DNA of 64,000 bases from Oscillospiraceae bacterium CM. GTDB lineage: Bacteria > Bacillota > Clostridia > Oscillospirales > Oscillospiraceae. Positions 1-64,000 of this stretch are shown here, piece by piece; position 1 is the stretch's first letter, and every line of letters begins with the position of its first letter. The stretch is from positions 1,982,501-2,046,500 of the forward strand of contig CP072107.1 in the NCBI GenBank assembly GCA_022870705.1, read 5' to 3'. The translations under genes were made by a program, and so were the position numbers. Below the pieces are notes generated by a model. It was given only the letters and a program-made list of their open reading frames with translations, did no database searches and was not told the DNA's origin.

Positions 1-60
1 AAGGCTGAACACCATGCAAACGACGAGAACCACTGCGAGAACTTTTCTGAGATTCTTCAT
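1..60 (-). CDS. Secreted protein, N-terminal signal peptide only (partial)
   Basis: The minus strand starts an ATG at 60 after a strong AGGAGG at about 67-73. The 20 visible codons read MKNLRKVLAVVLVVCMVFSL, a short basic stretch followed by a hydrophobic core, which is a typical Gram-positive signal peptide. The gene runs off the left edge, so its function cannot be told. Secreted SLH or copper-amine-oxidase-like proteins of Clostridia often start this way, but that is only an analogy. Confidence 0.75.
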   Translation of the reverse strand, partial: MKNLRKVLAVVLVVCMVFSL

Positions 61-633
61 GTATTTTCCTCCTATTATTTTTTTGCGTGATTACACGCTT
101 TTTCTGCCTTGCCCTAAACGGGCCGCCTTTTTGATAAGCCGCAAAAGCGCCCAAGCCGTTCTACCGGCGTGGTGAATGTGACGCCCCGGGTCTTATTAAA
201 TGAGCGGGGTTTGCGGGGTCGGCTTGTTTATGTACGGCATCCGCGCCGGTTCGGCTAGTACCGGAGACGGATGTTTGTACCGTTTTTGGAGCTTCGCCGG
301 GTGAAAGCAGCTTTGCCGAAGGAGGCAGGGGTGCGGCGGTAAGGCCGCCCCCCATCATACATAAAGACCTCCAAGACAAGTCTGACGCGGCACACCACAT
401 ACCTTCAGCCCTGCTTGCCGTACATAATCCATTCAGAAAATGGGTATACTGTACGTTTTATTCCAAGGATGATTATAGAGAAAAGACCGAATCATGTCAA
501 TTCAAAAAAGGAAATATTTATATTACAGTTATGTTACAGCGGGCAAAATAACCCTTTCGCCCGCGGCTGCCGCGCCGCCACGATTCATTATAATAAATAA
601 CTGGCCGCGTGAAAAACTAAATGCGGAAAACGC
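61..633. other. Intergenic region without a convincing gene
   Basis: The region separates the divergent signal-peptide gene and the rimP operon. I see a short GCGTG/CACGC hairpin followed by five T residues at about 90-109, in the leader of the minus-strand gene. The open frames here have neither ribosome sites nor recognisable protein patterns. Nothing else could be supported. Confidence 0.5.
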
Positions 634-662
634 TTGCAATTGACTGCTCTGAGTGGTATAAT
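634..662 (+). promoter_or_regulatory. Sigma-A promoter of the rimP-nusA-infB operon
   Basis: TTGCAA at 634-639 and TATAAT at 657-662 are separated by exactly 17 bases, a near-consensus housekeeping promoter. Transcription should start near 669, about 110 bases before rimP. Confidence 0.8.
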
Positions 663-691
663 TCACACGTTAGTCATGGCAGAGACGGTTT

Positions 692-716
692 GAGTGGGTT
701 TTTCCCACTCTTTTTC
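692..716 (+). terminator. Leader hairpin/attenuator before rimP
   Basis: GAGTGGG (692-698), a T5 loop and CCCACTC (704-710) form a perfect 7-bp stem followed at once by T5C. It lies between the promoter and rimP, so much of the transcription could stop about 45 bases from the start unless it is antiterminated. The arrangement suggests control of the operon at its leader, perhaps through NusA or another operon product (inference). Confidence 0.7.
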
Positions 717-781
717 TTGCGTTATTGTAAATTGTTAAATTTGCCGAATGGCACATACCGCTATAATTAAAGAGGCGTTAG

Positions 782-1234
782 ATGAAAAAAGTGACAGACA
801 AGGTCTCGGCGCTGGCCGAGCCGGTCGTCCGCCAGTTCGGCTGCGAGCTGTGGGACGTTGAGTATGTGAAGGAAGCGGGCTATTGGTACCTTAGGGTGTA
901 CATTGACCGCGACGGCGGCGCGACGCTGGACGATTGCGAAAACATCAGCCGTGCGCTTGACCCGCTGCTTGACGAGCACGACCCCGTTCCGGACAGCTAC
1001 ACCTTTGAGGTCTCCTCCGCCGGGGCCGAACGCGCCCTCCGCCGCCCATCGGATTTCGCGCGGTTTCAGGGCCATCTCGTTGAGGTAAAGCTCTATAAGG
1101 CGCAGGACGGGCGCAAGGAGTTTGTCGGCACGCTTGTAGACGGCACCGGCGATACGGTTGACATAAAAATAGCGGACACCTTGCATCAGCTGCCAAAAAG
1201 CGAAGTCGCCAACGTGCGCCTTCGCATAAGTTAG
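782..1234 (+). CDS. rimP: Ribosome maturation factor RimP
   Basis: The 150-residue protein matches the RimP/YlxS family in length and pattern: an N-terminal alpha/beta domain (about 1-80) with the family's WDVEYVKE and YLRVYIDRDGG stretches, then an SH3-like C-terminal domain (about 85-150). RimP binds the pre-30S subunit and helps late 16S rRNA folding with S12. It is the first gene of the nusA-infB operon, its usual place in Firmicutes, and is followed 19 bases later by nusA. Confidence 0.95.
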   Translation: MKKVTDKVSALAEPVVRQFGCELWDVEYVKEAGYWYLRVYIDRDGGATLDDCENISRALDPLLDEHDPVPDSYTFEVSSAGAERALRRPSDFARFQGHLVEVKLYKAQDGRKEFVGTLVDGTGDTVDIKIADTLHQLPKSEVANVRLRIS

Positions 1235-1253
1235 ATATTGGAGGAGCACATCC

Positions 1254-2306
1254 ATGAATGCCGAATTTTTTTCAGCGATAGCCGACATTGAAAAGGAAAA
1301 GGGCATCCCGCAGTCTTATATGCTTGAAAAAATCGAGCAGGCGCTTCTGGCGGCCCTGAAAAAAGACTCCCCCGCCTGTCAGGACTGCGCCCGCGTCGTT
1401 TTAGACCCCGTCGGCAAGACGGTTCATATGTACCTGCAAAAAGAAGTGGCCGACCCTGTCACAGACCCGGACACGCAGGTTACGCTGGAGGCCGCCAGAA
1501 AAATCAGCGCCGGTGCCGAGGTCGGCGACGTTGTGAATGAGACGGTTGACGCCAAAAAGTTCGGCAGGATTGCCGCGCAGGCGGCGAAACAGGTAATCAT
1601 TCAGGGCATCCGCGAGGCAGAGCGCGGCATTGTTTTTGATGAATTCAATTCCAAGGAACACGAAATTTTAACGGGCGTTGTCACGCGCATTGAACCGCGC
1701 AACGGCAGTGTTTCGATTCAAATCAGCTCCAATTCGGAGTTTACCGAGGCCATGCTCTCCCCCGGCGAACGCATCCCGACGGAGGCGCTCCGCGAGGGCG
1801 ACCGAATTAAGGTCTACGTCGTTGAGGTGCGGAAATCAACGCGCGGCCCGCAGATTCTGATCTCCCGCACGCACCCCGGTCTTGTCAAGCGCCTTTTCGA
1901 GCTGGAGGTGCCGGAGATTTTTGACGGCATCGTTGAAATCAAAAGCATTGCGCGCGAGGCCGGCAGCCGGACGAAAATCGCCGTCGCCTCCTCTGACCCC
2001 GAGGTAGACCCCATCGGCGCGTGCGTCGGCCCCAAGGGCGGGCGCGTGGCGTCGATTGTCGACGAGCTCGGCGGCGAAAAAATTGACATCGTGAAATATT
2101 CCGAGGTTTCGGAGGAGTATATCGCCTCGGCACTTGCCCCATCGGCTGTTCTCGGCGTTACCATCCTCGAAGACGGCAAAAGCTGCCGCGTGATCGTGCC
2201 GGATAACCAGCTCTCCCTCGCCATCGGCAAGGAAGGGCAAAACGTTCGTTTGGCCGCGCGGCTGACGGGCTTTAAAATCGATATCAAGCCGGAATCGCAG
2301 GCTTAA
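1254..2306 (+). CDS. nusA: Transcription termination/antitermination protein NusA
   Basis: The 350-residue protein has the short Gram-positive NusA layout: N-terminal RNA-polymerase-binding domain (about 1-125), S1 domain (about 135-200) and two KH domains (about 230-345) with the GPKGGRV and AIGKEGQN loops. The C-terminal acidic repeats of proteobacterial NusA are absent, as expected. Start ATG at 1254 follows TTGGAGGAG. NusA modulates pausing, termination and rRNA antitermination, and could feed back on its own leader hairpin at 692-716. Confidence 0.97.
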   Translation: MNAEFFSAIADIEKEKGIPQSYMLEKIEQALLAALKKDSPACQDCARVVLDPVGKTVHMYLQKEVADPVTDPDTQVTLEAARKISAGAEVGDVVNETVDAKKFGRIAAQAAKQVIIQGIREAERGIVFDEFNSKEHEILTGVVTRIEPRNGSVSIQISSNSEFTEAMLSPGERIPTEALREGDRIKVYVVEVRKSTRGPQILISRTHPGLVKRLFELEVPEIFDGIVEIKSIAREAGSRTKIAVASSDPEVDPIGACVGPKGGRVASIVDELGGEKIDIVKYSEVSEEYIASALAPSAVLGVTILEDGKSCRVIVPDNQLSLAIGKEGQNVRLAARLTGFKIDIKPESQA

Positions 2307-2311
2307 TAAAA

Positions 2312-2453
2312 GCGGGCGATCACAGATCGCCCCTACTGTATGAATAAACCAACACACCCGTAGGGGCGAACTGTGTTCGCCCGTCAAAGCGGCGAACCAA
2401 ACACGGCATCAATTAACCGATTGCCCCGTAGGGGCGGATTCCATATCCGCCCG
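2312..2453. repeat. Three palindromic GGGGCGN-type repeats between nusA and rnpM
   Basis: Three related palindromes occur in about 140 bases: 2314-2337 (GGGCGATCACAGATCGCCC plus CTAC, inverted orientation), 2359-2383 (CGTAGGGGCGAAC, TGTG, TTCGCCCG) and 2427-2453 (CGTAGGGGCGGAT, TCC, ATATCCGCCCG). All share a GTAGGGGCG edge and a variable inner arm that is kept complementary. They look like dispersed REP-like units. In RNA they would form stable hairpins between nusA and rnpM and could affect mRNA stability or processing. Confidence 0.8.
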
Positions 2454-2510
2454 CCCGATCAAATCAATACCCCGTTGGGGCAAAAATCATTATCGAAAGG
2501 CGGCCTGGCT

Positions 2511-2783
2511 ATGCAGAAAAAAATACCGATGCGCCAATGTCTGGGCTGCCGTGCCATGAAGCCGAAAAAAGAGCTCATCCGCGCCGTCCGCGCGCCGGAC
2601 GGCAGCGTGTCCCTTGACGTCAGGGGTAAAAACCCGGGGCGTGGGGCATATGTGTGCCAAAACGCCGACTGCCTGAAAAAAGCGCTGAAGACGAAAGCCC
2701 TAGAGCGGGCGCTGGAGACCGCCTTCCCCGAGGATTTTTATGAGGCGCTGAAAGTGCAGCTGGAGGAAGCGGATGGACAATAG
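2511..2783 (+). CDS. rnpM: RNase P modulator RnpM (YlxR, DUF448)
   Basis: ATG at 2511 follows AAAGGCGG and gives 90 residues. An in-frame upstream extension from 2373 runs through the palindromic repeats and is not likely to be coding. The protein shows the YlxR pattern RQCLGCRAMKPKKELIR, then GKNPGRGAYVC and a further Cys pair. YlxR of Bacillus subtilis binds RNase P RNA and has been named RnpM. It overlaps the L7Ae-like gene by 11 bases, so the two are probably translationally coupled. Confidence 0.92.
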   Translation: MQKKIPMRQCLGCRAMKPKKELIRAVRAPDGSVSLDVRGKNPGRGAYVCQNADCLKKALKTKALERALETAFPEDFYEALKVQLEEADGQ

Positions 2784-3198
2784 ACTCCTCGGCATTGCCA
2801 AAAAAGCCGGTTTTCTCGAAATCGGCGAGGAATCCGTCGCCACCGCGGCGCGGAACAAAAAAGCAAAGGTCATCCTGTCGGCTGCCGATGCGTCGGACGG
2901 ATCAAAACGCCGGGCGCATGCGTATGCCGAACAGTACAATATCATATATCTCGTTCTGCCGAGTACGAAGGAAGATCTGGGGGCGGTTGTCGGCAGAGGC
3001 GCCCCGGGCATGCTGGCCATTCTCGACGCGGGTATCGCGTCCCGCTACGCCGACATGCTTGCCCGGCTGGAACCCGGGCGGTATGACACCGAAGCGGAAA
3101 CCTTGTCAAAAATGGCCCAGCGCGTGCTGCAACGGCGGCGGGAAGCCCGGGCGCACGACAGAAACAAACGAACCGGTAAGAGGAGGACAGGACAATGA
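2773..3198 (+). CDS. rplGA: L7Ae-family RNA-binding protein YlxQ/RplGA
   Basis: 141 residues with an L7Ae/L30e/S12e/Gadd45 fold region over about residues 1-95, including LGIAKKAG and the [10 protein letters not shown] stretch of K-turn binders. The tail after about residue 100 is basic and low in complexity. YlxQ-type proteins bind kink-turn RNA in vitro; their cellular role is not settled. It lies in its standard place between rnpM and infB, overlapping infB by 4 bases. Confidence 0.9.
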
Positions 3199-5582
3199 GC
3201 ACGATGTTTAAATACAGGGTTCACGAGGTGGCTAAGGACTTTAAGGTCCAGACAAAGGTCATCACCGAAATACTGACCGAGTATGCCACGACGCCGAAAA
3301 ACCATATGCAGGTTCTGACGTCGGAGGAGCTCGATCTGATTTTCGAGCATTTGACCCAACACAACCAGATCGCCGATATTGAGGAGATCTACGCCGTCAC
3401 GCCCTACTCTCAGACGAAGGCCGGCCAGTCCGACAAAGCGGCATCGGAAAAGAAGCCCGCAGCGGCGCCCGAAGCCGAAAAAGCCCCGCAAGGCCAGAAA
3501 ACGCCGGAAGCCGCGCAGCCGGCCACCGGTGCTACCCCGCAGCACCCCCCAGCGTACCGCCCGGAACAGGCGAAAAAGCCGGATAAACCGTTTGTCCCGC
3601 GCCAGGCCCCGCAAAAACGCGTGATTGACACCTCCGGCGCCACCATCAACATCGACAAATATGACGAGCGGCTCGACAATCTCGTACCAGAGCGCGCCGA
3701 GCATATGAAGCACGGCAAAGAGAAATTTACAAAAAAGAATCAAAGCCGCGGCCCGACGATGGCCTCCGGCGCCAAGCGCCGTCAGGAAGAACGCGAGCGC
3801 ATGCAGCGCCTGCAGTTTGAAATCGCTAAAAAAGCGCAGCTCAAGGTCGCCATCCCTGATGAAATCTCCGTCGGCGACCTCGCCGCCCGCATGAAAAAGA
3901 CGGGTGCCGAGGTTGTTAAGCGCCTCATTAAGCTCGGCGTTATGGCTTCCTTGTCCGACGTGATTGATTACGAGACGGCGGCGCTCGTCGCCATCGAGCT
4001 CGGCTGCAAGGTTGAGCACGAGGTCGTTGTCACGATTGAAGAACGCCTGATTGACGACAGGGCCGACACCGAGGAAGAGCTTGCCCCGCGTGCGCCCGTC
4101 GTTGTTGTCATGGGCCATGTCGACCACGGCAAGACGTCACTCTTAGATAAAATCCGCGAAGCTAACGTTGCCGAGGGCGAGGCCGGCGGCATCACCCAGC
4201 ACATCGGCGCTTACCGTGTGTCCGTTAACGGCAGCCCAGTCACCTTCCTCGACACACCGGGTCACGAAGCCTTTACGGCCATGCGCGCCCGTGGCGCGCA
4301 GGTCACCGATATCGCCATTTTGATCGTCGCGGCAGACGATGGCATCATGCCGCAGACCGTTGAGTCTATCAACCACGCCAAGGCTGCCGGTATTCCGATC
4401 ATCGTCGCCATCAATAAGATGGACGTTCCCGGCGCTAACCCAGACCGCATCAAGCAGCAGCTGACGGAATACGAGCTCGTCAGCGACGAATGGGGCGGCG
4501 ACACGATCGTCTGCCCGATTTCAGCGAAAACCGGCATGGGCATCGACCACCTTCTTGAGATGGTCGTCCTGACGGCCGAAATGGGCGAACTGCGCGCCAA
4601 TCCGAGCAGAGCCGCCCGCGGTACCGTTATCGAAGCACGACTTGATAAGGGCCGCGGCCCGATCATGACGGTTCTCGTCCAGAACGGCACCTTAAAGCAG
4701 AACGACATCATCATCGCCGGTACGGCCGTCGGCCACGTCCGCGTGATGACGAATGACCGCGGCGAGCGCGTCACTGAGGCAGGCCCCTCCGTCCCCGTTG
4801 AAATTTCCGGTATGTCGGAAGTGCCCGACGCGGGCGACACGTTCAACGCCGTCGCCGACGAGCGCATGGCCCGCGAGCTCGTCGAGCAGCGGAAGGCCGA
4901 AAAGAAGAACGCCGGTGCCGAGACGGTCAAGGTCTCGTTGGAGGATCTCTTCTCCAGAATTCAGCAGGGCGAACTCAAAGACCTGAATATTATCGTCAAA
5001 GCCGACGTGCAGGGCTCGGCGGAGGCCATCAAATCGTCGCTTGAAAAGCTTTCCGGCAGCGAGGTGCGCGTGCGCGTTATCCACTCGGGCGTTGGCGCCA
5101 TCAGCGAGTCGGACGTCATGCTTGCCGCCACGAGCGGCGCGATTATCGTCGGCTTCAACGTCCGGCCGGACAATGCCGCCCGTGACAGCGCCGTGCGCTC
5201 AAACGTTGATATCCGTATGTACCGCGTCATTTACGACGCGATCAATGAGATCGAGGCAGCCATGAAGGGCATGCTCGCCCCGAAGTTCAAAGAGGTCGTC
5301 CTCGGCCACGCCGAGGTGCGTCAGGTTTACAAAATTTCGCACATCGGCACCGTCTGCGGCAGCTATGTGCAGGACGGCAAGATCGTCCGCAACAGCCTCG
5401 TCCGCCTTATTCGCGACGGGATCGTCATCCATGAGGGCGAACTCGGCTCCCTGCGCCGCTTCAAGGATGACGTCAAGGAAGTTGCGACAAACTATGAGTG
5501 CGGCATCACCCTCGAAAAATTCAATGATGTCAAAGAAGGCGATATCATTGAGGCGTATATCATGGAGCAGATCAAGGATTAA
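3195..5582 (+). CDS. infB: Translation initiation factor IF-2
   Basis: 795 residues. The N-terminal IF2_N segment is followed by a Lys/Pro/Ala-rich linker (about 75-150), then the G domain with GHVDHGKT near residue 306, DTPGHE and NKMD, then domains II-IV with the conserved [12 protein letters not shown] stretch. IF-2 is the GTPase that brings fMet-tRNA to the 30S subunit. ATG at 3195 is preceded by AGGAGGACAGGACA and overlaps the end of rplGA. Confidence 0.98.
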
Positions 5583-5604
5583 TTTCCGACTGAGGTAAAA
5601 AACC

Positions 5605-5976
5605 ATGTCATCAAATAAAATCGGCAGGACAAATGAGGATATCCAGCGCGTCATGTCGACGCTTCTCCGAAATGTGAAGGACCCGCGCATCCAGCAGGGC
5701 ATGCTCAGTATCACCGCTGTCGACACGACAGGTGATTTGCGCTACAGTAACATTTACCTGAGCGTTTTAGGGCTTCAGTCTGAAAAAGAGCTCATGAAGG
5801 GTCTCAAGTCGGCTTCCGGTTTTCTGCGCCGGGAGCTGGGCAGCGCCCTATCGCTGCGATACACACCGGAGCTCATTTTTCATTTGGACAAGTCTATCGA
5901 GCACGGCGCGGCCATTAATAAAATTCTTGCTGACCTGACAGAGAAAGAAGACGGGGATCAACATGACCATCAGTGA
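5605..5976 (+). CDS. rbfA: Ribosome-binding factor A
   Basis: 123 residues of the RbfA KH-like fold, with the N-terminal IGRTNEDIQR helix and LRYTPELIFHLDKS near the end. RbfA assists maturation of the 16S rRNA 5' end in the 30S subunit. It overlaps the following nrnA-like gene by 14 bases. Confidence 0.95.
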   Translation: MSSNKIGRTNEDIQRVMSTLLRNVKDPRIQQGMLSITAVDTTGDLRYSNIYLSVLGLQSEKELMKGLKSASGFLRRELGSALSLRYTPELIFHLDKSIEHGAAINKILADLTEKEDGDQHDHQ

Positions 5977-6928
5977 AACGGCACACTGGCTTTCGTCGCG
6001 CGATCAATTTCTTGTTCTGACGCATCGGCGGCCGGACGGCGATACGCTCGGCTGCGCAGCGGGGCTTGTCGGGGGCCTTTTAGAGGCTGGGAAAACGGCT
6101 TACATCCTCTATAATCCGGAGGCCACGGCTCGCTATACGACGTATGTGGAAAAGCACTGGGCACCGGCGGGATTTGTTCCGGCGCATATCATCTCCGTTG
6201 ATATTGCGTCGCAGGAGCTGCTGCCGCCTAACGCCGCCGTTTACCGGGACAAGATTGACCTGTGCGTTGACCATCACCCGTCGAACACGCAGTACGCTTC
6301 GAGCAGCTGTATCGATACAACACGCGCGGCCTGCGGCGAAATTGTCTATGAAATTCTGATGGCCTTAAACGGCCATATCAGCACGGAGGCGGCAACCTCG
6401 CTCTACGTCGCGCTGTCGACTGACACCGGCTGTTTTGCCTTTGCCAACACGACGTCTAACACGCTCCGCGTCGCCGCAACGCTTGTGGATGCGGGCGCGC
6501 CGATCGGTGAAATCAACAGGGAGCTGTTCCGGCGTAAGGCCAAAAGCCGCATGATGCTGGAAGGTCTTATTACATCCGGAATGGCGTTTTATTTTAACGG
6601 TGCCGTCGCCGTCGCCACAGTCACACGGGAGATGCTGGCGCAAACGGGTGCCAGTGATAATGAACTCGATGACATCGCTTCCATCCCCGGTTCAATTGAA
6701 GAGGTCATCGTCGGCATTACCATCCGGGAAATGATCGACGAGGAAGGCTGCAAGGTCTCCGTCCGGACGACGCCGATCGTCAACGCAAACGACTTGTGCG
6801 CGCGCTTTGGCGGCGGCGGTCATGCGATGGCGGCGGGCTTCTCCATCAAAGCTTCTTCTGAAAAAACGGCGGCGCTTCTGGTGGACGCGCTGGGGGACGT
6901 TTTTTCGGAGAGCCATACCGGCAAATGA
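5963..6928 (+). CDS. nrnA: DHH-family nanoRNase/pAp phosphatase NrnA
   Basis: 321 residues. The DHH phosphoesterase domain has [10 protein letters not shown] near residue 22 and DHHPSN near residue 96; the DHHA1 domain ends with [12 protein letters not shown]. NrnA-type enzymes degrade 2-5 nt RNA and dephosphorylate 3'-phosphoadenosine 5'-phosphate. Location between rbfA and truB is the common Firmicute arrangement. It overlaps rbfA and truB on either side, so it is clearly part of the operon. Confidence 0.92.
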
Positions 6929-7791
6929 ACGGAATCGTTGTCGTCGATAAACCGGCGGGTTGGACATCGCACGACGTCGTGGCCAAGCTCCGCGGTGTTC
7001 TGCACGAAAAGCGCATCGGCCACGGCGGGACGCTTGACCCAATGGCAACGGGCGTTCTGCCCGTTTTCATCGGCCGCGCCACGCGGGCCGTTTCGTTCTG
7101 TGAAGTGTCTGACAAAGAGTATCTCGCCGGGCTGCGCCTCGGCATCGTAACGGATACACAAGATACAACGGGGCAGGTTTTAAAGCAATCGCCCGTCCCC
7201 ATAAAAGCCCAGGATATCGACGCGGTACTCGGGCGCTTTATCGGCCCACAGCAGCAGCTGCCGCCAATGTATTCGGCGATTAAAATCGGCGGCCAGAAGC
7301 TCTATCAGCTGGCGCGGCGCGGTATCGAGATTGCCCGCGAAACGCGCGCTATCACCATCCAAGTGCTCGAGCGTCTTGACGGCGACGGGCCAGATGTTCT
7401 TTTGCGCGTTGTCTGCTCGAAGGGGACGTATGTCCGTACCCTGTGCCATGATATCGGTGCGGCTCTTGGCTGCGGCGGAGCAATGTCGTCACTCCGGCGC
7501 ACCCGCGTCGGCACTTTCACACTTGACGACGCCGTGACGCTTGATGAGATCATCGCATCGTCGGCCGGTGGGTCGTCTCCTGCTTTTTTAAAGTCGGTCG
7601 ATACGCTTTTCAGTCTGTACCCGGCAATCGTGATTGACGGCAGTCAGGAAAAAAAGTGCCGCAATGGCGCCGATTTTGCCGTCATGGCAGAGGACGGGCG
7701 CTACCGCGTTTATGATGCCGACAACCAATTCCTCATGCTCGGCAATGTCGACGGCGGTATGATGCGCGCTGTTAAAAATTTTTTTGAGTAA
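6925..7791 (+). CDS. truB: tRNA pseudouridine(55) synthase TruB
   Basis: 288 residues with the TruB catalytic motif [12 protein letters not shown] (catalytic Asp in it) near residues 36-47 and YKAG-equivalent [10 protein letters not shown] further on. It makes pseudouridine 55 in the T-loop of tRNAs. The start ATG overlaps the nrnA stop by 4 bases. Confidence 0.97.
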
Positions 7792-7850
7792 GTTCTTGAC
7801 AATCGCGCCGGTTACACGTGCTAAAGCACCGGCGAAAGGATCGCTTCAAA

Positions 7851-8750
7851 ATGACAGAAAAAAAACGAGTCATCGCCCTAGGGTTTTTTGACGGGGTGCA
7901 TATCGGCCATTCGGCACTGATGGAGCGCGTTTTAAAAATTGCGAAGGAAAAAGACCTATTGCCCTCCGTTATAACGTTTGACGCCCATCCCATCAGCATG
8001 GTCACCGGCTGCCCTGTGCCGCTTATTAATTCCTGCGAGGATAGGGCCGGGCTTATCCACCGCATTTTTGGTATCAAGAACGTCATTATTCTGCATTTTG
8101 ACAATGAGACGATGCATATGCCGTGGTCGGAGTTCGTCGAGCGCCTGACCGGCGAATTTGATGCCGTACATCTTGTGGCAGGCCACGACTTCCGCTTTGG
8201 CTGGAAAGGCGAGGGCTGTGCCGAAAAGCTTCTCGAAAAAAGCCGCGCGCTTGGCATCGGCTGCGATATTATTCCGGCCGTCACATACAAGGGCATTGTC
8301 AGCAGCTCCACATATATCAGAACGCTGATAGCCGAAGGCGATCTCGAGCAGGCAAACGAATTTCTCGGCCATCCGCACGTTTTGACCGACATCGTCCATT
8401 ACGGCTACCGTCTCGGCAGGACGCTCGGAACGCCGACGATCAACATGTGCTTTGCACCCGGTGTTCTCATCCCCGCTTACGGCGTTTATGCCACGCGCGT
8501 CTTTCTTGATGACGGCAGCGAGCACGTCGGCGTGACGAACATCGGCGTACGTCCGACGGTCGACAATCAGGACAATGTCACTGCTGAGACGTATATTCTC
8601 AACTACACCGGCAACCAGTACGGAAAAATGGTCCGCTTGGAGTTTTATAAACGCCTGCGGCCTGAAATCCGTTTTGACAGCATCGACGCCCTGAAGCAGC
8701 AGATTCGCGCGGATGCGGACAACGCCGCTCTTTATTTCAGCGGCGTCTGA
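7851..8750 (+). CDS. ribF: Bifunctional riboflavin kinase/FAD synthetase RibF
   Basis: ATG at 7851, ten bases after AAAGGA, gives 299 residues; the in-frame start at 7818 would add an unlike 11-residue extension. The N-terminal nucleotidyltransferase domain has GFFDGVHIGH, and the C-terminal flavokinase domain has GTPTIN and TNIGVRPTV. It converts riboflavin to FMN and FAD. It closes the rimP operon, as in many Firmicutes. Confidence 0.95.
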   Translation: MTEKKRVIALGFFDGVHIGHSALMERVLKIAKEKDLLPSVITFDAHPISMVTGCPVPLINSCEDRAGLIHRIFGIKNVIILHFDNETMHMPWSEFVERLTGEFDAVHLVAGHDFRFGWKGEGCAEKLLEKSRALGIGCDIIPAVTYKGIVSSSTYIRTLIAEGDLEQANEFLGHPHVLTDIVHYGYRLGRTLGTPTINMCFAPGVLIPAYGVYATRVFLDDGSEHVGVTNIGVRPTVDNQDNVTAETYILNYTGNQYGKMVRLEFYKRLRPEIRFDSIDALKQQIRADADNAALYFSGV

Positions 8751-8877
8751 TACTTCCAAGATTCCTGCACAGGCTGCCGGCAACGGCGGCTTGTTTTTTA
8801 GCTTGTTGACGGCATGTTTTCTTTTTCATCAAAGTCTGCTATACTTTCTGCATCAGATACAAAAGAGGTGACGGCAG

Positions 8878-10122
8878 TTGAATAACGGCTTTACAAATGG
8901 TGGGCGCGATGCGTCGGGCGATATTTTTTCATGGGTCGTCATCGTCATCTGTCTGTTGGCCTTCTGGCCGCTCGGCCTTTTCCTGCTGATCCGGAAAATC
9001 ACCGTTAAGCCGCTGGGTACCCAGAGCGCGAACCGGCAGGGCACGGGGTACGGCAATTCGGCCAATGCGCCGCGTTACGGTGAAAGCGCATCAGGCACGC
9101 CCACGGAAAACAAGGTGCAGAATGCGCAGGCGGGCCGATATCAAAAGACGGCTCACGGCAATAAAGAGGCGTCGGAAGCTGCTCAAGGCGGTGCGCCTAA
9201 GCCCAAAAAGCCGATCAAGGTTCCGGGGCAGGGGCTTGCAACCTGGCTTTTACTGCTCGGGCTTGTTTTTATCGCCGCAGGCGGCGCGTCTTTACTGGCC
9301 GGAATACAGGGGCTGATCAGTCTTGGTCTTGCCGGTTCTGTTCCTTTCAGTTTTGCCATGGCCGGATTTTTCCTGTCCGGCGGGATTATCTCCCTGATAA
9401 CGCGCGGCTTTGTTAAAAAACGCACGCGCCGCCTGAACACCTCGGCGGCCGTCATAGCCGGACGAGACGCCGTCCCCGTCGCTGAGATTGCCGAGGCCAT
9501 CGGCTGCTCTTTAAAGAGAGCGCGTGCCGATCTGGAGAATTTGCTCGAGTGTGGCTGTTTCGGCCCCTTTGCCTATATTGACACATCCCTTGACAGTTTT
9601 GTCATCTCCTTTGAGGCAGCCGAAAAGGCGCGGAGCGCCGCGTCTGCGCCTGTTGAGGCGCAAGACGGTGAGACAGCCGATGGCGTCTCCAACCCCTTCG
9701 TCAGCGTCGTCAGCCAGCTTCATATGATCTGCGCTAGGACGTCAGACCCCGTCATCTGCGGTAAAATTACGCAGATTGAAACGCTGACGATCAAAATCTT
9801 CAAAACTGTTGAAGATCATCCGGAAAAGCGCCCGCTCATCCGTCGTTTTATGAACTACTATCTGCCGACGACACTCAAGCTCCTCCACACGTATGAAACA
9901 CTTGAAAAGCAAGGCATTGACGGCGAGAATATTACAACGGCCAAGCAGGACATTGAGCGCATCCTTGACACGCTAACGGCCGGTTTTAAGCAGCAATTGG
10001 ACAACCTGTTTCAGTCGGATAAGCTCGATATCTCCTCGGACATCACCGTCCTTGAAAACCTCCTGACGCAGGACGGCTTGAAGGACGACGGTAACATTCT
10101 CAAAACAGCCGGTGGCTCGTGA
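8878..10122 (+). CDS. XpaC-like membrane protein (5-bromo-4-chloroindolyl phosphate hydrolysis family)
   Basis: TTG at 8878 follows AAAAGAGGTG and gives 414 residues. One membrane segment lies near residues 18-38, then a Gln/Asn/Gly-rich linker, two more segments near 118-180, a helix-turn-helix-like stretch (about 195-230: VAEIAEAIGCSLKRARADLE) and a long helical XpaC-type domain to the end. The family name comes from a Bacillus phenotype and tells little about function. Many relatives sit beside a TelA/KlaA gene, which is absent here. The downstream terminator closes the unit. Confidence 0.75.
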   Translation: MNNGFTNGGRDASGDIFSWVVIVICLLAFWPLGLFLLIRKITVKPLGTQSANRQGTGYGNSANAPRYGESASGTPTENKVQNAQAGRYQKTAHGNKEASEAAQGGAPKPKKPIKVPGQGLATWLLLLGLVFIAAGGASLLAGIQGLISLGLAGSVPFSFAMAGFFLSGGIISLITRGFVKKRTRRLNTSAAVIAGRDAVPVAEIAEAIGCSLKRARADLENLLECGCFGPFAYIDTSLDSFVISFEAAEKARSAASAPVEAQDGETADGVSNPFVSVVSQLHMICARTSDPVICGKITQIETLTIKIFKTVEDHPEKRPLIRRFMNYYLPTTLKLLHTYETLEKQGIDGENITTAKQDIERILDTLTAGFKQQLDNLFQSDKLDISSDITVLENLLTQDGLKDDGNILKTAGGS

Positions 10123-10127
10123 TAACG

Positions 10128-10168
10128 CAACAGCGGTGTGTTCCTTCCGAACACACCGCTGTTTTTTT
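10128..10168 (+). terminator. Rho-independent terminator after the XpaC-like gene
   Basis: A 14-bp perfect stem (10130-10143 with 10149-10162), CTTCC loop and seven T residues. It is one of the strongest terminators in the window. Confidence 0.92.
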
Positions 10169-10619
10169 ATGCGCCTTGAGCCAGCTTCACCAGAAAATAA
10201 AAAAGCCCGTACAGCACCGACGCCATCGTGCCGAAAACGATAACGGGGCCGGCGATGATAAACATTTTGGCGCTCATGCCAGTAATAAGCCCCTCGCTTT
10301 TAAATTCCAGCGCCGGTGCGGCGACGGAATTGGCAAAGCCGGTAATCGGCACAAGCGTTCCCGCACCTGAAAATTTCGCAAGATTGTCGTATACTTTAAG
10401 ACCCGTTAAGAGCGCCCCGGCAAACACGAGTGTGACTGATGTCGCCGCCCCCGCGCCATCGGGCGTGAGTCCCAGGCTTGTATAGCCGTTTAATATGACC
10501 TCACCGATGACGCAAATAAGCCCGCCGGATATAAATGCTTTCACCATGTTGGCAGCGAGCGGCGAATTAGGCGATTTTTTCTCTACAAATTTCTTATAGT
10601 CTTTTTTTGACATATCCAT
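10167..10619 (-). CDS. spoVAC: Stage V sporulation protein AC
   Basis: ATG at 10619, seven bases after GAGGTG, gives 150 residues. Four hydrophobic segments and the conserved FAGAGTLVPITGFANSV and SEGLITGMSAKMF stretches (parts of the SpoVAC/SpoVAEB family) are plain. SpoVAC forms a mechanosensitive channel for dipicolinic acid movement across the spore inner membrane. It is usually followed by spoVAD and spoVAE; here it stands alone between the XpaC-like gene and the SLH transglutaminase. Confidence 0.88.
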   Translation of the reverse strand: MDMSKKDYKKFVEKKSPNSPLAANMVKAFISGGLICVIGEVILNGYTSLGLTPDGAGAATSVTLVFAGALLTGLKVYDNLAKFSGAGTLVPITGFANSVAAPALEFKSEGLITGMSAKMFIIAGPVIVFGTMASVLYGLFYFLVKLAQGA

Positions 10620-10686
10620 AAACACGCACCTCGCCGTTAGCGTTTCCATACTGGGGGTGTTTATGCAACTGTGCGGCGCATCTATG

Positions 10687-10715
10687 AAAAGAGAGGGCCT
10701 TCAATCGGCCCTCTC
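10687..10715 (-). terminator. Terminator of the SLH transglutaminase gene
   Basis: The minus strand reads GAGAGGGCC, a 7-base loop, GGCCCTCTC and TTTTC directly after the stop at 10737. It separates this gene from spoVAC. Confidence 0.85.
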
Positions 10716-10736
10716 CTGTTTTGTGTTATGGCAGTT

Positions 10737-12470
10737 CTACCAGGCGTATTTCTCAATCATACGCTCGGCAATCGTCATGGCCTGTTCGCGTGATAAAAGA
10801 CCTTGCGGTTCAAAATTGGTACCCGTTCCCGTCATCAAGCCGTTTTCATAAGCATACCGAACATATAAAAGCGCCCAGGCGCTAATCCGAGAAGCGTCCT
10901 GATACGGCAGCGGTGATGACGATGACACCGGCACGCTTGTGACCGCCGCAACAGTTGCGCCGATGATTTTTGCGCACTGCTCACGCGTCAGCGTACCATT
11001 TGGCCCAAACGTCGTTGGGCTTTGGCCGCTGACGATGCCGAGAGCGTAGCCCTTTGCAATTTCAGCGGCGTATGGACTGCTGGAAATATCGGTAAACGGG
11101 GTTTCAGTAGGCGCTGTATAGTCCCCAGCCGCATATTCGTAAATATTCACCATGAGCGCCGTGAACTCGGCGCGCGTGATGCTGCTCTGATAGCTTGAGG
11201 CGAGTGCCTCCGGCACGACGCCGCGGGCTGCCAGCGCTGCAACATCGGCCTGCGCCCATGGGCTGACAGCGGCGTTATCATAGGCCGTGATTTGATACAT
11301 CGCAGCGACGCCGCTGCCATCCGTCGCCTCGGCGACGACATAAACCGTGCCCGCGCGATCGACCGTGACGTGGCCGGCGCTGTCAACCACGCTGCCGTAA
11401 GACCCTATCGAATACCAGCGGAGGGTCTTGTTTGTCGCGTCTGCCGGGCTTATCGTCGGCGTCAGCGTAAACGTATCGCCGACGGTATAAACCCCCTCGC
11501 TGGAAGGGAACGTGATAGAGGCAACAAGCGTGACATCACGCGAACTGTTAAAGTTGACGGGCGACATGGGGTATTCCGCGTAAAACGCGGCTGTATCGTA
11601 TTCAGGATCCCGATCGTGGTCTGAAAACGCGGCATCGTTTTTTAGAAAATAGGCCGACGTCCTTCCCGTATCATCCCAGGTTACGTCGATATTGTACCAG
11701 TACTTCCCGATCTGCGCAATATTCCAGGCATGGCCGTCACTTGAATTTCTGGCTTGGCCAGTGATAATTCTGACCGGCACACCAGCCTCCAGGAGCATTT
11801 TATACAACAATAACGCGTACCCGTTGCAGACTGTTCTCTTAGAATAAAGTCCGTCATAAGCCGAATACTTTTCTAGCGTATAATCATAGTCAACCTGCTG
11901 TTTTATGTAATCATGAACGGCTTTGATTTTTTCATACTGGCTGCTCTCACCGATGTCAAGCTGCTCGAGGATCGTTTCGACAGCCGCGTCCACATAATCT
12001 TCCTGTTGCTGTGTTGTCAGGTACGACTGCGTGAATTTATAGGCAGCGGTGCCATTTGACCATGTACGGCTCATATACATATACCCAACCATGTTACTAG
12101 ACAGATAATCAAGATCCGATGTCGTCTCTGGGAGATCAGCCGAAAAGATATCGTCCCAAATCTGATCTGGGACAATCGCAGTGAACGTGCTAAAGCTGAC
12201 ATTTATATACGCAATCGTGAAATCGGTATCACGCGCGACAAACTGCTCGGCGGCCGTTTCAATAAAGCTCTCGTAATCACCGACGGTGTAATCTGTGCTC
12301 TCGGGGTACGCCTGCTGAGAAAACACAGCTTCGGCTGAGCGCATGTTCTCGGTGTCTTTCCGGTACGTGCCCAGATACTGCACCGTGCTGACCGCCATAA
12401 CGTTTGACGCGATGGATACAAGCAGCGCGAGAAGGGCGGCCGTCGCGGCCGCTTTTATGTACCTTTTCAT
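10737..12470 (-). CDS. Secreted SLH-domain transglutaminase-like protein with Big_2 domain
   Basis: ATG at 12470 follows AGAGGGCGATT and gives 577 residues starting with a signal peptide (MKRYIKAAATAALLALLVS). A transglutaminase-like core at about 200-290 keeps the triad Cys (RTVCNGYA), His (SDGHAWN) and Asp (NIDVTWDD). A Big_2-like immunoglobulin fold follows (about 320-400), then three S-layer homology repeats (about 405-577), with TRAEF, TREQC and SREQA helices. It is likely anchored to secondary wall polymer outside the cell; whether the core is a protease, amidase or cross-linker cannot be told. Confidence 0.88.
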   Translation of the reverse strand: MKRYIKAAATAALLALLVSIASNVMAVSTVQYLGTYRKDTENMRSAEAVFSQQAYPESTDYTVGDYESFIETAAEQFVARDTDFTIAYINVSFSTFTAIVPDQIWDDIFSADLPETTSDLDYLSSNMVGYMYMSRTWSNGTAAYKFTQSYLTTQQQEDYVDAAVETILEQLDIGESSQYEKIKAVHDYIKQQVDYDYTLEKYSAYDGLYSKRTVCNGYALLLYKMLLEAGVPVRIITGQARNSSDGHAWNIAQIGKYWYNIDVTWDDTGRTSAYFLKNDAAFSDHDRDPEYDTAAFYAEYPMSPVNFNSSRDVTLVASITFPSSEGVYTVGDTFTLTPTISPADATNKTLRWYSIGSYGSVVDSAGHVTVDRAGTVYVVAEATDGSGVAAMYQITAYDNAAVSPWAQADVAALAARGVVPEALASSYQSSITRAEFTALMVNIYEYAAGDYTAPTETPFTDISSSPYAAEIAKGYALGIVSGQSPTTFGPNGTLTREQCAKIIGATVAAVTSVPVSSSSPLPYQDASRISAWALLYVRYAYENGLMTGTGTNFEPQGLLSREQAMTIAERMIEKYAW

Positions 12471-12591
12471 AATCGCCCTCTTTTCCCAGTATGCGGTAAC
12501 TATCGTCCCTCCGTCAATTATACAGGAAATCCATAACTTTACAAGGCGCTTTTCAATTCGAGCGGCTGACGTGTGCGTGCAGACGATCATA

Positions 12592-12623
12592 AAGTGCCGC
12601 CGCCCAAATGGGCAGCGGCACTC
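12592..12623 (-). terminator. Terminator-like hairpin downstream of htrA
   Basis: AGTGCCGC...GCGGCACT encloses an inner GCCCATTTGGGC hairpin, followed on the minus strand by TTTATG. The T-tract is weak, but its placement after htrA fits termination. Confidence 0.6.
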
Positions 12624-12667
12624 ATATGTTAAACCGGCAGTTGTTTTATACCGGCAGACAGCTTTTT

Positions 12668-14164
12668 TCAGCCGTTTTCGCTGGTCGTTTGTGTCACGCC
12701 CTCTTCGTCAAACGTGATGGACAGCGTGATATCCTTTCCTTCACGTCGAATCGTTACTTTCGCCGTCTCACCGGCTTTATAATTTTTTTTCGCCGCCTTG
12801 AGCGTATCGGAAGACGTTACAGCCGTGTCGCCAAGCTTCGTGATAATATCGCCAACCTTGATCCCGGCTTTGTCGGCGCAGGAGCCGGGCTCGACGGAAT
12901 TGACATATGCGCCTTCAACCCAATTGTAATACTGCGCCGCCGCGCTCGTCACGGTGCTGACGGTAATGCCCATACTCGGTTTGCCGCTGACATGGCCTGT
13001 CGTCATCAGCTGCGTGATGATGTTCATGGCGTCATCAATCGGGATGGCAAAGCCCAGTCCCTCCACGGGGACGCTGCTGCTGGCATATTTAGCCGAGACG
13101 ATGCCGATGATTTCCCCTTTTGAATTGTAGACCGGCCCGCCCGAATTGCCCGGGTTGACGGCGGCATCAATCTGAAACATGTTGATTTTCGTCGCCTCGT
13201 CAATTGGGATCACGCGGTCAAGCGCGCTGACAATACCGTTCGTCATCGTATAATCGAGCTCGCCAAGCGGATTGCCGACGGCAAAAACCCGGTCGCCGAC
13301 CTGCATGTTCTTGCTGCTGCCGATGGTAACGGCGCTCAGGCCCGTTTGATCGATCTTGATGACGGCCAAGTCATTATCCTGCTCGTAGCCGACGATTTTT
13401 GCCGGATAGGATTTGCCGTCGTGCATCATCACTGTCAGCTCATAGCCGTTTTTGACGGCGTATTCGATCACATGGTAATTGGTAACGATATATCCGTCCG
13501 CCGATATAATAAAGCCCGACCCTGAAACGGCCGATGACGAAGACTCCCCAAAAACGTTCGTCTTCATCTGCGAGTTAACACCAACAACTTGATTGACAGC
13601 CATAGCGTAAATATCCTCCGCTGCCATTTCTGTCCCAGGCGAGACGTTAGACGATGTGCCTTGCCCGTTGTTTGATGCCCCGTTTGATGACGAGCCGATG
13701 ATAACTTTATTCTGCGTTGCGTTGTTTCTGTAATTTGTAACCTGAATAACACCGTACGTTGAACCGGCGCTGGCTATGGCGCACGCCAGAACAAGGCACA
13801 CGGCTTTTGCAAAACCGCTAAGCGGCTTTCTGGGCTTTTTTGGCTTGGGCGGCGCTGGCTGAAAATGCCCATAGTCTTTAAAGGGCGCGCTGTGATACCC
13901 CGGTGAAAACGGCGGTGGCGCAGCTACTCCAACTTCTCGGTAAACAGGCTCCTGCCATGGCGCCTCATAGACGTATCCGCTCGTCTTTGGCGGCTCGCCT
14001 GTCTGTCCTTCAGGCGGCTGGGTGCTTGGCGGTGTCGCTTCATCCGGGATAGCTGCCGTTGTCTCCGGATTCTCACCAACCTCCACAGCGCTTTCCGGCA
14101 TTAAATTTTCCGACGGCTGCGCGGCCTGGGTTTCATCATTTCTCATTCCGTCGTCATTGAGCAT
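12668..14164 (-). CDS. htrA: HtrA/DegP-like serine protease with PDZ domain
   Basis: ATG at 14164 lies seven bases after GGAGG and is preferred over the ATG at 14188. The 498 residues comprise a Pro/Glu-rich cytoplasmic N-terminus (1-115), one membrane helix (about 117-140), a Ser/Asn-rich linker, an S1C trypsin-like domain with catalytic His (VTNYHVI), Asp (DNDLAVIKI) and Ser (NPGNSGGPV), and a C-terminal PDZ domain. It is a surface-facing quality-control protease, as in Bacillus HtrA/HtrB. It is monocistronic. Confidence 0.95.
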   Translation of the reverse strand: MLNDDGMRNDETQAAQPSENLMPESAVEVGENPETTAAIPDEATPPSTQPPEGQTGEPPKTSGYVYEAPWQEPVYREVGVAAPPPFSPGYHSAPFKDYGHFQPAPPKPKKPRKPLSGFAKAVCLVLACAIASAGSTYGVIQVTNYRNNATQNKVIIGSSSNGASNNGQGTSSNVSPGTEMAAEDIYAMAVNQVVGVNSQMKTNVFGESSSSAVSGSGFIISADGYIVTNYHVIEYAVKNGYELTVMMHDGKSYPAKIVGYEQDNDLAVIKIDQTGLSAVTIGSSKNMQVGDRVFAVGNPLGELDYTMTNGIVSALDRVIPIDEATKINMFQIDAAVNPGNSGGPVYNSKGEIIGIVSAKYASSSVPVEGLGFAIPIDDAMNIITQLMTTGHVSGKPSMGITVSTVTSAAAQYYNWVEGAYVNSVEPGSCADKAGIKVGDIITKLGDTAVTSSDTLKAAKKNYKAGETAKVTIRREGKDITLSITFDEEGVTQTTSENG

Positions 14165-14369
14165 TCGTATTCCTCCAAAACGAAACATGTATCTTTAAAA
14201 GCTTCTCGCTTCCTCTTGCAATCGTATCATATATTGTCTTTATGTCCAATAAATGAATAAAATAAAAACATTTGAAAAACTGAGCTTTTGTGTCATCGCA
14301 TTCCTAGGTTCCCCCCGGCTTGACACCACAGCGTCGGCATGTTAAGTTATAAATTCAGGAGATGATAAT

Positions 14370-16157
14370 ATGCCGGACGCGCTTTACACATTTGAAAATG
14401 AAAATTATAAAAATGCCTATCGTCATACGACGTCACATATTCTGGCACAGGCCGTCAAACGCCTCTTTCCCGATACAAAGCTCGCCATTGGCCCTGCCAT
14501 AACTGACGGTTTTTATTATGATTTTGACGCGCCGGAGCCGTTCGGACCCGAGGTGCTGGAACAGCTTGAAGCCGAAATGAAGAAGATCATCAAAGAAAAG
14601 CTGCCGCTCGAGCGCTTTGAGCTGCCGCGCGACCAGGCCGTAGCGCTCATGGAAGAGCGCGGGGAGCCATATAAGGTTGAGCTGATTGGTGATCTTCCGG
14701 AGGACGCCGTCATCAGCTTTTACAGGCAGGGTGACTTCGTCGACCTGTGCGCCGGCCCGCATCTCGACAGCACCGGGCGCGTCAAAGCCAATGCCTTTAA
14801 GCTGACAAGCTGCACGGGTGCTTACTGGCGCGGCGACTCGAGCAAAAAAATGCTTCAGCGCGTTTACGGTACGTGTTTTATGACAAAGGATGTGCTTGAC
14901 GCCTATTTAGAACGTGTTGAGGAGGCCAAGCGCCGCGACCACAATAAGATCGGCCGTGAACTCGGTTACTTTACAACGGTCGACGTCATTGGGCAGGGCT
15001 TGCCGATCCTGATGCCGAACGGCGCACGCGTCATTCAGCTTCTGTCCCGCTTTGTGGAGGATGAGGAGCAGCGCCGCGGTTATCAGCTCACAAAAACGCC
15101 GTTCATGGCCAAGCGGGAGCTTTATAAAATCTCCGGCCACTGGGATCACTACCGCGAGGGCATGTTCATCCTCGGTGAACCGGACGACGAAACGACGGAG
15201 TGCTTTGCCCTGCGCCCGATGACGTGCCCGTTCCAGTATCAGGTGTTTTTAAACAGCATGCGCTCATACCGCGATCTGCCAATGCGTCTTGGTGAGACAT
15301 CCACCCTCTTCCGCAACGAGGATTCCGGCGAAATGCACGGCTTGATTCGCGTGCGTCAGTTCACTATTTCAGAAGGCCACCTCATCCTGCGCCCCGACCA
15401 ACTGGAGGAGGAATTTAAAGGCTGCCTGGAGCTGGCAAAATTCATGCTGGAGACGCTCGGCCTCGAGGGCGACTGCACCTATCGTTTCTCCCAGTGGGAC
15501 CCGAACAATACCGCCAAATACGAGGGCACAGCCGAGCAGTGGAACGCGGCGCAGGCACTGATGGGCAAAATCCTTGACCATCTCGGTATCGACTACAAAA
15601 TTGGCATTGACGAGGCGGCCTTTTACGGCCCGAAGCTTGATATTCAGATCAAAAACGTCCACGGCAAAGAGGACACGCTCATCACCATCCAGATCGATAT
15701 GCTGCTGGCCGAGAAGTTCGGCATGGAGTATGTCGACGCCGACGGCTCAAAGAAGCGGCCGTATATCATTCACCGCACTTCCATCGGCTGCTATGAGCGC
15801 ACGCTCGCTCTGCTGCTCGAAAAATACGCCGGCGCTCTGCCGCTGTGGCTGATGCCGGAGCAGGTTCGCGTCCTCCCGATTACCGACAGAACGGCTGATT
15901 ACGCCGATCAGATCACAAAGACGCTCCGCGCCAGCGGCTTTCGGGCGGAAACGGACCGTCGCAGTGAAAAAATCGGCTATAAAATCCGTGAGGCACAGCT
16001 TCAAAAAATCCCGTATATGCTTGTCCTTGGCGATAAAGAAGCTGAGACAAACACCGTCACCGTACGCACGCGTGCAGGCGGCGATCAGGGCGCGATGGCC
16101 CTTGCCGATTTCCTGGCAGCCATCACGGAAGAGCGGGATTCGCGCGCTATTAAATAA
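14370..16157 (+). CDS. thrS: Threonyl-tRNA synthetase lacking the TGS domain
   Basis: 595 residues, about 45 shorter than the usual protein. It starts directly in the editing domain: HTTSH at 19-23 and CAGPH further on supply the zinc-like editing residues. The class II catalytic domain has MTCPF, the motif 2 region FRNEDSGEMHGLIRVRQF and the motif 3 SIGCYERTL; the anticodon-binding domain closes the protein. The roughly 60-residue N-terminal TGS domain is missing, and AGGAG before ATG 14370 makes an upstream start unlikely. I see no T-box leader in the 180 bases upstream. Confidence 0.95.
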   Translation: MPDALYTFENENYKNAYRHTTSHILAQAVKRLFPDTKLAIGPAITDGFYYDFDAPEPFGPEVLEQLEAEMKKIIKEKLPLERFELPRDQAVALMEERGEPYKVELIGDLPEDAVISFYRQGDFVDLCAGPHLDSTGRVKANAFKLTSCTGAYWRGDSSKKMLQRVYGTCFMTKDVLDAYLERVEEAKRRDHNKIGRELGYFTTVDVIGQGLPILMPNGARVIQLLSRFVEDEEQRRGYQLTKTPFMAKRELYKISGHWDHYREGMFILGEPDDETTECFALRPMTCPFQYQVFLNSMRSYRDLPMRLGETSTLFRNEDSGEMHGLIRVRQFTISEGHLILRPDQLEEEFKGCLELAKFMLETLGLEGDCTYRFSQWDPNNTAKYEGTAEQWNAAQALMGKILDHLGIDYKIGIDEAAFYGPKLDIQIKNVHGKEDTLITIQIDMLLAEKFGMEYVDADGSKKRPYIIHRTSIGCYERTLALLLEKYAGALPLWLMPEQVRVLPITDRTADYADQITKTLRASGFRAETDRRSEKIGYKIREAQLQKIPYMLVLGDKEAETNTVTVRTRAGGDQGAMALADFLAAITEERDSRAIK

Positions 16158-16175
16158 AAGTCAAGATGCCAAACC

Positions 16176-16209
16176 AAAGGGTTTAAGCGAACGCTTAAAC
16201 CCTTTTTTG
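16176..16209 (+). terminator. Terminator of thrS
   Basis: A perfect 14-bp stem, AAAGGGTTTAAGCG with CGCTTAAACCCTTT, has a 2-base apex and runs into TTTTTTG. Confidence 0.92.
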
Positions 16210-16300
16210 CTGCAAATTCAGCGACAAAATTTACAAGACATATGAGCAGGCATGCCTTCGTAAACTAAAAACAGCCATTACAATTAAGGGAGTTTTTGAC

Positions 16301-16975
16301 GTGGCAAACAAACGAAAGCTGATTTTATCGCTGGCTGTCATTTTCGCACTCAACATCGCGCTCATTTCGCTCATCCAATTCTTGCAGTCGGCACAGGCTG
16401 CCACATATAGAAGAGGCTCGACGGGCTCTGTTGTTACAGAGATTCAGCAGCGCCTGTCCGACTGGGGTTATTATGACAATGGGATTGACGGGGTATACGG
16501 TGAGCAGACGGAATCGGCTGTCCGATATTTTCAGAGCAAAAACGGACTGACGGTTGACGGGGTTGCAGGGGATGAAACGCTCGCGGCCATTGGCGTCAAC
16601 GGGGGGTCTGGCTCGACGGCGCGCTCAAACGACATGGAGCTTTTAGCACGCCTCATCTCTGCCGAGGCCCGCGGCGAGCCGTATTCCGGGCAGGTCGCCG
16701 TCGGTGCCGTCGTCCTCAACAGGACGAAGCATCCGGCCTTCCCCCATTCGATTTCAGGTGTCGTTTATCAGCCGGGTGCCTTTACCTGCCTCGACGATGG
16801 GCAATTCTACGCACCCGTGTCTGACAGCGCATACAACGCCGCGCGGGACGCTTTAAACGGCTGGGATCCTTCCGGCGGCGCGATTTACTATTTTAATCCG
16901 AACACGGCGACGAGCGCGTGGATTTGGTCACGCCCGCTTCTCGTTATTATCGGGGACCATCGCTTTTGTTCATAA
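16301..16975 (+). CDS. sleB: SleB-type spore cortex-lytic enzyme / cell wall hydrolase
   Basis: GTG at 16301 follows AAGGGAG and gives 224 residues: signal/anchor (about 8-33), a PG_binding_1 domain (about 38-95; GSTGSVVTEIQQRL and DGVAGDETLAAIG) and a Hydrolase_2 domain (about 108-224; ARLISAEARGEPYSGQ, with the probable catalytic Glu). SleB breaks muramic-delta-lactam cortex during germination. It could instead be the related vegetative CwlJ/SleB-like hydrolase, since no YpeB gene is next to it. Confidence 0.88.
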   Translation: MANKRKLILSLAVIFALNIALISLIQFLQSAQAATYRRGSTGSVVTEIQQRLSDWGYYDNGIDGVYGEQTESAVRYFQSKNGLTVDGVAGDETLAAIGVNGGSGSTARSNDMELLARLISAEARGEPYSGQVAVGAVVLNRTKHPAFPHSISGVVYQPGAFTCLDDGQFYAPVSDSAYNAARDALNGWDPSGGAIYYFNPNTATSAWIWSRPLLVIIGDHRFCS

Positions 16976-16980
16976 GAAGA

Positions 16981-17004
16981 GGCGGGGCAAATTACTGCCC
17001 CGCC
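16981..17004. terminator. Shared hairpin between convergent sleB and pth
   Basis: GGCGGGGC, an 8-base loop and GCCCCGCC. The following T content is modest on both strands (minus reads TCTTCTT), so it probably serves both genes weakly. Confidence 0.6.
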
Positions 17005-17010
17005 ATCCTG

Positions 17011-17595
17011 TCAATTATATCGATTCATCGCCGTGTCAACACCGGACGTGACGATGGTCTTCACAGCCGCCGCCGCTGTTTCCGCCGCCGCTTCGAGCTG
17101 CTGGAGCTCACTGCCGAAAAGTGTGGAGAGCACCCAGTCGGCCATTTCGAAATCAGGATGCGCAGGTTTGCCGACGCCGATTTTAACGCGGATGAAGCTG
17201 TCGCCGCCGCATTTGGCGATAATATCCTTTAGGCCGTTGTGCCCGCCCGCCGTACCGTCACGCCGGATTCTGAGCTTGCCGGGCAGCAAGGCCACATCGT
17301 CGGAGACGACAATGACGCGCTCAAGCGGCAGCTTGTAAAATGCCATAGCCTCCCGGACGGCATCGCCGCTCAGATTCATATACGTTTGCGGTTTCATCAG
17401 AAAGAGCTTGACGCCGTCAATATCGGCCGAGCCTGTTAATGCTTTGAATTTCAGGCGGTTTATTCTGACGCCTGCTTTTTCAAAAACATCCGCCGTCATA
17501 AAGCCGGCGTTGTGCCGCGTTTTGCTGTAGACGGCACCGGGATTCCCCAAAAAAACGACAAGCCAGTCGACGGGGCCGCTTTTCTTAAACAACAT
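17011..17595 (-). CDS. pth: Peptidyl-tRNA hydrolase
   Basis: ATG at 17595 is chosen because GGCAGGG lies seven bases upstream; a GTG two codons earlier would sit on the ribosome site. The 194 residues contain GNPGAVYSKTRHNAGF with catalytic His28, the MKPQTYMNLSG stretch and the SDDVALLPG / GGHNGLK region of bacterial Pth. It recycles peptidyl-tRNAs that drop off ribosomes. It lies just downstream of prs, a common pairing. Confidence 0.95.
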   Translation of the reverse strand: MLFKKSGPVDWLVVFLGNPGAVYSKTRHNAGFMTADVFEKAGVRINRLKFKALTGSADIDGVKLFLMKPQTYMNLSGDAVREAMAFYKLPLERVIVVSDDVALLPGKLRIRRDGTAGGHNGLKDIIAKCGGDSFIRVKIGVGKPAHPDFEMADWVLSTLFGSELQQLEAAAETAAAAVKTIVTSGVDTAMNRYN

Positions 17596-17613
17596 CGGCA
17601 CACCCTGCCTTCA

Positions 17614-18573
17614 TTAACGGAACAAGGTTGAAATCGAAACTTCCTCATAGACGCGCTCAATCGCTTCCGCAAAAAGCGGCGCGGCGGACAGATACTTAAT
17701 TTTGCTGCTCGCAATCTTTCCGGGGTACGGGATCGTATCGGTAAATATTAATTCCTTGATATAGCTGTCGTTAACCCGTTCAACGGCGGCGCCGGAGAGG
17801 ACGCCGTGCGTCGCGCAGGCGAAGATTTCCTTTGCCTTACCGATCTCGACAAGGGCTTTAGCCGCGCCACAGAGACTCCCGGCCGTATCCACCATGTCGT
17901 CGAAGAGAATAACGTTTTTATCCTTGACGGAACCAATGATATTCATTACTTCAGACTGATTGGCCTTTTCGCGTCGTTTATCGATAATCGCAAGCCCAAG
18001 GCCCATTTTCAGGGCAAACGTGCGCGCTCTGGCGACGGAGCCGACATCCGGCGAGACGACGACAACATCTTCCGAGCCTTCACCAAATTTTTTAATGTAG
18101 TATTCCGCGAATAGCGGGCTGCCAAGCAAATTGTCAACCGGGATATCAAAAAAGCCCTGTATCTGCGAAGCGTGCAAATCCATCGTGAGCACCCGGTCGG
18201 CCCCGGCCGAGGTGATCAGATTTGCCACAAGCTTGGCGGATATAGGGTCTCTGGCTTTTGCCTTTCTGTCCTGACGCGCGTATCCAAAATAGGGGACGAC
18301 GGCTGTGATGCGCCCGGCCGACGCCCTTTTGCAGGCATCCACCATGATGAGCAGCTCCATCAGATGATCGTTGACCGGCCCGCAGGTGGGCTGAATGATG
18401 AAAACGTCTGAGCCGCGGACGGATTCATACAGCGAAACGGAAATCTCGCCGTCCGAAAAGCTTGTGACCTTCGAATCCCCCAGGCGGATTCCTATGTTTC
18501 GGCAGATGCTTTCAGCCAGTGGCTTGTTGGCATTGCCCGCAAATATTTTAATATCTTTCCCATGTGAAACCAT
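17614..18573 (-). CDS. prs: Ribose-phosphate pyrophosphokinase
   Basis: 319 residues, full length. Visible are the N-terminal FSDGEI segment, ATP-site YFGYARQDRK, the metal-binding DLHASQIQGFF and the PRPP loop near VILFDDMVDTAGS. It makes PRPP from ribose 5-phosphate and ATP for purine, pyrimidine, His and Trp synthesis. It is followed 18 bases later by pth and probably shares its transcript. Confidence 0.97.
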   Translation of the reverse strand: MVSHGKDIKIFAGNANKPLAESICRNIGIRLGDSKVTSFSDGEISVSLYESVRGSDVFIIQPTCGPVNDHLMELLIMVDACKRASAGRITAVVPYFGYARQDRKAKARDPISAKLVANLITSAGADRVLTMDLHASQIQGFFDIPVDNLLGSPLFAEYYIKKFGEGSEDVVVVSPDVGSVARARTFALKMGLGLAIIDKRREKANQSEVMNIIGSVKDKNVILFDDMVDTAGSLCGAAKALVEIGKAKEIFACATHGVLSGAAVERVNDSYIKELIFTDTIPYPGKIASSKIKYLSAAPLFAEAIERVYEEVSISTLFR

Positions 18574-18739
18574 TGTTGTCCCCCTCTTTTTCGCTTGCCA
18601 CCTGTATTATAGCAGATACGCCCCGGAAAACAAATAGTTTTGGCGGTTTTTCGTATGCCGTCAAGCTGTCAATCACTGTTATTAAACGCGTGTTTATCGA
18701 TTTCTCAAACTTCAGTAGTTATTGAAGGCGGTGATGTGA

Positions 18740-19405
18740 TTGTACGGAAAACGGTGTGCCGTGCCGCCGATTCTGGCCGAGGCGCTGTCATGCGAGGGCC
18801 TGTCTGCCGAAAAGCTCGATTTCTCACAGCTGCTGCACGTCGCCGTCCAAAAATCAGACGTCAAAATCATCTGCTATCAGCGAGATGCCATGGGCTTTTG
18901 GGCGCCAAGCGAAGACACCGGGATTATACAAGGCTTCGTTGGTATTCACGGCCTGAGTACGGTCAAGCGCGAGAGAGACGGCTGCACGCCATGCGGCCTA
19001 TTTAGGCTCGGCTTTGCCTTCGGCTGCGGGCCGAGACCGGAAACGGCGATGCCTTACCGGCCTGTCTCCGTCAATAGCTGCTGGGTCGACGACCCACGCT
19101 CCGCCAACTACAACACCTGGGCTGAAGGCGACGAAAACGAGGACTGGGTAAGCGCCGAGCAACTGGCCGTCTATCCGGAGGAATACGCTTTTGCCGTCAC
19201 GATCGGCTACAACACGCAGCGCATCCCAAAATGCGGCTCCGCTATTTTTATGCATTGCGGCCAACAGCCGACGGCGGGGTGCGTGGCCATGCCGAAAAAC
19301 GATCTGCTCGCGGTTTTAAAATGGCTGAATCCCGAGGATATGCCGCATATTCTAATTGCGAAGCAATCATTCAAATATTGTCAAGCGGGATATTCCTTGC
19401 TATGA
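18740..19405 (+). CDS. L,D-transpeptidase (YkuD-family) protein
   Basis: TTG at 18740 follows GAAGGCGGTG and gives 221 residues. A YkuD-type motif lies near residues 171-182: HCGQQPTAGCVAM, with His and the active Cys in H...[ST]xGC order. The spacing is shorter than in most YkuD domains, so it may belong to a divergent clan member. No signal peptide or membrane segment is visible, which is odd for a wall cross-linking enzyme. It is transcribed away from prs. Confidence 0.72.
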   Translation: MYGKRCAVPPILAEALSCEGLSAEKLDFSQLLHVAVQKSDVKIICYQRDAMGFWAPSEDTGIIQGFVGIHGLSTVKRERDGCTPCGLFRLGFAFGCGPRPETAMPYRPVSVNSCWVDDPRSANYNTWAEGDENEDWVSAEQLAVYPEEYAFAVTIGYNTQRIPKCGSAIFMHCGQQPTAGCVAMPKNDLLAVLKWLNPEDMPHILIAKQSFKYCQAGYSLL

Positions 19406-19406
19406 T
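19378..19406 (+). promoter_or_regulatory. Promoter of the 35-residue peptide gene
   Basis: TTGTCA (19378-19383), 17 bases, TATGAT (19401-19406). It overlaps the last codons of the L,D-transpeptidase gene and points at the small ORF at 19444. Confidence 0.6.
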
Positions 19407-19443
19407 AACGGCAAATGATATTGCTTTGGCTGAGGGAGTCTTC

Positions 19444-19551
19444 ATGAATCTCAAATATCGAAAGGCCATTCAGAACACAGCAATTTATCTTCTTGTGCTG
19501 ATTGGTATCAAAAATCTGGCTTATTACCCAAAGCCTTTGATACGTATTTAA
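19444..19551 (+). CDS. Small single-pass membrane peptide (35 residues)
   Basis: ATG at 19444 is preceded by GAGGGAG five bases upstream, a strong ribosome site. The peptide has a basic start (MNLKYRKAIQ), a hydrophobic stretch near residues 11-22 and a short Tyr/Pro/Arg tail. It has its own promoter (19378-19406) and terminator (19550-19593), so it looks like a real small transcript. I recognise no family. It could alternatively be a regulatory RNA that happens to carry an ORF. Confidence 0.55.
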   Translation: MNLKYRKAIQNTAIYLLVLIGIKNLAYYPKPLIRI

Positions 19552-19593
19552 ACACTTCAAAATCAGTTGGTTTTGAAGTGTTTTTCTTTTTTT
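19550..19593 (+). terminator. Strong terminator after the small peptide gene
   Basis: AAACACTTCAAAA with TTTTGAAGTGTTT around an 8-base loop, followed by TTCTTTTTTT. The stop codon of the peptide lies in the 5' arm. Confidence 0.88.
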
Positions 19594-19719
19594 CGATGAT
19601 TTATCACCGTTTAGCAGGCACATCAGACGGCCCGAATCGATATATTGTTAATGCCGCTGATTTGTCCGGTTTCTTGCGATGCATTTCGGACATAGCGGGA
19701 GCATAGGGGAGGCATTTAT

Positions 19720-21075
19720 TTGCAACAGTCCGTTGAAGTCACCGTAAGTGATATCCTTTTTTTTCTGAAAAGGCGGTTTGCACTCATCATCGTACTGACG
19801 CTGTCCGTCGGCGTTTTAAGCTTTGCCGCGTCAAAATTCATTCTTTCACCAACGTACGAGTCTACTGCAACGTTGTTTGTTTCGCAGGCCGAGGAAAATA
19901 AGTCAGTTGTCGGCTCCGCCGTTAAATTTGGCGATACGTTTGCTTTTATTCTGAAAAATCAGCCGTTGCTGGAAAACGCGATTGCAGCGCTGCACCTGAA
20001 TATGAGCGTCAAATCGCTTGAAAACCGTGTTCATATCAGTGAGATCGGTTCAACTGAAATTTTCACGCTTTCTGTTCGCGACAGCGATGAAAAAAGAGCT
20101 GCCGCCATTATTGACGCTATTTTGACTTTAGCACCTGAGGAGATCAGCAAAACACTTAAAGTCGATTCAGCGCAGATCGTCATTCTGTCGAAAGGGACGG
20201 TGTATGTAGGCCCTAACATCCTAAATAATTCTTTTACCGGCTTGTTTGTCGGTTTCGCCGCATCCTGCATCGTCGTTTTTGTTCTTGAGCTTTTAAACAA
20301 TAAGTTTATGACGAGCGAGGATATCAGCAGCAAGCTTTCCTGCCGTGTGATCGCCGTCGTGCCGACATATCAACCGGCAAAAGCCAGCTCCCAAAAGATA
20401 ACCATCGATGAAAACAGTATTTTGCCTGAGCGGGATTGGGCGCATCTGACTGAATCGTACTATGCCATGCGGGCAAACTTGAAACATGCCGCCCAACAGC
20501 ACCCGGCTAAAAAGATTATCATTGCCAGCGCGATAAGCGGCGAGGGACGGACGTCCGTTGCCGTCAACCTGGCTATTTCTCTCGGTCGGAGCGGTAAAAG
20601 CGTACTTCTCATTGATGCCGATTTTAGAAATCCGGGTCTTGGCGTGCTGTTTTCGCCGTCATACCATAACGGATGCGGCCTGACAGAAGTTCTCTTGAAA
20701 AACGCGCCGTTATCGGATTGTCTTGTCCAGTATGGTGCATCCGGCATCACCATTTTGCCTTCCGGCATCGCACCGGCCAGTCCGAACGATTTACTGGAGT
20801 CGGATGCGATGCAATCGCTTCTGGAGACCTTGTCAAATAATTATGACCACATTATCCTGGACACGCCGCCGATGGCCGTTTTCTCCGACACCCTTTCTCT
20901 TTTGCCCGCGGTTGACAGCGTTCTCTTCGTCGTCAGGCAAAATGCAACGCCGTTCGAAGCCGCCGAATTTTCAATGAACAGTATAAAGGCACAAGACGCC
21001 CATGTTCTCGGTTGTGTCTTAAACGGTTTTGATTCCGGTAAAACAAATAAACTGTACGCCTATATGAAGCATTAA
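19720..21075 (+). CDS. Fused Wzz chain-length regulator/BY-type tyrosine kinase
   Basis: TTG at 19720 lies seven bases after GGGGAGG; 451 residues. A Wzz domain with two membrane helices (about 18-40 and 172-195) is joined to a CpsD/CapB-type kinase domain with Walker A' LLIDADFRNP and Walker B HIILDTPP. The P-loop at about 268-274 reads SGEGRTS, with Arg in place of the nucleotide-binding Lys. The C-terminal tyrosine cluster is reduced to two Tyr. It would control polymer length in the polysaccharide locus; kinase activity is doubtful because of the Lys-to-Arg change. Confidence 0.88.
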   Translation: MQQSVEVTVSDILFFLKRRFALIIVLTLSVGVLSFAASKFILSPTYESTATLFVSQAEENKSVVGSAVKFGDTFAFILKNQPLLENAIAALHLNMSVKSLENRVHISEIGSTEIFTLSVRDSDEKRAAAIIDAILTLAPEEISKTLKVDSAQIVILSKGTVYVGPNILNNSFTGLFVGFAASCIVVFVLELLNNKFMTSEDISSKLSCRVIAVVPTYQPAKASSQKITIDENSILPERDWAHLTESYYAMRANLKHAAQQHPAKKIIIASAISGEGRTSVAVNLAISLGRSGKSVLLIDADFRNPGLGVLFSPSYHNGCGLTEVLLKNAPLSDCLVQYGASGITILPSGIAPASPNDLLESDAMQSLLETLSNNYDHIILDTPPMAVFSDTLSLLPAVDSVLFVVRQNATPFEAAEFSMNSIKAQDAHVLGCVLNGFDSGKTNKLYAYMKH

Positions 21076-21098
21076 CGGCGCGTGTTCTCAATGTGCTG

Positions 21099-21127
21099 AG
21101 CCTGACGGTTAATCGTCAGGCTTCTTT
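21099..21127 (+). terminator. Terminator between the Wzz/kinase gene and the convergent operon
   Basis: AGCCTGACG, loop GTTAAT, CGTCAGGCT and then TCTTTC. It lies after the kinase gene and touches the end of the minus-strand flippase-FrhB gene. Confidence 0.75.
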
Positions 21128-23877
21128 CACTCTCTGCCGAGTATTTTTTTGGCGAAGTTGACGAGATGCAGCGCTTTTAAAAGCGCATAGGCACTGTTTT
21201 CGATGCGCTTTTTTAAGCAGAACCGCCATCCGGCAGGCGTATATTTTTTGAGGACATATGAGAGGCCGCGTGTGAAAAACTCTTCCCAGAAGGTATCTGC
21301 TTTCGAGCTTCGTTCGCTGGGGCTTTTTAGCTGCGGCTGACGCGGCAAGCATTCCGACAAATTGCTCTTTTCAAAGTCGATTCGATCACCAACCGCTTCG
21401 AACAACGTTTTGCCTTTTTCTGTTTGGACGAGGACAAGCGAAACGCCGCCGCCGTCGTCAAATTCCGGCTTACATGTCTCTATTCCCCAGAAGTCACCAA
21501 TCGTCATGTCGGAAGGCCGTTTTGTTCCGGCGAAGCGGCATCGGTGGCACGATTCCCGCAGGATCAATCCATCGAGGTATAGCCGGAAAAACACGTCGGT
21601 CACAAAGGATTTCTGATATGTGTCCTGCGTGCCGTGCAATGTGCTGAAGAAATGAATTTTCATTCCAATCCCACCATTGGATATCTCCTTGCTCCGAAAA
21701 GCGGCAGACATCACGCGCCCCTTAAATTTTTTCATGAGGAAGGCCAGATATGCCTGCCAGATAACCGGGCTCGTCACACCGTGACAGACGAGATCGCAAA
21801 TGAAAAGTCTTTCAGTTCTTACCGCATGCTGTGTGAGAAATCGCATCAGCGCCGAGGTCTGACACGGCGTCCCTGTAAAGAGGACAGTTCTGCCCTGATG
21901 TAAGTCTTTTTCAACCTCCCAATAGACGTTGAGAAGCGTGCTCTGCACATATTTAGAGCCTTTAAAGGCGTCACGCACCTGTTTTGTCACGGCCCGCCGG
22001 TGGCATACGTTGAAATTTTCGTCAAAGCACGCACCGTAGACGCTCCCTCCCTTTTCCAACACCACGTCGGACAGCGCCGTGAACATGCCGCCCGATGTGC
22101 TCGAGCGGCGGACGGCGCTATCCCGATGCTTGACAGCGTAGACCGTTGGTTCTGTAAGCCTTCCGCTGAGTTCTCTTTCCGCGGCAGCATCCAGCGGGCA
22201 AGTTCTGACACAAGCCCGGCAGCCGACGCAGAGTGCCGTGCTGACCTCGGGATAGAGAAAGCCTTTTTCATCCGGCCGGAGCGTGACGGCGTGATGCGGG
22301 CAAACGGCTTGGCATGCCCCGCAGCCGCAGCAGTTTTCCTTTCCCTGTGGTTTTGTTGTCATTTTCGTCGCTCCTTTTAAGTTTCTAATTCTTTTGAGGA
22401 TATGGCGGTGTTCCTCCCGCTCAATAAACAGTGCCGTTATAGCGATGACCAGGGCGGCATACAGCGCCGTCAGGCACGTCATAAGCACCCAGCTGCTCAA
22501 ATGCGCCGGTTCTAATTTGATCACGGTAAACGGCAAAATGATAAGCCCGACGCGCACAAAGACCAGCAAAATGCGCCTTGCCGTTTTTTTGACAGGTAGC
22601 TTCGTCACGTGGCGCGGGATGAAAAACATTAAATCTAAATCCCTGTATATATTGGAGACCACCGAGCCTAGGATGATCCCGGCAAGACCGAAAACAGGTG
22701 CGAGTGCCGCGCCGACTGTCACGGCGATCATCCCCTGTGCCACCGTTTGATACCGCGTTTCCCGATACAGCCCCGCTGATAAGACAAGCATGCCCTGCGG
22801 CGTTTTAATGTTAAAAAGCAGCCCATTTAAAACCATGAGAAATCCGACAAGCGGCATATTGTAGTGCGCATCCGAGATGCCGGCTGTGTACAACTGAACA
22901 AAGGGCATGATCATCACAAATGTCACGCCGTACATCAAAGAAATAATGGCGTAATAAGCCATTTCAAATTCCCGATAAGCTTTTTGAAGCGTTGGCAATT
23001 CTCCGCGTGCAATCACGTCACCGAACGACGCGGAAAGCCCGCTGATAAAAATGCCGACGAGACCGCCGATTCCCGTCAGTACCATGTTATACACCGAGAA
23101 GACACTGACAAGCTTGAGGTCTTTTAGAAGAAGCGTCAATAAAATCACGGGTGCCCCCGTGTGAACCATTCCGAGAATCTGCAGAAACATGGCATCCCAC
23201 CGCTTGTTTAGCGATTTATTATCGGGCGGGACCCTGTCATTAAGAAATCGATACCGTCGTCTGCAATAGCGCCATAAAATGGCCGATCGGAGAAATAGGG
23301 CGCACAGACAGACGGCGCGCAGCCCGACGATTGGAACGCGCCAAAAAGCGAGGGTAGCAATGACCACCGTACTGAGCACAATCTCCGCCGTCGTCGCGGC
23401 GGCGATGACATATGTCTTCTGATCGGCTGTCAGCAGCACACGGTATTTGGCCAGCGTAAAAAATTCCATCGCCCCGTTTGTTCCCAAAATTAAAACAAGC
23501 AGGCCAATCATGGAAAAGGGCAGTGTCTCCGAGCGGATATAAATGGGATACAAAATCGCAAGCCCGGCCGTCAGGGCCAGAAACAAGTACCCGCTCTGCG
23601 TGTAGAATTTTTTTGCCGCGGCGACAATACCGTTGACAGCTTGATGGTTTTGCTCGGCCAGCGGTCTATACAGGGCGTAAACGGCCGCCCCCGCAAGCCC
23701 CGCCTCTGCCAGATTGAAATAGGCGATAAACTGGGAGACAGAGGTAACGAGCCCGTTAATTTCCGAGCCGTAGGCGGTGAGCAGGACGCGTGGCGTTATG
23801 AGACCGGCCAGAAGGGTGACAAGCTGCATCAGCGCCGTTGCGGCCGTGTTGTAAAAAAAGGCTCTTGTTCTGCTCAT
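21127..23877 (-). CDS. Fused Wzx-like flippase and FrhB/FdhB-type iron-sulfur oxidoreductase
   Basis: ATG at 23877 overlaps the stop of the upstream GT2 gene as TGATG; one uninterrupted 916-codon frame follows. Residues 1-about 500 are a polytopic MATE/MOP-type polysaccharide flippase. From about residue 506 the sequence is a complete second protein: two [4Fe-4S] clusters (CCGCGACQAVCP and CVGCRACVRTCP) and a coenzyme F420 hydrogenase/dehydrogenase beta-subunit domain. Such proteins are frequent in polysaccharide loci beside pyruvyl transferases. A ribosome site and ATG at 22362 suggest that the second part is also made alone. It is the last gene of the minus-strand operon. Confidence 0.88.
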   Translation of the reverse strand: MSRTRAFFYNTAATALMQLVTLLAGLITPRVLLTAYGSEINGLVTSVSQFIAYFNLAEAGLAGAAVYALYRPLAEQNHQAVNGIVAAAKKFYTQSGYLFLALTAGLAILYPIYIRSETLPFSMIGLLVLILGTNGAMEFFTLAKYRVLLTADQKTYVIAAATTAEIVLSTVVIATLAFWRVPIVGLRAVCLCALFLRSAILWRYCRRRYRFLNDRVPPDNKSLNKRWDAMFLQILGMVHTGAPVILLTLLLKDLKLVSVFSVYNMVLTGIGGLVGIFISGLSASFGDVIARGELPTLQKAYREFEMAYYAIISLMYGVTFVMIMPFVQLYTAGISDAHYNMPLVGFLMVLNGLLFNIKTPQGMLVLSAGLYRETRYQTVAQGMIAVTVGAALAPVFGLAGIILGSVVSNIYRDLDLMFFIPRHVTKLPVKKTARRILLVFVRVGLIILPFTVIKLEPAHLSSWVLMTCLTALYAALVIAITALFIEREEHRHILKRIRNLKGATKMTTKPQGKENCCGCGACQAVCPHHAVTLRPDEKGFLYPEVSTALCVGCRACVRTCPLDAAAERELSGRLTEPTVYAVKHRDSAVRRSSTSGGMFTALSDVVLEKGGSVYGACFDENFNVCHRRAVTKQVRDAFKGSKYVQSTLLNVYWEVEKDLHQGRTVLFTGTPCQTSALMRFLTQHAVRTERLFICDLVCHGVTSPVIWQAYLAFLMKKFKGRVMSAAFRSKEISNGGIGMKIHFFSTLHGTQDTYQKSFVTDVFFRLYLDGLILRESCHRCRFAGTKRPSDMTIGDFWGIETCKPEFDDGGGVSLVLVQTEKGKTLFEAVGDRIDFEKSNLSECLPRQPQLKSPSERSSKADTFWEEFFTRGLSYVLKKYTPAGWRFCLKKRIENSAYALLKALHLVNFAKKILGRE
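22360..22376 (-). promoter_or_regulatory. Internal ribosome site and start at the flippase-FrhB junction
   Basis: In the minus strand AAGGAG (22376-22371) is followed after 8 bases by ATG at 22362, in frame with both halves. It would give a free 411-residue FrhB-like protein. The +1 frame has TAA just before the AAGGAG, which looks like the lost stop of an ancestral separate flippase gene. Confidence 0.7.
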
Positions 23878-24947
23878 CAATGCTCATTCATCCGCTTCTC
23901 GGCCAGCCGATGATCGGGTAACCGCGCCCCAAACCGGTGCCAGGCATTAGTCAGATATAACGAAAGCGCCAACAGAACGGTTCTCCGCCGTGCAATTAAA
24001 AAATTCAGCCATTTGTCTGTGTGGTTTTTCAGCTGTGCATAGGGGAGCGACGCCATAAAAACCGCGTCGGAATAATATGCTTTTAATTCGTTCAAAACCG
24101 CATGCGACAGCGGGTTGCGTCTGTCGGCGCTGCTCAGCAGGCAGACAAGATACGCACGGTAACAGTTTTCTTCGGTATGAAGAAGGCGGCACCCAGAATA
24201 GGCGTCATATGCTTTGAACAGCATTTTGTATTCACTGTAAAACAGGTGTGTCAGGCGGTGCAGTTCGCGTTGCTTTTTACGGCTCAGCGACATGTTACCC
24301 AATTCATGAAAATAATTGTACAGGCATTGATTGACAACGCAGATACTTGCTGTATGCCGATAAAACCTAAAATTGAAAATGGAGTCCTCGTGCAGGCTGA
24401 TATCTTCCCGAAAGCGGACGCCGCTCGCCTGCAGGGCCTCTCGCCTGTACATTTTATTCCAAACGCCGCCGATAAACGGTGAAAAACCCTGCAAGACATC
24501 AAATTGCCGGACATAGGCCGCCGTCTCGAAGCGCCCTGCAATCGGCAGCTTGATGGGGATGGTTTTCAGTTCCCCGCCGGGCTGTTCATAAACGTTGTTA
24601 AATGCCGAAACGGCCATATCGCAGCCGCTTTCTTCAATAGCCTCAACGAGCGTCCGGCAGCAATCCGGCTCAAGATAATCGTCGGCATCGACAAATTGAA
24701 TATACTGCCCCACGGCGTTGTCAAGCCCGGCGTTGCGCGCGGCGGAGACACCCCCGTTATCTCTGTGAATAACGCGCACTCTGTGATCTGCTTTTTCATA
24801 TCGCCTGCAAATATCAAAAGAGGCGTCTTTCGAACCGTCGTCAACGAGCAGGATTTCAATATCTCGATACGTTTGGCGCAGGATGGCATTCAGGCATCGA
24901 TCCAAATACTTTTCACCGTTGTAAACAGGCACGATGATTGATATCAC
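23877..24947 (-). CDS. Glycosyltransferase family 2
   Basis: GTG at 24947 overlaps the upstream stop as GTGA; 356 residues. The GT-A fold has IIVPVYNGEKYL at the N-terminus, ILLVDDGSKD, and the metal-binding VDADDYLEPD near residue 87. The C-terminal 150 residues are basic and aromatic-rich without clear membrane helices. It adds one sugar to the lipid-linked repeat at the cytoplasmic face; donor and acceptor are unknown. Confidence 0.93.
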   Translation of the reverse strand: MISIIVPVYNGEKYLDRCLNAILRQTYRDIEILLVDDGSKDASFDICRRYEKADHRVRVIHRDNGGVSAARNAGLDNAVGQYIQFVDADDYLEPDCCRTLVEAIEESGCDMAVSAFNNVYEQPGGELKTIPIKLPIAGRFETAAYVRQFDVLQGFSPFIGGVWNKMYRREALQASGVRFREDISLHEDSIFNFRFYRHTASICVVNQCLYNYFHELGNMSLSRKKQRELHRLTHLFYSEYKMLFKAYDAYSGCRLLHTEENCYRAYLVCLLSSADRRNPLSHAVLNELKAYYSDAVFMASLPYAQLKNHTDKWLNFLIARRRTVLLALSLYLTNAWHRFGARLPDHRLAEKRMNEH

Positions 24948-26047
24948 CTCGTCACCTGCCCGGTTGGCGTGTTATCAAGGGATGCACGGATATACGCCAG
25001 CGAATTTTTTCTCAGCTCATTGAGGCGAATGCTTGGGATCGTAAAATCGATATCCTCGATGGCCATCTCGGAATCAAACGAAGAGACGATCCTGCCGTCA
25101 AGCCTGAGATCTTTTAAAAGATCCACCATTCGGGAGCCTTTTGTCCGATGAGGTACCGTATAGAAATTTTTTTTGAATAAAACGGCAAAGGCTGTGCCGT
25201 GGAAGGAATCGGTGACGACATAGTCCGACCCGTCAATCAGCCCGAGGAAGTCCGACGGTCCGGCGCAGGGTATAACCCGATGGCGACGGCGCGCGCGAAA
25301 CGACAAGCCGCCGGAGGCAATTTCATACACCGTAAGGCCTTTTCTCGCGGCGATTTCAGCGGCAAGACGATACGTTTCGTCGTACCCATTGAGGGCATAT
25401 AAAAGGAGATATTTTTTCAACCGGCTCTTTTTAGCCACGCATCGCCACTCTTCCCGCGTGAGGAGCAGTGTCGGGTCAAGGACAACGGATACAGGCCGGG
25501 GATAGACAAAGCCGATCGCCTTCTGCGCCGAGCGCTCCCGGACGGCAACAACGTCCACGTTTTTTAAAAGCGCGCTATACAGAGCCAGCTCCCGTGCCTC
25601 AAGGATATCCTTGCCGTAGCTTGCTGCGTAAGCGATGACGCGGCAGCCCTTCTTTTTTTTAAAATCACCGAAATATGTTTTGTCAACGCCGTCTGTAATC
25701 CCGAAGCTCCAAATTTGATCACTGCCGAGAAAGACGTAGTCACAGTCCAGCGTGAGCGCCTCCCGGACGCGGTATACGCCCGGCGTCAGGCACAGATACT
25801 TTTTTAAAAAGGATCCGAACTTCTTGTTTCGAACAAATGTGAAGGGGAAATTAAGCAGGCAGGAAAGAAACCAGCGCATTGTTTTGAAATAGAAATAGTG
25901 ATATTGCCGCAGCAGATGCGGAGGGACATAGTTTAATATCTCCGCTGTATCGACGAACTTCTCAAGGTTTTGCTGCATGGCGTAAGCCTGCAGCATTGCC
26001 CCGTAATTCGGGACGCAGTGAAACGTCACCACGACCGCTTTTTTCAC
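24944..26047 (-). CDS. Polysaccharide pyruvyl transferase family protein
   Basis: GTG at 26047 overlaps the upstream stop by 4 bases and has GGGAGG seven bases upstream; 367 residues. The GT-B-like fold with VTFHCVPNYGAMLQAYAMQ at the start, GSDQIWS near residue 110 and TDSFHGTAFAVL near residue 270 is typical of the CsaB/WcaK family, which transfers pyruvate from PEP to sugar hydroxyls. Its pairing with an FrhB-type protein is common in polysaccharide loci. Confidence 0.92.
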   Translation of the reverse strand: MKKAVVVTFHCVPNYGAMLQAYAMQQNLEKFVDTAEILNYVPPHLLRQYHYFYFKTMRWFLSCLLNFPFTFVRNKKFGSFLKKYLCLTPGVYRVREALTLDCDYVFLGSDQIWSFGITDGVDKTYFGDFKKKKGCRVIAYAASYGKDILEARELALYSALLKNVDVVAVRERSAQKAIGFVYPRPVSVVLDPTLLLTREEWRCVAKKSRLKKYLLLYALNGYDETYRLAAEIAARKGLTVYEIASGGLSFRARRRHRVIPCAGPSDFLGLIDGSDYVVTDSFHGTAFAVLFKKNFYTVPHRTKGSRMVDLLKDLRLDGRIVSSFDSEMAIEDIDFTIPSIRLNELRKNSLAYIRASLDNTPTGQVTR

Positions 26048-27045
26048 CGCCATCCCTCCCTGAGCCGAAACAGAAGCGTTAAAAGCTTCGGGCACACTAG
26101 GAACACGATGTAACGGAGTATGAGGCGCACATGGATGGGCATTTGGATAATATCGCGTTTTGCGCCAATCAGTTTCGACGTTATTTCGTGCAACAGCTCT
26201 TTTTCTTCTGGCAGGTAAACGCTTGCTTCGGCAAAAGACGATATCAGCGTCTGATAATAATAGTTTTTTGATTTTTGAAGGAGGATTTCTTGCCCCTCCT
26301 TTTCAAAAAACGCGTTGCGTTCCTCAAAGGCGTCCAGAATGTCCCGGATATTTTTTGGCAAAACGGGTGATGTCATGATGCTGCCGGGCCTGCCCTGCCG
26401 GTAATTATATTTCGGCCGTGCCGTTCGTACGAAAACGCGCGCGTCATAAAGGGCGCGATACATAAAAAATGCATCCTCATGTAACCGGTTTTTCTGAAAC
26501 CGCAGCGTTTCAAAAATGGATTTTTTATAAAGCTTGTTACAGATGCTCGCACTGATTTTAACGCGTCTGTCCAGAAACGCCGCCGTTGCCGCGCGCTGAT
26601 CAAGGACGCAAATACCACCTCTCGCCCCATCTTTGCGTCGTTTCCCGTTCGGATATACGTACCGGATGCCGCATTCGGCTATATCGGCGTTATGTTGGCT
26701 CATGAGATCAAAAAGTGTTGTATACATGTCTTTTTCAAGCCAATCATCCGCGTCGACAAACGCGACAAGGTCGCCGCGCGATGATGCCAGACCGGCGTTG
26801 CGCGCGTCGCTCAGCCCGCCGTTTGTTTTGTGGATAACCCGAATTCGGGTGTCCGCTTTGGCAAATATGTCGCAAAGCCGCGGGCAACCATCTGTTGACC
26901 CGTCGTCAACCAAAATAATGTCCAAATTGTCGTAATCCTGACGCCGGATGCTTTCAACGCAGGCTGTCAGATACGCCTCCACATTGTATACCGGCACGAT
27001 AATGCTCAAAAGCGGCTTTCCGATTTCGGCTGAAATATTACGCAT
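26044..27045 (-). CDS. Glycosyltransferase family 2
   Basis: ATG at 27045 follows AGGAGG by six bases; 333 residues. IIVPVYNVEAYL, ILVDDGSTDG and VDADDWLEKD mark a standard GT2 domain (about 1-220), with a hydrophobic C-terminal segment near 305-325 that may dip into the membrane. Similar in layout to the GT2 at 23877-24947 but clearly diverged from it. Confidence 0.93.
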   Translation of the reverse strand: MRNISAEIGKPLLSIIVPVYNVEAYLTACVESIRRQDYDNLDIILVDDGSTDGCPRLCDIFAKADTRIRVIHKTNGGLSDARNAGLASSRGDLVAFVDADDWLEKDMYTTLFDLMSQHNADIAECGIRYVYPNGKRRKDGARGGICVLDQRAATAAFLDRRVKISASICNKLYKKSIFETLRFQKNRLHEDAFFMYRALYDARVFVRTARPKYNYRQGRPGSIMTSPVLPKNIRDILDAFEERNAFFEKEGQEILLQKSKNYYYQTLISSFAEASVYLPEEKELLHEITSKLIGAKRDIIQMPIHVRLILRYIVFLVCPKLLTLLFRLREGWR

Positions 27046-28276
27046 TGAGAACCTCCTGTCTGCCTTGCGGCATGGTCATAGGCCGGCTGCCGCACGACAG
27101 CGCGACAAGAAGGGCGAGTATCGCCGCAAGCTTGACTTCGCCCAGCAAAATATTGATGGTGAACCCGATCCAAATCGGTATCATAAACAAATAACCGGCG
27201 GGTGGCGTTGTTTTTCTTTTTCTGAAAAACATCACCATAAATATGACATAGGAGATTATCCCATATGCCAGTATCCAGAACAGGTGCCCATTATGTGGGC
27301 TGATCTTCGCGTCGTTTAAAAACGTGTCGCCCCCCTGTCCGATCAGCAGATATTGAAAGAAATTAGCCTGCTGTAAGATATTTTTCCAGATGGATAAGCG
27401 GGAGCTGGCCGAATTGCCCGCTATCCGGGAAAATGACTCCTGCGCGACGGTACCACCCAGATAGTCCGGTATTCTGGGGATAAGAAAGTACAGAATAACG
27501 GCCAGCAAGACAAACAAAACGACGTTCGTAAGACGCCACCGAAAGGTCACGCGCCCTGTTATGAAGCGCCAAACTGAATACACCATGTATAGTCCAACTG
27601 AAATCACGGTGCTCAGCAGCGCGCCGCTGCTCATGCAGGATATAACGATAAGCGTTAGCGCGCCAAGCAGGAGTGCTTTTGTAAAAAGGCTCGTTTTCTC
27701 GTGACAAAGTATAAACAAAACAACGGCATTTGCCATATAGCCGATGTTGTTTTCATCCATCCAAAAAAATCCGAAGCGATAGCCCGTAAAATCTGTCGTC
27801 ATCCAAGCTGTCGCCATGCGTGGATTCCAGATAAATTTTATATCCTGATAGAGGGATTTATCCACGTTGTAAACAACAGCAAACGCTGTGACAAATAGAA
27901 TAAATCCGATGAGAACGCCTTTGACTCGAAGAGGATACCTCTCGGCGTAATAAGCAAACATGAAGTAATAAATAAACATCATAAGTAGCTCGACGAGCAG
28001 CGTTGTGTTGTCATAAATGTGCGCCGGGTTGAGGAAAAACGACAGCACGGTGCTCACGCCCATTAAAAACAAGAGCAGGACAAATAGCCGCCATTCCCGC
28101 CGCTGCGAAACCGCCGCATATCTTTTTATAAACCAATATAGGACAACCGGCATGGAATAGGGTATCGATATAAACCAAAAATACGGCATGAAAAAGAGGT
28201 CGATAAGACAAAACCAGAAAAAACACCGGTCAATAAATGCTTCATGATCTCGATTCGCCAACACCATTTCTTCCAT
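27038..28276 (-). CDS. Wzy/O-antigen ligase-like polymerase
   Basis: 412 residues with about ten predicted membrane helices and a large loop near residues 270-320 (SRIAGNSASSRLSIWKNIL), the pattern of Wzy polymerases and WaaL-type ligases. No other polymerase candidate occurs in the locus, so it is the probable polymerase of flipped repeats. The start overlaps the upstream double glycosyltransferase gene by 35 bases. Confidence 0.82.
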   Translation of the reverse strand: MEEMVLANRDHEAFIDRCFFWFCLIDLFFMPYFWFISIPYSMPVVLYWFIKRYAAVSQRREWRLFVLLLFLMGVSTVLSFFLNPAHIYDNTTLLVELLMMFIYYFMFAYYAERYPLRVKGVLIGFILFVTAFAVVYNVDKSLYQDIKFIWNPRMATAWMTTDFTGYRFGFFWMDENNIGYMANAVVLFILCHEKTSLFTKALLLGALTLIVISCMSSGALLSTVISVGLYMVYSVWRFITGRVTFRWRLTNVVLFVLLAVILYFLIPRIPDYLGGTVAQESFSRIAGNSASSRLSIWKNILQQANFFQYLLIGQGGDTFLNDAKISPHNGHLFWILAYGIISYVIFMVMFFRKRKTTPPAGYLFMIPIWIGFTINILLGEVKLAAILALLVALSCGSRPMTMPQGRQEVLNA

Positions 28277-30566
28277 TGCTGATTTCCTTTAAAAATTCGT
28301 TGATTTTCTCTGCCTGAACGGCCCACGTTTTACTGCTGCAAATAAACTTTTTTGCTTTCTCTGCTCTTTCGGCTAAAGCGGCCTCATCTAAACCGGCAAG
28401 GTGATTGATTGCCTCGGCAATCTCGGGCGCTTTTCCCAAACCTTGAATGAAAAAGAGCTTGTCGTTATACGCCTCATGAAAGCCGTTTAAGCGTGCTGTG
28501 AGTACCGGCGTACCACTTTGCATGTATTCCAGGATTTTTGACGGAAACGTAACCTGTGCAATCGGGTCGTCAACAGGCCGGGGATTAATTAGAAGCCAGG
28601 CGTTTTTCTGGACGGCGCGTACTTCGGCGTTCTTTAGGCTGCCGCCATAGCACACATTCGGCATCATGCTCGCCCTTTTTTGAACAGCGGACTCAAGCTG
28701 TCCCTTACCATATATATGAAGGCTCACATCGTGGTGTTCAACAAGCGCCATTGCGTCCATCAGGGCAGAGATACCATTATAGGCCGTGAGGCTGCCGGAA
28801 TACACGATTCTTCTTTGTCCGGTTGTTTTATTTGCGGGATCCCCGTCGTCGCTGATATGATCCACGCCGCCTTCCATGACGATGAAGCAGGCATTGGGAT
28901 TGTATTGCTCGGCGGCGTGCCGGTTCAGGACGATCAGGTTCGGGCAGGCGGCAATAATCTTCTTCGTCAAGGCATTAAAGATCCCCAACAAAAGCCTGCC
29001 GGGAAACGGCCTGTCTGTCCGGTCGTCGAAGGGCAGGTCGGCGAGGAGTGCGGCGACATGCCAGTGTTTTTTCATTGACAGCAGCGGCAGGCCCGTCTGC
29101 GGATAGAGATTGTAGGACAGGACGATGACATTACCGGCCCGGCACGCGATTTGTTTTGCCCGGCGGCATAGCGCTAAAGCCTGCCAGAGCTGCTTGATGA
29201 GCGGGATATTGAGGAATGGAACAAATTCCGCCGTCATGCATGTATCATCGAGCACCGCTTCACGGTGCCGCGCGGAAAACAGCGTTCTTTCCTTCGGATA
29301 GGCCCCAGTGGTTTGCAGTGCCAGAACCTTAATATCAAAATCTCTTAACGCCGAGAGGTGCTTTAAAAGATTTAGCTGCATGGTATTACCCGCCACAGAC
29401 CCGCCCGAGCGCACCTCGGCCCCGTCTTTTCCGGCAAGGGCGCCCAGAAAAATAAGCGTTGTCCGGCAGCGCTCTCTAAACTTCTCAAGATGCTCGGCAG
29501 CCATCGTCTCAATAGTGTAGCCCCGGATGCGCTGCAAGCATTTTTCGGCCATGCGGTGCCGTGATCCGTTATGATTTAACAAGCACAAAAGCCGCTCTGC
29601 CAGCACTTTTTCATCACCAGCCGGTATGATATAGCCGTTTTCGCCGTTTTTAATAAGCGCAGCACCCGCGCCGCAGGCGTCTGTCGTAATGACGGGCAGG
29701 CCGCGCGCCATCGCCTCGCTGACAACAAGGCCCCAGACGTCTGCTCGTGTCGGCAGGACAAACACATCGGCCATGTCAAAATAACAATTAATTTTCTCTT
29801 TGCCCATAAAATCAAGAAAATGAACGTTACGGTATTCGTTTGCCGCCATAATACGCCTGTATTCCGCCGTCGGCTGTCCGCCGATCAGATAGATGCCGGT
29901 ATCCATGTCTAAATACCGGCAGGCGCCGAGCAGACAGTCAAAGCCCTTTCCGGGAACAAACCGCCCAACGCTTACAACCATTTTCGCCTCCGGGATTCCA
30001 TGAGCGCGGCGGAGCGCGCCTTTTTCAGCGTCGGATGGCGGGGCGCTGCGGATGTCCCTTTCATAAAGGGATGTGAAATGGTAGCGGCAAAGCGCGTCCT
30101 CACGGGCACCGTTTGACAGGAAGTACGCATCATGGCTGTCACCGGTGCTGAAACAAACCGCAGCGCCTCCAAAAATCCGCCTTTTGACAAAGGCGCGGAG
30201 CCAGTCGCCCTTTTTGTAAAACCCGCCGTCACCCTCAATCATATAAGAGCGCTTCATTAATTTTAAATAGGCGACGGCGAGTATGCCTGTCGGCGTCAGC
30301 GGATTGCTGATAACGACGCCATCATAGTCCCTTCTTCTCAGATACCGGATAACGCCTGGGCAAAATGCCATATCCGGTCTGATGGATACGCCCTTTAAAA
30401 AAACGCCGGTGAAGGTCTTAAAACAGCCGAAAACCCAGCGCCGGTCCCGCTCTCCGGACGTTTTCTTTTCAAAAAGCACGGTCAGCGCGCACCCGCTCCC
30501 AAGCGTGTTGAAAAAATCAACCCTGTACGGCGCGGGGATATTCGTCAGCCACAGAATGTTATCCAT
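28242..30566 (-). CDS. Double GT4-family glycosyltransferase
   Basis: 774 residues comprising two full GT-B enzymes. The first (about 1-370) has VSVGRFVPGKGFDCLL and the E-x7-E region WGLVVSEAMARGLPVI; the second (about 371-765) has RIVYSGSLTAYNGI and FPSKILEYMQSGTPVL. No stop, ribosome site or start codon separates them, so this looks like a true fusion that may add two successive sugars. It overlaps the GT4 gene before it by 8 bases. Confidence 0.88.
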   Translation of the reverse strand: MDNILWLTNIPAPYRVDFFNTLGSGCALTVLFEKKTSGERDRRWVFGCFKTFTGVFLKGVSIRPDMAFCPGVIRYLRRRDYDGVVISNPLTPTGILAVAYLKLMKRSYMIEGDGGFYKKGDWLRAFVKRRIFGGAAVCFSTGDSHDAYFLSNGAREDALCRYHFTSLYERDIRSAPPSDAEKGALRRAHGIPEAKMVVSVGRFVPGKGFDCLLGACRYLDMDTGIYLIGGQPTAEYRRIMAANEYRNVHFLDFMGKEKINCYFDMADVFVLPTRADVWGLVVSEAMARGLPVITTDACGAGAALIKNGENGYIIPAGDEKVLAERLLCLLNHNGSRHRMAEKCLQRIRGYTIETMAAEHLEKFRERCRTTLIFLGALAGKDGAEVRSGGSVAGNTMQLNLLKHLSALRDFDIKVLALQTTGAYPKERTLFSARHREAVLDDTCMTAEFVPFLNIPLIKQLWQALALCRRAKQIACRAGNVIVLSYNLYPQTGLPLLSMKKHWHVAALLADLPFDDRTDRPFPGRLLLGIFNALTKKIIAACPNLIVLNRHAAEQYNPNACFIVMEGGVDHISDDGDPANKTTGQRRIVYSGSLTAYNGISALMDAMALVEHHDVSLHIYGKGQLESAVQKRASMMPNVCYGGSLKNAEVRAVQKNAWLLINPRPVDDPIAQVTFPSKILEYMQSGTPVLTARLNGFHEAYNDKLFFIQGLGKAPEIAEAINHLAGLDEAALAERAEKAKKFICSSKTWAVQAEKINEFLKEISNGRNGVGESRS

Positions 30567-31776
30567 TTAATCGGCCAGCCTTTTCATAAAGTGTTTCATA
30601 TAAATCAAGATACCGCGCCAGCATGATTTCTTTGTCAAACCCCGAAGCGCGCTTAACGCAGTCCGCCTGTTTGAAGGGGTTTATTTGCAGCTTTTTGACG
30701 GCCTGTGCAAAAGCCGCGGCTGAAACATCGCCGAGTACAAGTCCACAGGACGGCGTTATGAGTTCCGGGTTTGCCGAAAAGCTGTTAGAAATGACCGGTA
30801 TGCCGCAGGCAAGCGCTTCGAGCGCGACGAGGCCGAACGACTCCTCAACAGATGGATTGAGAAAAATATCGGTGGCCGAATAGACGTTCGCGAGTTCTTG
30901 CGGGTCTTGAATGTGCTCGAACGTCATAATTTTTTTTGAAAGCTTCTTCTTTTGCGCCTGCGTCACACCAACGAGGATGATTTGGTATGTTTCGTCCAGA
31001 AGTGCCGAAAGCGCGTTGAACATGGAAAGTCCCTTCTGGGGGCTCCAAACGGACGCCGCCCCGAGTAGGATTGTCTTGCCGTCCAGACCATTTTGGGCTC
31101 TGAAATCGCTTTCAGTCGGCGCGAAAATGCACCGATCGACGCCGTTGGAGATGACGCGTCGCTCACAACCGCCAAGAAAGGATTGTGCTGCCTGCTGGCA
31201 GAGCCACTGTGAAACCGGAACGAGCGTCAGCTTGTCGAGTGATGTGAACAGGCGCCTTTTCAGCGCCATATTTTGGGCGCTGCGGTCAACAAGCCAGCTT
31301 TTCGGGTATGCCTGCCGCTGCGGGCAGCTTTGACAACCCGTTTCCCAGCGGCGGCAGCCGATTGCCGTAAAATTGGTGCAGTGCCCCGTCAGCGGCCAGC
31401 AGTCGTGCAGCGTCCAGACAATGGGCTTATTCAGCTTCTTCAGCCAGCGAAAAAGCAGCGGTATGTTGATATAGCTGCCGTGGAGATTGTGCAGATGGAT
31501 CACGTCAGGCGAAAACAATGCTGCTTCTTTTAAAAAGGCGCGCGTAGCGTTTTTTGAACCAAGGCCTTGGGCGTCAAGCAGTCGGGTTTGAAGCGTGTGC
31601 CATAAAACGTCCCATTGGCTCCCAACTCTGATGGCGTCCGGATTTCTCCCCGCGTTATTGCGGCCATAGGCCAGAAGGCAGCGATGACCGCGTTTTATCA
31701 GCGCGTGGCACAAATCGTCGGCAATTCGACCCGTGCTGCCAGAGCCACTGTCTGAATTGATCATTAAAACGTTCAT
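30559..31776 (-). CDS. Glycosyltransferase family 4
   Basis: ATG at 31776 overlaps the upstream stop as ATGA; 405 residues. The N-terminal Rossmann domain begins MNVLMINSDSGSGSTGRIA; the C-terminal domain has LGAASVWSPQKGLSMF and ESFGLVALEALACGIPVIS, the GT4 E-x7-E motif. A Cys-rich stretch (CRRWETGCQSCPQ) around residue 150 is seen in a GT4 subgroup. Cytoplasmic transfer in polysaccharide assembly. Confidence 0.93.
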   Translation of the reverse strand: MNVLMINSDSGSGSTGRIADDLCHALIKRGHRCLLAYGRNNAGRNPDAIRVGSQWDVLWHTLQTRLLDAQGLGSKNATRAFLKEAALFSPDVIHLHNLHGSYINIPLLFRWLKKLNKPIVWTLHDCWPLTGHCTNFTAIGCRRWETGCQSCPQRQAYPKSWLVDRSAQNMALKRRLFTSLDKLTLVPVSQWLCQQAAQSFLGGCERRVISNGVDRCIFAPTESDFRAQNGLDGKTILLGAASVWSPQKGLSMFNALSALLDETYQIILVGVTQAQKKKLSKKIMTFEHIQDPQELANVYSATDIFLNPSVEESFGLVALEALACGIPVISNSFSANPELITPSCGLVLGDVSAAAFAQAVKKLQINPFKQADCVKRASGFDKEIMLARYLDLYETLYEKAGRLNG

Positions 31777-32762
31777 TCCCGCACCCCGATGAGGATATCG
31801 GCTGTTTTTAAAACACCTCGTTTGCGCGCCGTCAACCGACAGAGGCCGATGGCGGCAAGCGACAGCGTGATGACGACAAACGGTCTTAGAAGGATCACAG
31901 GCCAAAAATCCACGTCGCTCGTCAGCCTGACGACAAGACCGGCCGGTATCATATGAATGAGATAAACCGAGAAGGAGCGCTTTCCAAGCTGCACCGGCAA
32001 AGACGCCAGTTTTTGTTTTTGAAGCCGCGCGGCAAAGCCCAAAATTGTCAGAATGGCGAGCAGTTCAGCGGGTATGGCGGCGTTTTGCCAGTAGTCAATA
32101 TGCAAACCACCGGAAACGGGTAAAAATATGGCAAGACCATACCACAATGCGAGGACCCATATACCTTTTTTACAAAAGCCGACGATGGTGTTAAGCAGCG
32201 CGTATTTTTTCAAAGCGACCCCAAGAATGAAATAGATAAACCAATTGAACGGATTGATATAAGGGTTGAGCTTCAAAACACCCGCGCCGGTCAGTGTAAT
32301 GCTCGTGACGGACAGTGCGGCGAGGCAGAGCAGCGCCACTCCTTCAAAACGGCGCCCGCGGATGTAAAAGAAAACAATATAGGAGGCGAACAAAACCGTG
32401 AGGAAGTAATAATGGCTCTTACAAGTCAGCGCAAGAAACCAGTCGCTCAACCCCAGGCCGCCTTTTCGCAGCGCGACATAAAGGTAATCAACCGTTCCGC
32501 AAACGAGCCATGGGACAACCAACGACGTGACCTTCCCTTGAAAGAAAGCGCGCGCCGACTTTCGGCTGCCGTAAAAAAGGTAACCGGCGACGAGCAGAAA
32601 AACGCCGACACCACTAGCGCCAACACTGAGCATAACAAGAACGGCCGTTTTGCCGCCCGCCCCGGCGTTATCGGACCAAACGCCGCAGTGCGCGCAGACG
32701 ATACTGAAGAGCGCCAGCGCTTTGACGATATAGAGGTATTCTCTTGTCTGTGCCGTGCTCAT
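31773..32762 (-). CDS. Acyltransferase 3 family membrane protein
   Basis: 329 residues with about ten membrane helices. The N-terminal REYLYIVKALALFSIVCAHCG matches the acyltransferase-3 start (with the His of the family's R...H pattern). Such proteins O-acetylate or succinylate surface sugars at the membrane. It overlaps the preceding gene as ATGA and the following GT4 as well. Confidence 0.88.
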   Translation of the reverse strand: MSTAQTREYLYIVKALALFSIVCAHCGVWSDNAGAGGKTAVLVMLSVGASGVGVFLLVAGYLFYGSRKSARAFFQGKVTSLVVPWLVCGTVDYLYVALRKGGLGLSDWFLALTCKSHYYFLTVLFASYIVFFYIRGRRFEGVALLCLAALSVTSITLTGAGVLKLNPYINPFNWFIYFILGVALKKYALLNTIVGFCKKGIWVLALWYGLAIFLPVSGGLHIDYWQNAAIPAELLAILTILGFAARLQKQKLASLPVQLGKRSFSVYLIHMIPAGLVVRLTSDVDFWPVILLRPFVVITLSLAAIGLCRLTARKRGVLKTADILIGVRE

Positions 32763-33445
32763 GCATTAATCCCCGTTTTCCGCTCCGGCGCCCATGTAAT
32801 CTCCCGACGGATAACGGCCGCCGGGTTGCCCCCAATGACGATATTGGATTCTGTAAAAAATTTCGTGACGACGGCGTTTGTCGCAGCAACACTATCCGAT
32901 CCGACGCCCGAACCTTTTAAAAAGGTTACGCGGTGCCCGACCCAGACACGGTCGCCGAGCGTCACATCGCGCGAGGCATTAATCCGTACGCCGTTTTGGT
33001 CAACAAGGGCGTGGCTATCGCCCGTCCTTATCACAACGTCGGACGACAGAAGACAATCTCTGCCGAGCGTCAGATGTGTTCCTTCGATGCAGGCCAGATG
33101 TGATCCCGCGTTAATAACGGTGCCGGTGCCGATTTCGATGACGCCCCCATCGTCCTCCATATAAAAGTCACTGCCGTCGGCTGTGACGCGCTCGTGCAGA
33201 ATCATCATGTTGCCGCAGCCGGATATAAAAAACCGGCAATTGCTGATATGGCAGTGCGGGCCGATGATCACGGTGTTCCGATTGCCTAGCAGCTTAAATT
33301 TTGTCTGTCTGACAAAGCCGCTTTGTTGATATATGACGTTCTCTTTTCCTTTTATTCGGATGCCATTAAACCCAAATAGTCTGTAAACGGCCGCACAAAG
33401 CGCCGTCAGGCCGGGGGACTTCAAAAGAAGCGTTTTAAGCGTCAT
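32759..33445 (-). CDS. Left-handed beta-helix acyltransferase
   Basis: 228 residues with many hexapeptide turns (GTGTVINAGSHLACIEGT, LSSDVVIRTGDSH, VWVGHRVTFLKG, IVIGGNPAAVI), the WcaF/LacA-like trimeric acetyltransferase fold; His in TGDSHALV could be catalytic. Probable O-acetyltransferase acting on a sugar or glycan. It overlaps the GT4 gene upstream by 11 bases. Confidence 0.87.
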   Translation of the reverse strand: MTLKTLLLKSPGLTALCAAVYRLFGFNGIRIKGKENVIYQQSGFVRQTKFKLLGNRNTVIIGPHCHISNCRFFISGCGNMMILHERVTADGSDFYMEDDGGVIEIGTGTVINAGSHLACIEGTHLTLGRDCLLSSDVVIRTGDSHALVDQNGVRINASRDVTLGDRVWVGHRVTFLKGSGVGSDSVAATNAVVTKFFTESNIVIGGNPAAVIRREITWAPERKTGINA

Positions 33446-34652
33446 GGCTTTCTTCTTTGACGGATGCGCCGAAATGGCGCAGAATGGCCGCGCAGCTTAC
33501 CGCAGTTGTATAGTGCGTTCTGAATAATTGGAGCGATTTTTGCCCCATATCCAACCGCTTCTTTTCATCCTTTAATGCTTCAACAGCCTGTTTAAAGCGC
33601 GAAAGATCACCGTTTCGGCATTTAAAACCGCATTGCTGTCGCTCAAGAATGTCTCCCATGTCTGTTGCGTCGTCTGCGGCGACAATGACGGGAAGGCCTG
33701 CCATCAGGTAAGAGAGCAGGCGTGACGGAAAATTCGGTACCCGCCCCAACGGATGGAGCAAAACAAGCCCCACATCGCACGAAGCCGTGAGCGCCTCATA
33801 ATCGGGGCTCGGCAAAGCGGGGAGCAGCCGCACATTCGGCGCGTCTGCAGTCAGTAGGCCGCGCTTCAAAGCCAACGCCTCGGTTCCGGTGCCGACAATT
33901 AAAAAGAACACCGCCAAATCATTCCGGTACGCTATGGCAATATCGATGAGAAACCCAATGCCCTGTGCCTTGCCTAGATTGCCGCCATAAACAATCACAA
34001 GCGCCGAGTCTGGTATCCCATACTGACGCCGGATGGCCTGCCGGTCTACCGGCGGGCGTTTCCGGCTTTTTCTGCTGTTGGGGCAGACTTCCACCTTCTC
34101 TGACGGCAGCTCAGGATAGTGCCGGTGGAGATAGCGGACCGAAGCCTCCGACATGCAGCCGATAAAGTCGGCCGCCCGGTATGTGCGATTAGCCAGAAAA
34201 CGAAAAACGCGCCAGACAACGCCGCCTTTGCGCATGCCGCCGATGCCGACCGTATCGTCCGGCCAGATGTCTTTTAACAGAAGATATAAGGGCGCCTTTA
34301 AATGCCTTTTGATTAACAGCACGCCGGGAAGAAGCGTAATCGGCGGCGTTGAAAAAACAATCAGATCAACCGGCTCCCGCTTAAAATTTCGGAAGACGGC
34401 GCGAGCGAGCTGGAGCCCAGCGAAAAAGGAGAACAAAACTTTTCTGTATTTTCCGGTTTTTTGGAGCGGCCTTGTTTTCACCGCCAGTACGCGGCAATGC
34501 TTTTCAGGGCGTAGGCCGGACTTTTCCGCGTGTATTCCCACGGCGGCAACCGTCACCTCATGCCCCATATCACAAAATGTCTCTATCAGATCGGTGTAGA
34601 GATTCTGTTCACCGCATGGGGGCCAGGCGGCTGTAATCAGAAGAATTTTAAC
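33435..34652 (-). CDS. Glycosyltransferase family 4, start codon unclear
   Basis: About 405 residues: N-terminal KILLITAAWPP, EVTVAAVGIH, and a GT-B C-domain with YGGNLGKAQGIGF, with a weak E-x7-E region. Homology and AAGGGGGAG (about 34659-34667) place the start near 34652, but the codon there is GTT. The in-frame alternatives are CTG at 34670 and ATT at 34646, and ATG codons exist only deep inside the upstream gene. Non-standard initiation or a sequence error must be assumed. Probably one of the early transferases after the PglC-like enzyme. Confidence 0.85.
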   Translation of the reverse strand, partial: VKILLITAAWPPCGEQNLYTDLIETFCDMGHEVTVAAVGIHAEKSGLRPEKHCRVLAVKTRPLQKTGKYRKVLFSFFAGLQLARAVFRNFKREPVDLIVFSTPPITLLPGVLLIKRHLKAPLYLLLKDIWPDDTVGIGGMRKGGVVWRVFRFLANRTYRAADFIGCMSEASVRYLHRHYPELPSEKVEVCPNSRKSRKRPPVDRQAIRRQYGIPDSALVIVYGGNLGKAQGIGFLIDIAIAYRNDLAVFFLIVGTGTEALALKRGLLTADAPNVRLLPALPSPDYEALTASCDVGLVLLHPLGRVPNFPSRLLSYLMAGLPVIVAADDATDMGDILERQQCGFKCRNGDLSRFKQAVEALKDEKKRLDMGQKSLQLFRTHYTTAVSCAAILRHFGASVKEESHDA

Positions 34653-35283
34653 GGTGCTCTCCCCCTTCAGCCATGCTGCTTTGACGCTCTGCCGACAGCT
34701 GCCGTCGGATGTAGCCGCCGTAATCCGTGCTTTTTCGATAAAACAGCCCCGATAGGGCTTTAAATAAAATTCGTGTATCCAGTAAAAAAGAAACATTGGC
34801 CGCATAGTCGGCTTCATATTGAAGCTGCTCGGCCCATGTCGGCCGGATATTGCCATACAGCACCTCCGGTGGAATAAGCCCGCCCCGCACGCGGTGGCGT
34901 ACCCGTTCAGCCGTTGTAAAATACGGCAGATATTCCGTCAGAAGCGGGCGCGGCCCGACGAGGGACATGTCGCCCCGAATTATATTGACGAGTTCAGGCA
35001 GCTCATCAAGTCCCGTCCCGCGTAAAAATCGTCCTAACTGTGTCAGTCGCTGATGATCGCAAAGCAGCATGCTGTCCTCCTCTTTTTGATCCGTCAGCGT
35101 CCTGAACTTGAGCATCATAAACGCTTTCTCATCCTTGCCAAGCCGCGGCTGGCGGAAGAGGATTGGTTTTCCCAGCGCCAATCTGACGCTAATCGCCGTC
35201 ACAACCATCACGGGGGAAAACAATAGCAGTGCAAGGCCCGACAAGGCCACGTCCAGCAGCCGCTTAACGCCCTGCTTATACAT
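34648..35283 (-). CDS. Undecaprenyl-phosphate sugar phosphotransferase (PglC-like)
   Basis: ATG at 35283 gives 211 residues and overlaps the PglD-like gene by 8 bases. One re-entrant N-terminal membrane helix (about 10-35) is followed by the catalytic domain with MMLKFRTLTD, LRGTGLDELPELVNIIRGDMSLVGPRPL: the Asp-Glu pair and PRP motif of monotopic phosphoglycosyl transferases. It starts repeat synthesis by moving a phospho-sugar onto the lipid carrier. Next to a PglD-like enzyme, the substrate may be a UDP-diNAcBac-like sugar (inference). Confidence 0.93.
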   Translation of the reverse strand: MYKQGVKRLLDVALSGLALLLFSPVMVVTAISVRLALGKPILFRQPRLGKDEKAFMMLKFRTLTDQKEEDSMLLCDHQRLTQLGRFLRGTGLDELPELVNIIRGDMSLVGPRPLLTEYLPYFTTAERVRHRVRGGLIPPEVLYGNIRPTWAEQLQYEADYAANVSFLLDTRILFKALSGLFYRKSTDYGGYIRRQLSAERQSSMAEGGEHR

Positions 35284-35944
35284 CGCTGATACCGACGCTA
35301 TTTTCACAAGGCCTTGCCGGAACGCCAACAGCCGTGCAGTAAGCCGGGATATCGCATACGACAGCGGCTCCTGCACCAATAACAGCATATTCCCCGATGG
35401 CAACGCCGGGTTTGATTGAGCATCCGACGCCGAGGACAGCCCCCTCCCCTACCGTAACATGGCCACCCAGACGGCAGCCTGGTGCCAGCATTGCGAAATC
35501 GCCAATATAGCCGTGATGGCCGACGGCGCAGCCTTGATTGATGAGTACGTGGCTGCCGACAATCGTGTCAACCGAAACTGTGCATAAGGGGCCGACCACA
35601 CTTCCCTCCCCCAGCTTCGTTCTGTCGGCAAGAATGGCTGACGGGTGCACGACAGCCGGAAAACAAATAAACGGCAGCCGCTTCAGCGCTCGAACGATGC
35701 GCCTTTTGTCGGTTGGCGCACCAACGGCACATAAAACGGCAGTCGGCGTTAAGATGCGTTCAAAATATGTCGCATCCCCAAGAACCGGATAGTGCCATAT
35801 AACAGTTCCAGGTAGGAGTGCATCATCCAGAAAGCCCAAAAGACAGAGGCCCGGCAGGCTTGAGGCTGCAAGCCATAAAAATTCTCGGCCTAGATCCCCC
35901 GCGCCGTAGATAATGAGATTTTCCAAATCCGCCACGCCTTTCAT
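35276..35944 (-). CDS. PglD/NeuD-like sugar N- or O-acetyltransferase
   Basis: 222 residues. A Rossmann-like N-domain (NLIIYGAGDLGREF) precedes a left-handed beta-helix with GCAVGHHGYIGDFAMLAPG, where HH supplies the conserved catalytic His of PglD. It would use acetyl-CoA to acetylate a 4-amino UDP-sugar. The ATG at 35944 has AAGGTG about 10 bases upstream; a TTG seven codons later is another possible start. Confidence 0.88.
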   Translation of the reverse strand: MKGVADLENLIIYGAGDLGREFLWLAASSLPGLCLLGFLDDALLPGTVIWHYPVLGDATYFERILTPTAVLCAVGAPTDKRRIVRALKRLPFICFPAVVHPSAILADRTKLGEGSVVGPLCTVSVDTIVGSHVLINQGCAVGHHGYIGDFAMLAPGCRLGGHVTVGEGAVLGVGCSIKPGVAIGEYAVIGAGAAVVCDIPAYCTAVGVPARPCENSVGISDV

Positions 35945-35965
35945 GTGACTGCAGCACCTTTATGT

Positions 35966-35998
35966 AAAGGCTTTTTCATGAAATATGAAAAAGCCTTT
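35966..35998. terminator. Perfect inverted repeat between the 36004 gene and the PglD-like gene
   Basis: AAAGGCTTTTTCAT, loop GAAAT, ATGAAAAAGCCTTT: a perfect 14-bp stem. No T-run follows on either strand, so it could be a terminator of low efficiency or a regulatory hairpin that sets expression of the operon. Confidence 0.65.
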
Positions 35999-36003
35999 GG
36001 CCC

Positions 36004-36378
36004 TCAGCGCCTGTACAGCATGCAAAACAGCATTGCAACAAATTCAAACAGCATCGTCCATAACGATATAGCGCCGATAAACGCCAAGATCGTCCGGAAT
36101 AAGAGCGGTAAAAATGTCGCCATAACAACAAATGAAAAAATGATAAAAATAGCTGCGCTGATTAGCACCAAAGCAGAATATTTACGCAGGCTTGAGCAGG
36201 TAGACGTGAGACAGATCCCTTCCGCCATGTTGCCACATCTTGCTTTGAGAATAGCGGTGACAACAAAAAGAATAATCGCGAAAACGAGCACAAAAGGCAG
36301 CGTCGGCCGGACATATGGGATAAAGCCATAATACCAGATTAAGGCACTCGCTGAGCCGAACAGGGAGCCGAGTATCAC
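36004..36378 (-). CDS. Small polytopic membrane protein, unknown family
   Basis: At least 124 residues with three or four hydrophobic helices. The first usual start is GTG at 36378, which has no ribosome site. A strong GGGAGGTG lies at 36422-36429, and nine bases after it an in-frame ATA (36414) opens a 12-residue N-terminal extension (IKSLFCIPNFIL) that completes the first helix. I therefore suspect initiation at ATA. I do not recognise a family; it may be an accessory membrane protein of the locus. Confidence 0.6.
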   Translation of the reverse strand: MILGSLFGSASALIWYYGFIPYVRPTLPFVLVFAIILFVVTAILKARCGNMAEGICLTSTCSSLRKYSALVLISAAIFIIFSFVVMATFLPLLFRTILAFIGAISLWTMLFEFVAMLFCMLYRR

Positions 36379-36599
36379 GAGAATGAAATTTGGTATGCAA
36401 AAAAGACTTTTTATTTAAAAGCACCTCCCTGACAAACATCGTGTCAGTCCAATATATGCAGGACAACGCCAAATGACAGTATTGCTGATAACGAACGGCA
36501 TTTTCTGAAGATTTGCCTGAGACTTAACCAATACGCTGGACAATGCATATGATGACACTGCCGCAGAAACTTGCCTTCAGCGGCAGATCGGAGTCATCT

Positions 36600-37283
36600 A
36601 TGAGAATTCTCGTAATCGCCGCGCACCCGGACGACGAGGTGCTTGGCTGCGGCGGGTATATAGCGCGGCTATCCGAGTCAAACGAGGTTTTTACGGCTAT
36701 CGTCACCGAGGGTTGCAGTGCGCAGTATGCCGATACGGATTACAAAAAGATTATCGCCCTTAAAAAAAAGGCCGCCTTGAAGGCTAACGGCCTGCTGGGC
36801 GTCCGAGACGTTTTTTTCGGTGATTTCCCAGATATGCGCCTTGATACCGTGGGGCATGTCACGATTAATGCCTTTTTGGAAAAGGTGATTGCGGAAACAG
36901 CCCCGCGCCTTGTTTTGACGCATCATCCCGGTGACTTGAACCTGGACCATCAGCTCGTCTATCGCTCGACGATGGTGGCTGCCCGCCCTGTGGATAGACA
37001 TCCGATCGATATACTTCTGTATGAGACGCCCTCAGCTACCGAATGGCAAGGCTATGATTATAAAACGGCTTTCATTCCAACTGTCTTTATCGATATTGAT
37101 GAGACGATTGCGCGGAAAATCGAAGCACTGGCAGAGTATGACATCGAGCTGCGTTCTGCGCCGCACCCGCGGTCAGAGCATGGCATCCGCGCCCATGCCT
37201 CTTATAGGGGGCTGGCGGCCGGTCTTATGTACGCCGAAGCGTTTAGCCTTCAGCGGTCCATTGAGTTCGGTATTTCACCGTGA
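36600..37283 (+). CDS. LmbE/PIG-L family deacetylase
   Basis: ATG at 36600 follows CGGAG by six bases; 227 residues. MRILVIAAHPDDEVLGCGG holds the zinc-binding HPDDE motif, and a later HHPGDLNLDHQ gives the second His pair. The family removes N-acetyl groups from sugars such as GlcNAc derivatives. It opens the plus-strand operon and is followed by a WbqC protein and a DegT-like protein, a triplet seen in polysaccharide loci. Confidence 0.92.
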   Translation: MRILVIAAHPDDEVLGCGGYIARLSESNEVFTAIVTEGCSAQYADTDYKKIIALKKKAALKANGLLGVRDVFFGDFPDMRLDTVGHVTINAFLEKVIAETAPRLVLTHHPGDLNLDHQLVYRSTMVAARPVDRHPIDILLYETPSATEWQGYDYKTAFIPTVFIDIDETIARKIEALAEYDIELRSAPHPRSEHGIRAHASYRGLAAGLMYAEAFSLQRSIEFGISP

Positions 37284-37972
37284 CGGCCGCTATTCACCAG
37301 CCGGATTATATCCCGTATCTCGGGTATTTTTATAAAATTAGCCGGGCGGATGTTTTTGTTTTTCTCGATGACGCCCAGTTTTCCAATACCGGCGGTCATG
37401 ACAGAAACCTCTTCAAAACGCCTTTGGGGGTTAAAGCCCTTAAAATACCGGTATCACAGACCTTGGGCGACGCCATTAACGAGGTTCGGACAAAAGATCA
37501 TCTCGGCTGGAAGGCAAAGCATCTCTCAGCCGTCCGTGAGCATTACAAAAGCGCCCCTTTTTTTGATGCCGTCTTCCCGATTTTCAGCGAACTTCTGGAA
37601 CCGGCGTATGACAACATCGCCCGATTAAACGAGGCGGTCATCGTCCGTTTCAGCCATGAATTCGGTTTTGACACGGCATTTTTACAGTCATCTCAGTTAC
37701 ACATCCGCACAAAAAAAGAACAGCGGGTCATTGACCTCTGCCGCGCTGTTGGGGCCGATACGTATCTATCCGGCAACGGCGCGCAGGTCTATCAAACATT
37801 AGCGCATTTTTCGGAAAACGGCGTGCAGCTCACTTATAGTGCTTATACGCCGTTCGAATACCCGCAGCTTTGGGGCAGCTTTATTGAAAATCTATCCGTT
37901 TTGGATTATGTCATGAACTGTGGCTTTAACTGGAGGGACGACAACGATCAAAGAATACGGCAGTTTTCTTGA
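37280..37972 (+). CDS. WbqC family protein
   Basis: 230 residues matching the WbqC family: AAIHQPDYIPYLGYFYKI at the start, FLDDAQF, and YLSGNGAQVYQ. The family is common in O-antigen and capsule loci and its reaction is not settled. GTG at 37280 overlaps the deacetylase stop by 4 bases. Confidence 0.9.
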   Translation: MTAAIHQPDYIPYLGYFYKISRADVFVFLDDAQFSNTGGHDRNLFKTPLGVKALKIPVSQTLGDAINEVRTKDHLGWKAKHLSAVREHYKSAPFFDAVFPIFSELLEPAYDNIARLNEAVIVRFSHEFGFDTAFLQSSQLHIRTKKEQRVIDLCRAVGADTYLSGNGAQVYQTLAHFSENGVQLTYSAYTPFEYPQLWGSFIENLSVLDYVMNCGFNWRDDNDQRIRQFS

Positions 37973-38936
37973 GCTTGACCTGAAAAAAGGGCCGGAGTAT
38001 TACGACGGTGTGGGCGTCAAGCGTCTCAACACGGCACGTTGTGGTATTGGCTACGTTTTAAGGCTCTTAGGCCTTAAAAAGCTCTTGCTTCCGACATACC
38101 TATGCCCAAAAGTGCGTGAATATCTGATCGCGCAGTCCATCGAGCTTGTTAACTGCGCCCTCGGCGATGATCTTCTGCCGATACTTCCCGAGAAGATAAG
38201 CGGCGACACCGCCGTCTTGATCGTCAATTATTTCGGCCTCCTGCCGCGTGAAAAAATTGAAACAATAACGTCAAGGTTTCAAAACGTCATTGTCGACAAC
38301 GCGCAGGCTTTTTACAAAAAGCCCGCTGAAAACGCCTACTCTGTCTATTCCCCACGGAAATTTTTTGGCGTGCCGGACGGGTGCTACGTCGTTGGGGAAA
38401 AGGCCGGGCAGGAGGATTTTTTCATCCCCTGTGGTTTTTCAGCCGACACGTCGCTTTTTCTCCTCAAGCGGATTGAACGGGGCTGCCAGGGCAGCTATTC
38501 CGACAGGATGATGAACGAAACACGGCTGGACGGAAGCGGCCTTTCCTTGATGTCACGCCTGACGCGGGCGCTTTTACAAAATGTTGATTATATTACCATT
38601 AAAGACCGGCGCGTTCAAAATTTTCGCTATGCGCAGTCGCTCTTTTCGCAAATGAACCTTTTTGATTTAAGCCGTTTTCCTCTGGATGAGGATACCGTCC
38701 CCATGGTTTACCCGCTTGTATTAGCCGACGATGAGATTTTGCCACATCTTCTTAAAAGCAGCGTCTACCTCGGCAGATGGTGGGCGGCGCTGACATCACT
38801 TGTGCCGGAAAACAGCCTTGAAATGATGCTGTCACGCCACCTTTTACCACTACCGATTGATCAGCGCATGACACCGGAGGATCTCGACTGCATTTACCGG
38901 TTAATCGTCAAGCGGCCGGTAACACCGCTAATCTAA
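37920..38936 (+). CDS. DegT/DnrJ/EryC1/StrS aminotransferase-like protein
   Basis: Up to 338 residues. A fold-type I PLP enzyme pattern is visible but diverged: LLLPTYLCPKVR, VIVDNAQAF (the Asp that holds the PLP nitrogen) and SPRKFFGVPDG, where the Lys probably binds PLP. The GTG at 37920 lacks a ribosome site and lies 53 bases inside wbqC; GGAGGG at 37932-37937 points instead to the in-frame ATC at 37947, where relatives begin. It could be the 4-aminotransferase that the PglF-like and PglD-like enzymes need, or a regulatory relative. Confidence 0.8.
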   Translation: MALTGGTTTIKEYGSFLELDLKKGPEYYDGVGVKRLNTARCGIGYVLRLLGLKKLLLPTYLCPKVREYLIAQSIELVNCALGDDLLPILPEKISGDTAVLIVNYFGLLPREKIETITSRFQNVIVDNAQAFYKKPAENAYSVYSPRKFFGVPDGCYVVGEKAGQEDFFIPCGFSADTSLFLLKRIERGCQGSYSDRMMNETRLDGSGLSLMSRLTRALLQNVDYITIKDRRVQNFRYAQSLFSQMNLFDLSRFPLDEDTVPMVYPLVLADDEILPHLLKSSVYLGRWWAALTSLVPENSLEMMLSRHLLPLPIDQRMTPEDLDCIYRLIVKRPVTPLI

Positions 38937-38981
38937 CCAAGCGATAACGCTTAAGCCTAATGAAATAAGATAGGATTTCAC

Positions 38982-40124
38982 ATGTCCGAATTCTTTTCAA
39001 CATCAACCGATCACTTTTTCGGTGCCGAATTGCCGCCGCGGCCGCTTCAGGCCCGCCTTTCCTGCGAGATTAACACCGACGACCTGCTTGGCCGCCCGCC
39101 GGCTGTTCTGAATACGGAAAAGATCAGAGAAGGCCTTCATGACAAAACTGTTCTCGTGACGGGCGGTGCGGGTTCCATCGGGTCGGAAATCTGCCAGCAC
39201 GTGCTGTCATCCGGGTGTAAAAAATTGATTTTATTCGATATAAACGAAAACGCTTTATTCGCGCTGAATAATGCGTTCCGGAAGAAATTCAACCCCGAGC
39301 GCTATGACGTTGTTGTCGGCTCCGTCAAGGACGGCGGCAGTCTGACAGACATTTTTGCCCGGCATCAGATCGACGTCGTTTTTCACGCGGCAGCACACAA
39401 GCATGTCCCGCTCATGGAAAGCAATCCGGCCGAGGCGATTAAGAACAACGTCTTCGGCACATTAAAAACCGCACAAATGGCCGTTCAATACGGCACCCGA
39501 AAATTTATTCTCGTTTCAACCGATAAGGCTGTCAATGCAACAAGCATTATGGGTGCAACGAAGCGCATCGCCGAAATGATCGTCCAGCGGCTCAATGATG
39601 ATGCCCCCTTGACCGAGCTCGCGGCCGTCCGCTTCGGCAATGTTCTTGGCAGCAGCGGCAGCGTCATCCCAATGTTTCAGAGCCAGATTCGGGACGGCGG
39701 CCCTGTTACGGTGACGCATCCGGCGGTCGAGCGCTATTTTATGACAATTAAGGAAGCTGTCAGCCTCGTTCTGCTGGCCGCGTCCATGGCCCGCGGCGGT
39801 GAGATTTTCGTTTTGGATATGGGCAAACCGATCAAAATCCTTGATCTCGCGCACAACATGATCCGCCTGAACGGCTTAAAGCCGGAGCGGGATATTCTTG
39901 TCGAGTTCATCGGTCTTCGCCCCGGTGAAAAAATGTATGAGGAACTGTCTTTTCATAACGAGCTTCTTGGAAAAACAGAGAACAACAAAATCTTCGTCTG
40001 CGGCCCTGCCAATGTTTCCCCCTGTCTTCTGCCTCGTCTTAAGAAATTAGAGGAGATCCTCCAATCAACCCGAGAACTGGAATATAAAACGCTCCTTGAT
40101 GACATCATCGACGGCGCCTGTTGA
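38982..40124 (+). CDS. UDP-N-acetylglucosamine 4,6-dehydratase, soluble PglF/CapD-like
   Basis: 380 residues, lacking the four N-terminal membrane helices of full-length CapD/PglF. The NAD-binding TGGAGSIGSEICQ starts near residue 60; HAAAHKHVPLME and STDKAVNATSIMGATKR carry the catalytic Asp-Lys and the Met that replaces Tyr in this subgroup. The product would be a UDP-4-keto-6-deoxy sugar, the entry to diNAcBac-like or related sugars. Start ATG has AGGA six bases upstream. Confidence 0.92.
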   Translation: MSEFFSTSTDHFFGAELPPRPLQARLSCEINTDDLLGRPPAVLNTEKIREGLHDKTVLVTGGAGSIGSEICQHVLSSGCKKLILFDINENALFALNNAFRKKFNPERYDVVVGSVKDGGSLTDIFARHQIDVVFHAAAHKHVPLMESNPAEAIKNNVFGTLKTAQMAVQYGTRKFILVSTDKAVNATSIMGATKRIAEMIVQRLNDDAPLTELAAVRFGNVLGSSGSVIPMFQSQIRDGGPVTVTHPAVERYFMTIKEAVSLVLLAASMARGGEIFVLDMGKPIKILDLAHNMIRLNGLKPERDILVEFIGLRPGEKMYEELSFHNELLGKTENNKIFVCGPANVSPCLLPRLKKLEEILQSTRELEYKTLLDDIIDGAC

Positions 40125-41188
40125 TAAATATGGATAATTTATTTAACAACAAAACACTGCTTATAACAGGCGGAACCGGCAGCTTCGGCAATGCCGTTTT
40201 AGAACGCTTTATATCAACCGCTATTGCTGAAATTCGTATCTTCTCACGTGACGAAAAGAAGCAGGACGAGATGCGATTTCACTATAATAGCGACAAAATC
40301 AGTTACTACATTGGCGATGTGCGGGACCCCGCAGGCCTTCGCAGCGTTATGCACGGCGTTGACTTTGTGTTTCACGCGGCAGCGTTAAAGCAGGTGCCGT
40401 CCTGTGAATTCTTTCCGCTTGAAGCCGTGAAAACAAATGTGCTCGGAACGGAAAATGTCTTGTCGGCTTGTATCGAAGCAGGCGTTTCTAAGGTCGTCTG
40501 CCTGTCGACCGACAAGGCTGCTTATCCCGTCAACGCCATGGGCGCTTCAAAGGCAATGATGGAGAAGGTCTTTGTCGCCAAGTCGAGAGCCGTTCTACCG
40601 GAGAAAACGCTCATCTGCGGCACACGCTACGGCAACGTCCTCTGTTCACGGGGCTCCGTCATCCCCTTGTTCATTGGGCAGATAAAGGCCGGAAAACCGC
40701 TGACCGTCACCGATCCATCGATGACGCGCTTTATCATGAGCCTCGACGAGGCGGTCGAACTCGTTCTCTTTGCGTTTGAACATGCCGAGAGCGGCGATAT
40801 CCTCGTACAGAAGGCGCCGGCCTGCACCGTTGGCGTACTGGCCCAGGCGCTCTTGGAACTGTTTGAGGCTGACATTCCAATTAAAACCATCGGCATCCGC
40901 CACGGTGAAAAAATGTTTGAGACGCTTTTAACAAACGAGGAATGCGCCGCCGCTGTTGATATGGGGGCCTTTTACCGCGTACCGGCTGATAAGCGCGGCT
41001 TGAATTATGACAAGTACGTCAGCTTGGGATTGCGGCCTCACGTCGGGCTGAAGGAGTTTAACTCCAACAACGCCGAACAGCTCACGGTTGGGCAAGTCAA
41101 GGAAAAGCTGCGCGGCTTACCCTGTATCCGAGAAGCGTTGTCCGACAGGTTTCCCGCCAAGCCTGCCGTACAGCCGGTTCAGGAATAA
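40121..41188 (+). CDS. capE: CapE-type UDP-GlcNAc 4,6-dehydratase/5-epimerase
   Basis: 355 residues. TGGTGSFGNAVL binds NAD; STDKAAYPVNAMGASKAMMEK and a long C-terminal extension match CapE of Staphylococcus aureus, first enzyme of UDP-N-acetyl-L-fucosamine synthesis. TTG at 40121 overlaps the preceding stop; ATG at 40130 is equally possible. Followed by CapF- and CapG-like genes in the canonical order. Confidence 0.93.
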   Translation: MINMDNLFNNKTLLITGGTGSFGNAVLERFISTAIAEIRIFSRDEKKQDEMRFHYNSDKISYYIGDVRDPAGLRSVMHGVDFVFHAAALKQVPSCEFFPLEAVKTNVLGTENVLSACIEAGVSKVVCLSTDKAAYPVNAMGASKAMMEKVFVAKSRAVLPEKTLICGTRYGNVLCSRGSVIPLFIGQIKAGKPLTVTDPSMTRFIMSLDEAVELVLFAFEHAESGDILVQKAPACTVGVLAQALLELFEADIPIKTIGIRHGEKMFETLLTNEECAAAVDMGAFYRVPADKRGLNYDKYVSLGLRPHVGLKEFNSNNAEQLTVGQVKEKLRGLPCIREALSDRFPAKPAVQPVQE

Positions 41189-41205
41189 TTTTTTTGGAGG
41201 CCGCC

Positions 41206-42315
41206 ATGAAAATTTTGGTGACGGGCGCCGCCGGGTTTATCGGAAAAAACCTCGTCGCGGCGCTGAACAATCAGCCGGACGTTGAACTGTATCTCTTTCA
41301 CGCCGACGATGATCCCGCGCAGCTGCACGCGTTTACAAAAGATTGTGCCTTTGTCTGCCATCTCGCGGGGGCAAACCGCCCCGATAATCCCGACGATTTT
41401 GGCACCGTTAATGTCGGCTTGACGGCACGCCTTATAGATCAGCTCGAAGATAACAAAAACGCCTGTCCAATTCTCTATACTTCTTCCGTTCAGGCTGACG
41501 AAGATACACCTTACGGCCGGAGCAAAAAAGCAGCAGAATTCCTTCTTGATGCCCACAGCCGTATCACCGGCGCGCGCACTTATATATCCCGCCTTCCGAA
41601 TGTTTTCGGCAAATGGTGCCGTCCTGACTATAACAGTGCCGTCGCGACCTTCTGCCGCAACACAGCGCACTGCCTACCCATCCGCGTCGATGACCCTAGC
41701 CGTACGCTTCGTCTCGTCTACATTGATGATGTGGTTGACACTTACGTGCGCATCATGACCGACACAACCGCGGCAGCCGCCGGATGCTGCCTCGTCCCAG
41801 TCCCATACGAAAAAACGCTCGGCGAAATTGTCTCTATTTTATCCGAATTTAAAGCCTGCCGGGATCAAAAAAGCCTCCCAAATATGGGGGACGACTTTGT
41901 GAGAAAGCTCTATGCAACGTATCTCACCTATCTCCCGGCTGAAGCGCTCTCTCATCGGGTCGAGACAAGCGTTGATGCGCGCGGCATGTTTGCCGAGCTG
42001 TTCCGGTCGGAGGATCTGGGGCAGCTCTCCGTCTGCGTCGCGAAACCAGGAGCCGTGCGCGGTAATCACTGGCATCAGACAAAAAATGAAAAATTTATCG
42101 CTTTAAGCGGGACAGGAAAAATCATGCTACGCCGCGTCGGCGCACCTGATGTTATTGAATTTGACGTTTCCGGCAATCTAATAACGGCCGTCGAGATTCC
42201 CCCGGGATATACGCACGCCATCCTCAACACCGGGCAAAGCGATCTTGTCGTTTTGATCTGGGCCAGCGAGCCGTTTGACCCCGCAAGACCGGACACATAT
42301 CGGCTGGAGGTTTGA
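41206..42315 (+). CDS. capF: CapF-type bifunctional reductase/cupin
   Basis: ATG at 41206 lies five bases after TTGGAGG; 369 residues. An N-terminal SDR domain (VTGAAGFIGKNL; YGRSKKAAE with the Tyr-Lys pair) is joined to a C-terminal cupin domain with GNHWHQTKNEKF, whose His residues bind zinc, and IPPGYTHAILN. In S. aureus the cupin performs a C3 epimerisation and the SDR reduces the keto group. This fusion is diagnostic of the UDP-FucNAc pathway. Confidence 0.95.
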   Translation: MKILVTGAAGFIGKNLVAALNNQPDVELYLFHADDDPAQLHAFTKDCAFVCHLAGANRPDNPDDFGTVNVGLTARLIDQLEDNKNACPILYTSSVQADEDTPYGRSKKAAEFLLDAHSRITGARTYISRLPNVFGKWCRPDYNSAVATFCRNTAHCLPIRVDDPSRTLRLVYIDDVVDTYVRIMTDTTAAAAGCCLVPVPYEKTLGEIVSILSEFKACRDQKSLPNMGDDFVRKLYATYLTYLPAEALSHRVETSVDARGMFAELFRSEDLGQLSVCVAKPGAVRGNHWHQTKNEKFIALSGTGKIMLRRVGAPDVIEFDVSGNLITAVEIPPGYTHAILNTGQSDLVVLIWASEPFDPARPDTYRLEV

Positions 42316-42321
42316 CGGTTG

Positions 42322-43446
42322 ATGGAAAAGCTTAAGTTGATGACGATTCTGGGTACGCGGCCGGAGATTATCCGATTGTCGGCCTGCATTGGGGTCTGCG
42401 ATACTTATTTTGACCACGTCCTCGTCCACACAGGGCAGAACTGGGACTATACACTCAATCAGGTGTTTTTTGACGACTTGGGCCTGCGCGCCCCGGCTCA
42501 TTATTTAAACTGCGCCGGTGCTGATCTTGGCCAAACAATGGGCAATATTATCACACGCTCATACGACCTCATGCGTCGCGAGAAGCCGGACGCCGTTCTG
42601 CTGCTGGGCGACACCAATTCAACGCTGTCAGCCATTTCGGCCAAGCGGCTCAAAATACCCATTTTCCATATGGAAGCTGGGAACCGCTGCTGGGATTGGA
42701 ATGTCCCGGAGATGATCAACAGAAAAATAGTCGATCATATTTCGGATGTGAACCTCCCCTATACGGAGCACGCGCGGCGCTATCTCCTTTCCGAGGGGCT
42801 TGACGGCAAAATGATTTTCGTAACCGGCTCGCCGATGGGCGAGGTGCTCCATCGCCACCGGGAAGAGATTGCGCAAAGCGACGTGCTATCACGCCTGTCT
42901 CTTGAAGAAAAAGCCTATTTCCTTGTTTCAGCGCACCGGGAGGAGAATATCGATAACGATGCAAACTTCCTTGAGCTCATGCAGTCCATCAACCATATTG
43001 CCGACAAATACGGGATGTCGGTGATTTATCCGGCGCATCCGCGCTCGATGCGGACAATCAAGGCGCATCAGTTTCCCTTCAGCCCGCTCGTACGCCTTGT
43101 CAAGCCGTTCGGCTTTTTTGACTATGTCAAGCTGCAGATGAACAGCGCCTGCGTCCTATCTGACAGCGGTACGCTTTCGGAGGAGTCGGCCATCTTGGGC
43201 TTTGCCGGTGTCCTAATCCGAACCTCAACGGAGCGGCCGGAAACACTCGACAAAGGTTCTGTCGTCATCGGCGGTATCCAGCAAGACGATGTTGCCCGTG
43301 CTGTCGCGCTCGCTCTGGCGCTGCGCGTCACAGGCGAGGGTAACGCGCTTCCCGCCGATTATGGTGATTTAAATGTCTCCATCAAAGTCGTCAATTTGAT
43401 TGAGAGCTATACGAAAATTGTCAATAAAACAGTCTGGGGAAAATAG
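42322..43446 (+). CDS. capG: CapG-type UDP-N-acetyl-sugar 2-epimerase
   Basis: About 374 residues. ILGTRPEIIRLSA, VHTGQNWDY, HMEAGNRC, SAHREEN and DSGTLSEESAILG are hallmarks of WecB-type epimerases. With CapE and CapF it would finish UDP-N-acetyl-L-fucosamine. GGAGG lies at the end of capF; a TTG at 42319 directly before the ATG is also possible. Last gene of the plus-strand operon. Confidence 0.94.
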   Translation: MEKLKLMTILGTRPEIIRLSACIGVCDTYFDHVLVHTGQNWDYTLNQVFFDDLGLRAPAHYLNCAGADLGQTMGNIITRSYDLMRREKPDAVLLLGDTNSTLSAISAKRLKIPIFHMEAGNRCWDWNVPEMINRKIVDHISDVNLPYTEHARRYLLSEGLDGKMIFVTGSPMGEVLHRHREEIAQSDVLSRLSLEEKAYFLVSAHREENIDNDANFLELMQSINHIADKYGMSVIYPAHPRSMRTIKAHQFPFSPLVRLVKPFGFFDYVKLQMNSACVLSDSGTLSEESAILGFAGVLIRTSTERPETLDKGSVVIGGIQQDDVARAVALALALRVTGEGNALPADYGDLNVSIKVVNLIESYTKIVNKTVWGK

Positions 43447-43466
43447 AATCCGGTCCGTTGGCAATC

Positions 43467-43497
43467 AAAAAGGGCTCCCGGTAAAAACCGGGAGCCC
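43467..43497 (-). terminator. Terminator of the DUF6951-like gene, convergent with capG
   Basis: GGGCTCCCGGT with ACCGGGAGCCC (11 bp, 4-base loop) followed on the minus strand by TTTTT. It lies between two convergent genes and may serve both. Confidence 0.88.
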
Positions 43498-43518
43498 ATA
43501 TACATCATGAAATATGAA

Positions 43519-43869
43519 TTATGTATTTTCTTTCTTTTCAAATCGGATTTCTGCGTCTCTCGGCAGCGCCAGGCGGCATTCGACCTCGGCGCATTTGATA
43601 ATGCCCGCAATGACGGGGCAGGAGACGTGAACCGGAAATTTCTTTGAAGCATAGTCATAGAAGGGGCCGACGCCAGGCCTGACAAGGCAAATGTCATAGG
43701 CCTTGAACGTGCTGCCGACCTCTGCCATCATTTTATTGACGGCGTCGCAGGCGGATTCCACGGTTAGTGTGACTGTCTTCTTATTCTCCGAGGCAACTGC
43801 TTCTACTTTTGTCATCAAGCTGCAAATACCCGGGTTAATTGATACAGTCGTCATTTCATCCATCTCCAT
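43519..43869 (-). CDS. DUF6951-like protein
   Basis: Up to 116 residues: SINPGICSLMTKVEAV, then VTLTVESACDAV and CPVIAGIIKCAEVECRLALPRDAEI. The Cys spacing and the alternating strands recall the DUF6951 family of Clostridia, with no known function. Four Cys could bind metal. Several ATG codons crowd the start (43869, 43863, 43854), with GGAG nine bases before the last. Confidence 0.72.
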   Translation of the reverse strand: MEMDEMTTVSINPGICSLMTKVEAVASENKKTVTLTVESACDAVNKMMAEVGSTFKAYDICLVRPGVGPFYDYASKKFPVHVSCPVIAGIIKCAEVECRLALPRDAEIRFEKKENT

Positions 43870-43982
43870 CTTTCAATCTAGTGATTCCGAGCAAAGCTTT
43901 TTGCTCTAAACCAATTTAAATTAATATTAGATGATTTCCAATCAACTGTCAATGCCCGTGTCGTCATGCGTCGACCGAAAAC

Positions 43983-44016
43983 AAAAAAGGCGTCATCCTA
44001 ATAGATGCCGCCTTTT
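43983..44016 (-). terminator. Terminator of the DUF5610-like gene
   Basis: On the minus strand AAAAGGCG-C-ATC pairs with GATG-A-CGCCTTTT and runs into TTTTTTG. Placement directly after the stop at 44033 fits. Confidence 0.85.
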
Positions 44017-44032
44017 CGTCATGTATTTCGCT

Positions 44033-44614
44033 TCAATTTGATACGGTCGTTTCTGTGGTGCTGGCCCAGTCGTCAAGCTTCTGCATCACGGCGTCGTACG
44101 TCTGGCTGCTAATATCCGGCAGGCTGCCGCCAAGCGTTTTTTTAGCGTTAGCAAACCCCTTATCGATCGCTTCCCGGAGCGTCTCCAGCTTGCTTGTGTC
44201 GCCGCCGGATACGGCCTTGGCAAAATTGACAATTCTGTCGCTGACAGCCTCGACGCCCCAGTCCCCGCCGTCACCGACAGCCTCTTGTGCTTCTGCCTGA
44301 GACATTGTTTCGGTTCCTGATGCGGCGAAAAACTTTGTTGACAGCGAAATCGCCGACGTGTCACCGGACTGGCGGGAGATCAGTTTTTCAACGAGGTCGC
44401 GCAAGGCTGCCGTCGTCATATCGGCTTGCTGCCTGATGTCCTCGATTTCTGCCGAGCCCGATGTGACAGCGCTTGCCTCAAGACTTTCTGTGCTGAGGCT
44501 CAGATGATACGCCTCGTCAGGCACGATATCTTTCTTCGGCTGTTTTGTCGCGGCTGTCTTGTCATAATCCGTTTTGTATGCCGATAAGGCAGACGCGCCG
44601 ACCGTATTGATCAT
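44033..44614 (-). CDS. DUF5610-like protein
   Basis: ATG at 44614 lies six bases after GAGGAGG; 193 residues. A Ser/Ala/Thr-rich N-terminus (MINTVGASALSAYKTDY) is followed by helices and a C-terminal domain with VSDRIVNFAKAVSGGDTSKLE and ISSQTYDAVMQKLDDW, the pattern of DUF5610. No signal peptide is seen. Function unknown; some relatives lie near flagellar or secretion genes, but no such genes are present here. Confidence 0.72.
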   Translation of the reverse strand: MINTVGASALSAYKTDYDKTAATKQPKKDIVPDEAYHLSLSTESLEASAVTSGSAEIEDIRQQADMTTAALRDLVEKLISRQSGDTSAISLSTKFFAASGTETMSQAEAQEAVGDGGDWGVEAVSDRIVNFAKAVSGGDTSKLETLREAIDKGFANAKKTLGGSLPDISSQTYDAVMQKLDDWASTTETTVSN

Positions 44615-45144
44615 GGTGGGCCTCCTCACATAAATGGACTTTACATATTTATCGATAAAAGTGCCGTCAATAATACCCATAATTATCAAAAAAACAAATT
44701 TTTGTGTATTTTTTTGGTCTACCCCGCTTCCTCTTTAGTATCCCACTCCTTGACCGGCTTCCATTTGAAAACACCATCTGCGCTTCATACATTTGTAATA
44801 CAATATACATATTATGTAATAATTTTCTGTAACCCCTTACAAATAAAAGAGAATTACTTTGTGATGACAGCCGAATTTTGTGCGTTTGTTTGACAGGAAA
44901 TGCTTCATTTGATATAATTTGAATAATAAAACTGAATAAAATGGTTTTCGGTTGGGCGGCGCGAGCCGTTTTCAAGATGCCGCTTCTTGGGTGGGAAGCT
45001 TATTTATTGCTTCTCATCTATTTTATTTTTATGATTGATGGTGATTTATGTAAATAATAGATATATTTAGATTATCTGTGCTCTGCGATGTAAATGGCTG
45101 AGCGATTTTCTAAATATATTGTTCGGATACGACTTATTAAAGAG
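44615..45144. other. AT-rich intergenic region with a promoter and a long leader
   Basis: No convincing gene. It holds the consensus promoter at 44890-44918 and a leader of about 220 bases with small GC-rich hairpins near 44950-45020 (for example GCTTC...GAAGC). I do not recognise a riboswitch class in it. The region is clearly richer in A+T than the polysaccharide locus. Confidence 0.5.
44890..44918 (+). promoter_or_regulatory. Consensus sigma-A promoter for the GT-A glycosyltransferase gene
   Basis: TTGACA (44890-44895), 17 bases, TATAAT (44913-44918): both hexamers match the consensus exactly. The transcript would start near 44925, leaving an unusually long 5' leader. Confidence 0.82.
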
Positions 45145-45165
45145 GTGATTACGATAGATAATTCC

Positions 45166-46425
45166 ATGAATATCGGAATTGGTTTTGCCGCCGGGAGGAA
45201 GAACTTCAGACATATCGCCAGAACGTATGCGGAAAGCTGGTGCGAGTCCGGCTTGACTGAAAGTGAAAATATCAAACTGAATCTTTTTGTGGCCTATGAT
45301 CTGAAGTATAAAAACACAAAGCCCGAGGATTACAGAATTCATGACCCGAGAATAACCGATATGCTCAATTATCCTTATTATATCGGAGACACTGAAATAA
45401 AAAAGGAAACGGCAATGCTCGTCAGCAGCGGCGTCGTCAGCAGATATGAGGCGCAGCTGCTTTTCGGTGACGGTTACGCCAAGAAAAGGAACGCCATTTT
45501 GTACTTTGCCGTCAAAAACGGCATGGATTATCTATTGTTTATTGATGACGATGAATATCCGATTGCCGCTGCAAAAACGCCAGACGGTTTGGTCTGGCAA
45601 GGTCAGCAGGTGCTGGCGGCCCACCTAAAGGCGATTGAAAATGCCGATATAACATATGGCTATCACTGTGGTTACGTTTCTCCGATTCCACAGATTACTT
45701 TTAATGACGTCTTAACCGAGGATGATTTCAGGATGTTTATCGAAACGATTAGCAACGATATCATCAGTTGGAACTCTATCAAAGAAAAAATGCAAAACGG
45801 CGGTATTACATATGCCAAGAAAAGTCTTCTCAGCAGCCGGGAGGCGGTAGAAGTTCCGGAAATTAATGGGGCGAAATTCATTTCGGGATCAAATTTGTTT
45901 TTCAAGCTGAATACCGAGAAACAGCTTTTCCCGTTTTTTAACCCGCCGGGCGCACGGGGAGAAGACACGTTCCTGAGTACTTGTCTATCCGATGTAAAAG
46001 TCTTAAAGGTCCCATGCTATATGTTCCACGACGGATTTTTGTCATACCCTCACCTGCTCTGTGGTATTTTGCCTAAAAAACTCAAGCCGATTTTTTCCGG
46101 AAACCGTGAAACAGACGAGCGGTTTTATAAAGCCTGCGTCGGCTGGATTCGGTATAAGCCATTATTGATGTATATAACGGGCAGAGATACCTACGAGCGG
46201 GACATTGCGCTCATGAAAAAGAACCTTGACCGCGTTTTGCCAAAAGTGTCTCGTTATTTTCCGACGTGCGATTTTATGAGCCTGCGTCAAGAGCTTGATG
46301 ATTTTTCATCGCATGTTGTGGAGCATTACAATATGTTCGAAGCGACAAAAAAAGCGTGGGAGCGCGTTATGGAATTCTTAAACGGACAGCTTAATTTTTA
46401 CCAGGGCAGCGTCTCCGCCGAATAG
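45166..46425 (+). CDS. GT-A fold glycosyltransferase, start codon unclear
   Basis: 419 residues from ATG 45166. KKRNAILYFAVKNGMDYLLFIDDDEYP carries an acidic DDDE metal site, and ARGEDTFLS an Asp/Glu pair typical of GT-A enzymes. The strong AAAGAGGTG (45139-45147) is 18 bases before this ATG, too far for usual initiation, but only six bases before an in-frame ATA at 45154. An earlier GTG at 45145 lies inside the ribosome site. It has its own promoter and stands apart from the main sugar locus. Confidence 0.78.
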   Translation: MNIGIGFAAGRKNFRHIARTYAESWCESGLTESENIKLNLFVAYDLKYKNTKPEDYRIHDPRITDMLNYPYYIGDTEIKKETAMLVSSGVVSRYEAQLLFGDGYAKKRNAILYFAVKNGMDYLLFIDDDEYPIAAAKTPDGLVWQGQQVLAAHLKAIENADITYGYHCGYVSPIPQITFNDVLTEDDFRMFIETISNDIISWNSIKEKMQNGGITYAKKSLLSSREAVEVPEINGAKFISGSNLFFKLNTEKQLFPFFNPPGARGEDTFLSTCLSDVKVLKVPCYMFHDGFLSYPHLLCGILPKKLKPIFSGNRETDERFYKACVGWIRYKPLLMYITGRDTYERDIALMKKNLDRVLPKVSRYFPTCDFMSLRQELDDFSSHVVEHYNMFEATKKAWERVMEFLNGQLNFYQGSVSAE

Positions 46426-46443
46426 TCTTATCTAAAACAGCTT

Positions 46444-46491
46444 AAAAAGACACCCTCTGTCCGCCAGCATAGATGGCGGCGGGGGTGTCTT
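46444..46491 (-). terminator. Terminator between the GT-A gene and the radical SAM gene
   Basis: AAGACACCC...GGGTGTCTT with an inner CCGCC/GGCGG stem. The minus strand continues TTTTTAAG, so it mainly ends the radical SAM transcript. Confidence 0.82.
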
Positions 46492-46519
46492 CATTCACGA
46501 ATACAGGAAAAGCTTGCTC

Positions 46520-47974
46520 TTAACCACCGCCAACGCCTGCGGGGCAAGCGCCGGGAAGCGCATTTTCCGAGATCTTTTTTAAATACGGCAGGTCTCTCAA
46601 TAAATTTTTTCTGACGTTTTTCTGCCAAAAGTACTCGCCGATAAACAGCAGCCGCTCGTTTCCTCTCATTGTTGTTATCGCCTCAAAAAGCCGCTTGATC
46701 GAATAGATTCTCCTGCTTGCAAGAATGATTTCTTTCTGCAGATCATACGGCGAGATATTTTTGGGGTAATGAACGACTTTTCCAACACACCTTGACCAAT
46801 CCAAATCCAACAAACGCGCCTGATACGTTTCATATACAGGCGTGCCCGGAATAAAGTACATAGACTGTATGAGAACGCCGCAGAGCTTATTTTCAATGAC
46901 GAAATCCGCCAAACGCCGGCCTATCCCCTTCGTATGATTTTCAGCACCGACGATGAACAGGCCGCGCACGCGCAGGCCGTGCGCCTGAATGTTTTTAATA
47001 GAACGCCTGATGTCGTCTCTCGTGCTTTTTTTGTGATAGATTTCAAAGGCCTCGTCCTCAATAAATTCAATGCCAACCGCAAGCTCAACAAACCCGGCGC
47101 GTTTGAGCAGTTCCAGCATTTCATCGTCGAGGCCGACTTCATATCGGGCCTGTATTGTAAAGTTATAGCTGATTTTACTGTCGATCAAGGCGTTCAAAAC
47201 GCGGATGGCCCAGCCCCTATCTGCAAAGAAATTGTCATCCGTCAGCCAGAGAATTTTCGTCAATCTGTGGTATCCGTTTTCAAAAAATCGGATTGCCTGC
47301 CGGATATCTTCAATAATTGTTTCCGGCGCGCGATGCCGCAGCTTCCTGCCAAACGCGGCGACAAGCGCACAATAATCGCATTGGTGCGGGCACCCGCGTG
47401 ACGCGTGCACCTGCGGCCAAATCGTATTGTGGCCGGCCATCTTTTTGAAATTGTACAGTAAAAACCTGTTCGGAATGGTCTCAATTTGTTCCGGTATCTT
47501 CGGGCTGCCGGTATGTATCAGCTGCTCATCGCGATAATACGCAACGCCCGGAAAATCGATCGGTTTGTTCGCTTGCACTGCCTGAATAAACTGAATGATT
47601 GACGCATCGCCCTCGCCGAGCAGAACATAATCGCCGTGTCGGCATGCCTCCGAATAATTGAGCGTTGCGTGCAGGCCGCCAAAAACAATGAGCGCACGGC
47701 TTTTTTTCCGAATTTCGTCAGCCAGCTCGTACCCCCTGACGGCGTTGAACGTGAAGATGCTGATAAAAATAATATCCGCGTCAAGAACATCTTTCCAGAT
47801 AATTTCGGATATGGACTCACTGTACATTAACGTGTCGCTCACATATTGCTTCACAATTGTTGTCAGCGTCAAAAGACCGTTTGACGGTGTTCGTATGTAT
47901 TTATCATAAAGATACAGATTCTTGAATGATTTTCTGTACGGCAGATTACCGGGTTCAATCAGTCGTATTTTCAC
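46520..47974 (-). CDS. B12-binding domain radical SAM protein
   Basis: GTG at 47974 has AAAGTGGTG upstream; 484 residues. A cobalamin-binding-like Rossmann domain (about 1-145; IFISIFTFNAVRGYELADEI, VFGGLHATL) is followed by a radical SAM core with RGCPHQCDYC (CxxxCxxC) near residue 196 and WLTDDNFF, GIEFIEDE strands. Such enzymes methylate or rearrange unactivated carbons, but the substrate is unknown. It is convergent with the GT-A gene and may act on the same glycan or on a lipid (weak inference). Confidence 0.85.
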   Translation of the reverse strand: MKIRLIEPGNLPYRKSFKNLYLYDKYIRTPSNGLLTLTTIVKQYVSDTLMYSESISEIIWKDVLDADIIFISIFTFNAVRGYELADEIRKKSRALIVFGGLHATLNYSEACRHGDYVLLGEGDASIIQFIQAVQANKPIDFPGVAYYRDEQLIHTGSPKIPEQIETIPNRFLLYNFKKMAGHNTIWPQVHASRGCPHQCDYCALVAAFGRKLRHRAPETIIEDIRQAIRFFENGYHRLTKILWLTDDNFFADRGWAIRVLNALIDSKISYNFTIQARYEVGLDDEMLELLKRAGFVELAVGIEFIEDEAFEIYHKKSTRDDIRRSIKNIQAHGLRVRGLFIVGAENHTKGIGRRLADFVIENKLCGVLIQSMYFIPGTPVYETYQARLLDLDWSRCVGKVVHYPKNISPYDLQKEIILASRRIYSIKRLFEAITTMRGNERLLFIGEYFWQKNVRKNLLRDLPYLKKISENALPGACPAGVGGG

Positions 47975-48104
47975 GATAACACCACTTTCGTGCTAAAAAA
48001 TACATATTAGCCATTGTAAAGCAATTATGGAATTTTGTATATAGACATACTAAATTTTCTCACAAACGTTTTTTTGTGACAAAGTGGTCTCCTTAAAAAG
48101 CCAT

Positions 48105-48248
48105 AGCAAAAGGCTTGCAGTTAAACACTGCAAGCCTTTGTGTTGTGTTGGAGTAGGCGGGATGATCATTCGCGGCCGTTTAGTCAGGAACGAATTCGGC
48201 AACTTGATGCAAAGGGCAGTTTAAAACTTTGCACAGTATATCCAGTGT
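48105..48248. repeat. 144-bp direct repeat, copy 1
   Basis: Aligns without gaps to 49510-49653. The last 68 bases are identical; the differences lie mostly around 48138-48160 between the hairpin and the gene end. It contains the terminator hairpin AAGGCTTGCAG/CTGCAAGCCTT and the last 22 or so codons of an HTH gene. Confidence 0.9.
48180..48248 (-). pseudogene. Truncated copy of the XRE-type HTH gene
   Basis: The minus strand encodes only TLDILCKVLNCPLHQVAEFV-PD-stop, identical to the end of the intact gene at 49585-49785. The helix-turn-helix part is missing: the similarity stops at 48248, where a different AT-rich sequence begins. Confidence 0.85.
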
Positions 48249-48273
48249 AAGGTTAATGTAATTAATCACCAGA

Positions 48274-49350
48274 CTAAAGTTCACGAGCAGAGACGATATC
48301 GGTGATAGCTATGGCTTCGATTTTATCATCCTTTATGATGAAGTCTATTGCATGTGTAATGTCGCTATCGGAATAGTCGGATTGGACGGCACCGCTGATA
48401 CTCACCGCATATTTTAGGGTGTTGCCGACGTAAGCCAGTATAATGTGTCCGTTTGCGTCATGCTTCTGTAAATAACTTTCGCTTCCATCATAAGCCTTCG
48501 CGATACTTGACGCGGGGTCTCCAACAGCGACCCCTGTGCCTGTTTTCAGGTTGCCTCCGCTGCCCGGTCCAAGCTGGATGACCGTTACTTTCCCCAAGCT
48601 GCACCCAATTTCGGCATAAGCATTTCCGATATCCGCTGTGCTTGAAATATTTTCGCCATATTCATAACGTGATTGCGGAGACGGTACGCCGCGCCCCCAA
48701 ACAAATGCGGGTTCACCTAAGTTTTGCTGCATTTCAGTCACATCCATGCCAAGGGAAACGGTGTTGCCTTTGCTGTCTATAACTGAAATTATTTCCGGTG
48801 AAACGGTTGGGAAAAGACTCTCGCCAGCGAGCGGAGCACTCCCTCGCAAACGCGTGCTGATTAAAAATCCAGCGTTCCCATCTAAAACGCCTGCTCCGAT
48901 AGAGCTCCAAATCACGTCCATGTCCATTGCTTCAAAAATGAATCGCAACGGCACCATCACACTGCCCCTGACTGCCCTAGCGGGAACGTCAAGTTGAATT
49001 GTTGAACCATCAACGGTAGCCGTGTCGCTATTAAGTGTCAGCGTCACTATGTGTGTTTTACCGTCAACATATCGATTCGTAGAATCCAGTGGAATTTTCA
49101 TCAATTTTTCTGTCTTCGTTATTGTTGCGGTACGAGTATTCTCGTCATAATCAACCTTCATGTCTGCCGCTTCGGCAATGGCTCTTAGCGGCACAAGTAC
49201 CTGGCCATTTACAATGTAAGGCGGTGTGTCAAATACAACAAGGTTATTGTCTACGACCACTGAAATATTTTTTGCCGCATGCATGCAGTTCGAGACAATA
49301 ATACAAATGAATATGGTAAAGAGAACAACGAATACTTTTTTTAATTTCAT
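48274..49350 (-). CDS. Secreted protein with copper amine oxidase N-terminal-like domains
   Basis: ATG at 49350 lies seven bases after GGAGG; 358 residues. A signal/anchor peptide (about 3-25) is followed by two copies of the Cu_amine_oxidN1 fold (about 28-85 and 95-150), each with a VLVPLRAIAEA / VMVPLRFIFEA helix. The rest has a repeated beta-rich pattern (MDVTEMQQNLGEP; GVAVGDPASSIAKAYDG) without a known name. The N-terminal domain is a common extracellular module of clostridia and is not an oxidase by itself. The gene lies between the two 144-bp repeats. Confidence 0.8.
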   Translation of the reverse strand: MKLKKVFVVLFTIFICIIVSNCMHAAKNISVVVDNNLVVFDTPPYIVNGQVLVPLRAIAEAADMKVDYDENTRTATITKTEKLMKIPLDSTNRYVDGKTHIVTLTLNSDTATVDGSTIQLDVPARAVRGSVMVPLRFIFEAMDMDVIWSSIGAGVLDGNAGFLISTRLRGSAPLAGESLFPTVSPEIISVIDSKGNTVSLGMDVTEMQQNLGEPAFVWGRGVPSPQSRYEYGENISSTADIGNAYAEIGCSLGKVTVIQLGPGSGGNLKTGTGVAVGDPASSIAKAYDGSESYLQKHDANGHIILAYVGNTLKYAVSISGAVQSDYSDSDITHAIDFIIKDDKIEAIAITDIVSAREL

Positions 49351-49425
49351 CACACATCCTCCACAACCATTAAAAAATACGATACTACTCATCTCATGAT
49401 AGACATGTTCTCAAGAATTGTCAAA

Positions 49426-49463
49426 TAAGTTAATAATTAATCCTCAGACTAATTATTAACTTA
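49426..49463. repeat. Perfect 14-bp inverted repeat
   Basis: TAAGTTAATAATTA, ten-base spacer ATCCTCAGAC, TAATTATTAACTTA. A related half site (TTAATGTAATTAATCACCAGACTAA) lies at 48252-48276 next to repeat copy 1. The two sites bracket the Cu-amine-oxidase-N-like gene. Confidence 0.8.
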
Positions 49464-49509
49464 CGTTAAAAGGCATTAAAGCTGTCTTCTTCGCCCCCCA
49501 AAATGACAC

Positions 49510-49653
49510 AGCAAAAGGCTTGCAGTTAAACCCTGCAAGCCTTAGTATTTTGGCGAAGAAGGCGGGATGATCATTCGCGGCCTATTAGTCAGGAACGAAT
49601 TCGGCAACTTGATGCAAAGGGCAGTTTAAAACTTTGCACAGTATATCCAGTGT
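49510..49653. repeat. 144-bp direct repeat, copy 2
   Basis: Holds the intact end of the HTH gene and its terminator (49513-49543, AAGGCTTGCAG/CTGCAAGCCTT then TTGC on the minus strand). See copy 1 at 48105-48248. Confidence 0.9.
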
Positions 49654-49785
49654 GTTTGTAGACACCGTTTCGTTTTTCTTCAAGCGCTGTATGGTTCCCC
49701 CGCCAACATTATACTTATATCGCAGTGCGTATGGCGTGACTCCTATTTCCTTCATTGTTTTCCACAATGGCGCATATGAAATCAT
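49585..49785 (-). CDS. XRE/Cro-type HTH regulator
   Basis: 66 residues, essentially one Cro/C1-type domain: LWKTMKEIGVTPYALRYKYNVGGGTIQRLKKNE is the helix-turn-helix, and TLDILCKVLNCPLHQVAEF the last helices. AGGGAGG precedes the ATG. It is divergent from the SLOG gene across about 100 bases containing repeated GGGCACA boxes, so it probably represses both genes. Confidence 0.87.
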   Translation of the reverse strand: MISYAPLWKTMKEIGVTPYALRYKYNVGGGTIQRLKKNETVSTNTLDILCKVLNCPLHQVAEFVPD

Positions 49786-49799
49786 TTCTCAACCCTCCC

Positions 49800-49887
49800 T
49801 TTACATATTTCTAGTATGCCTATATAATGGGCACATGTGTTATTCCCAATATTGGGCACAATGATATGTATAATGGGGGAAGATATT
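49800..49887. promoter_or_regulatory. Divergent promoter/operator region of the HTH-SLOG pair
   Basis: Two similar boxes, TATAATGGGCACA and ATATTGGGCACA, lie in direct repeat near 49821-49860, with GGGCACATGTGTTATTCCC between them. TATAAT also occurs near 49869 for the SLOG gene. These are likely operator sites for the HTH protein (inference). Confidence 0.5.
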
Positions 49888-50349
49888 ATGGATGAAAAAA
49901 CTTGCTGTGTTACGGGTCACAGGGAGATAGCAGTAGAAAAAATTGATTATGTCAAACAAGCGCTTCACCACGAAATATTACAGGCAATAGCGGACGGTTA
50001 TACGCATTTCATATCGGGTTTTTACGAAGGTGTTGACCTGCTTTTCGCATCCATTGTAGCGGACTTGATGGAAGATAATCCTGCGCTGACATTGGAAGCC
50101 GCCCTCCCATACCGTAACCGGATGAAGACAACTGACAAGCTGTTTCGCCGGTTGCTGCTTAAATGCAAAACGATCTGCATCCACAGCGAAAAATACAGTC
50201 CTTCTTGTTATATGAAGTGCAGTCGTGAAATGGTTTCCCTATGCCAACGGGTAATAGCCGTATACGATGGCCGGGATAAAGGCAACACGGTATTTGCCAT
50301 GCGGGAGGCAGCCATGCTGGAACGCGATATTCGTGTCATTGAGATTTAG
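49888..50349 (+). CDS. SLOG-family protein (YpsA/DUF1273-like)
   Basis: ATG at 49888 lies five bases after GGGGGAAG; 153 residues. CCVTGHREIA at the start, FISGFYEGVDLLFASIVADLM and LPYRNR match the Rossmann-like SLOG fold that binds nucleotides or sugars. The YpsA group has been linked to cell division and stress, and SLOG domains also serve as nucleotide sensors in defence systems. The pairing with an XRE-type regulator is common in Clostridia. Confidence 0.83.
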   Translation: MDEKTCCVTGHREIAVEKIDYVKQALHHEILQAIADGYTHFISGFYEGVDLLFASIVADLMEDNPALTLEAALPYRNRMKTTDKLFRRLLLKCKTICIHSEKYSPSCYMKCSREMVSLCQRVIAVYDGRDKGNTVFAMREAAMLERDIRVIEI

Positions 50350-50429
50350 TCATAACAACGGCAAAAAGAGGGTGAAACCAAACGGCTATCACCCTCTTAT
50401 GTGTTTGAGCAGACGGACAAGTATTGTCA

Positions 50430-50580
50430 ATACCGTAAGATTACACGATTTAAGTCACACAAACGCCAGCCTGATACTAAACGCTGGAGTACCCTATGAA
50501 AGTGGCTAGTGAACGCCTAGGACACACGACAATAGGCACTACAATGGACCTATATAGTCATATAGACGAAGACCTCTAGC
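50430..50580 (+). pseudogene. Tyrosine recombinase (phage integrase) C-terminal remnant
   Basis: One frame reads VRLHDLSHTNASLILNAGVPY; after a one-base shift near 50500 the sequence continues KVASERLGHTTIGTTMDLYSH, the integrase C-terminus with the catalytic Tyr. The HxxR motif has Ser (HDLSH) instead of Arg. The frameshift, the lost Arg and the missing N-terminal part mark it as dead. Confidence 0.85.
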
Positions 50581-50636
50581 GCGACGCCGCTATCAAGTTG
50601 AATGATGCGTTATGCATCTAGTGCCGTTGATCGGCC

Positions 50637-50919
50637 AGATCATAAGTTTATATAGTATTCAGGTGAATAAGTTGACCAGGAGGCACCATTAGAGATGAAC
50701 GCTTTATCATGCATGAAGGCGAGATGGAACTGTTAAGCAACCTAAGTTTGTATGCAAAGATTGCATATATGTCTACCCAGACACGAAAACAGCAGTATGC
50801 AAAGAGTATCCCCATCTGACACCGATTGAAGTTATTAACGGTGAGAAATGCGAATCCTATAAGAAACAGGTGGATGATATTCAGTGCAAAAATGATAGTC
50901 ATAAGTTTATATAATAAAT
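50637..50919. repeat. Short direct repeats flanking a decayed segment
   Basis: TCATAAGTTTATATA occurs at 50639-50653 and again at 50899-50913, about 260 bases apart, each followed by a further similar A/T stretch. They bracket the decayed Cys-rich gene. Confidence 0.65.
50745..50914 (+). pseudogene. Remnant of a small Cys-rich (zinc-ribbon-like) gene
   Basis: An open frame reads KFVCKDCIYVYPDTKTAVCKE and later EKCESYKKQVDD before a TAA at 50914. The two CxxC-like and single Cys positions look coding, but the only ATG with a ribosome site (AGGAGG near 50680) is in another frame and meets a stop. It is therefore probably a frameshifted small gene. Confidence 0.5.
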
Positions 50920-50926
50920 AAATATC

Positions 50927-50957
50927 GGCTCTGATTTATATCAGAGTCTTTATTTTT
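50927..50957 (+). terminator. Terminator upstream of the ParA-SIR2 operon
   Basis: GGCTCTGAT, short loop, ATCAGAGTC and TTTATTTTT. It isolates the ParA-SIR2 operon from upstream transcription. Confidence 0.8.
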
Positions 50958-50968
50958 CAGTCCAACAA

Positions 50969-50997
50969 TTGCCAAACACAGTAAAAAGTATTATTCT
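50969..50997 (+). promoter_or_regulatory. Probable promoter of the ParA-SIR2 operon
   Basis: TTGCCA (50969-50974), 17 bases, TATTCT (50992-50997). Four or five matches in each hexamer; moderate promoter. Confidence 0.5.
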
Positions 50998-51087
50998 TAA
51001 TGAGAATGAGTTATGTTTAAGCACGGCCACACAAAGGGTGCTGTGTACTGCCAAAATATTTCGTCATAAAATGAGGAGTTGAACACA

Positions 51088-52086
51088 TTGATATCAACTG
51101 CAATATTTAATAACAAAGGTGGTGTTGGCAAGACCACTTTTCTATGCAACCTTGCAAGTTATTTGCAAACCAAATGTGGGAAGAAAGTATTAGTAGTTGA
51201 TGCTGATCCACAATGCAATTCAACATCCTATGTTTTAGATGATGATGACTACTATGACGTTTATTTTGAACAAAATAATTTTACTATAGCTGATCTTATC
51301 CCACCACTTAAAAACGGGTTGGGTTATGCCAAACAGATAAAAGCAACTAAGTCAGATCTATTTGGTTTTGATCTTATCGCAGGTAACCCTGAATTAGCCG
51401 CTCATGAAGATTTTCTATCAAAGGATTGGTCAGAATTGCGAGCTAAGGAAATACGTGGAATACGTACAAATATGCTCTTTGTTCATTTTTTAACCTTGTG
51501 TCAAGAATATGATTATGTTTTTTTCGATATGGGACCTTCATTAGGCGCTATCAATCGTGCTGTTTTACTGGCTTGTGACTATTTTATAACACCTATGTCT
51601 TCCGATATTTTTAGCGTGCTTGCATTAAAAAATATAGGGGAATCAATATCTACATGGAGAGATTTATATAATGAAACGCTATCTGATGTAAACCCAAAAG
51701 ATAAAGCTCTATTTGAGGGATTAAAGGATAAATGTAATATAAAGTTTTTGGGATACGTTGAGCAGCAGTACATTTCAAAAAGTAGCGGGGGAAAAAAAGT
51801 GGCTGTACGTTCCTATGAAAAGATTTTAAGTACAATCCCCGATGAAATTAAAAGATATGTAATAGCGCCGATAAACGGTGATATAGAATTCGAAAATTAC
51901 AACTTGGGGTCTATACCCAACTTTTATAGTCTAATACCAATGTCTCAAACTGCTCATAAGCCTGTATTCTTATTAACGAATGCTGATGGTGTTCTTGGTG
52001 CTCATTATCAGAAAGTTAGCGATTATAATGAAATGATGGGTGGTATTACTCAGCGCGTGTTGCAAAACATGGAGGCCTTAAAATGA
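51088..52086 (+). CDS. ParA/MinD-family ATPase, partner of SIR2 protein
   Basis: TTG at 51088 lies nine bases after GAGGAG (another TTG at 51079 touches the site); 332 residues. The deviant Walker A NNKGGVGKTTF starts near residue 8 with signature Lys10 and Lys15, followed by LVVDADPQCNST (A') and YVFFDMGPSLG (Walker B), so it should bind ATP and may dimerise. A long insert near 200-270 is unlike partition ParA proteins. No ParB or centromere-like repeats are near, so plasmid partition is unlikely. It overlaps the SIR2 gene by 4 bases. Confidence 0.88.
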   Translation: MISTAIFNNKGGVGKTTFLCNLASYLQTKCGKKVLVVDADPQCNSTSYVLDDDDYYDVYFEQNNFTIADLIPPLKNGLGYAKQIKATKSDLFGFDLIAGNPELAAHEDFLSKDWSELRAKEIRGIRTNMLFVHFLTLCQEYDYVFFDMGPSLGAINRAVLLACDYFITPMSSDIFSVLALKNIGESISTWRDLYNETLSDVNPKDKALFEGLKDKCNIKFLGYVEQQYISKSSGGKKVAVRSYEKILSTIPDEIKRYVIAPINGDIEFENYNLGSIPNFYSLIPMSQTAHKPVFLLTNADGVLGAHYQKVSDYNEMMGGITQRVLQNMEALK

Positions 52087-52964
52087 TTAACTGGCCAGTG
52101 GAATTAATACAGGATATAGCAAAACGGAAGTGTGTATTATATTTGGGTTCAGGTGTTTCTGCTAATTCTATAAACGATACTGGAAAGCATCCTGCAACTT
52201 GGGCAAAATTTCTAACCGATATTGTTAGTAGTAAAGGTCATCTCCTTGGAACTGATAAAGACTTAATAATATCGTTAATTGCCAGAGAAGACTATTTAAC
52301 TTCTTGTGAATTGATTGTTGACCATATAGGTGAACGTGTATTCGGAGAGCTCGCGGCAGATGAATATCGAAGACCTGGTTATCGACATCATGAAATTCAT
52401 GAGGTTATTTTTTCTTTAGATTCAAAAATTGTTATTACTCCTAATATCGATAAAATCTACGAACAATATGCTAGCATGGAGTCACATGGAACTATTGTAC
52501 CAAAGACCTTTTATGATGATGATGTGGCTAAATATCTGCGATCGCAGGATTTCTTAATTATTAAGGCACATGGCACTGTTGACAGTGCAGAAAGAATTAT
52601 TTTTACTCACCAACAATATGCAAGGGCACGATATCAATTTGAAACTTTTTATCGTATTTTAGATGCCTTAATGTTAACTCACACTTTTATTTTTATTGGC
52701 TGTGGAATTGCAGATCCCGACATACAATTGGTATTAGAAAACTATAATTTCTCATTTCCAAAATGTAGACCTCACTTTTTTATAACATCCGAAGATAACT
52801 TCGCTAATCAAATTTCTAATAGCTTAAGAAACAATAGAAATCTCGAAATAATTACTTATAATAATGCAACTGGAGATCATGCCCTTTTATTATCGGGTTT
52901 AAAGGATCTTAAAGACAAAGTTGAAAATGAGCGTGCTGTGATTGCTAGCATCACATCTTGGTAA
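52083..52964 (+). CDS. SIR2-domain protein, probable NAD-consuming effector
   Basis: 293 residues filled by a SIR2-like domain. GSGVSANS at 22-29 is the NAD loop; TPNID places Asn121 and Asp123 where sirtuins have NxD; KAHGTVD gives the catalytic His163; FIGCGIADPDI lies near residue 205. The zinc module of deacetylating sirtuins is absent. Related SIR2 domains in ThsA, DSR and SIR2-HerA deplete NAD during phage infection. The ATGA overlap with the ParA gene implies coupled translation and equal supply. The ParA partner is not one I know from a named system. Confidence 0.88.
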   Translation: MINWPVELIQDIAKRKCVLYLGSGVSANSINDTGKHPATWAKFLTDIVSSKGHLLGTDKDLIISLIAREDYLTSCELIVDHIGERVFGELAADEYRRPGYRHHEIHEVIFSLDSKIVITPNIDKIYEQYASMESHGTIVPKTFYDDDVAKYLRSQDFLIIKAHGTVDSAERIIFTHQQYARARYQFETFYRILDALMLTHTFIFIGCGIADPDIQLVLENYNFSFPKCRPHFFITSEDNFANQISNSLRNNRNLEIITYNNATGDHALLLSGLKDLKDKVENERAVIASITSW

Positions 52965-53069
52965 TCAACCAATGTTGTTTTACGATGCCAAATGAGAAAA
53001 TAACATAATAAATGATTGCGGGTTAAAGTATTGTTAAGATTCGACTTATGGTACATGTTAAAAAGCGTT

Positions 53070-53108
53070 AAAAAAGACTCTGGACTAACAAATCCAGAGT
53101 CTTCTTTT
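53070..53108. terminator. Bidirectional terminator between SIR2 and tRNA-Ser
   Basis: AAGACTCTGGA, 8-base loop, TCCAGAGTCTT with CTTTT on the plus strand and TTTTTT on the minus strand. It ends both the SIR2 operon and the tRNA transcript. Confidence 0.88.
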
Positions 53109-53112
53109 CAGC

Positions 53113-53201
53113 GGAGAAGGAGGGATTCGAACCCTCGAGACGCTTTTGACGCCTACACGATTTCCAATCGTGCGCCCTCGACCGGACTAGGCGACTTCTC
53201 C
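53113..53201 (-). tRNA. tRNA-Ser (GGA)
   Basis: The minus strand gives an 89-base class II tRNA: acceptor GGAGAAG pairs with CTTCTCC, the anticodon arm CGATT-GGA-AATCG reads UCC/UCU codons, a long variable arm (GCGTCAAAAGCGTCT region) is typical of tRNA-Ser, and the T-arm is GAGGGTTCGAATCCCTC. The discriminator base is G. CCA is not encoded. Its 3' end faces the ParA-SIR2 island. Confidence 0.95.
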
Positions 53202-53361
53202 ATACATTATTGAGTAAATTCCCGGCAGCGGGTGCTGTCAGGCTTAGTTATTATAGTAGATATGCGCGCATTAGTCAAGAACATAATACCGCCCGGCATG
53301 GACTTTTCAGGCGAAACACGGTATACTTTGAAAACAGACAAAAAAGCGGAGGGACAAGCTC

Positions 53362-53940
53362 ATGCCATCGTGGGAAGAACTTGAAAAAGCCTGCCAGACC
53401 TGCAAAAAATGCGCGCTGTACGAGACACGGACGAACGTTGTTTTCGGCGTCGGCAGCCGCGAGGCCGACGTTTTGTTCGTTGGCGAGGGGCCGGGCGAGC
53501 AGGAGGATTTAAAGGGGGAGCCCTTCGTCGGGCGGGCGGGCCAGCTCTTGGACGACATGCTGAAAATCATCAATCTTGACCGGCACAAGAACATCTATAT
53601 CGCCAACATCGTTAAATGCCGCCCGCCGAAAAACCGCGACCCCTTGAACACGGAGCAGGACGCGTGCATGGATTACCTGCGCGCGCAATTTGCGCTGCTC
53701 ACGCCGAAAATCGTTGTCTGTCTGGGGCGCATTGCGGCCTATCGCCTGATCGGCGAGGATTTTAAAATTTCACGCGACCACGGGAAATGGTTTGACAAAA
53801 ACGGCACGCGTTTCATGGCGCTTTATCACCCGGCGGCGCTGCTGCGTGACCCGCGGCGGCGGCCGGAGACATTTGTCGATCTCAAGACGCTCGAGCAGGC
53901 GATCAAAGAGACGTGCCCCGGCACGTATACGCTGTCATGA
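53362..53940 (+). CDS. Family 4 uracil-DNA glycosylase
   Basis: 192 residues. CKKCALYETR with four Cys in total (also CRPPKNRDP and the second pair) for a [4Fe-4S] cluster; VGEGPGEQED is the catalytic motif A and LYHPAALLR the His-containing motif B. It removes uracil from DNA in base excision repair. GGAGGG lies eight bases before ATG. It overlaps the GNAT gene by 4 bases. Confidence 0.94.
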   Translation: MPSWEELEKACQTCKKCALYETRTNVVFGVGSREADVLFVGEGPGEQEDLKGEPFVGRAGQLLDDMLKIINLDRHKNIYIANIVKCRPPKNRDPLNTEQDACMDYLRAQFALLTPKIVVCLGRIAAYRLIGEDFKISRDHGKWFDKNGTRFMALYHPAALLRDPRRRPETFVDLKTLEQAIKETCPGTYTLS

Positions 53941-54812
53941 CGGCGCAGGCAACGCCGCGTCTTGCCTCTTTAAAAGACGTCCCCGCTCTGAAAGAGCTCT
54001 GGCGCCTTGTTTTTGACGACAGCGCGCAGGACGTTGAGGATTTTTTTAAAATCTTCTTTAGCCCGGACCACACCGTTGTGATTGACGGCGGGACTGGGAT
54101 TGTTGCCGCGTCATACCTTCTGCCCGTTGGAAGCCTTGTCCTGCCGGATGGCCAGCGCTTTGCCTGCGCGATGATTTACGCCGTCGCCACGCACCCGGCT
54201 CAGAGAGGCCGAGGCTACGGCGCTTCTGTGACAACAGCTGCTGAAAAACAGGCGCTGGCGCTCGGCTATGACGCGGTTGTACTGAAACCGGCTACAGACG
54301 GCCTGTTTGACTATTACGCCCGAAAAAGCGATTTCGTTGAATTTTTCGGCGTTTACGAGGAGGCGTTTGAATCGGCCGCCCTCACGCCTCCCACGCCGGG
54401 TGTTGCCGCCGTGCCCGTTTCGCCGCTATCATACCGACAGCGCCGGGCAGCCCTCTTATCCGGCGGCGTCTATATCGACATGGACACGCACGCGCTCTCC
54501 TATCAAGAGCACCTCTGCCGCACAGCGGGCGGCGGTCTTTTTGAAATCCGGCGCAACGGCACGGCTGTCGGCTGTGCCATCTGTGAGCGCGAGGCGGGCA
54601 CGCTTATCATCAAAGAGCTTTTATTGGCTGACGCGGCGCTTAAAAAAGCTGCCGTCGCCGCGCTCGGCGAGTACTTCCCGGCACCCGTCTACCGTCTCCG
54701 CACGACGACGGGTGACGCTGCCAATTATCGTCGCTTCGGCATGCTGCGCCCGCTTCGCGGTTTGGAACACTGTTCAGACGCCGTGTGCTGGTACGGCCCG
54801 GCGTTTGACTGA
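53937..54812 (+). CDS. GNAT family N-acetyltransferase
   Basis: ATG at 53937 overlaps the glycosylase stop as ATGA; 291 residues. The N-terminal half is a GNAT domain with IYAVATHPAQRGRGYGASV as the acetyl-CoA loop; the C-terminal half has a second, weaker alpha/beta domain like that of Eis-type or double-GNAT proteins. Substrate unknown. Confidence 0.85.
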   Translation: MTAQATPRLASLKDVPALKELWRLVFDDSAQDVEDFFKIFFSPDHTVVIDGGTGIVAASYLLPVGSLVLPDGQRFACAMIYAVATHPAQRGRGYGASVTTAAEKQALALGYDAVVLKPATDGLFDYYARKSDFVEFFGVYEEAFESAALTPPTPGVAAVPVSPLSYRQRRAALLSGGVYIDMDTHALSYQEHLCRTAGGGLFEIRRNGTAVGCAICEREAGTLIIKELLLADAALKKAAVAALGEYFPAPVYRLRTTTGDAANYRRFGMLRPLRGLEHCSDAVCWYGPAFD

Positions 54813-54953
54813 TCTTCATGAAAACTTTATTCAAAAATTCATAGTTTCGAAACAATTAAATGTAGAATTGTTAACAACTGGCTGGTAATATAGATAGCGT
54901 AGGGTTGCCAATGCCGCTTTTATCTTTTTTCATTTTATTATCCTCATAACCTT

Positions 54954-54985
54954 TGACCGACGGGAGTTACACCTCCCGTCGGTCA
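54954..54985 (+). terminator. Hairpin between the GNAT and helicase genes
   Basis: TGACCGACGGGAG, TTACA loop, CTCCCGTCGGTCA then TCTGTTTG. The tail is only moderately T-rich. Confidence 0.7.
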
Positions 54986-55015
54986 TCTGTTTGCCCTTAG
55001 CCGCGCCCTTCATAA

Positions 55016-55044
55016 TTGCGTGCAGGCCCTTCTTGTTATATAAT
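55016..55044 (+). promoter_or_regulatory. Promoter of the pcrA gene
   Basis: TTGCGT (55016-55021), 17 bases, TATAAT (55039-55044), 33 bases before the ATG. Confidence 0.75.
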
Positions 55045-55076
55045 AGCGGCCGGGTATATTGATTGAGGAGACAGAT

Positions 55077-57512
55077 ATGACAGCTTCATTGACAGATCGC
55101 TTTATTTCGGCTCGGCGCGACGTGATCGCGCTTGATTTCATGCATTTAAACGATATGCAGCGCCGCGGCGTTTTGACGACGGCGGGCCCTTTGCTCCTGC
55201 TGGCCGGTGCCGGCAGCGGGAAGACAACGGTTCTGATCAACAGAATCGCGAATTTGATTCAATACGGCAGCGGCTCGGATAGTCTGGAACTCCCGCCCGC
55301 CGTCACAGAGCAGGACGCGGCGTTTTTAGAAGCGTACGCCAAGAACCCCATACCGGAAGAGCGTGCGCGGGCACAGGCGTTATGCGCCGTTGAACCGGTC
55401 GAGCCGTGGCGGCTTTTGGCGATTACTTTTACAAATAAGGCGGCCGACGAACTGAAGCTGCGCCTTGAAAAGCTGTTGGGCGATGCCTCAAACGATATCT
55501 GGGCGCTAACGTTTCACGCCGCGTGCGTGCGCATTCTGCGGCGCGATATTGACCGGCTCGGGTATGACCGTTCCTTCACGATTTACGACACGTCGGACAG
55601 CCAGTCCCTCATGAAGCGGATTTTAAAAGACCTCAATATGGACGATAAGACGTATCCGTACCGCACGGTGCTCAATACAATCAGCCGCGCGAAGGACAGC
55701 ATGATTATGGCCGAGGATTTTGCCGCCGCTGCTGACAAAACGGGTGATATCCGCAAGCGCCACATCGCGCGGGCATATCTCGAATATGCCCAGCGCATGA
55801 AGTCCTCCAACGCCCTCGATTTTGATGACCTGATTCTCCTGACTGTCCGCCTGCTTCAGGAGCATGAAGACGTGCGGGCGTTTTATCAGCGCCGCTTCCG
55901 CTATGTGTTGATTGACGAGTATCAGGACACAAATAACCTCCAGTACCTTTTAGCGCGCGCTTTGGCGGGCGGCCACGAAAACATTTGCGTCGTCGGCGAT
56001 GATGACCAGAGCATCTATAAATTCCGCGGCGCGACGATTGAAAACATACTAAGCTTTGAAAGCCATTATAAAAACGCCCGCGTCATTCGATTAGAACAGA
56101 ATTACCGTTCGACGAGCCATATATTAAACGCCGCCAACGACGTCATCCGGAACAACAAGGGCCGGCACAGCAAAAAGCTGTGGACGGAGAAGGATAGCGG
56201 CGAGAAGGTAACGCTGCACATCGCGCCCAACGAGCGCGAGGAGGCCGCCTTCGTCACATCGACGATTATATCAGACATTGCCGCGGGCGACAGATGGAGC
56301 GACCACGCGGTGCTCTACCGCCTCAACGCTCAGTCAAACCAGCTCGAGTACGCCTTCAAGCGCAGCGGCGTCCCGTACCGCATGGTCGGCGGCACGCGCT
56401 TTTTTGACCGCGCGGAAGTGAAGGACATGCTGGCGTATCTCTGTGTTGTGAATAACACGTCAGACGACCTGCGCCTCATGCGTATTATCAACAACCCGCC
56501 CCGCGGCATCGGCCAAGTCACGCTGGACGCCGTTTACGAAATGGCCGCGACGCGGCAATTGGCCGTCTATGACGTTTTAAAGGCATCCTCAACCATTGAA
56601 AGCCTCCAAAAGGCGGCGCCCAAGCTGCACCAATTTGTTAATCTAATTGACGAGCTGCGCGCGCTCGCCGACACGGTCCCGCTCGACAGCTTTTATGAAG
56701 CGCTGCTTGACCGCAGCGGCTACGTGCGCATGCTGGAGGCGAAGGAGACGGATGAAAACTTGACGCGGCTTGAAAACGTCCGCGAGCTCAAAACTAACAT
56801 CGTCACGTTTCTACGGGAGGCCGAAGGCGGTACGCTCTTGGACTTTCTCAATGAAATAGCGCTGTACACAGATCTCGACCAGTATGATAAAACGGCGGAC
56901 AGTGTCGTGATGATGACGATGCACAGCGCCAAGGGCTTGGAGTTTGAAACGGTGTTCATCGTCGGGGCTGAGGAGGGCATTTTCCCAGGTGTTCGCGCCA
57001 TCGGTGAGCCGGAGGAGATGGAGGAGGAGCGCCGCCTGTGTTACGTCGGGATGACGCGCGCCAAAAAAAAGCTCTATTTCACCAGCGCCCGTCAGCGCAT
57101 GATCTTCGGCAAAACAACAGCCGGAAAACCCTCTCGCTTCATTGAGGAGGTCTCTTCAGACCATATTGACAAGCCGGAAGCACCCGCATTTTCCATGGGC
57201 TATCGCTTTGACGACGATGGTTTTGAGAGTTCACGAACACCCACAGAGCGCCCATATAGCCGCTCATCCTCATCGGGTGCGACGTCCTACAAAAAGAAGG
57301 ATCTAAAACCTTATGCGCCGAGTATCCTGCAGGCTGCTCCGGTGGCCGCCTTTCAAAAAGGCGACAGTGTCGAGCACAAGGCGTTCGGGCGCGGGCTTAT
57401 TATCAGTGTTTCACCGGCTGGCGGCGACGCCCTTTTGGAGGTTGCCTTCGATAACGGCGGGACGAAGCGGCTGATGGCGCGCTCGGCGTCAGCGTATATG
57501 AAAAAAGTCTGA
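55077..57512 (+). CDS. pcrA: ATP-dependent DNA helicase PcrA/UvrD
   Basis: ATG at 55077 lies six bases after GAGGAG; 811 residues. Superfamily 1A motifs in order: Q motif (LNDMQRRGV), I (LAGAGSGKTT), Ia (ITFTNKAADELK), II (LIDEYQDT), III (VVGDDDQSIYKFRGA), IV (RLEQNYRS), V (MTMHSAKGLEFETVF) and VI (VGMTRAKKKLYF). The C-terminal 60 residues hold the Tudor-like RNA-polymerase-binding domain (VEHKAFGRG). It acts in nucleotide excision repair and in removing recombination and transcription blocks. It is missing the ligase partner often seen next to it. Confidence 0.95.
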   Translation: MTASLTDRFISARRDVIALDFMHLNDMQRRGVLTTAGPLLLLAGAGSGKTTVLINRIANLIQYGSGSDSLELPPAVTEQDAAFLEAYAKNPIPEERARAQALCAVEPVEPWRLLAITFTNKAADELKLRLEKLLGDASNDIWALTFHAACVRILRRDIDRLGYDRSFTIYDTSDSQSLMKRILKDLNMDDKTYPYRTVLNTISRAKDSMIMAEDFAAAADKTGDIRKRHIARAYLEYAQRMKSSNALDFDDLILLTVRLLQEHEDVRAFYQRRFRYVLIDEYQDTNNLQYLLARALAGGHENICVVGDDDQSIYKFRGATIENILSFESHYKNARVIRLEQNYRSTSHILNAANDVIRNNKGRHSKKLWTEKDSGEKVTLHIAPNEREEAAFVTSTIISDIAAGDRWSDHAVLYRLNAQSNQLEYAFKRSGVPYRMVGGTRFFDRAEVKDMLAYLCVVNNTSDDLRLMRIINNPPRGIGQVTLDAVYEMAATRQLAVYDVLKASSTIESLQKAAPKLHQFVNLIDELRALADTVPLDSFYEALLDRSGYVRMLEAKETDENLTRLENVRELKTNIVTFLREAEGGTLLDFLNEIALYTDLDQYDKTADSVVMMTMHSAKGLEFETVFIVGAEEGIFPGVRAIGEPEEMEEERRLCYVGMTRAKKKLYFTSARQRMIFGKTTAGKPSRFIEEVSSDHIDKPEAPAFSMGYRFDDDGFESSRTPTERPYSRSSSSGATSYKKKDLKPYAPSILQAAPVAAFQKGDSVEHKAFGRGLIISVSPAGGDALLEVAFDNGGTKRLMARSASAYMKKV

Positions 57513-57544
57513 CCGGACAAGCGGCTAATTCCTGTTTGTCCGGC
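57513..57544 (+). terminator. Hairpin between pcrA and the EamA transporter
   Basis: CCGGACAA, 14-base loop, TTGTCCGG. There is no clear T-run, so it may weakly end the helicase transcript or act as a processing site. Confidence 0.45.
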
Positions 57545-57553
57545 TAACGGAGT

Positions 57554-58456
57554 ATGACAGTGAAAAATCATGATCAAGCACTCGGGCGGGCCGCGCTGTT
57601 TCTGGCAACGCTCATCTGGGGGATCTCATTTGTCCTGATGGACGTGACGCTGACCCACATGGGGGCGTTTTTTATCCTCGCCATCCGGTTTTTGGGCGCT
57701 GCCGCTGTCATGCTGCCGTTCGCTGCGCGCGATTTTAAAAAGCTTGATAAGCGGTATCTGACGAGCGGCGTCATCATGGGGCTTTTGCTTCTGGCTGCCT
57801 ATGCGTTTCAAACGTTTGGTCTTGCGCTCACTACGCCGGGTAAAAACGCCTTTCTGACGGCCGTTTACTGTATCATCGTCCCGTTTCTCTATTGGGCTTT
57901 CAGGCGGAAACGGCCGCACGCCTTTAACATTGCCGCAGCAGCCATCTGCATTGTCGGCGGCGGTCTCATCTCGCTTGATGGCAGTCTCCGCCTCGGTCTC
58001 GGCGATGGGCTGACGCTTGTCTGCGGGCTCGTTTTTGCCGTTCACATCGTTGTGACAGGCGCGGCTGTGCGTAACCGCAGCACCGTGCTTGTGGCAATGC
58101 TGCAGTTTGCTGTTGCCGGGGCGCTTGCGCTGATACTGGCCCTGCTATTTGAACCGGCACCGGTCAATCTTTCAGCCGAGACAGTTTGGGGCCTTGTTTT
58201 TCTGACGGTCGTGAGCACGGCCTTGTGCCTGTTTCTTCAGACGTTCGGCCAAAAGCATACGCCACCGGCACAAGCGTCCGTCATCATGGCGCTGGAGGCT
58301 GTTTTCGGGGCTGCGGCTTCCGTCCTCTTTACCGGCGAAGTGTTAACCGTCAAGCTGACCGTCGGCTTTATGCTAACGTTTGCAGCCGTTATTATCAGTG
58401 AGACAAAGCTGTCTTTTTTTAAAGCCGGTTGGCAGCAAATACGTGACAGCCAATAA
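57554..58456 (+). CDS. EamA/DMT-family transporter
   Basis: 300 residues with ten membrane helices in two five-helix EamA repeats (about 10-145 and 150-290), including LIWGISFVLMD at the start and TPPAQASVIMALEAVFGA in the second repeat. Drug/metabolite exporters of this family move amino acids, nucleosides or other small molecules. ATG at 57554 follows ACGGAG. Confidence 0.9.
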   Translation: MTVKNHDQALGRAALFLATLIWGISFVLMDVTLTHMGAFFILAIRFLGAAAVMLPFAARDFKKLDKRYLTSGVIMGLLLLAAYAFQTFGLALTTPGKNAFLTAVYCIIVPFLYWAFRRKRPHAFNIAAAAICIVGGGLISLDGSLRLGLGDGLTLVCGLVFAVHIVVTGAAVRNRSTVLVAMLQFAVAGALALILALLFEPAPVNLSAETVWGLVFLTVVSTALCLFLQTFGQKHTPPAQASVIMALEAVFGAAASVLFTGEVLTVKLTVGFMLTFAAVIISETKLSFFKAGWQQIRDSQ

Positions 58457-58517
58457 AATAAACGTGTATTTTGGTATTTAAATTTGCAGTACGCTATATG
58501 AGAAAGGATTATGCGTC

Positions 58518-59177
58518 ATGTTCACCGGTTTTACGGAAAAAGCAGCGGAATTTTTATGGGGCATCCGCTTGAATAACAATCGGGCGTGGTTTCTTGAAAA
58601 CAAAGGCGTTTTTCATGATGAAATCCAGGCCCCGCTCAAGGCGCTGGCAGACGACGTCTGGTCATATCTGATCGATAAAACAGGGCTCGACCTCACATAT
58701 CGCATCTCCCGCATATACAGAGACGCACGCCGCGTCAAGACCGGTGAATTCTATAAGGACAGCCTTTGGTTTTCTCTGGAAAAGCACCATGAAAACTGGC
58801 AGGAAATGCCCGTCTTCTTTTTCGAAATTTCTCCCGAGGGGTACATGTACGGCATGGGGTATTATGCAGCGACCGCCGCGACGATGAAGAAATTCCGTGA
58901 CCGGCTTGACGTAAACCCCGCCGAATTTGAGCGCATTGCCGCAGCACTTAAACGCCACAAAGACTTTCAGATTTTCGGTGAGGAATACCGACGCAAAAAA
59001 GCTGAGAAGACGGGCCTGCTCGCCGATTGGTACAATCGGAAAACGCTTGCCGTCATCGCTGAATTTAAGGGGCACGAAACAATCGCCACCCCGGCGTTTG
59101 CCAAAACGCTCTGCCTCGAATTCGAATCGCTTGTACCGCTGTATGCATTCTGCCAATCGCTGGAGGGGGATGTATAG
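58518..59177 (+). CDS. DUF2461 family protein
   Basis: 219 residues matching DUF2461/TIGR02453: FLWGIRLNNNRAWFLENK at the start, ISRIYRDARRVKTGEFYKDSLWF and FFEISPEGYMYGMGYY. The family is widespread and its function is unknown. AGAAAGGA precedes the ATG. Confidence 0.9.
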   Translation: MFTGFTEKAAEFLWGIRLNNNRAWFLENKGVFHDEIQAPLKALADDVWSYLIDKTGLDLTYRISRIYRDARRVKTGEFYKDSLWFSLEKHHENWQEMPVFFFEISPEGYMYGMGYYAATAATMKKFRDRLDVNPAEFERIAAALKRHKDFQIFGEEYRRKKAEKTGLLADWYNRKTLAVIAEFKGHETIATPAFAKTLCLEFESLVPLYAFCQSLEGDV

Positions 59178-59207
59178 TCCTAGGCTCGGCATTTCATTAA
59201 TCGAAAG

Positions 59208-59243
59208 CAACTGCCGGGCACATGGCCCGGCAGTTGGTGTTTT
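59208..59243 (+). terminator. Terminator of the DUF2461 gene
   Basis: CAACTGCCGGGC, short loop, GCCCGGCAGTTG followed by GTGTTTT; it separates this gene from the convergent DUF4173 gene. Confidence 0.82.
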
Positions 59244-59280
59244 GCAGCGAAAGATATTTTACCATCAGGCGTTTTTCCGC

Positions 59281-60867
59281 TTACCCCAGATAAAGCGTTC
59301 GAAGTCTTTCCCGCGCTATTTTGTCCTGATACGTCTCCCAGAAGGTGCCCTCTGTCATGTCGGTGCGTGATTTTTGCTCCTGGAGATAGTTTTGCAGCGC
59401 GCCGCGCAGGACCGGGTCCTCCGTTGTTTCATAAACCCGCGCGGCGTCAGGAACGCCCGCCGCCCCGGCGCGATAGAGCACGGCGTCACTGTACTGCGGC
59501 AGTGTTCCGGCGAGGTAACGATTCGTATTATAACGAGTGATATAGCCGTCAACGTTTAATATGCAGAGCGCCGTGAACAAGACGGCACCGGCAATCAGCG
59601 CGAGACGGACGATTGAAAACTGCCATTTCTGCAGTACAAGAATTCCGATACAGATCATCGCCAGAAGCGCCATGAACACGCATGGCAGTATCCGCAGCAT
59701 TGTGAGGCCATAGGCACTGATATAAAGCGCCATCTTGCTCCAGGCCGTCGCGATGAGGAGCAGTGTTATGAGCGCGAGGAGGATGTTGAAGATTTTGAGC
59801 GGCAGGCTCTCCCGCCGCGGCGTGCGGCTTGTGACGTTGGCCGCCGTTAAAAGCAGAAGATTAACAAAAGCCAGACGGCAGAGCTCAAAAAATCCGCGCC
59901 GGGCATAGTCAGAATACGAGAGCCAGCCCTCCGGCCGCGCGCCGGAGAATGCCGAAAAGAAGTATGGCACTTGGCACGCGATGAATACGCCATACAGTAA
60001 AACCGCCGCGCCCAGAACAATAAAAATCGTCACCGGCGCGACAACACGGCAAGCCTTGACGCTTTCACCCGTCTTCTCCGGGGAAAACGACGATGTGTGC
60101 CGCCGGGCGGCACAGCCCGACACAAGCCCGAACAGATAGGCCGCCGTCGGGATGGCGAGGAAGGCGTACAAAAGAAATTCGACGAGCTTTGAAAAATCGA
60201 ATCGGAACAAGCCGATAAAGCGGCGCAGCAGGTGCGAAAAACCACCGCTGTCAGCTGTTAAAAGCTGTGGCGTTACAAACAGAATAACGACAGCAGATAG
60301 GACGATCCCCAAGGCAATTGACTGGCCCATTCTTTTTTTTGGCTCCCGCCCACGGCTCAACGCCCCAAGACTTCTATACTGGTTTATAAAGTTGCTGAAG
60401 GGAACGATAAAAACGACACTCAGGGCATCAAGCAGCAGAAAATTGTTTGTTCTCCCGGCCATTTGTGTTTGCGTAGCGGCCATAACCCAGTATACAGCGG
60501 CGCAGAATAAAAACATGTTTTTCAGCGGCAGAAGACCAACGTCATCCCAGACGGCAAAGCTGAGGCCGACGAGAAGCGTCACGCCGAACCAAAACCACGC
60601 TTCACCGCTCATCCGTGCGCCTTTCGCAAAAAGATACGTCGTGACCGTTGCCAGGAAAGCGACAGTGAAAACGGCCGTCCCCCACCCCTGTGTCGACACC
60701 AGCACCCAGCGGCAGAAGAAATAACCGAGAACAAACGCAACGAGCGCAAATATGCCGTCCCGGCGCGACGCCTGAAAGGGGGCTGGAACAAGCCCGGCAT
60801 AAGAGGGCAGACTCCCGCCCGGTACGGACTCGGGCGAACTGCTCGCCCCATTCGGTAAATCAGTCAT
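59281..60867 (-). CDS. DUF4173/DUF4153-type polytopic membrane protein
   Basis: 528 residues with about twelve membrane helices; SYSDYARRGFFELCRLAFVN and MALYISAYGLTMLR are family signatures. A soluble C-terminal tail of about 80 residues follows. Function unknown. It starts directly after the HTH gene stop (60868) and is probably part of the HTH-DUF2975 operon. Confidence 0.88.
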   Translation of the reverse strand: MTDLPNGASSSPESVPGGSLPSYAGLVPAPFQASRRDGIFALVAFVLGYFFCRWVLVSTQGWGTAVFTVAFLATVTTYLFAKGARMSGEAWFWFGVTLLVGLSFAVWDDVGLLPLKNMFLFCAAVYWVMAATQTQMAGRTNNFLLLDALSVVFIVPFSNFINQYRSLGALSRGREPKKRMGQSIALGIVLSAVVILFVTPQLLTADSGGFSHLLRRFIGLFRFDFSKLVEFLLYAFLAIPTAAYLFGLVSGCAARRHTSSFSPEKTGESVKACRVVAPVTIFIVLGAAVLLYGVFIACQVPYFFSAFSGARPEGWLSYSDYARRGFFELCRLAFVNLLLLTAANVTSRTPRRESLPLKIFNILLALITLLLIATAWSKMALYISAYGLTMLRILPCVFMALLAMICIGILVLQKWQFSIVRLALIAGAVLFTALCILNVDGYITRYNTNRYLAGTLPQYSDAVLYRAGAAGVPDAARVYETTEDPVLRGALQNYLQEQKSRTDMTEGTFWETYQDKIARERLRTLYLG

Positions 60868-61077
60868 CTATGCTTCCTCCCTGTATTCCAAAATGTCGCC
60901 GGGCTGGCAGTCCAGCGCCCGGCAGAGGGCTTCCAGCGTTGAAAAACGGATCGCCCGTGCCTTTCCTGTTTTGAGAATTGACAGATTGGCCTGGCTTAAA
61001 CCGATTTTTTCGGCAAGCTCGCCGGAGGAGATTTTCCGCCGGGCCATCATGACGTCAAGGTTAATTACTATCGCCAT
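60868..61077 (-). CDS. XRE/Cro-type HTH regulator (HTH_26-like)
   Basis: ATG at 61077 lies five bases after AGGGGGC; 69 residues. IVINLDVMMARRKISSGELAEKIGLSQANLSILKTGKARA is the domain, followed by LEALCRALDCQPGDILEY. Such genes are often linked to DUF2975 proteins, as here, and probably autoregulate through the palindrome at 61601-61615. Confidence 0.92.
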   Translation of the reverse strand: MAIVINLDVMMARRKISSGELAEKIGLSQANLSILKTGKARAIRFSTLEALCRALDCQPGDILEYREEA

Positions 61078-61087
61078 CGTCTGCCCC

Positions 61088-61531
61088 CTAAATGGTGTGG
61101 TCGGCGTCATCCTGCAGGGCAACCGCCCGCGCGAAAACGTTTTTCACGACGCGGACGATGAGACCGACAAAACCGGCGGCTACGGCGACAAAGACCCACG
61201 GCATATAATAGATGACAGAGACGGCGCAGATGATAGCCCCGGCAAAACAACACCACGAGATGTGCCGCAGTGCCTCAACGTTTTGCGGGACAAAAACCTC
61301 GCCCTGCGCAATCCGGCGCAGGAGAATATATAGCCTTGTCAGCAAAAAAGCGGCGGGAATGCAGCCTGTATAGACCGTGATTAATACGAGTGTCTCCGAA
61401 CCTGCCATATCTGTATTCCCAAACGTTCTCGCTACAAGCCACGGCGCAAAAACGGCCGTTGCCGCTAGAACAATCAAGAAGACAGTTACACAGACCCGGC
61501 TTAAAAGAAGCGACCGGTCGTCATTCCACAT
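61088..61531 (-). CDS. DUF2975 membrane protein
   Basis: 147 residues with four membrane helices; LRRIAQGEVFVPQNVEALRHISW is the DUF2975 signature. AGGAGG lies seven bases before ATG 61531. Partner of the HTH gene ten bases downstream; together these are thought to form a membrane-linked regulatory pair (family knowledge is thin). Confidence 0.9.
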   Translation of the reverse strand: MWNDDRSLLLSRVCVTVFLIVLAATAVFAPWLVARTFGNTDMAGSETLVLITVYTGCIPAAFLLTRLYILLRRIAQGEVFVPQNVEALRHISWCCFAGAIICAVSVIYYMPWVFVAVAAGFVGLIVRVVKNVFARAVALQDDADHTI

Positions 61532-61563
61532 CGTATGGCCTCCTAATCCGTATTTTCACCCGC

Positions 61564-61615
61564 AGTATAACAGACGTCATATTGTTTTGCAATAGTATTT
61601 TATCGATAATCGATA
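61564..61615 (-). promoter_or_regulatory. Promoter and palindromic operator of the DUF2975-HTH operon
   Basis: On the minus strand TTGCAA (61592-61587), 17 bases, TATACT (61569-61564). Just upstream lies the perfect palindrome TATCGATAATCGATA (61601-61615), a likely binding site for the HTH protein. Confidence 0.75.
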
Positions 61616-61707
61616 TTTTTTATGAAAATAAACAGCCTGAGACGGCAGGCTTTAGGATGCCCTGTCATTCTCAGGTTATTTTTGGTGAACGCCTGCCGCA
61701 GCACCCG

Positions 61708-62418
61708 CTATCTCAGCAGGTATCGCAGCTGCTCAACGGCGCGGCGCTCCAGCCGCGAGACCTGCACCTGCGACACTTTTAAGATGCGGGCGGCAGACTC
61801 CTGCGTCATGCCGCGGTAATAGCGCAGGCGAATAACCATCTGTTCCTTCTCCGGCAGCGCAGCAATGGCCTCGCGCAGCGCCACGCGCTCAATCAAATGC
61901 TCCTCCTGGCACCAGTCGCCGAGGATGTTTTCCAGTGTGAAGCCATCATCCCCTGTCTCCCGCTGCAGCGACTCCGGCGCGCCGACAGCCGTCTCGGCGA
62001 CGGCGATATCCTCAATCGTCACGCCGGTTTCCGCCGACAGCTCTGACAGCGTCGGCTCCCGGCCGAGCTTTTGCTCTAAGTGGCTCTTCGCGCTGTGGAT
62101 GACATGCGCCCGCTCCTTAATGGTGCGGCTGACCTTGATGCTGCCGTCGTCACGCAAAAAGCGCCGGATCTCCCCGGCGATCTTTGGGACGGCATACGTT
62201 GAAAACTGCGTGCCGTATTCGGGGTCAAATCCGGCCACCGCCTTCAGAAAGCCGACACAGCCCAACTGGTAGAGGTCGTCCGGGTCGACGCCACGCCCGA
62301 AGTACCGCCGCGCGACACTCCAGATGAGTCCGGAATTGAGCGACACCATTTCATCGGCAGCGTCGCGGTCCCCTTGTTTGGCAGCCAAGAGGCGGCAGAG
62401 CGTGGCCTGTTCCATCAT
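61708..62418 (-). CDS. sigF: RNA polymerase sporulation sigma factor SigF
   Basis: 236 residues. Region 2 (DPDDLYQLGCVGFLKAV, FSTYAVPKIAGEIRRFLRDDG), region 3 (LSELSAETGVTIEDI) and region 4 (GMTQESAARILKVSQVQVSRLER) are complete. SigF is the first forespore sigma factor. The gene overlaps spoIIAB as AATGATGG, so translation is coupled. Confidence 0.96.
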   Translation of the reverse strand: MMEQATLCRLLAAKQGDRDAADEMVSLNSGLIWSVARRYFGRGVDPDDLYQLGCVGFLKAVAGFDPEYGTQFSTYAVPKIAGEIRRFLRDDGSIKVSRTIKERAHVIHSAKSHLEQKLGREPTLSELSAETGVTIEDIAVAETAVGAPESLQRETGDDGFTLENILGDWCQEEHLIERVALREAIAALPEKEQMVIRLRYYRGMTQESAARILKVSQVQVSRLERRAVEQLRYLLR

Positions 62419-62855
62419 TTTTCGCTCATCCGCACCGAGATGTTACGGCGCATGACGACGGTCGTTCCACGCCCGGGCTTTGAGCGGACGCGCAGCTTGT
62501 CCATAAAGCTTTCCATAATGGTAAAGCCCATGCCGCTGCGCTCGTCGCCGCCCGTTGTGAACATCGGCGACCGGGCGCGCTTCACATCGTCGATGCCGCA
62601 GCCCCAGTCACGAACCGTGATTTCAATCCAGTCATCGTCAAAAAGGCGCGCACGCAGCTGAATGCGTCCAAGTGTGTTCGGATAAGCATGCACGATGCTG
62701 TTTGTAACCGCCTCGCTGACGGCCGTTTTGATATCCCCTAATTCCTCCAGCGTCGGATCGAGCTGTGAGGCAAAGCAGGCCATGACCGTCCGCGCGAAGC
62801 CCTCATTCGTTGATCGGCTTAAAAACTCCATTTTAAAACCGTTAGTCTCTGTCAT
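62415..62855 (-). CDS. spoIIAB: Anti-sigma F factor SpoIIAB
   Basis: 146 residues of the GHKL kinase family: EAVTNSIVHAYPN (N box), RDWGCGIDDV and TTGGDERSGMGFTIMESFMD (G boxes). It binds SigF and phosphorylates SpoIIAA. It starts five bases after the spoIIAA stop. Confidence 0.96.
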   Translation of the reverse strand: MTETNGFKMEFLSRSTNEGFARTVMACFASQLDPTLEELGDIKTAVSEAVTNSIVHAYPNTLGRIQLRARLFDDDWIEITVRDWGCGIDDVKRARSPMFTTGGDERSGMGFTIMESFMDKLRVRSKPGRGTTVVMRRNISVRMSEK

Positions 62856-62860
62856 ATGTA

Positions 62861-63184
62861 TTAGACCTCCTTCGTCAGCGCGGTTATTTTGACGATACGT
62901 TCGACCCCGGCCGCGTCAAGCACGCGCCGCGGCTGGTTGCTCACATTTTCAACGCGGACTTTTCCGCCGAGCTCCTGCATACGGCGGTACGTTTTTAAGA
63001 CAATGGCAATGCCGGATGAATCCATAAACGTCAGCCCCCGAAAGTCCAGAATGGTTTCACGCGGCAGCTGCGTGTCGATCTTTTCTTCTATTACGGCAAT
63101 GGCTTTTCTGGCGGCGTGGTGGTCGAGCTCACCATTGAGAAAAATCGTCAGCTGTCCGCCGTCAATCGATGTGCCGATTGTCAT
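62861..63184 (-). CDS. spoIIAA: Anti-sigma F factor antagonist SpoIIAA
   Basis: ATG at 63184 follows GAGGAGGGGAAAGG; 107 residues, a STAS domain with FMDSSGIAIVL holding the phosphorylated Ser. Dephosphorylated SpoIIAA frees SigF in the forespore. The long in-frame extension from 63259 runs through the valS terminator and is not coding. Confidence 0.95.
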   Translation of the reverse strand: MTIGTSIDGGQLTIFLNGELDHHAARKAIAVIEEKIDTQLPRETILDFRGLTFMDSSGIAIVLKTYRRMQELGGKVRVENVSNQPRRVLDAAGVERIVKITALTKEV

Positions 63185-63235
63185 CCTTTCCCCTCCTCGA
63201 TGATTTTTTGCCGACTGTCGGCCGGAGAAAATAAA

Positions 63236-63269
63236 AATACCCGTGTACATCTTGTACACGGGTATTTTA
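63236..63269 (-). terminator. Terminator of valS
   Basis: AATACCCGTGTACA with TGTACACGGGTATT around a 3-base loop, followed on the minus strand by TTTTATTTTC. It lies just before the spoIIA operon. Confidence 0.9.
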
Positions 63270-63308
63270 TCTGAACTTTCCTGCGTATTGTGTCGAATCC
63301 GGCTGTGT

Positions 63309-64000
63309 TTACAGCCCTTTCAGGCTCTCGTGCAGATTGTCGATGAGGGCCTTGAGCTTTTCCACGCGTTCGCGCTCGGCGCCCACGACGGCTTCCGGCG
63401 CTTTGGCGACAAAGCCTTGGTTATTCAGCTTGGCTTCTGTTTTTTGAAGATCGTCCTGCGCTTTTTTGAGCTCCTTTTCAATCCGCTCGCGCTCCTTTTG
63501 GAGGTCAACGAGCTCATCAAGCGGCATAAAGAGCTTGGCGTCGTTTGTAACGACGGCCACAAGACCGTCCGTTGTCGTCGGCGGCGTATTTGAAATGCTG
63601 AGTTCTCCCGCATAGGCAAGCTTCGACAGGTAGACGCGCCCAGCCTCAAAAATAGCCGTTTTGTCGGTAACGATATAAAGATGCGGCCTTTTGGACGGCG
63701 GCACGTTCATCTCCGAGCGGCGAACACGGACGGCGCGGATTGCCGCCATGATGATTTCAAAATTCGCCTCGTCCTCCGGGAAGGCCAGCTTTTCCGTCAA
63801 TTCCGGGAATTTCTCAATCATGAGCGCCTCGCCCTCATGCGGCAGCGCCTGCCAAATCGCCTCGGTGATAAACGGCATAAAGGGATGCAGGAGCTTCAGC
63901 GTTTCCGTGAGGACGTAGAGGAGGACCTGCTGCGCGCCGATTTTCGCCGCTTCGTCATCGCCGCTTAAACGCGGCTTTGTCAGCTCGATATACCAGTCGC
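63309..64000 (-). CDS. valS: Valyl-tRNA synthetase, C-terminal part (partial)
   Basis: About 230 C-terminal residues are visible; the frame continues beyond the window's right edge (first codons read DWYIELTKPRLSGDDE). The anticodon-binding domain has LLHPFMPFITEAIWQALP and the C-terminal coiled-coil arm LQKERERIEKELKKAQDDLQKTE, typical of ValRS. The enzyme charges tRNA-Val. Confidence 0.95.
   Translation of the reverse strand, partial: DWYIELTKPRLSGDDEAAKIGAQQVLLYVLTETLKLLHPFMPFITEAIWQALPHEGEALMIEKFPELTEKLAFPEDEANFEIIMAAIRAVRVRRSEMNVPPSKRPHLYIVTDKTAIFEAGRVYLSKLAYAGELSISNTPPTTTDGLVAVVTNDAKLFMPLDELVDLQKERERIEKELKKAQDDLQKTEAKLNNQGFVAKAPEAVVGAERERVEKLKALIDNLHESLKGL

Follow-up and report, generated by a model that had tools for sequence, protein, structure and literature searches.

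Two kinds of protein are among the closest described systems to the locus reported here. First, flippases of the MOP superfamily, such as WzxE and MurJ, have a fold of 12-14 transmembrane helices, with the N-terminus in the cytosol. Second, members of the FrhB/FdhB family (PF04432; solved chains 8riu_B and 8rja_E, and HCAR, 5dqr) combine an FrhB_FdhB_C domain with two [4Fe-4S] motifs and are associated with hydrogenase, CO dehydrogenase or formylmethanofuran dehydrogenase partners; F420-independent members such as HCAR also belong to this family. To our knowledge, no role is known for oxidoreductases of the FrhB type that are encoded in polysaccharide loci, and a search of the open-access literature returned no paper on the subject. 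Here we analyse a stretch of 64,000 nucleotides from Oscillospiraceae bacterium CM (contig CP072107.1; hereafter the window), in which both kinds of protein are found in one chain.

An open frame of 916 residues runs on the minus strand of the window, in its translation, from an ATG at 23877 to a stop at 21127-21129. An earlier note, made from the letters of this DNA, had described a single 916-codon frame, naming no strand, that joins a Wzx-like flippase to a complete ferredoxin/FrhB protein; Pfam matches and fold comparison bear this out, and both halves of the fusion are complete. The AlphaFold model of the whole chain, built with a 51-row alignment, is confident (mean pLDDT 92.4), and fold matches were found for each half of it. 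The features of the locus are collected in Table 1.

Table 1. Features at and around the fusion frame (positions are those of the window).
Feature	Position	Strand	Evidence or remark
Wzz-like chain length determinant fused to BY-kinase	19720..21075	plus	TIGR01007, 135.2 bits (cut-off 108.05); PF02706, 37 bits
Ferredoxin-FrhB half of the fusion	21127..22362	minus	residues 506-916 and stop; PF04432, Fer4_7, alignment, fold
Joint	22354..22371	minus	residues 503-508; only run of at least three residues with predicted pLDDT below 50
Internal in-frame ATG	22360..22362	minus	codon 506; free FrhB protein probably starts here
Shine-Dalgarno AAGGAG inside the frame	22371..22376	minus	retained; 8 nt before the ATG
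Flippase half of the fusion	22363..23877	minus	residues 1-505; fold match to WzxE/MurJ, homologues
TGATG overlap of glycosyltransferase stop and fusion start	23875..23879	minus	
Glycosyltransferase family 2, upstream of the fusion	23877..24947	minus	PF00535, 141.5 bits
Polysaccharide pyruvyltransferase-family gene	24944..26095	minus	PF04230, 130.8 bits
Glycosyltransferase family 2	26044..27045	minus	PF00535, 132.7 bits
Possible Wzy polymerase	27038..28276	minus	PF04932, 23.7 bits, below the cut-off of 31.7

The predicted structure identifies the flippase half, by its fold, as a MOP-superfamily flippase of the Wzx/MurJ type. A manual count gives 14 transmembrane-length helices (two of them broken), within the range of the MOP fold, followed by a C-terminal helix at residues 487-503. 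The modelled half matches WzxE (9g9n; Z 27.9 over 403 residues, rmsd 3.5) and MurJ (7waw; Z 27.9 over 475 residues, rmsd 3.6), yet is only 11-13% identical to them, and, unlike these proteins, it carries an oxidoreductase at its C-terminus. By sequence it is a divergent family: residues 1-489 match no Pfam family at E<=0.001, residues 1-505 match no Pfam flippase family, no flippase model stands among the 25 NCBIfam matches listed out of 45, and no solved structure was found for this half by sequence search at E<=10. Its nearest homologues are 58% (L187), 49% (L082) and 47% (L083) identical. Export of a lipid-linked oligosaccharide is suggested as its putative role.

The second half is of the ferredoxin-FrhB type. 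Its PF04432 match scores 74.5 bits against a cut-off of 23.3, a dicluster ferredoxin (Fer4_7, 36.1 bits) lies N-terminal to the FrhB domain, and a sequence search of solved structures matched ferredoxin and FrhB chains. The fold agrees with that of 8riu_B (Z 26.3; 311 residues aligned at rmsd 3.5). The cluster cysteines 516/519/522/526 and 550/553/556/560 align with those of relatives; all eight ferredoxin cysteines, and all columns invariant among 28 FrhB sequences, are retained in the window. In the whole genome, the window copy is the only FrhB_C match. Since every one of these cysteines and columns is kept, and since the genome holds no second FrhB_C match, the enzyme is probably still used, and this half has probably been under selection until now or until recently. 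As to its location, an even helix count together with the cytosolic N-terminus of MOP flippases would place the C-terminus of the flippase on the cytosolic side, and the attached FrhB half in the compartment that holds ferredoxin and the lipid-linked sugars.

The genes around the fusion form the context of a Wzy-dependent polysaccharide operon, with glycosyltransferases, a pyruvyltransferase-family gene, a Wzz/BY-kinase gene on the opposite strand facing the operon, and a polymerase represented by a sub-threshold Wzy_C match. The TGATG overlap at the start of the fusion shows that the operon is tightly packed. Pyruvyltransferase, flippase and FrhB are all present, the first two being separated by a single glycosyltransferase gene; by inspection, the true start of the pyruvyltransferase-family gene is probably a later ATG. 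In this setting the window FrhB differs from the described FrhB/FdhB family, as it stands in a polysaccharide operon and not beside hydrogenase, CO dehydrogenase or formylmethanofuran dehydrogenase subunits. FrhA or FrhG partners were not found among the six neighbouring genes scanned (19720-30566), all of which are glycan genes; on these neighbours, the reading of FrhB as part of a hydrogenase was rejected.

The joint between the halves retains the start signals of an FrhB gene. The AAGGAG that the earlier note had placed ahead of an in-frame ATG at 22362 is indeed there (22376-22371). When start-type codons are ranked by calculated duplex energy with the anti-Shine-Dalgarno sequence, codon 506 comes first among the 24 in-frame ATGs and third among all 64 ATG, GTG and TTG codons, at -8.1 kcal/mol versus -3.3 kcal/mol for the first codon of the fusion, whose weak site fits a start coupled to the preceding gene. 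The position of codon 506 also matches the FrhB starts of unfused pairs in other genomes. Counted from the alignment position of residue 487, 39 homologous flippases end after another 12-24 residues (median 17), and the window has 18 between this position and the FrhB methionine, within the homologue range. This agreement in tail length means that the flippase is full length and no linker exists beyond the two natural ends: the FrhB methionine follows at the very point at which flippases of this family stop. In the model, the joint is a short flexible tether.

A comparison of related loci, which the earlier note had proposed, was made by scanning public genomes; the search patterns were derived from three flippases, those of the window, L082 and L083. 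This yielded 56 loci, or 51 after removal of duplicates (the same last 300 nt of the flippase) with the window copies L001, L031, L081 and L126 excluded; given its query patterns, the set leans to the close subfamily. A neighbouring FrhB gene was counted as adjacent at -60 to +100 nt, a pyruvyltransferase gene at -120 to +100 nt (upstream) or +200 nt (downstream), and family matches weaker than E 1e-8 were excluded from neighbourhood counts. FrhB lies directly downstream of the flippase in 36 of the 51, a pyruvyltransferase-family gene lies directly upstream in 31, and 23 have both neighbours; the remaining 15 close flippases have no FrhB downstream. Flippase and FrhB are thus frequent but separate neighbours in the closest subfamily, with 0 of 51 fused. 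In the wider family, a directly following FrhB gene is uncommon: 0 of 29 flippases of an order-seeded set and 2 of 29 of a class-seeded set have one. The three-gene cassette was also found in Elusimicrobia (L161, L178), Myxococcales (L162, L196) and Desulfobacteraceae (L179), and two Paenibacillus loci (L144, L150) have pyruvyltransferase and flippase without FrhB.

Unfused flippase-FrhB pairs, 43 over all sets and unfused by definition (5 were found via FrhB), are closely spaced. Twelve overlap by 4 nt, and 31 of the 43 have spacings of -17 to +5 nt; FrhB starts were chosen by a heuristic rule (Shine-Dalgarno site and ATG), so that individual gaps may be off. Spacing this tight means that one small change suffices to give a single frame, and a pair that is common elsewhere makes the window fusion much less mysterious. 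Among plasmids, 14 records matched the fusion, and the 2 that cover at least 80% of the query do so as separate genes. In the annotated records of Ruminococcus albus 7 pRUMAL02 and Pseudobutyrivibrio xylanivorans pNP95, the three families of the window stand in identical order. Flippase and FrhB are unfused in both, with a 4-nt overlap in R. albus and, as annotated, a 23-nt gap in P. xylanivorans, where the flippase is recorded as 'hypothetical protein'. pRUMAL02 differs further in that its ferredoxin is a separate gene and its pyruvyltransferase is split, whereas the window has the ferredoxin within the chain.

Fusion itself is rare, and the earlier remark that a redox domain tethered to a flippase would be unusual holds: all searches together gave two flippase-FrhB fusions, that of the window and L068, the latter being the only fused one among 117 distinct non-window flippases. 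L068 is an 832-residue frame in a genome (G378) that belongs to a different family within the order. Its flippase also precedes its FrhB part, with a pyruvyltransferase gene just upstream, and like the window it keeps a Shine-Dalgarno-like site and an ATG where FrhB begins, ranked fourth among 55 start-type codons. Unlike the window, L068 has no ferredoxin part, and its two halves are only 23% (flippase) and 27% (FrhB) identical to those of the window; with identities this low, it probably arose by an independent event. Searches by taxonomic rank were made for further fusions or a close copy of the locus. Five other genomes from the genus were searched at E<=1e-60, and none holds the window flippase. 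With at most three candidates scored per genome, the order search gave 38 flippase rows at E<=1e-30, 2 of them in a fused frame (the window's own and G378), the class search gave no other flippase row in a frame longer than 650 residues at E<=1e-40, and in the phylum search 3 of 397 other genomes matched at E<=1e-100, with no long frame among them. A scan of public genome contigs with the whole fusion found no relative, and viral contigs had no match to it.

FrhB is joined to other partners as well. Among 111 distinct FrhB frames, a set enriched for long ones because 20 of the stretches that fed it were picked mainly for frame length, a pyruvyltransferase part is present in 21 and a flippase in 2 (L031, an edge-cut copy of the window, excluded). 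The 21 comprise 16 frames of 725-811 residues and 5 larger ones of up to 1992; they share the FrhB family with the window, and their partner is a soluble enzyme where that of the window is a membrane flippase. One other FrhB frame is joined to DUF1919, and two have a glycosyltransferase part.

Considering these comparisons, we propose that the frame is a recent natural read-through fusion of a neighbouring, translationally coupled wzx-frhB pair in a surface-polysaccharide operon, and we regard this as likely on the sequence evidence. The ancestral state would have been a flippase gene coupled to a ferredoxin-FrhB gene, from which the intervening stop was lost; such a loss between formerly separate genes, as the earlier note suggested, is probable given how frequent the unfused pairs are. 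The full fusion would be translated, with its FrhB half cytosolic and linked to the flippase C-terminus by a short tether, and initiation at codon 506 may supply some free FrhB besides. The earlier note had suggested that the locus may make both of these products: the internal start it relied on is retained, and the two products themselves are deduced from the sequence. FrhB and the pyruvyltransferase-family enzyme would modify a lipid-linked sugar that the flippase then exports, as the gene neighbourhood and the same-family fusions would have it. The tether would be tolerated or mildly useful, and would not confer a new function. Against this reading stand the rarity of an FrhB neighbour in the wider family, the 15 of 51 close flippases without FrhB downstream, and the failure of the genus search (5 other genomes) to find a close relative of the locus. 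The 43 unfused versus 2 fused pairs, together with the 0 of 51 fused in the closest subfamily, could also raise the suspicion of an error in the assembly.

The alternatives concern what the tether is worth, how the stop disappeared, and whether it disappeared at all. The fusion may be neutral or decaying, such that read-through is tolerated while free FrhB from codon 506 does the work, or such that FrhB is dispensable. The retained Shine-Dalgarno site and ATG fit this well, as do the other family flippases that live without an FrhB neighbour; however, the preservation of the eight cysteines and of the columns invariant in 28 FrhB sequences, in what is the only FrhB_C match of the genome, speaks for an enzyme that is, or until recently was, under selection, and we consider neutrality or decay somewhat unlikely.

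The route by which the stop was lost is a separate question. The earlier note proposed a frameshift, as the +1 frame holds a TAA where a separate flippase would be expected to end. This TAA is present just ahead of the FrhB ATG (22379-22377, that is, 15-17 nt before it), and a stop lies nearby in the +2 frame too. As a sign of frameshift it does not hold, because a stop there is commonplace: within the last 12 codons of unfused pairs, 40 of 43 have a +1-frame stop and 25 of 43 a +2-frame stop, while 493 running 12-codon stretches of the window flippase, taken as control, have them in 47% and 21%. In addition, Arg 496 in the frame as read occupies an invariant column of 14 close homologues, and L164, L166 and L169 end in similar tails. 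The native frame therefore keeps its homology until some ten codons short of the joint, so that an insertion or deletion would have only a few codons in which to fall. The +1-frame TAA as frameshift evidence is thus not supported by the frame translations, the homologue tails or the stop statistics of the 43 pairs. Losing the stop by an in-frame change would be just as economical, and a frameshift is, in our judgement, unlikely.

An established fusion maintained by selection, in which the tether restricts export to the modified lipid-linked sugar and no free FrhB is made, would account for the second, apparently independent fusion in L068, for the pyruvyltransferase-FrhB fusions (from a set enriched for long frames) and for an even helix count that brings the C-terminus to the cytosolic, N-terminal side. 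On the other hand, there are two flippase-FrhB fusions only, and the joint has essentially no linker and keeps a strong Shine-Dalgarno site and ATG, as in a young fusion; selection for the tether is therefore improbable. More doubtful still is a sequencing or assembly error, in which one wrong base masks the stop between separate genes: one base change would do, the FrhB Shine-Dalgarno site and ATG are intact and 0 of 51 closest-subfamily flippases are fused, but the genome is one contig with an estimated completeness of 100%, its 40 ABC-transporter domain matches are all free of internal stops (a proxy that misses many indels), single-base runs at the joint are no longer than four A, and G378 carries a second such fusion, so that, on these proxies, nothing points to an error at the joint.

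The cassette deserves more attention than the fusion itself: the oxidoreductase may act on the cargo of the flippase, a link suggested by gene order. A flippase subfamily that often travels with an oxidoreductase and a pyruvyltransferase-like enzyme, with fusions among the three, implies that the redox step is part of how the exported unit is made, and suggests that all three serve one such unit. The fusion in turn suggests that flippase and oxidoreductase work side by side, and offers a natural construct for probing the physical coupling of modification and flipping. What began as an annotation curiosity may thus become a testable pathway.

For the chemistry we offer only a speculative analogy, which we think has a rather small chance of being right. 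Pyruvyltransferase, FrhB and dedicated flippase might constitute a membrane-bound module that makes and exports a lactyl (1-carboxyethyl) ether, with the fusion as this module in one chain. The transferase would add an enolpyruvyl group from PEP to a lipid-linked sugar, the ferredoxin-FrhB protein would reduce it to the lactyl ether by the MurA/MurB logic of muramic acid synthesis, and the flippase would export the finished unit only. A further search of the open-access literature on this idea found nothing. The Klebsiella capsules K22, K37 and K66 contain 1-carboxyethyl-glucuronic acid. Hints in this direction are the cassette itself, the fusions among its members and the Klebsiella capsule types. 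Pyruvate ketals are discussed in parts of PMC10629545, and a term search of the review of pyruvate substitutions PMC6801904 gave no mention of F420 or hydrogenase. In the passages of PMC4616057 drawn on here, the Klebsiella K8, K22, K37 and K66 capsules have a pyruvyltransferase gene but no pyruvate, and the cps set as a whole includes two genes for nitroreductases and a single one recorded as 'coenzyme F420 hydrogenase'; the main text leaves the types that carry them unnamed.

The operon that carries the flippase-FrhB fusion holds a second fusion, in which one GT4-type glycosyltransferase is joined to another; ATG, GTG and TTG are all absent directly at the joint. The source genome also encodes a second, distant flippase belonging to the family of the window's flippase.

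Locations of the glycosyltransferase fusion, the distant flippase and the cassette pyruvyltransferase
Feature	Location	Strand	Remark
GT4-type glycosyltransferase pair in a single frame, 774 residues	window 28242-30566	-	Pfam matches and frame reading
Distant flippase, same family as the window's flippase	G000:C1:1441352-1442848	-	outside the window
Pyruvyltransferase of the cassette, Ruminococcus albus 7 pRUMAL02 (L197)	4696-5939		split into two annotated genes

Very large composite frames were found in four of the compared loci, all of them glycan loci. The Pfam scan, which covered L062, L063 and L064, identified glycosyltransferase, FrhB and pyruvyltransferase domains in L062 and L063 (1076 and 1112 aa), and pyruvyltransferase, FrhB, hexapeptide and SDR domains in L064 (1992 aa); L065 (1641 aa) contains pyruvyltransferase and FrhB. 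In five further loci (L069, L070, L071, L072 and L075), frames of 524-585 aa place FrhB_C at about residues 200-550, preceded by an N-terminal part of ~200 residues, which gave no Pfam match in L069 and L070, the two tested. On the R. albus 7 plasmid, FrhB is without the ferredoxin part; a gene of its own, located after FrhB, encodes the ferredoxin.
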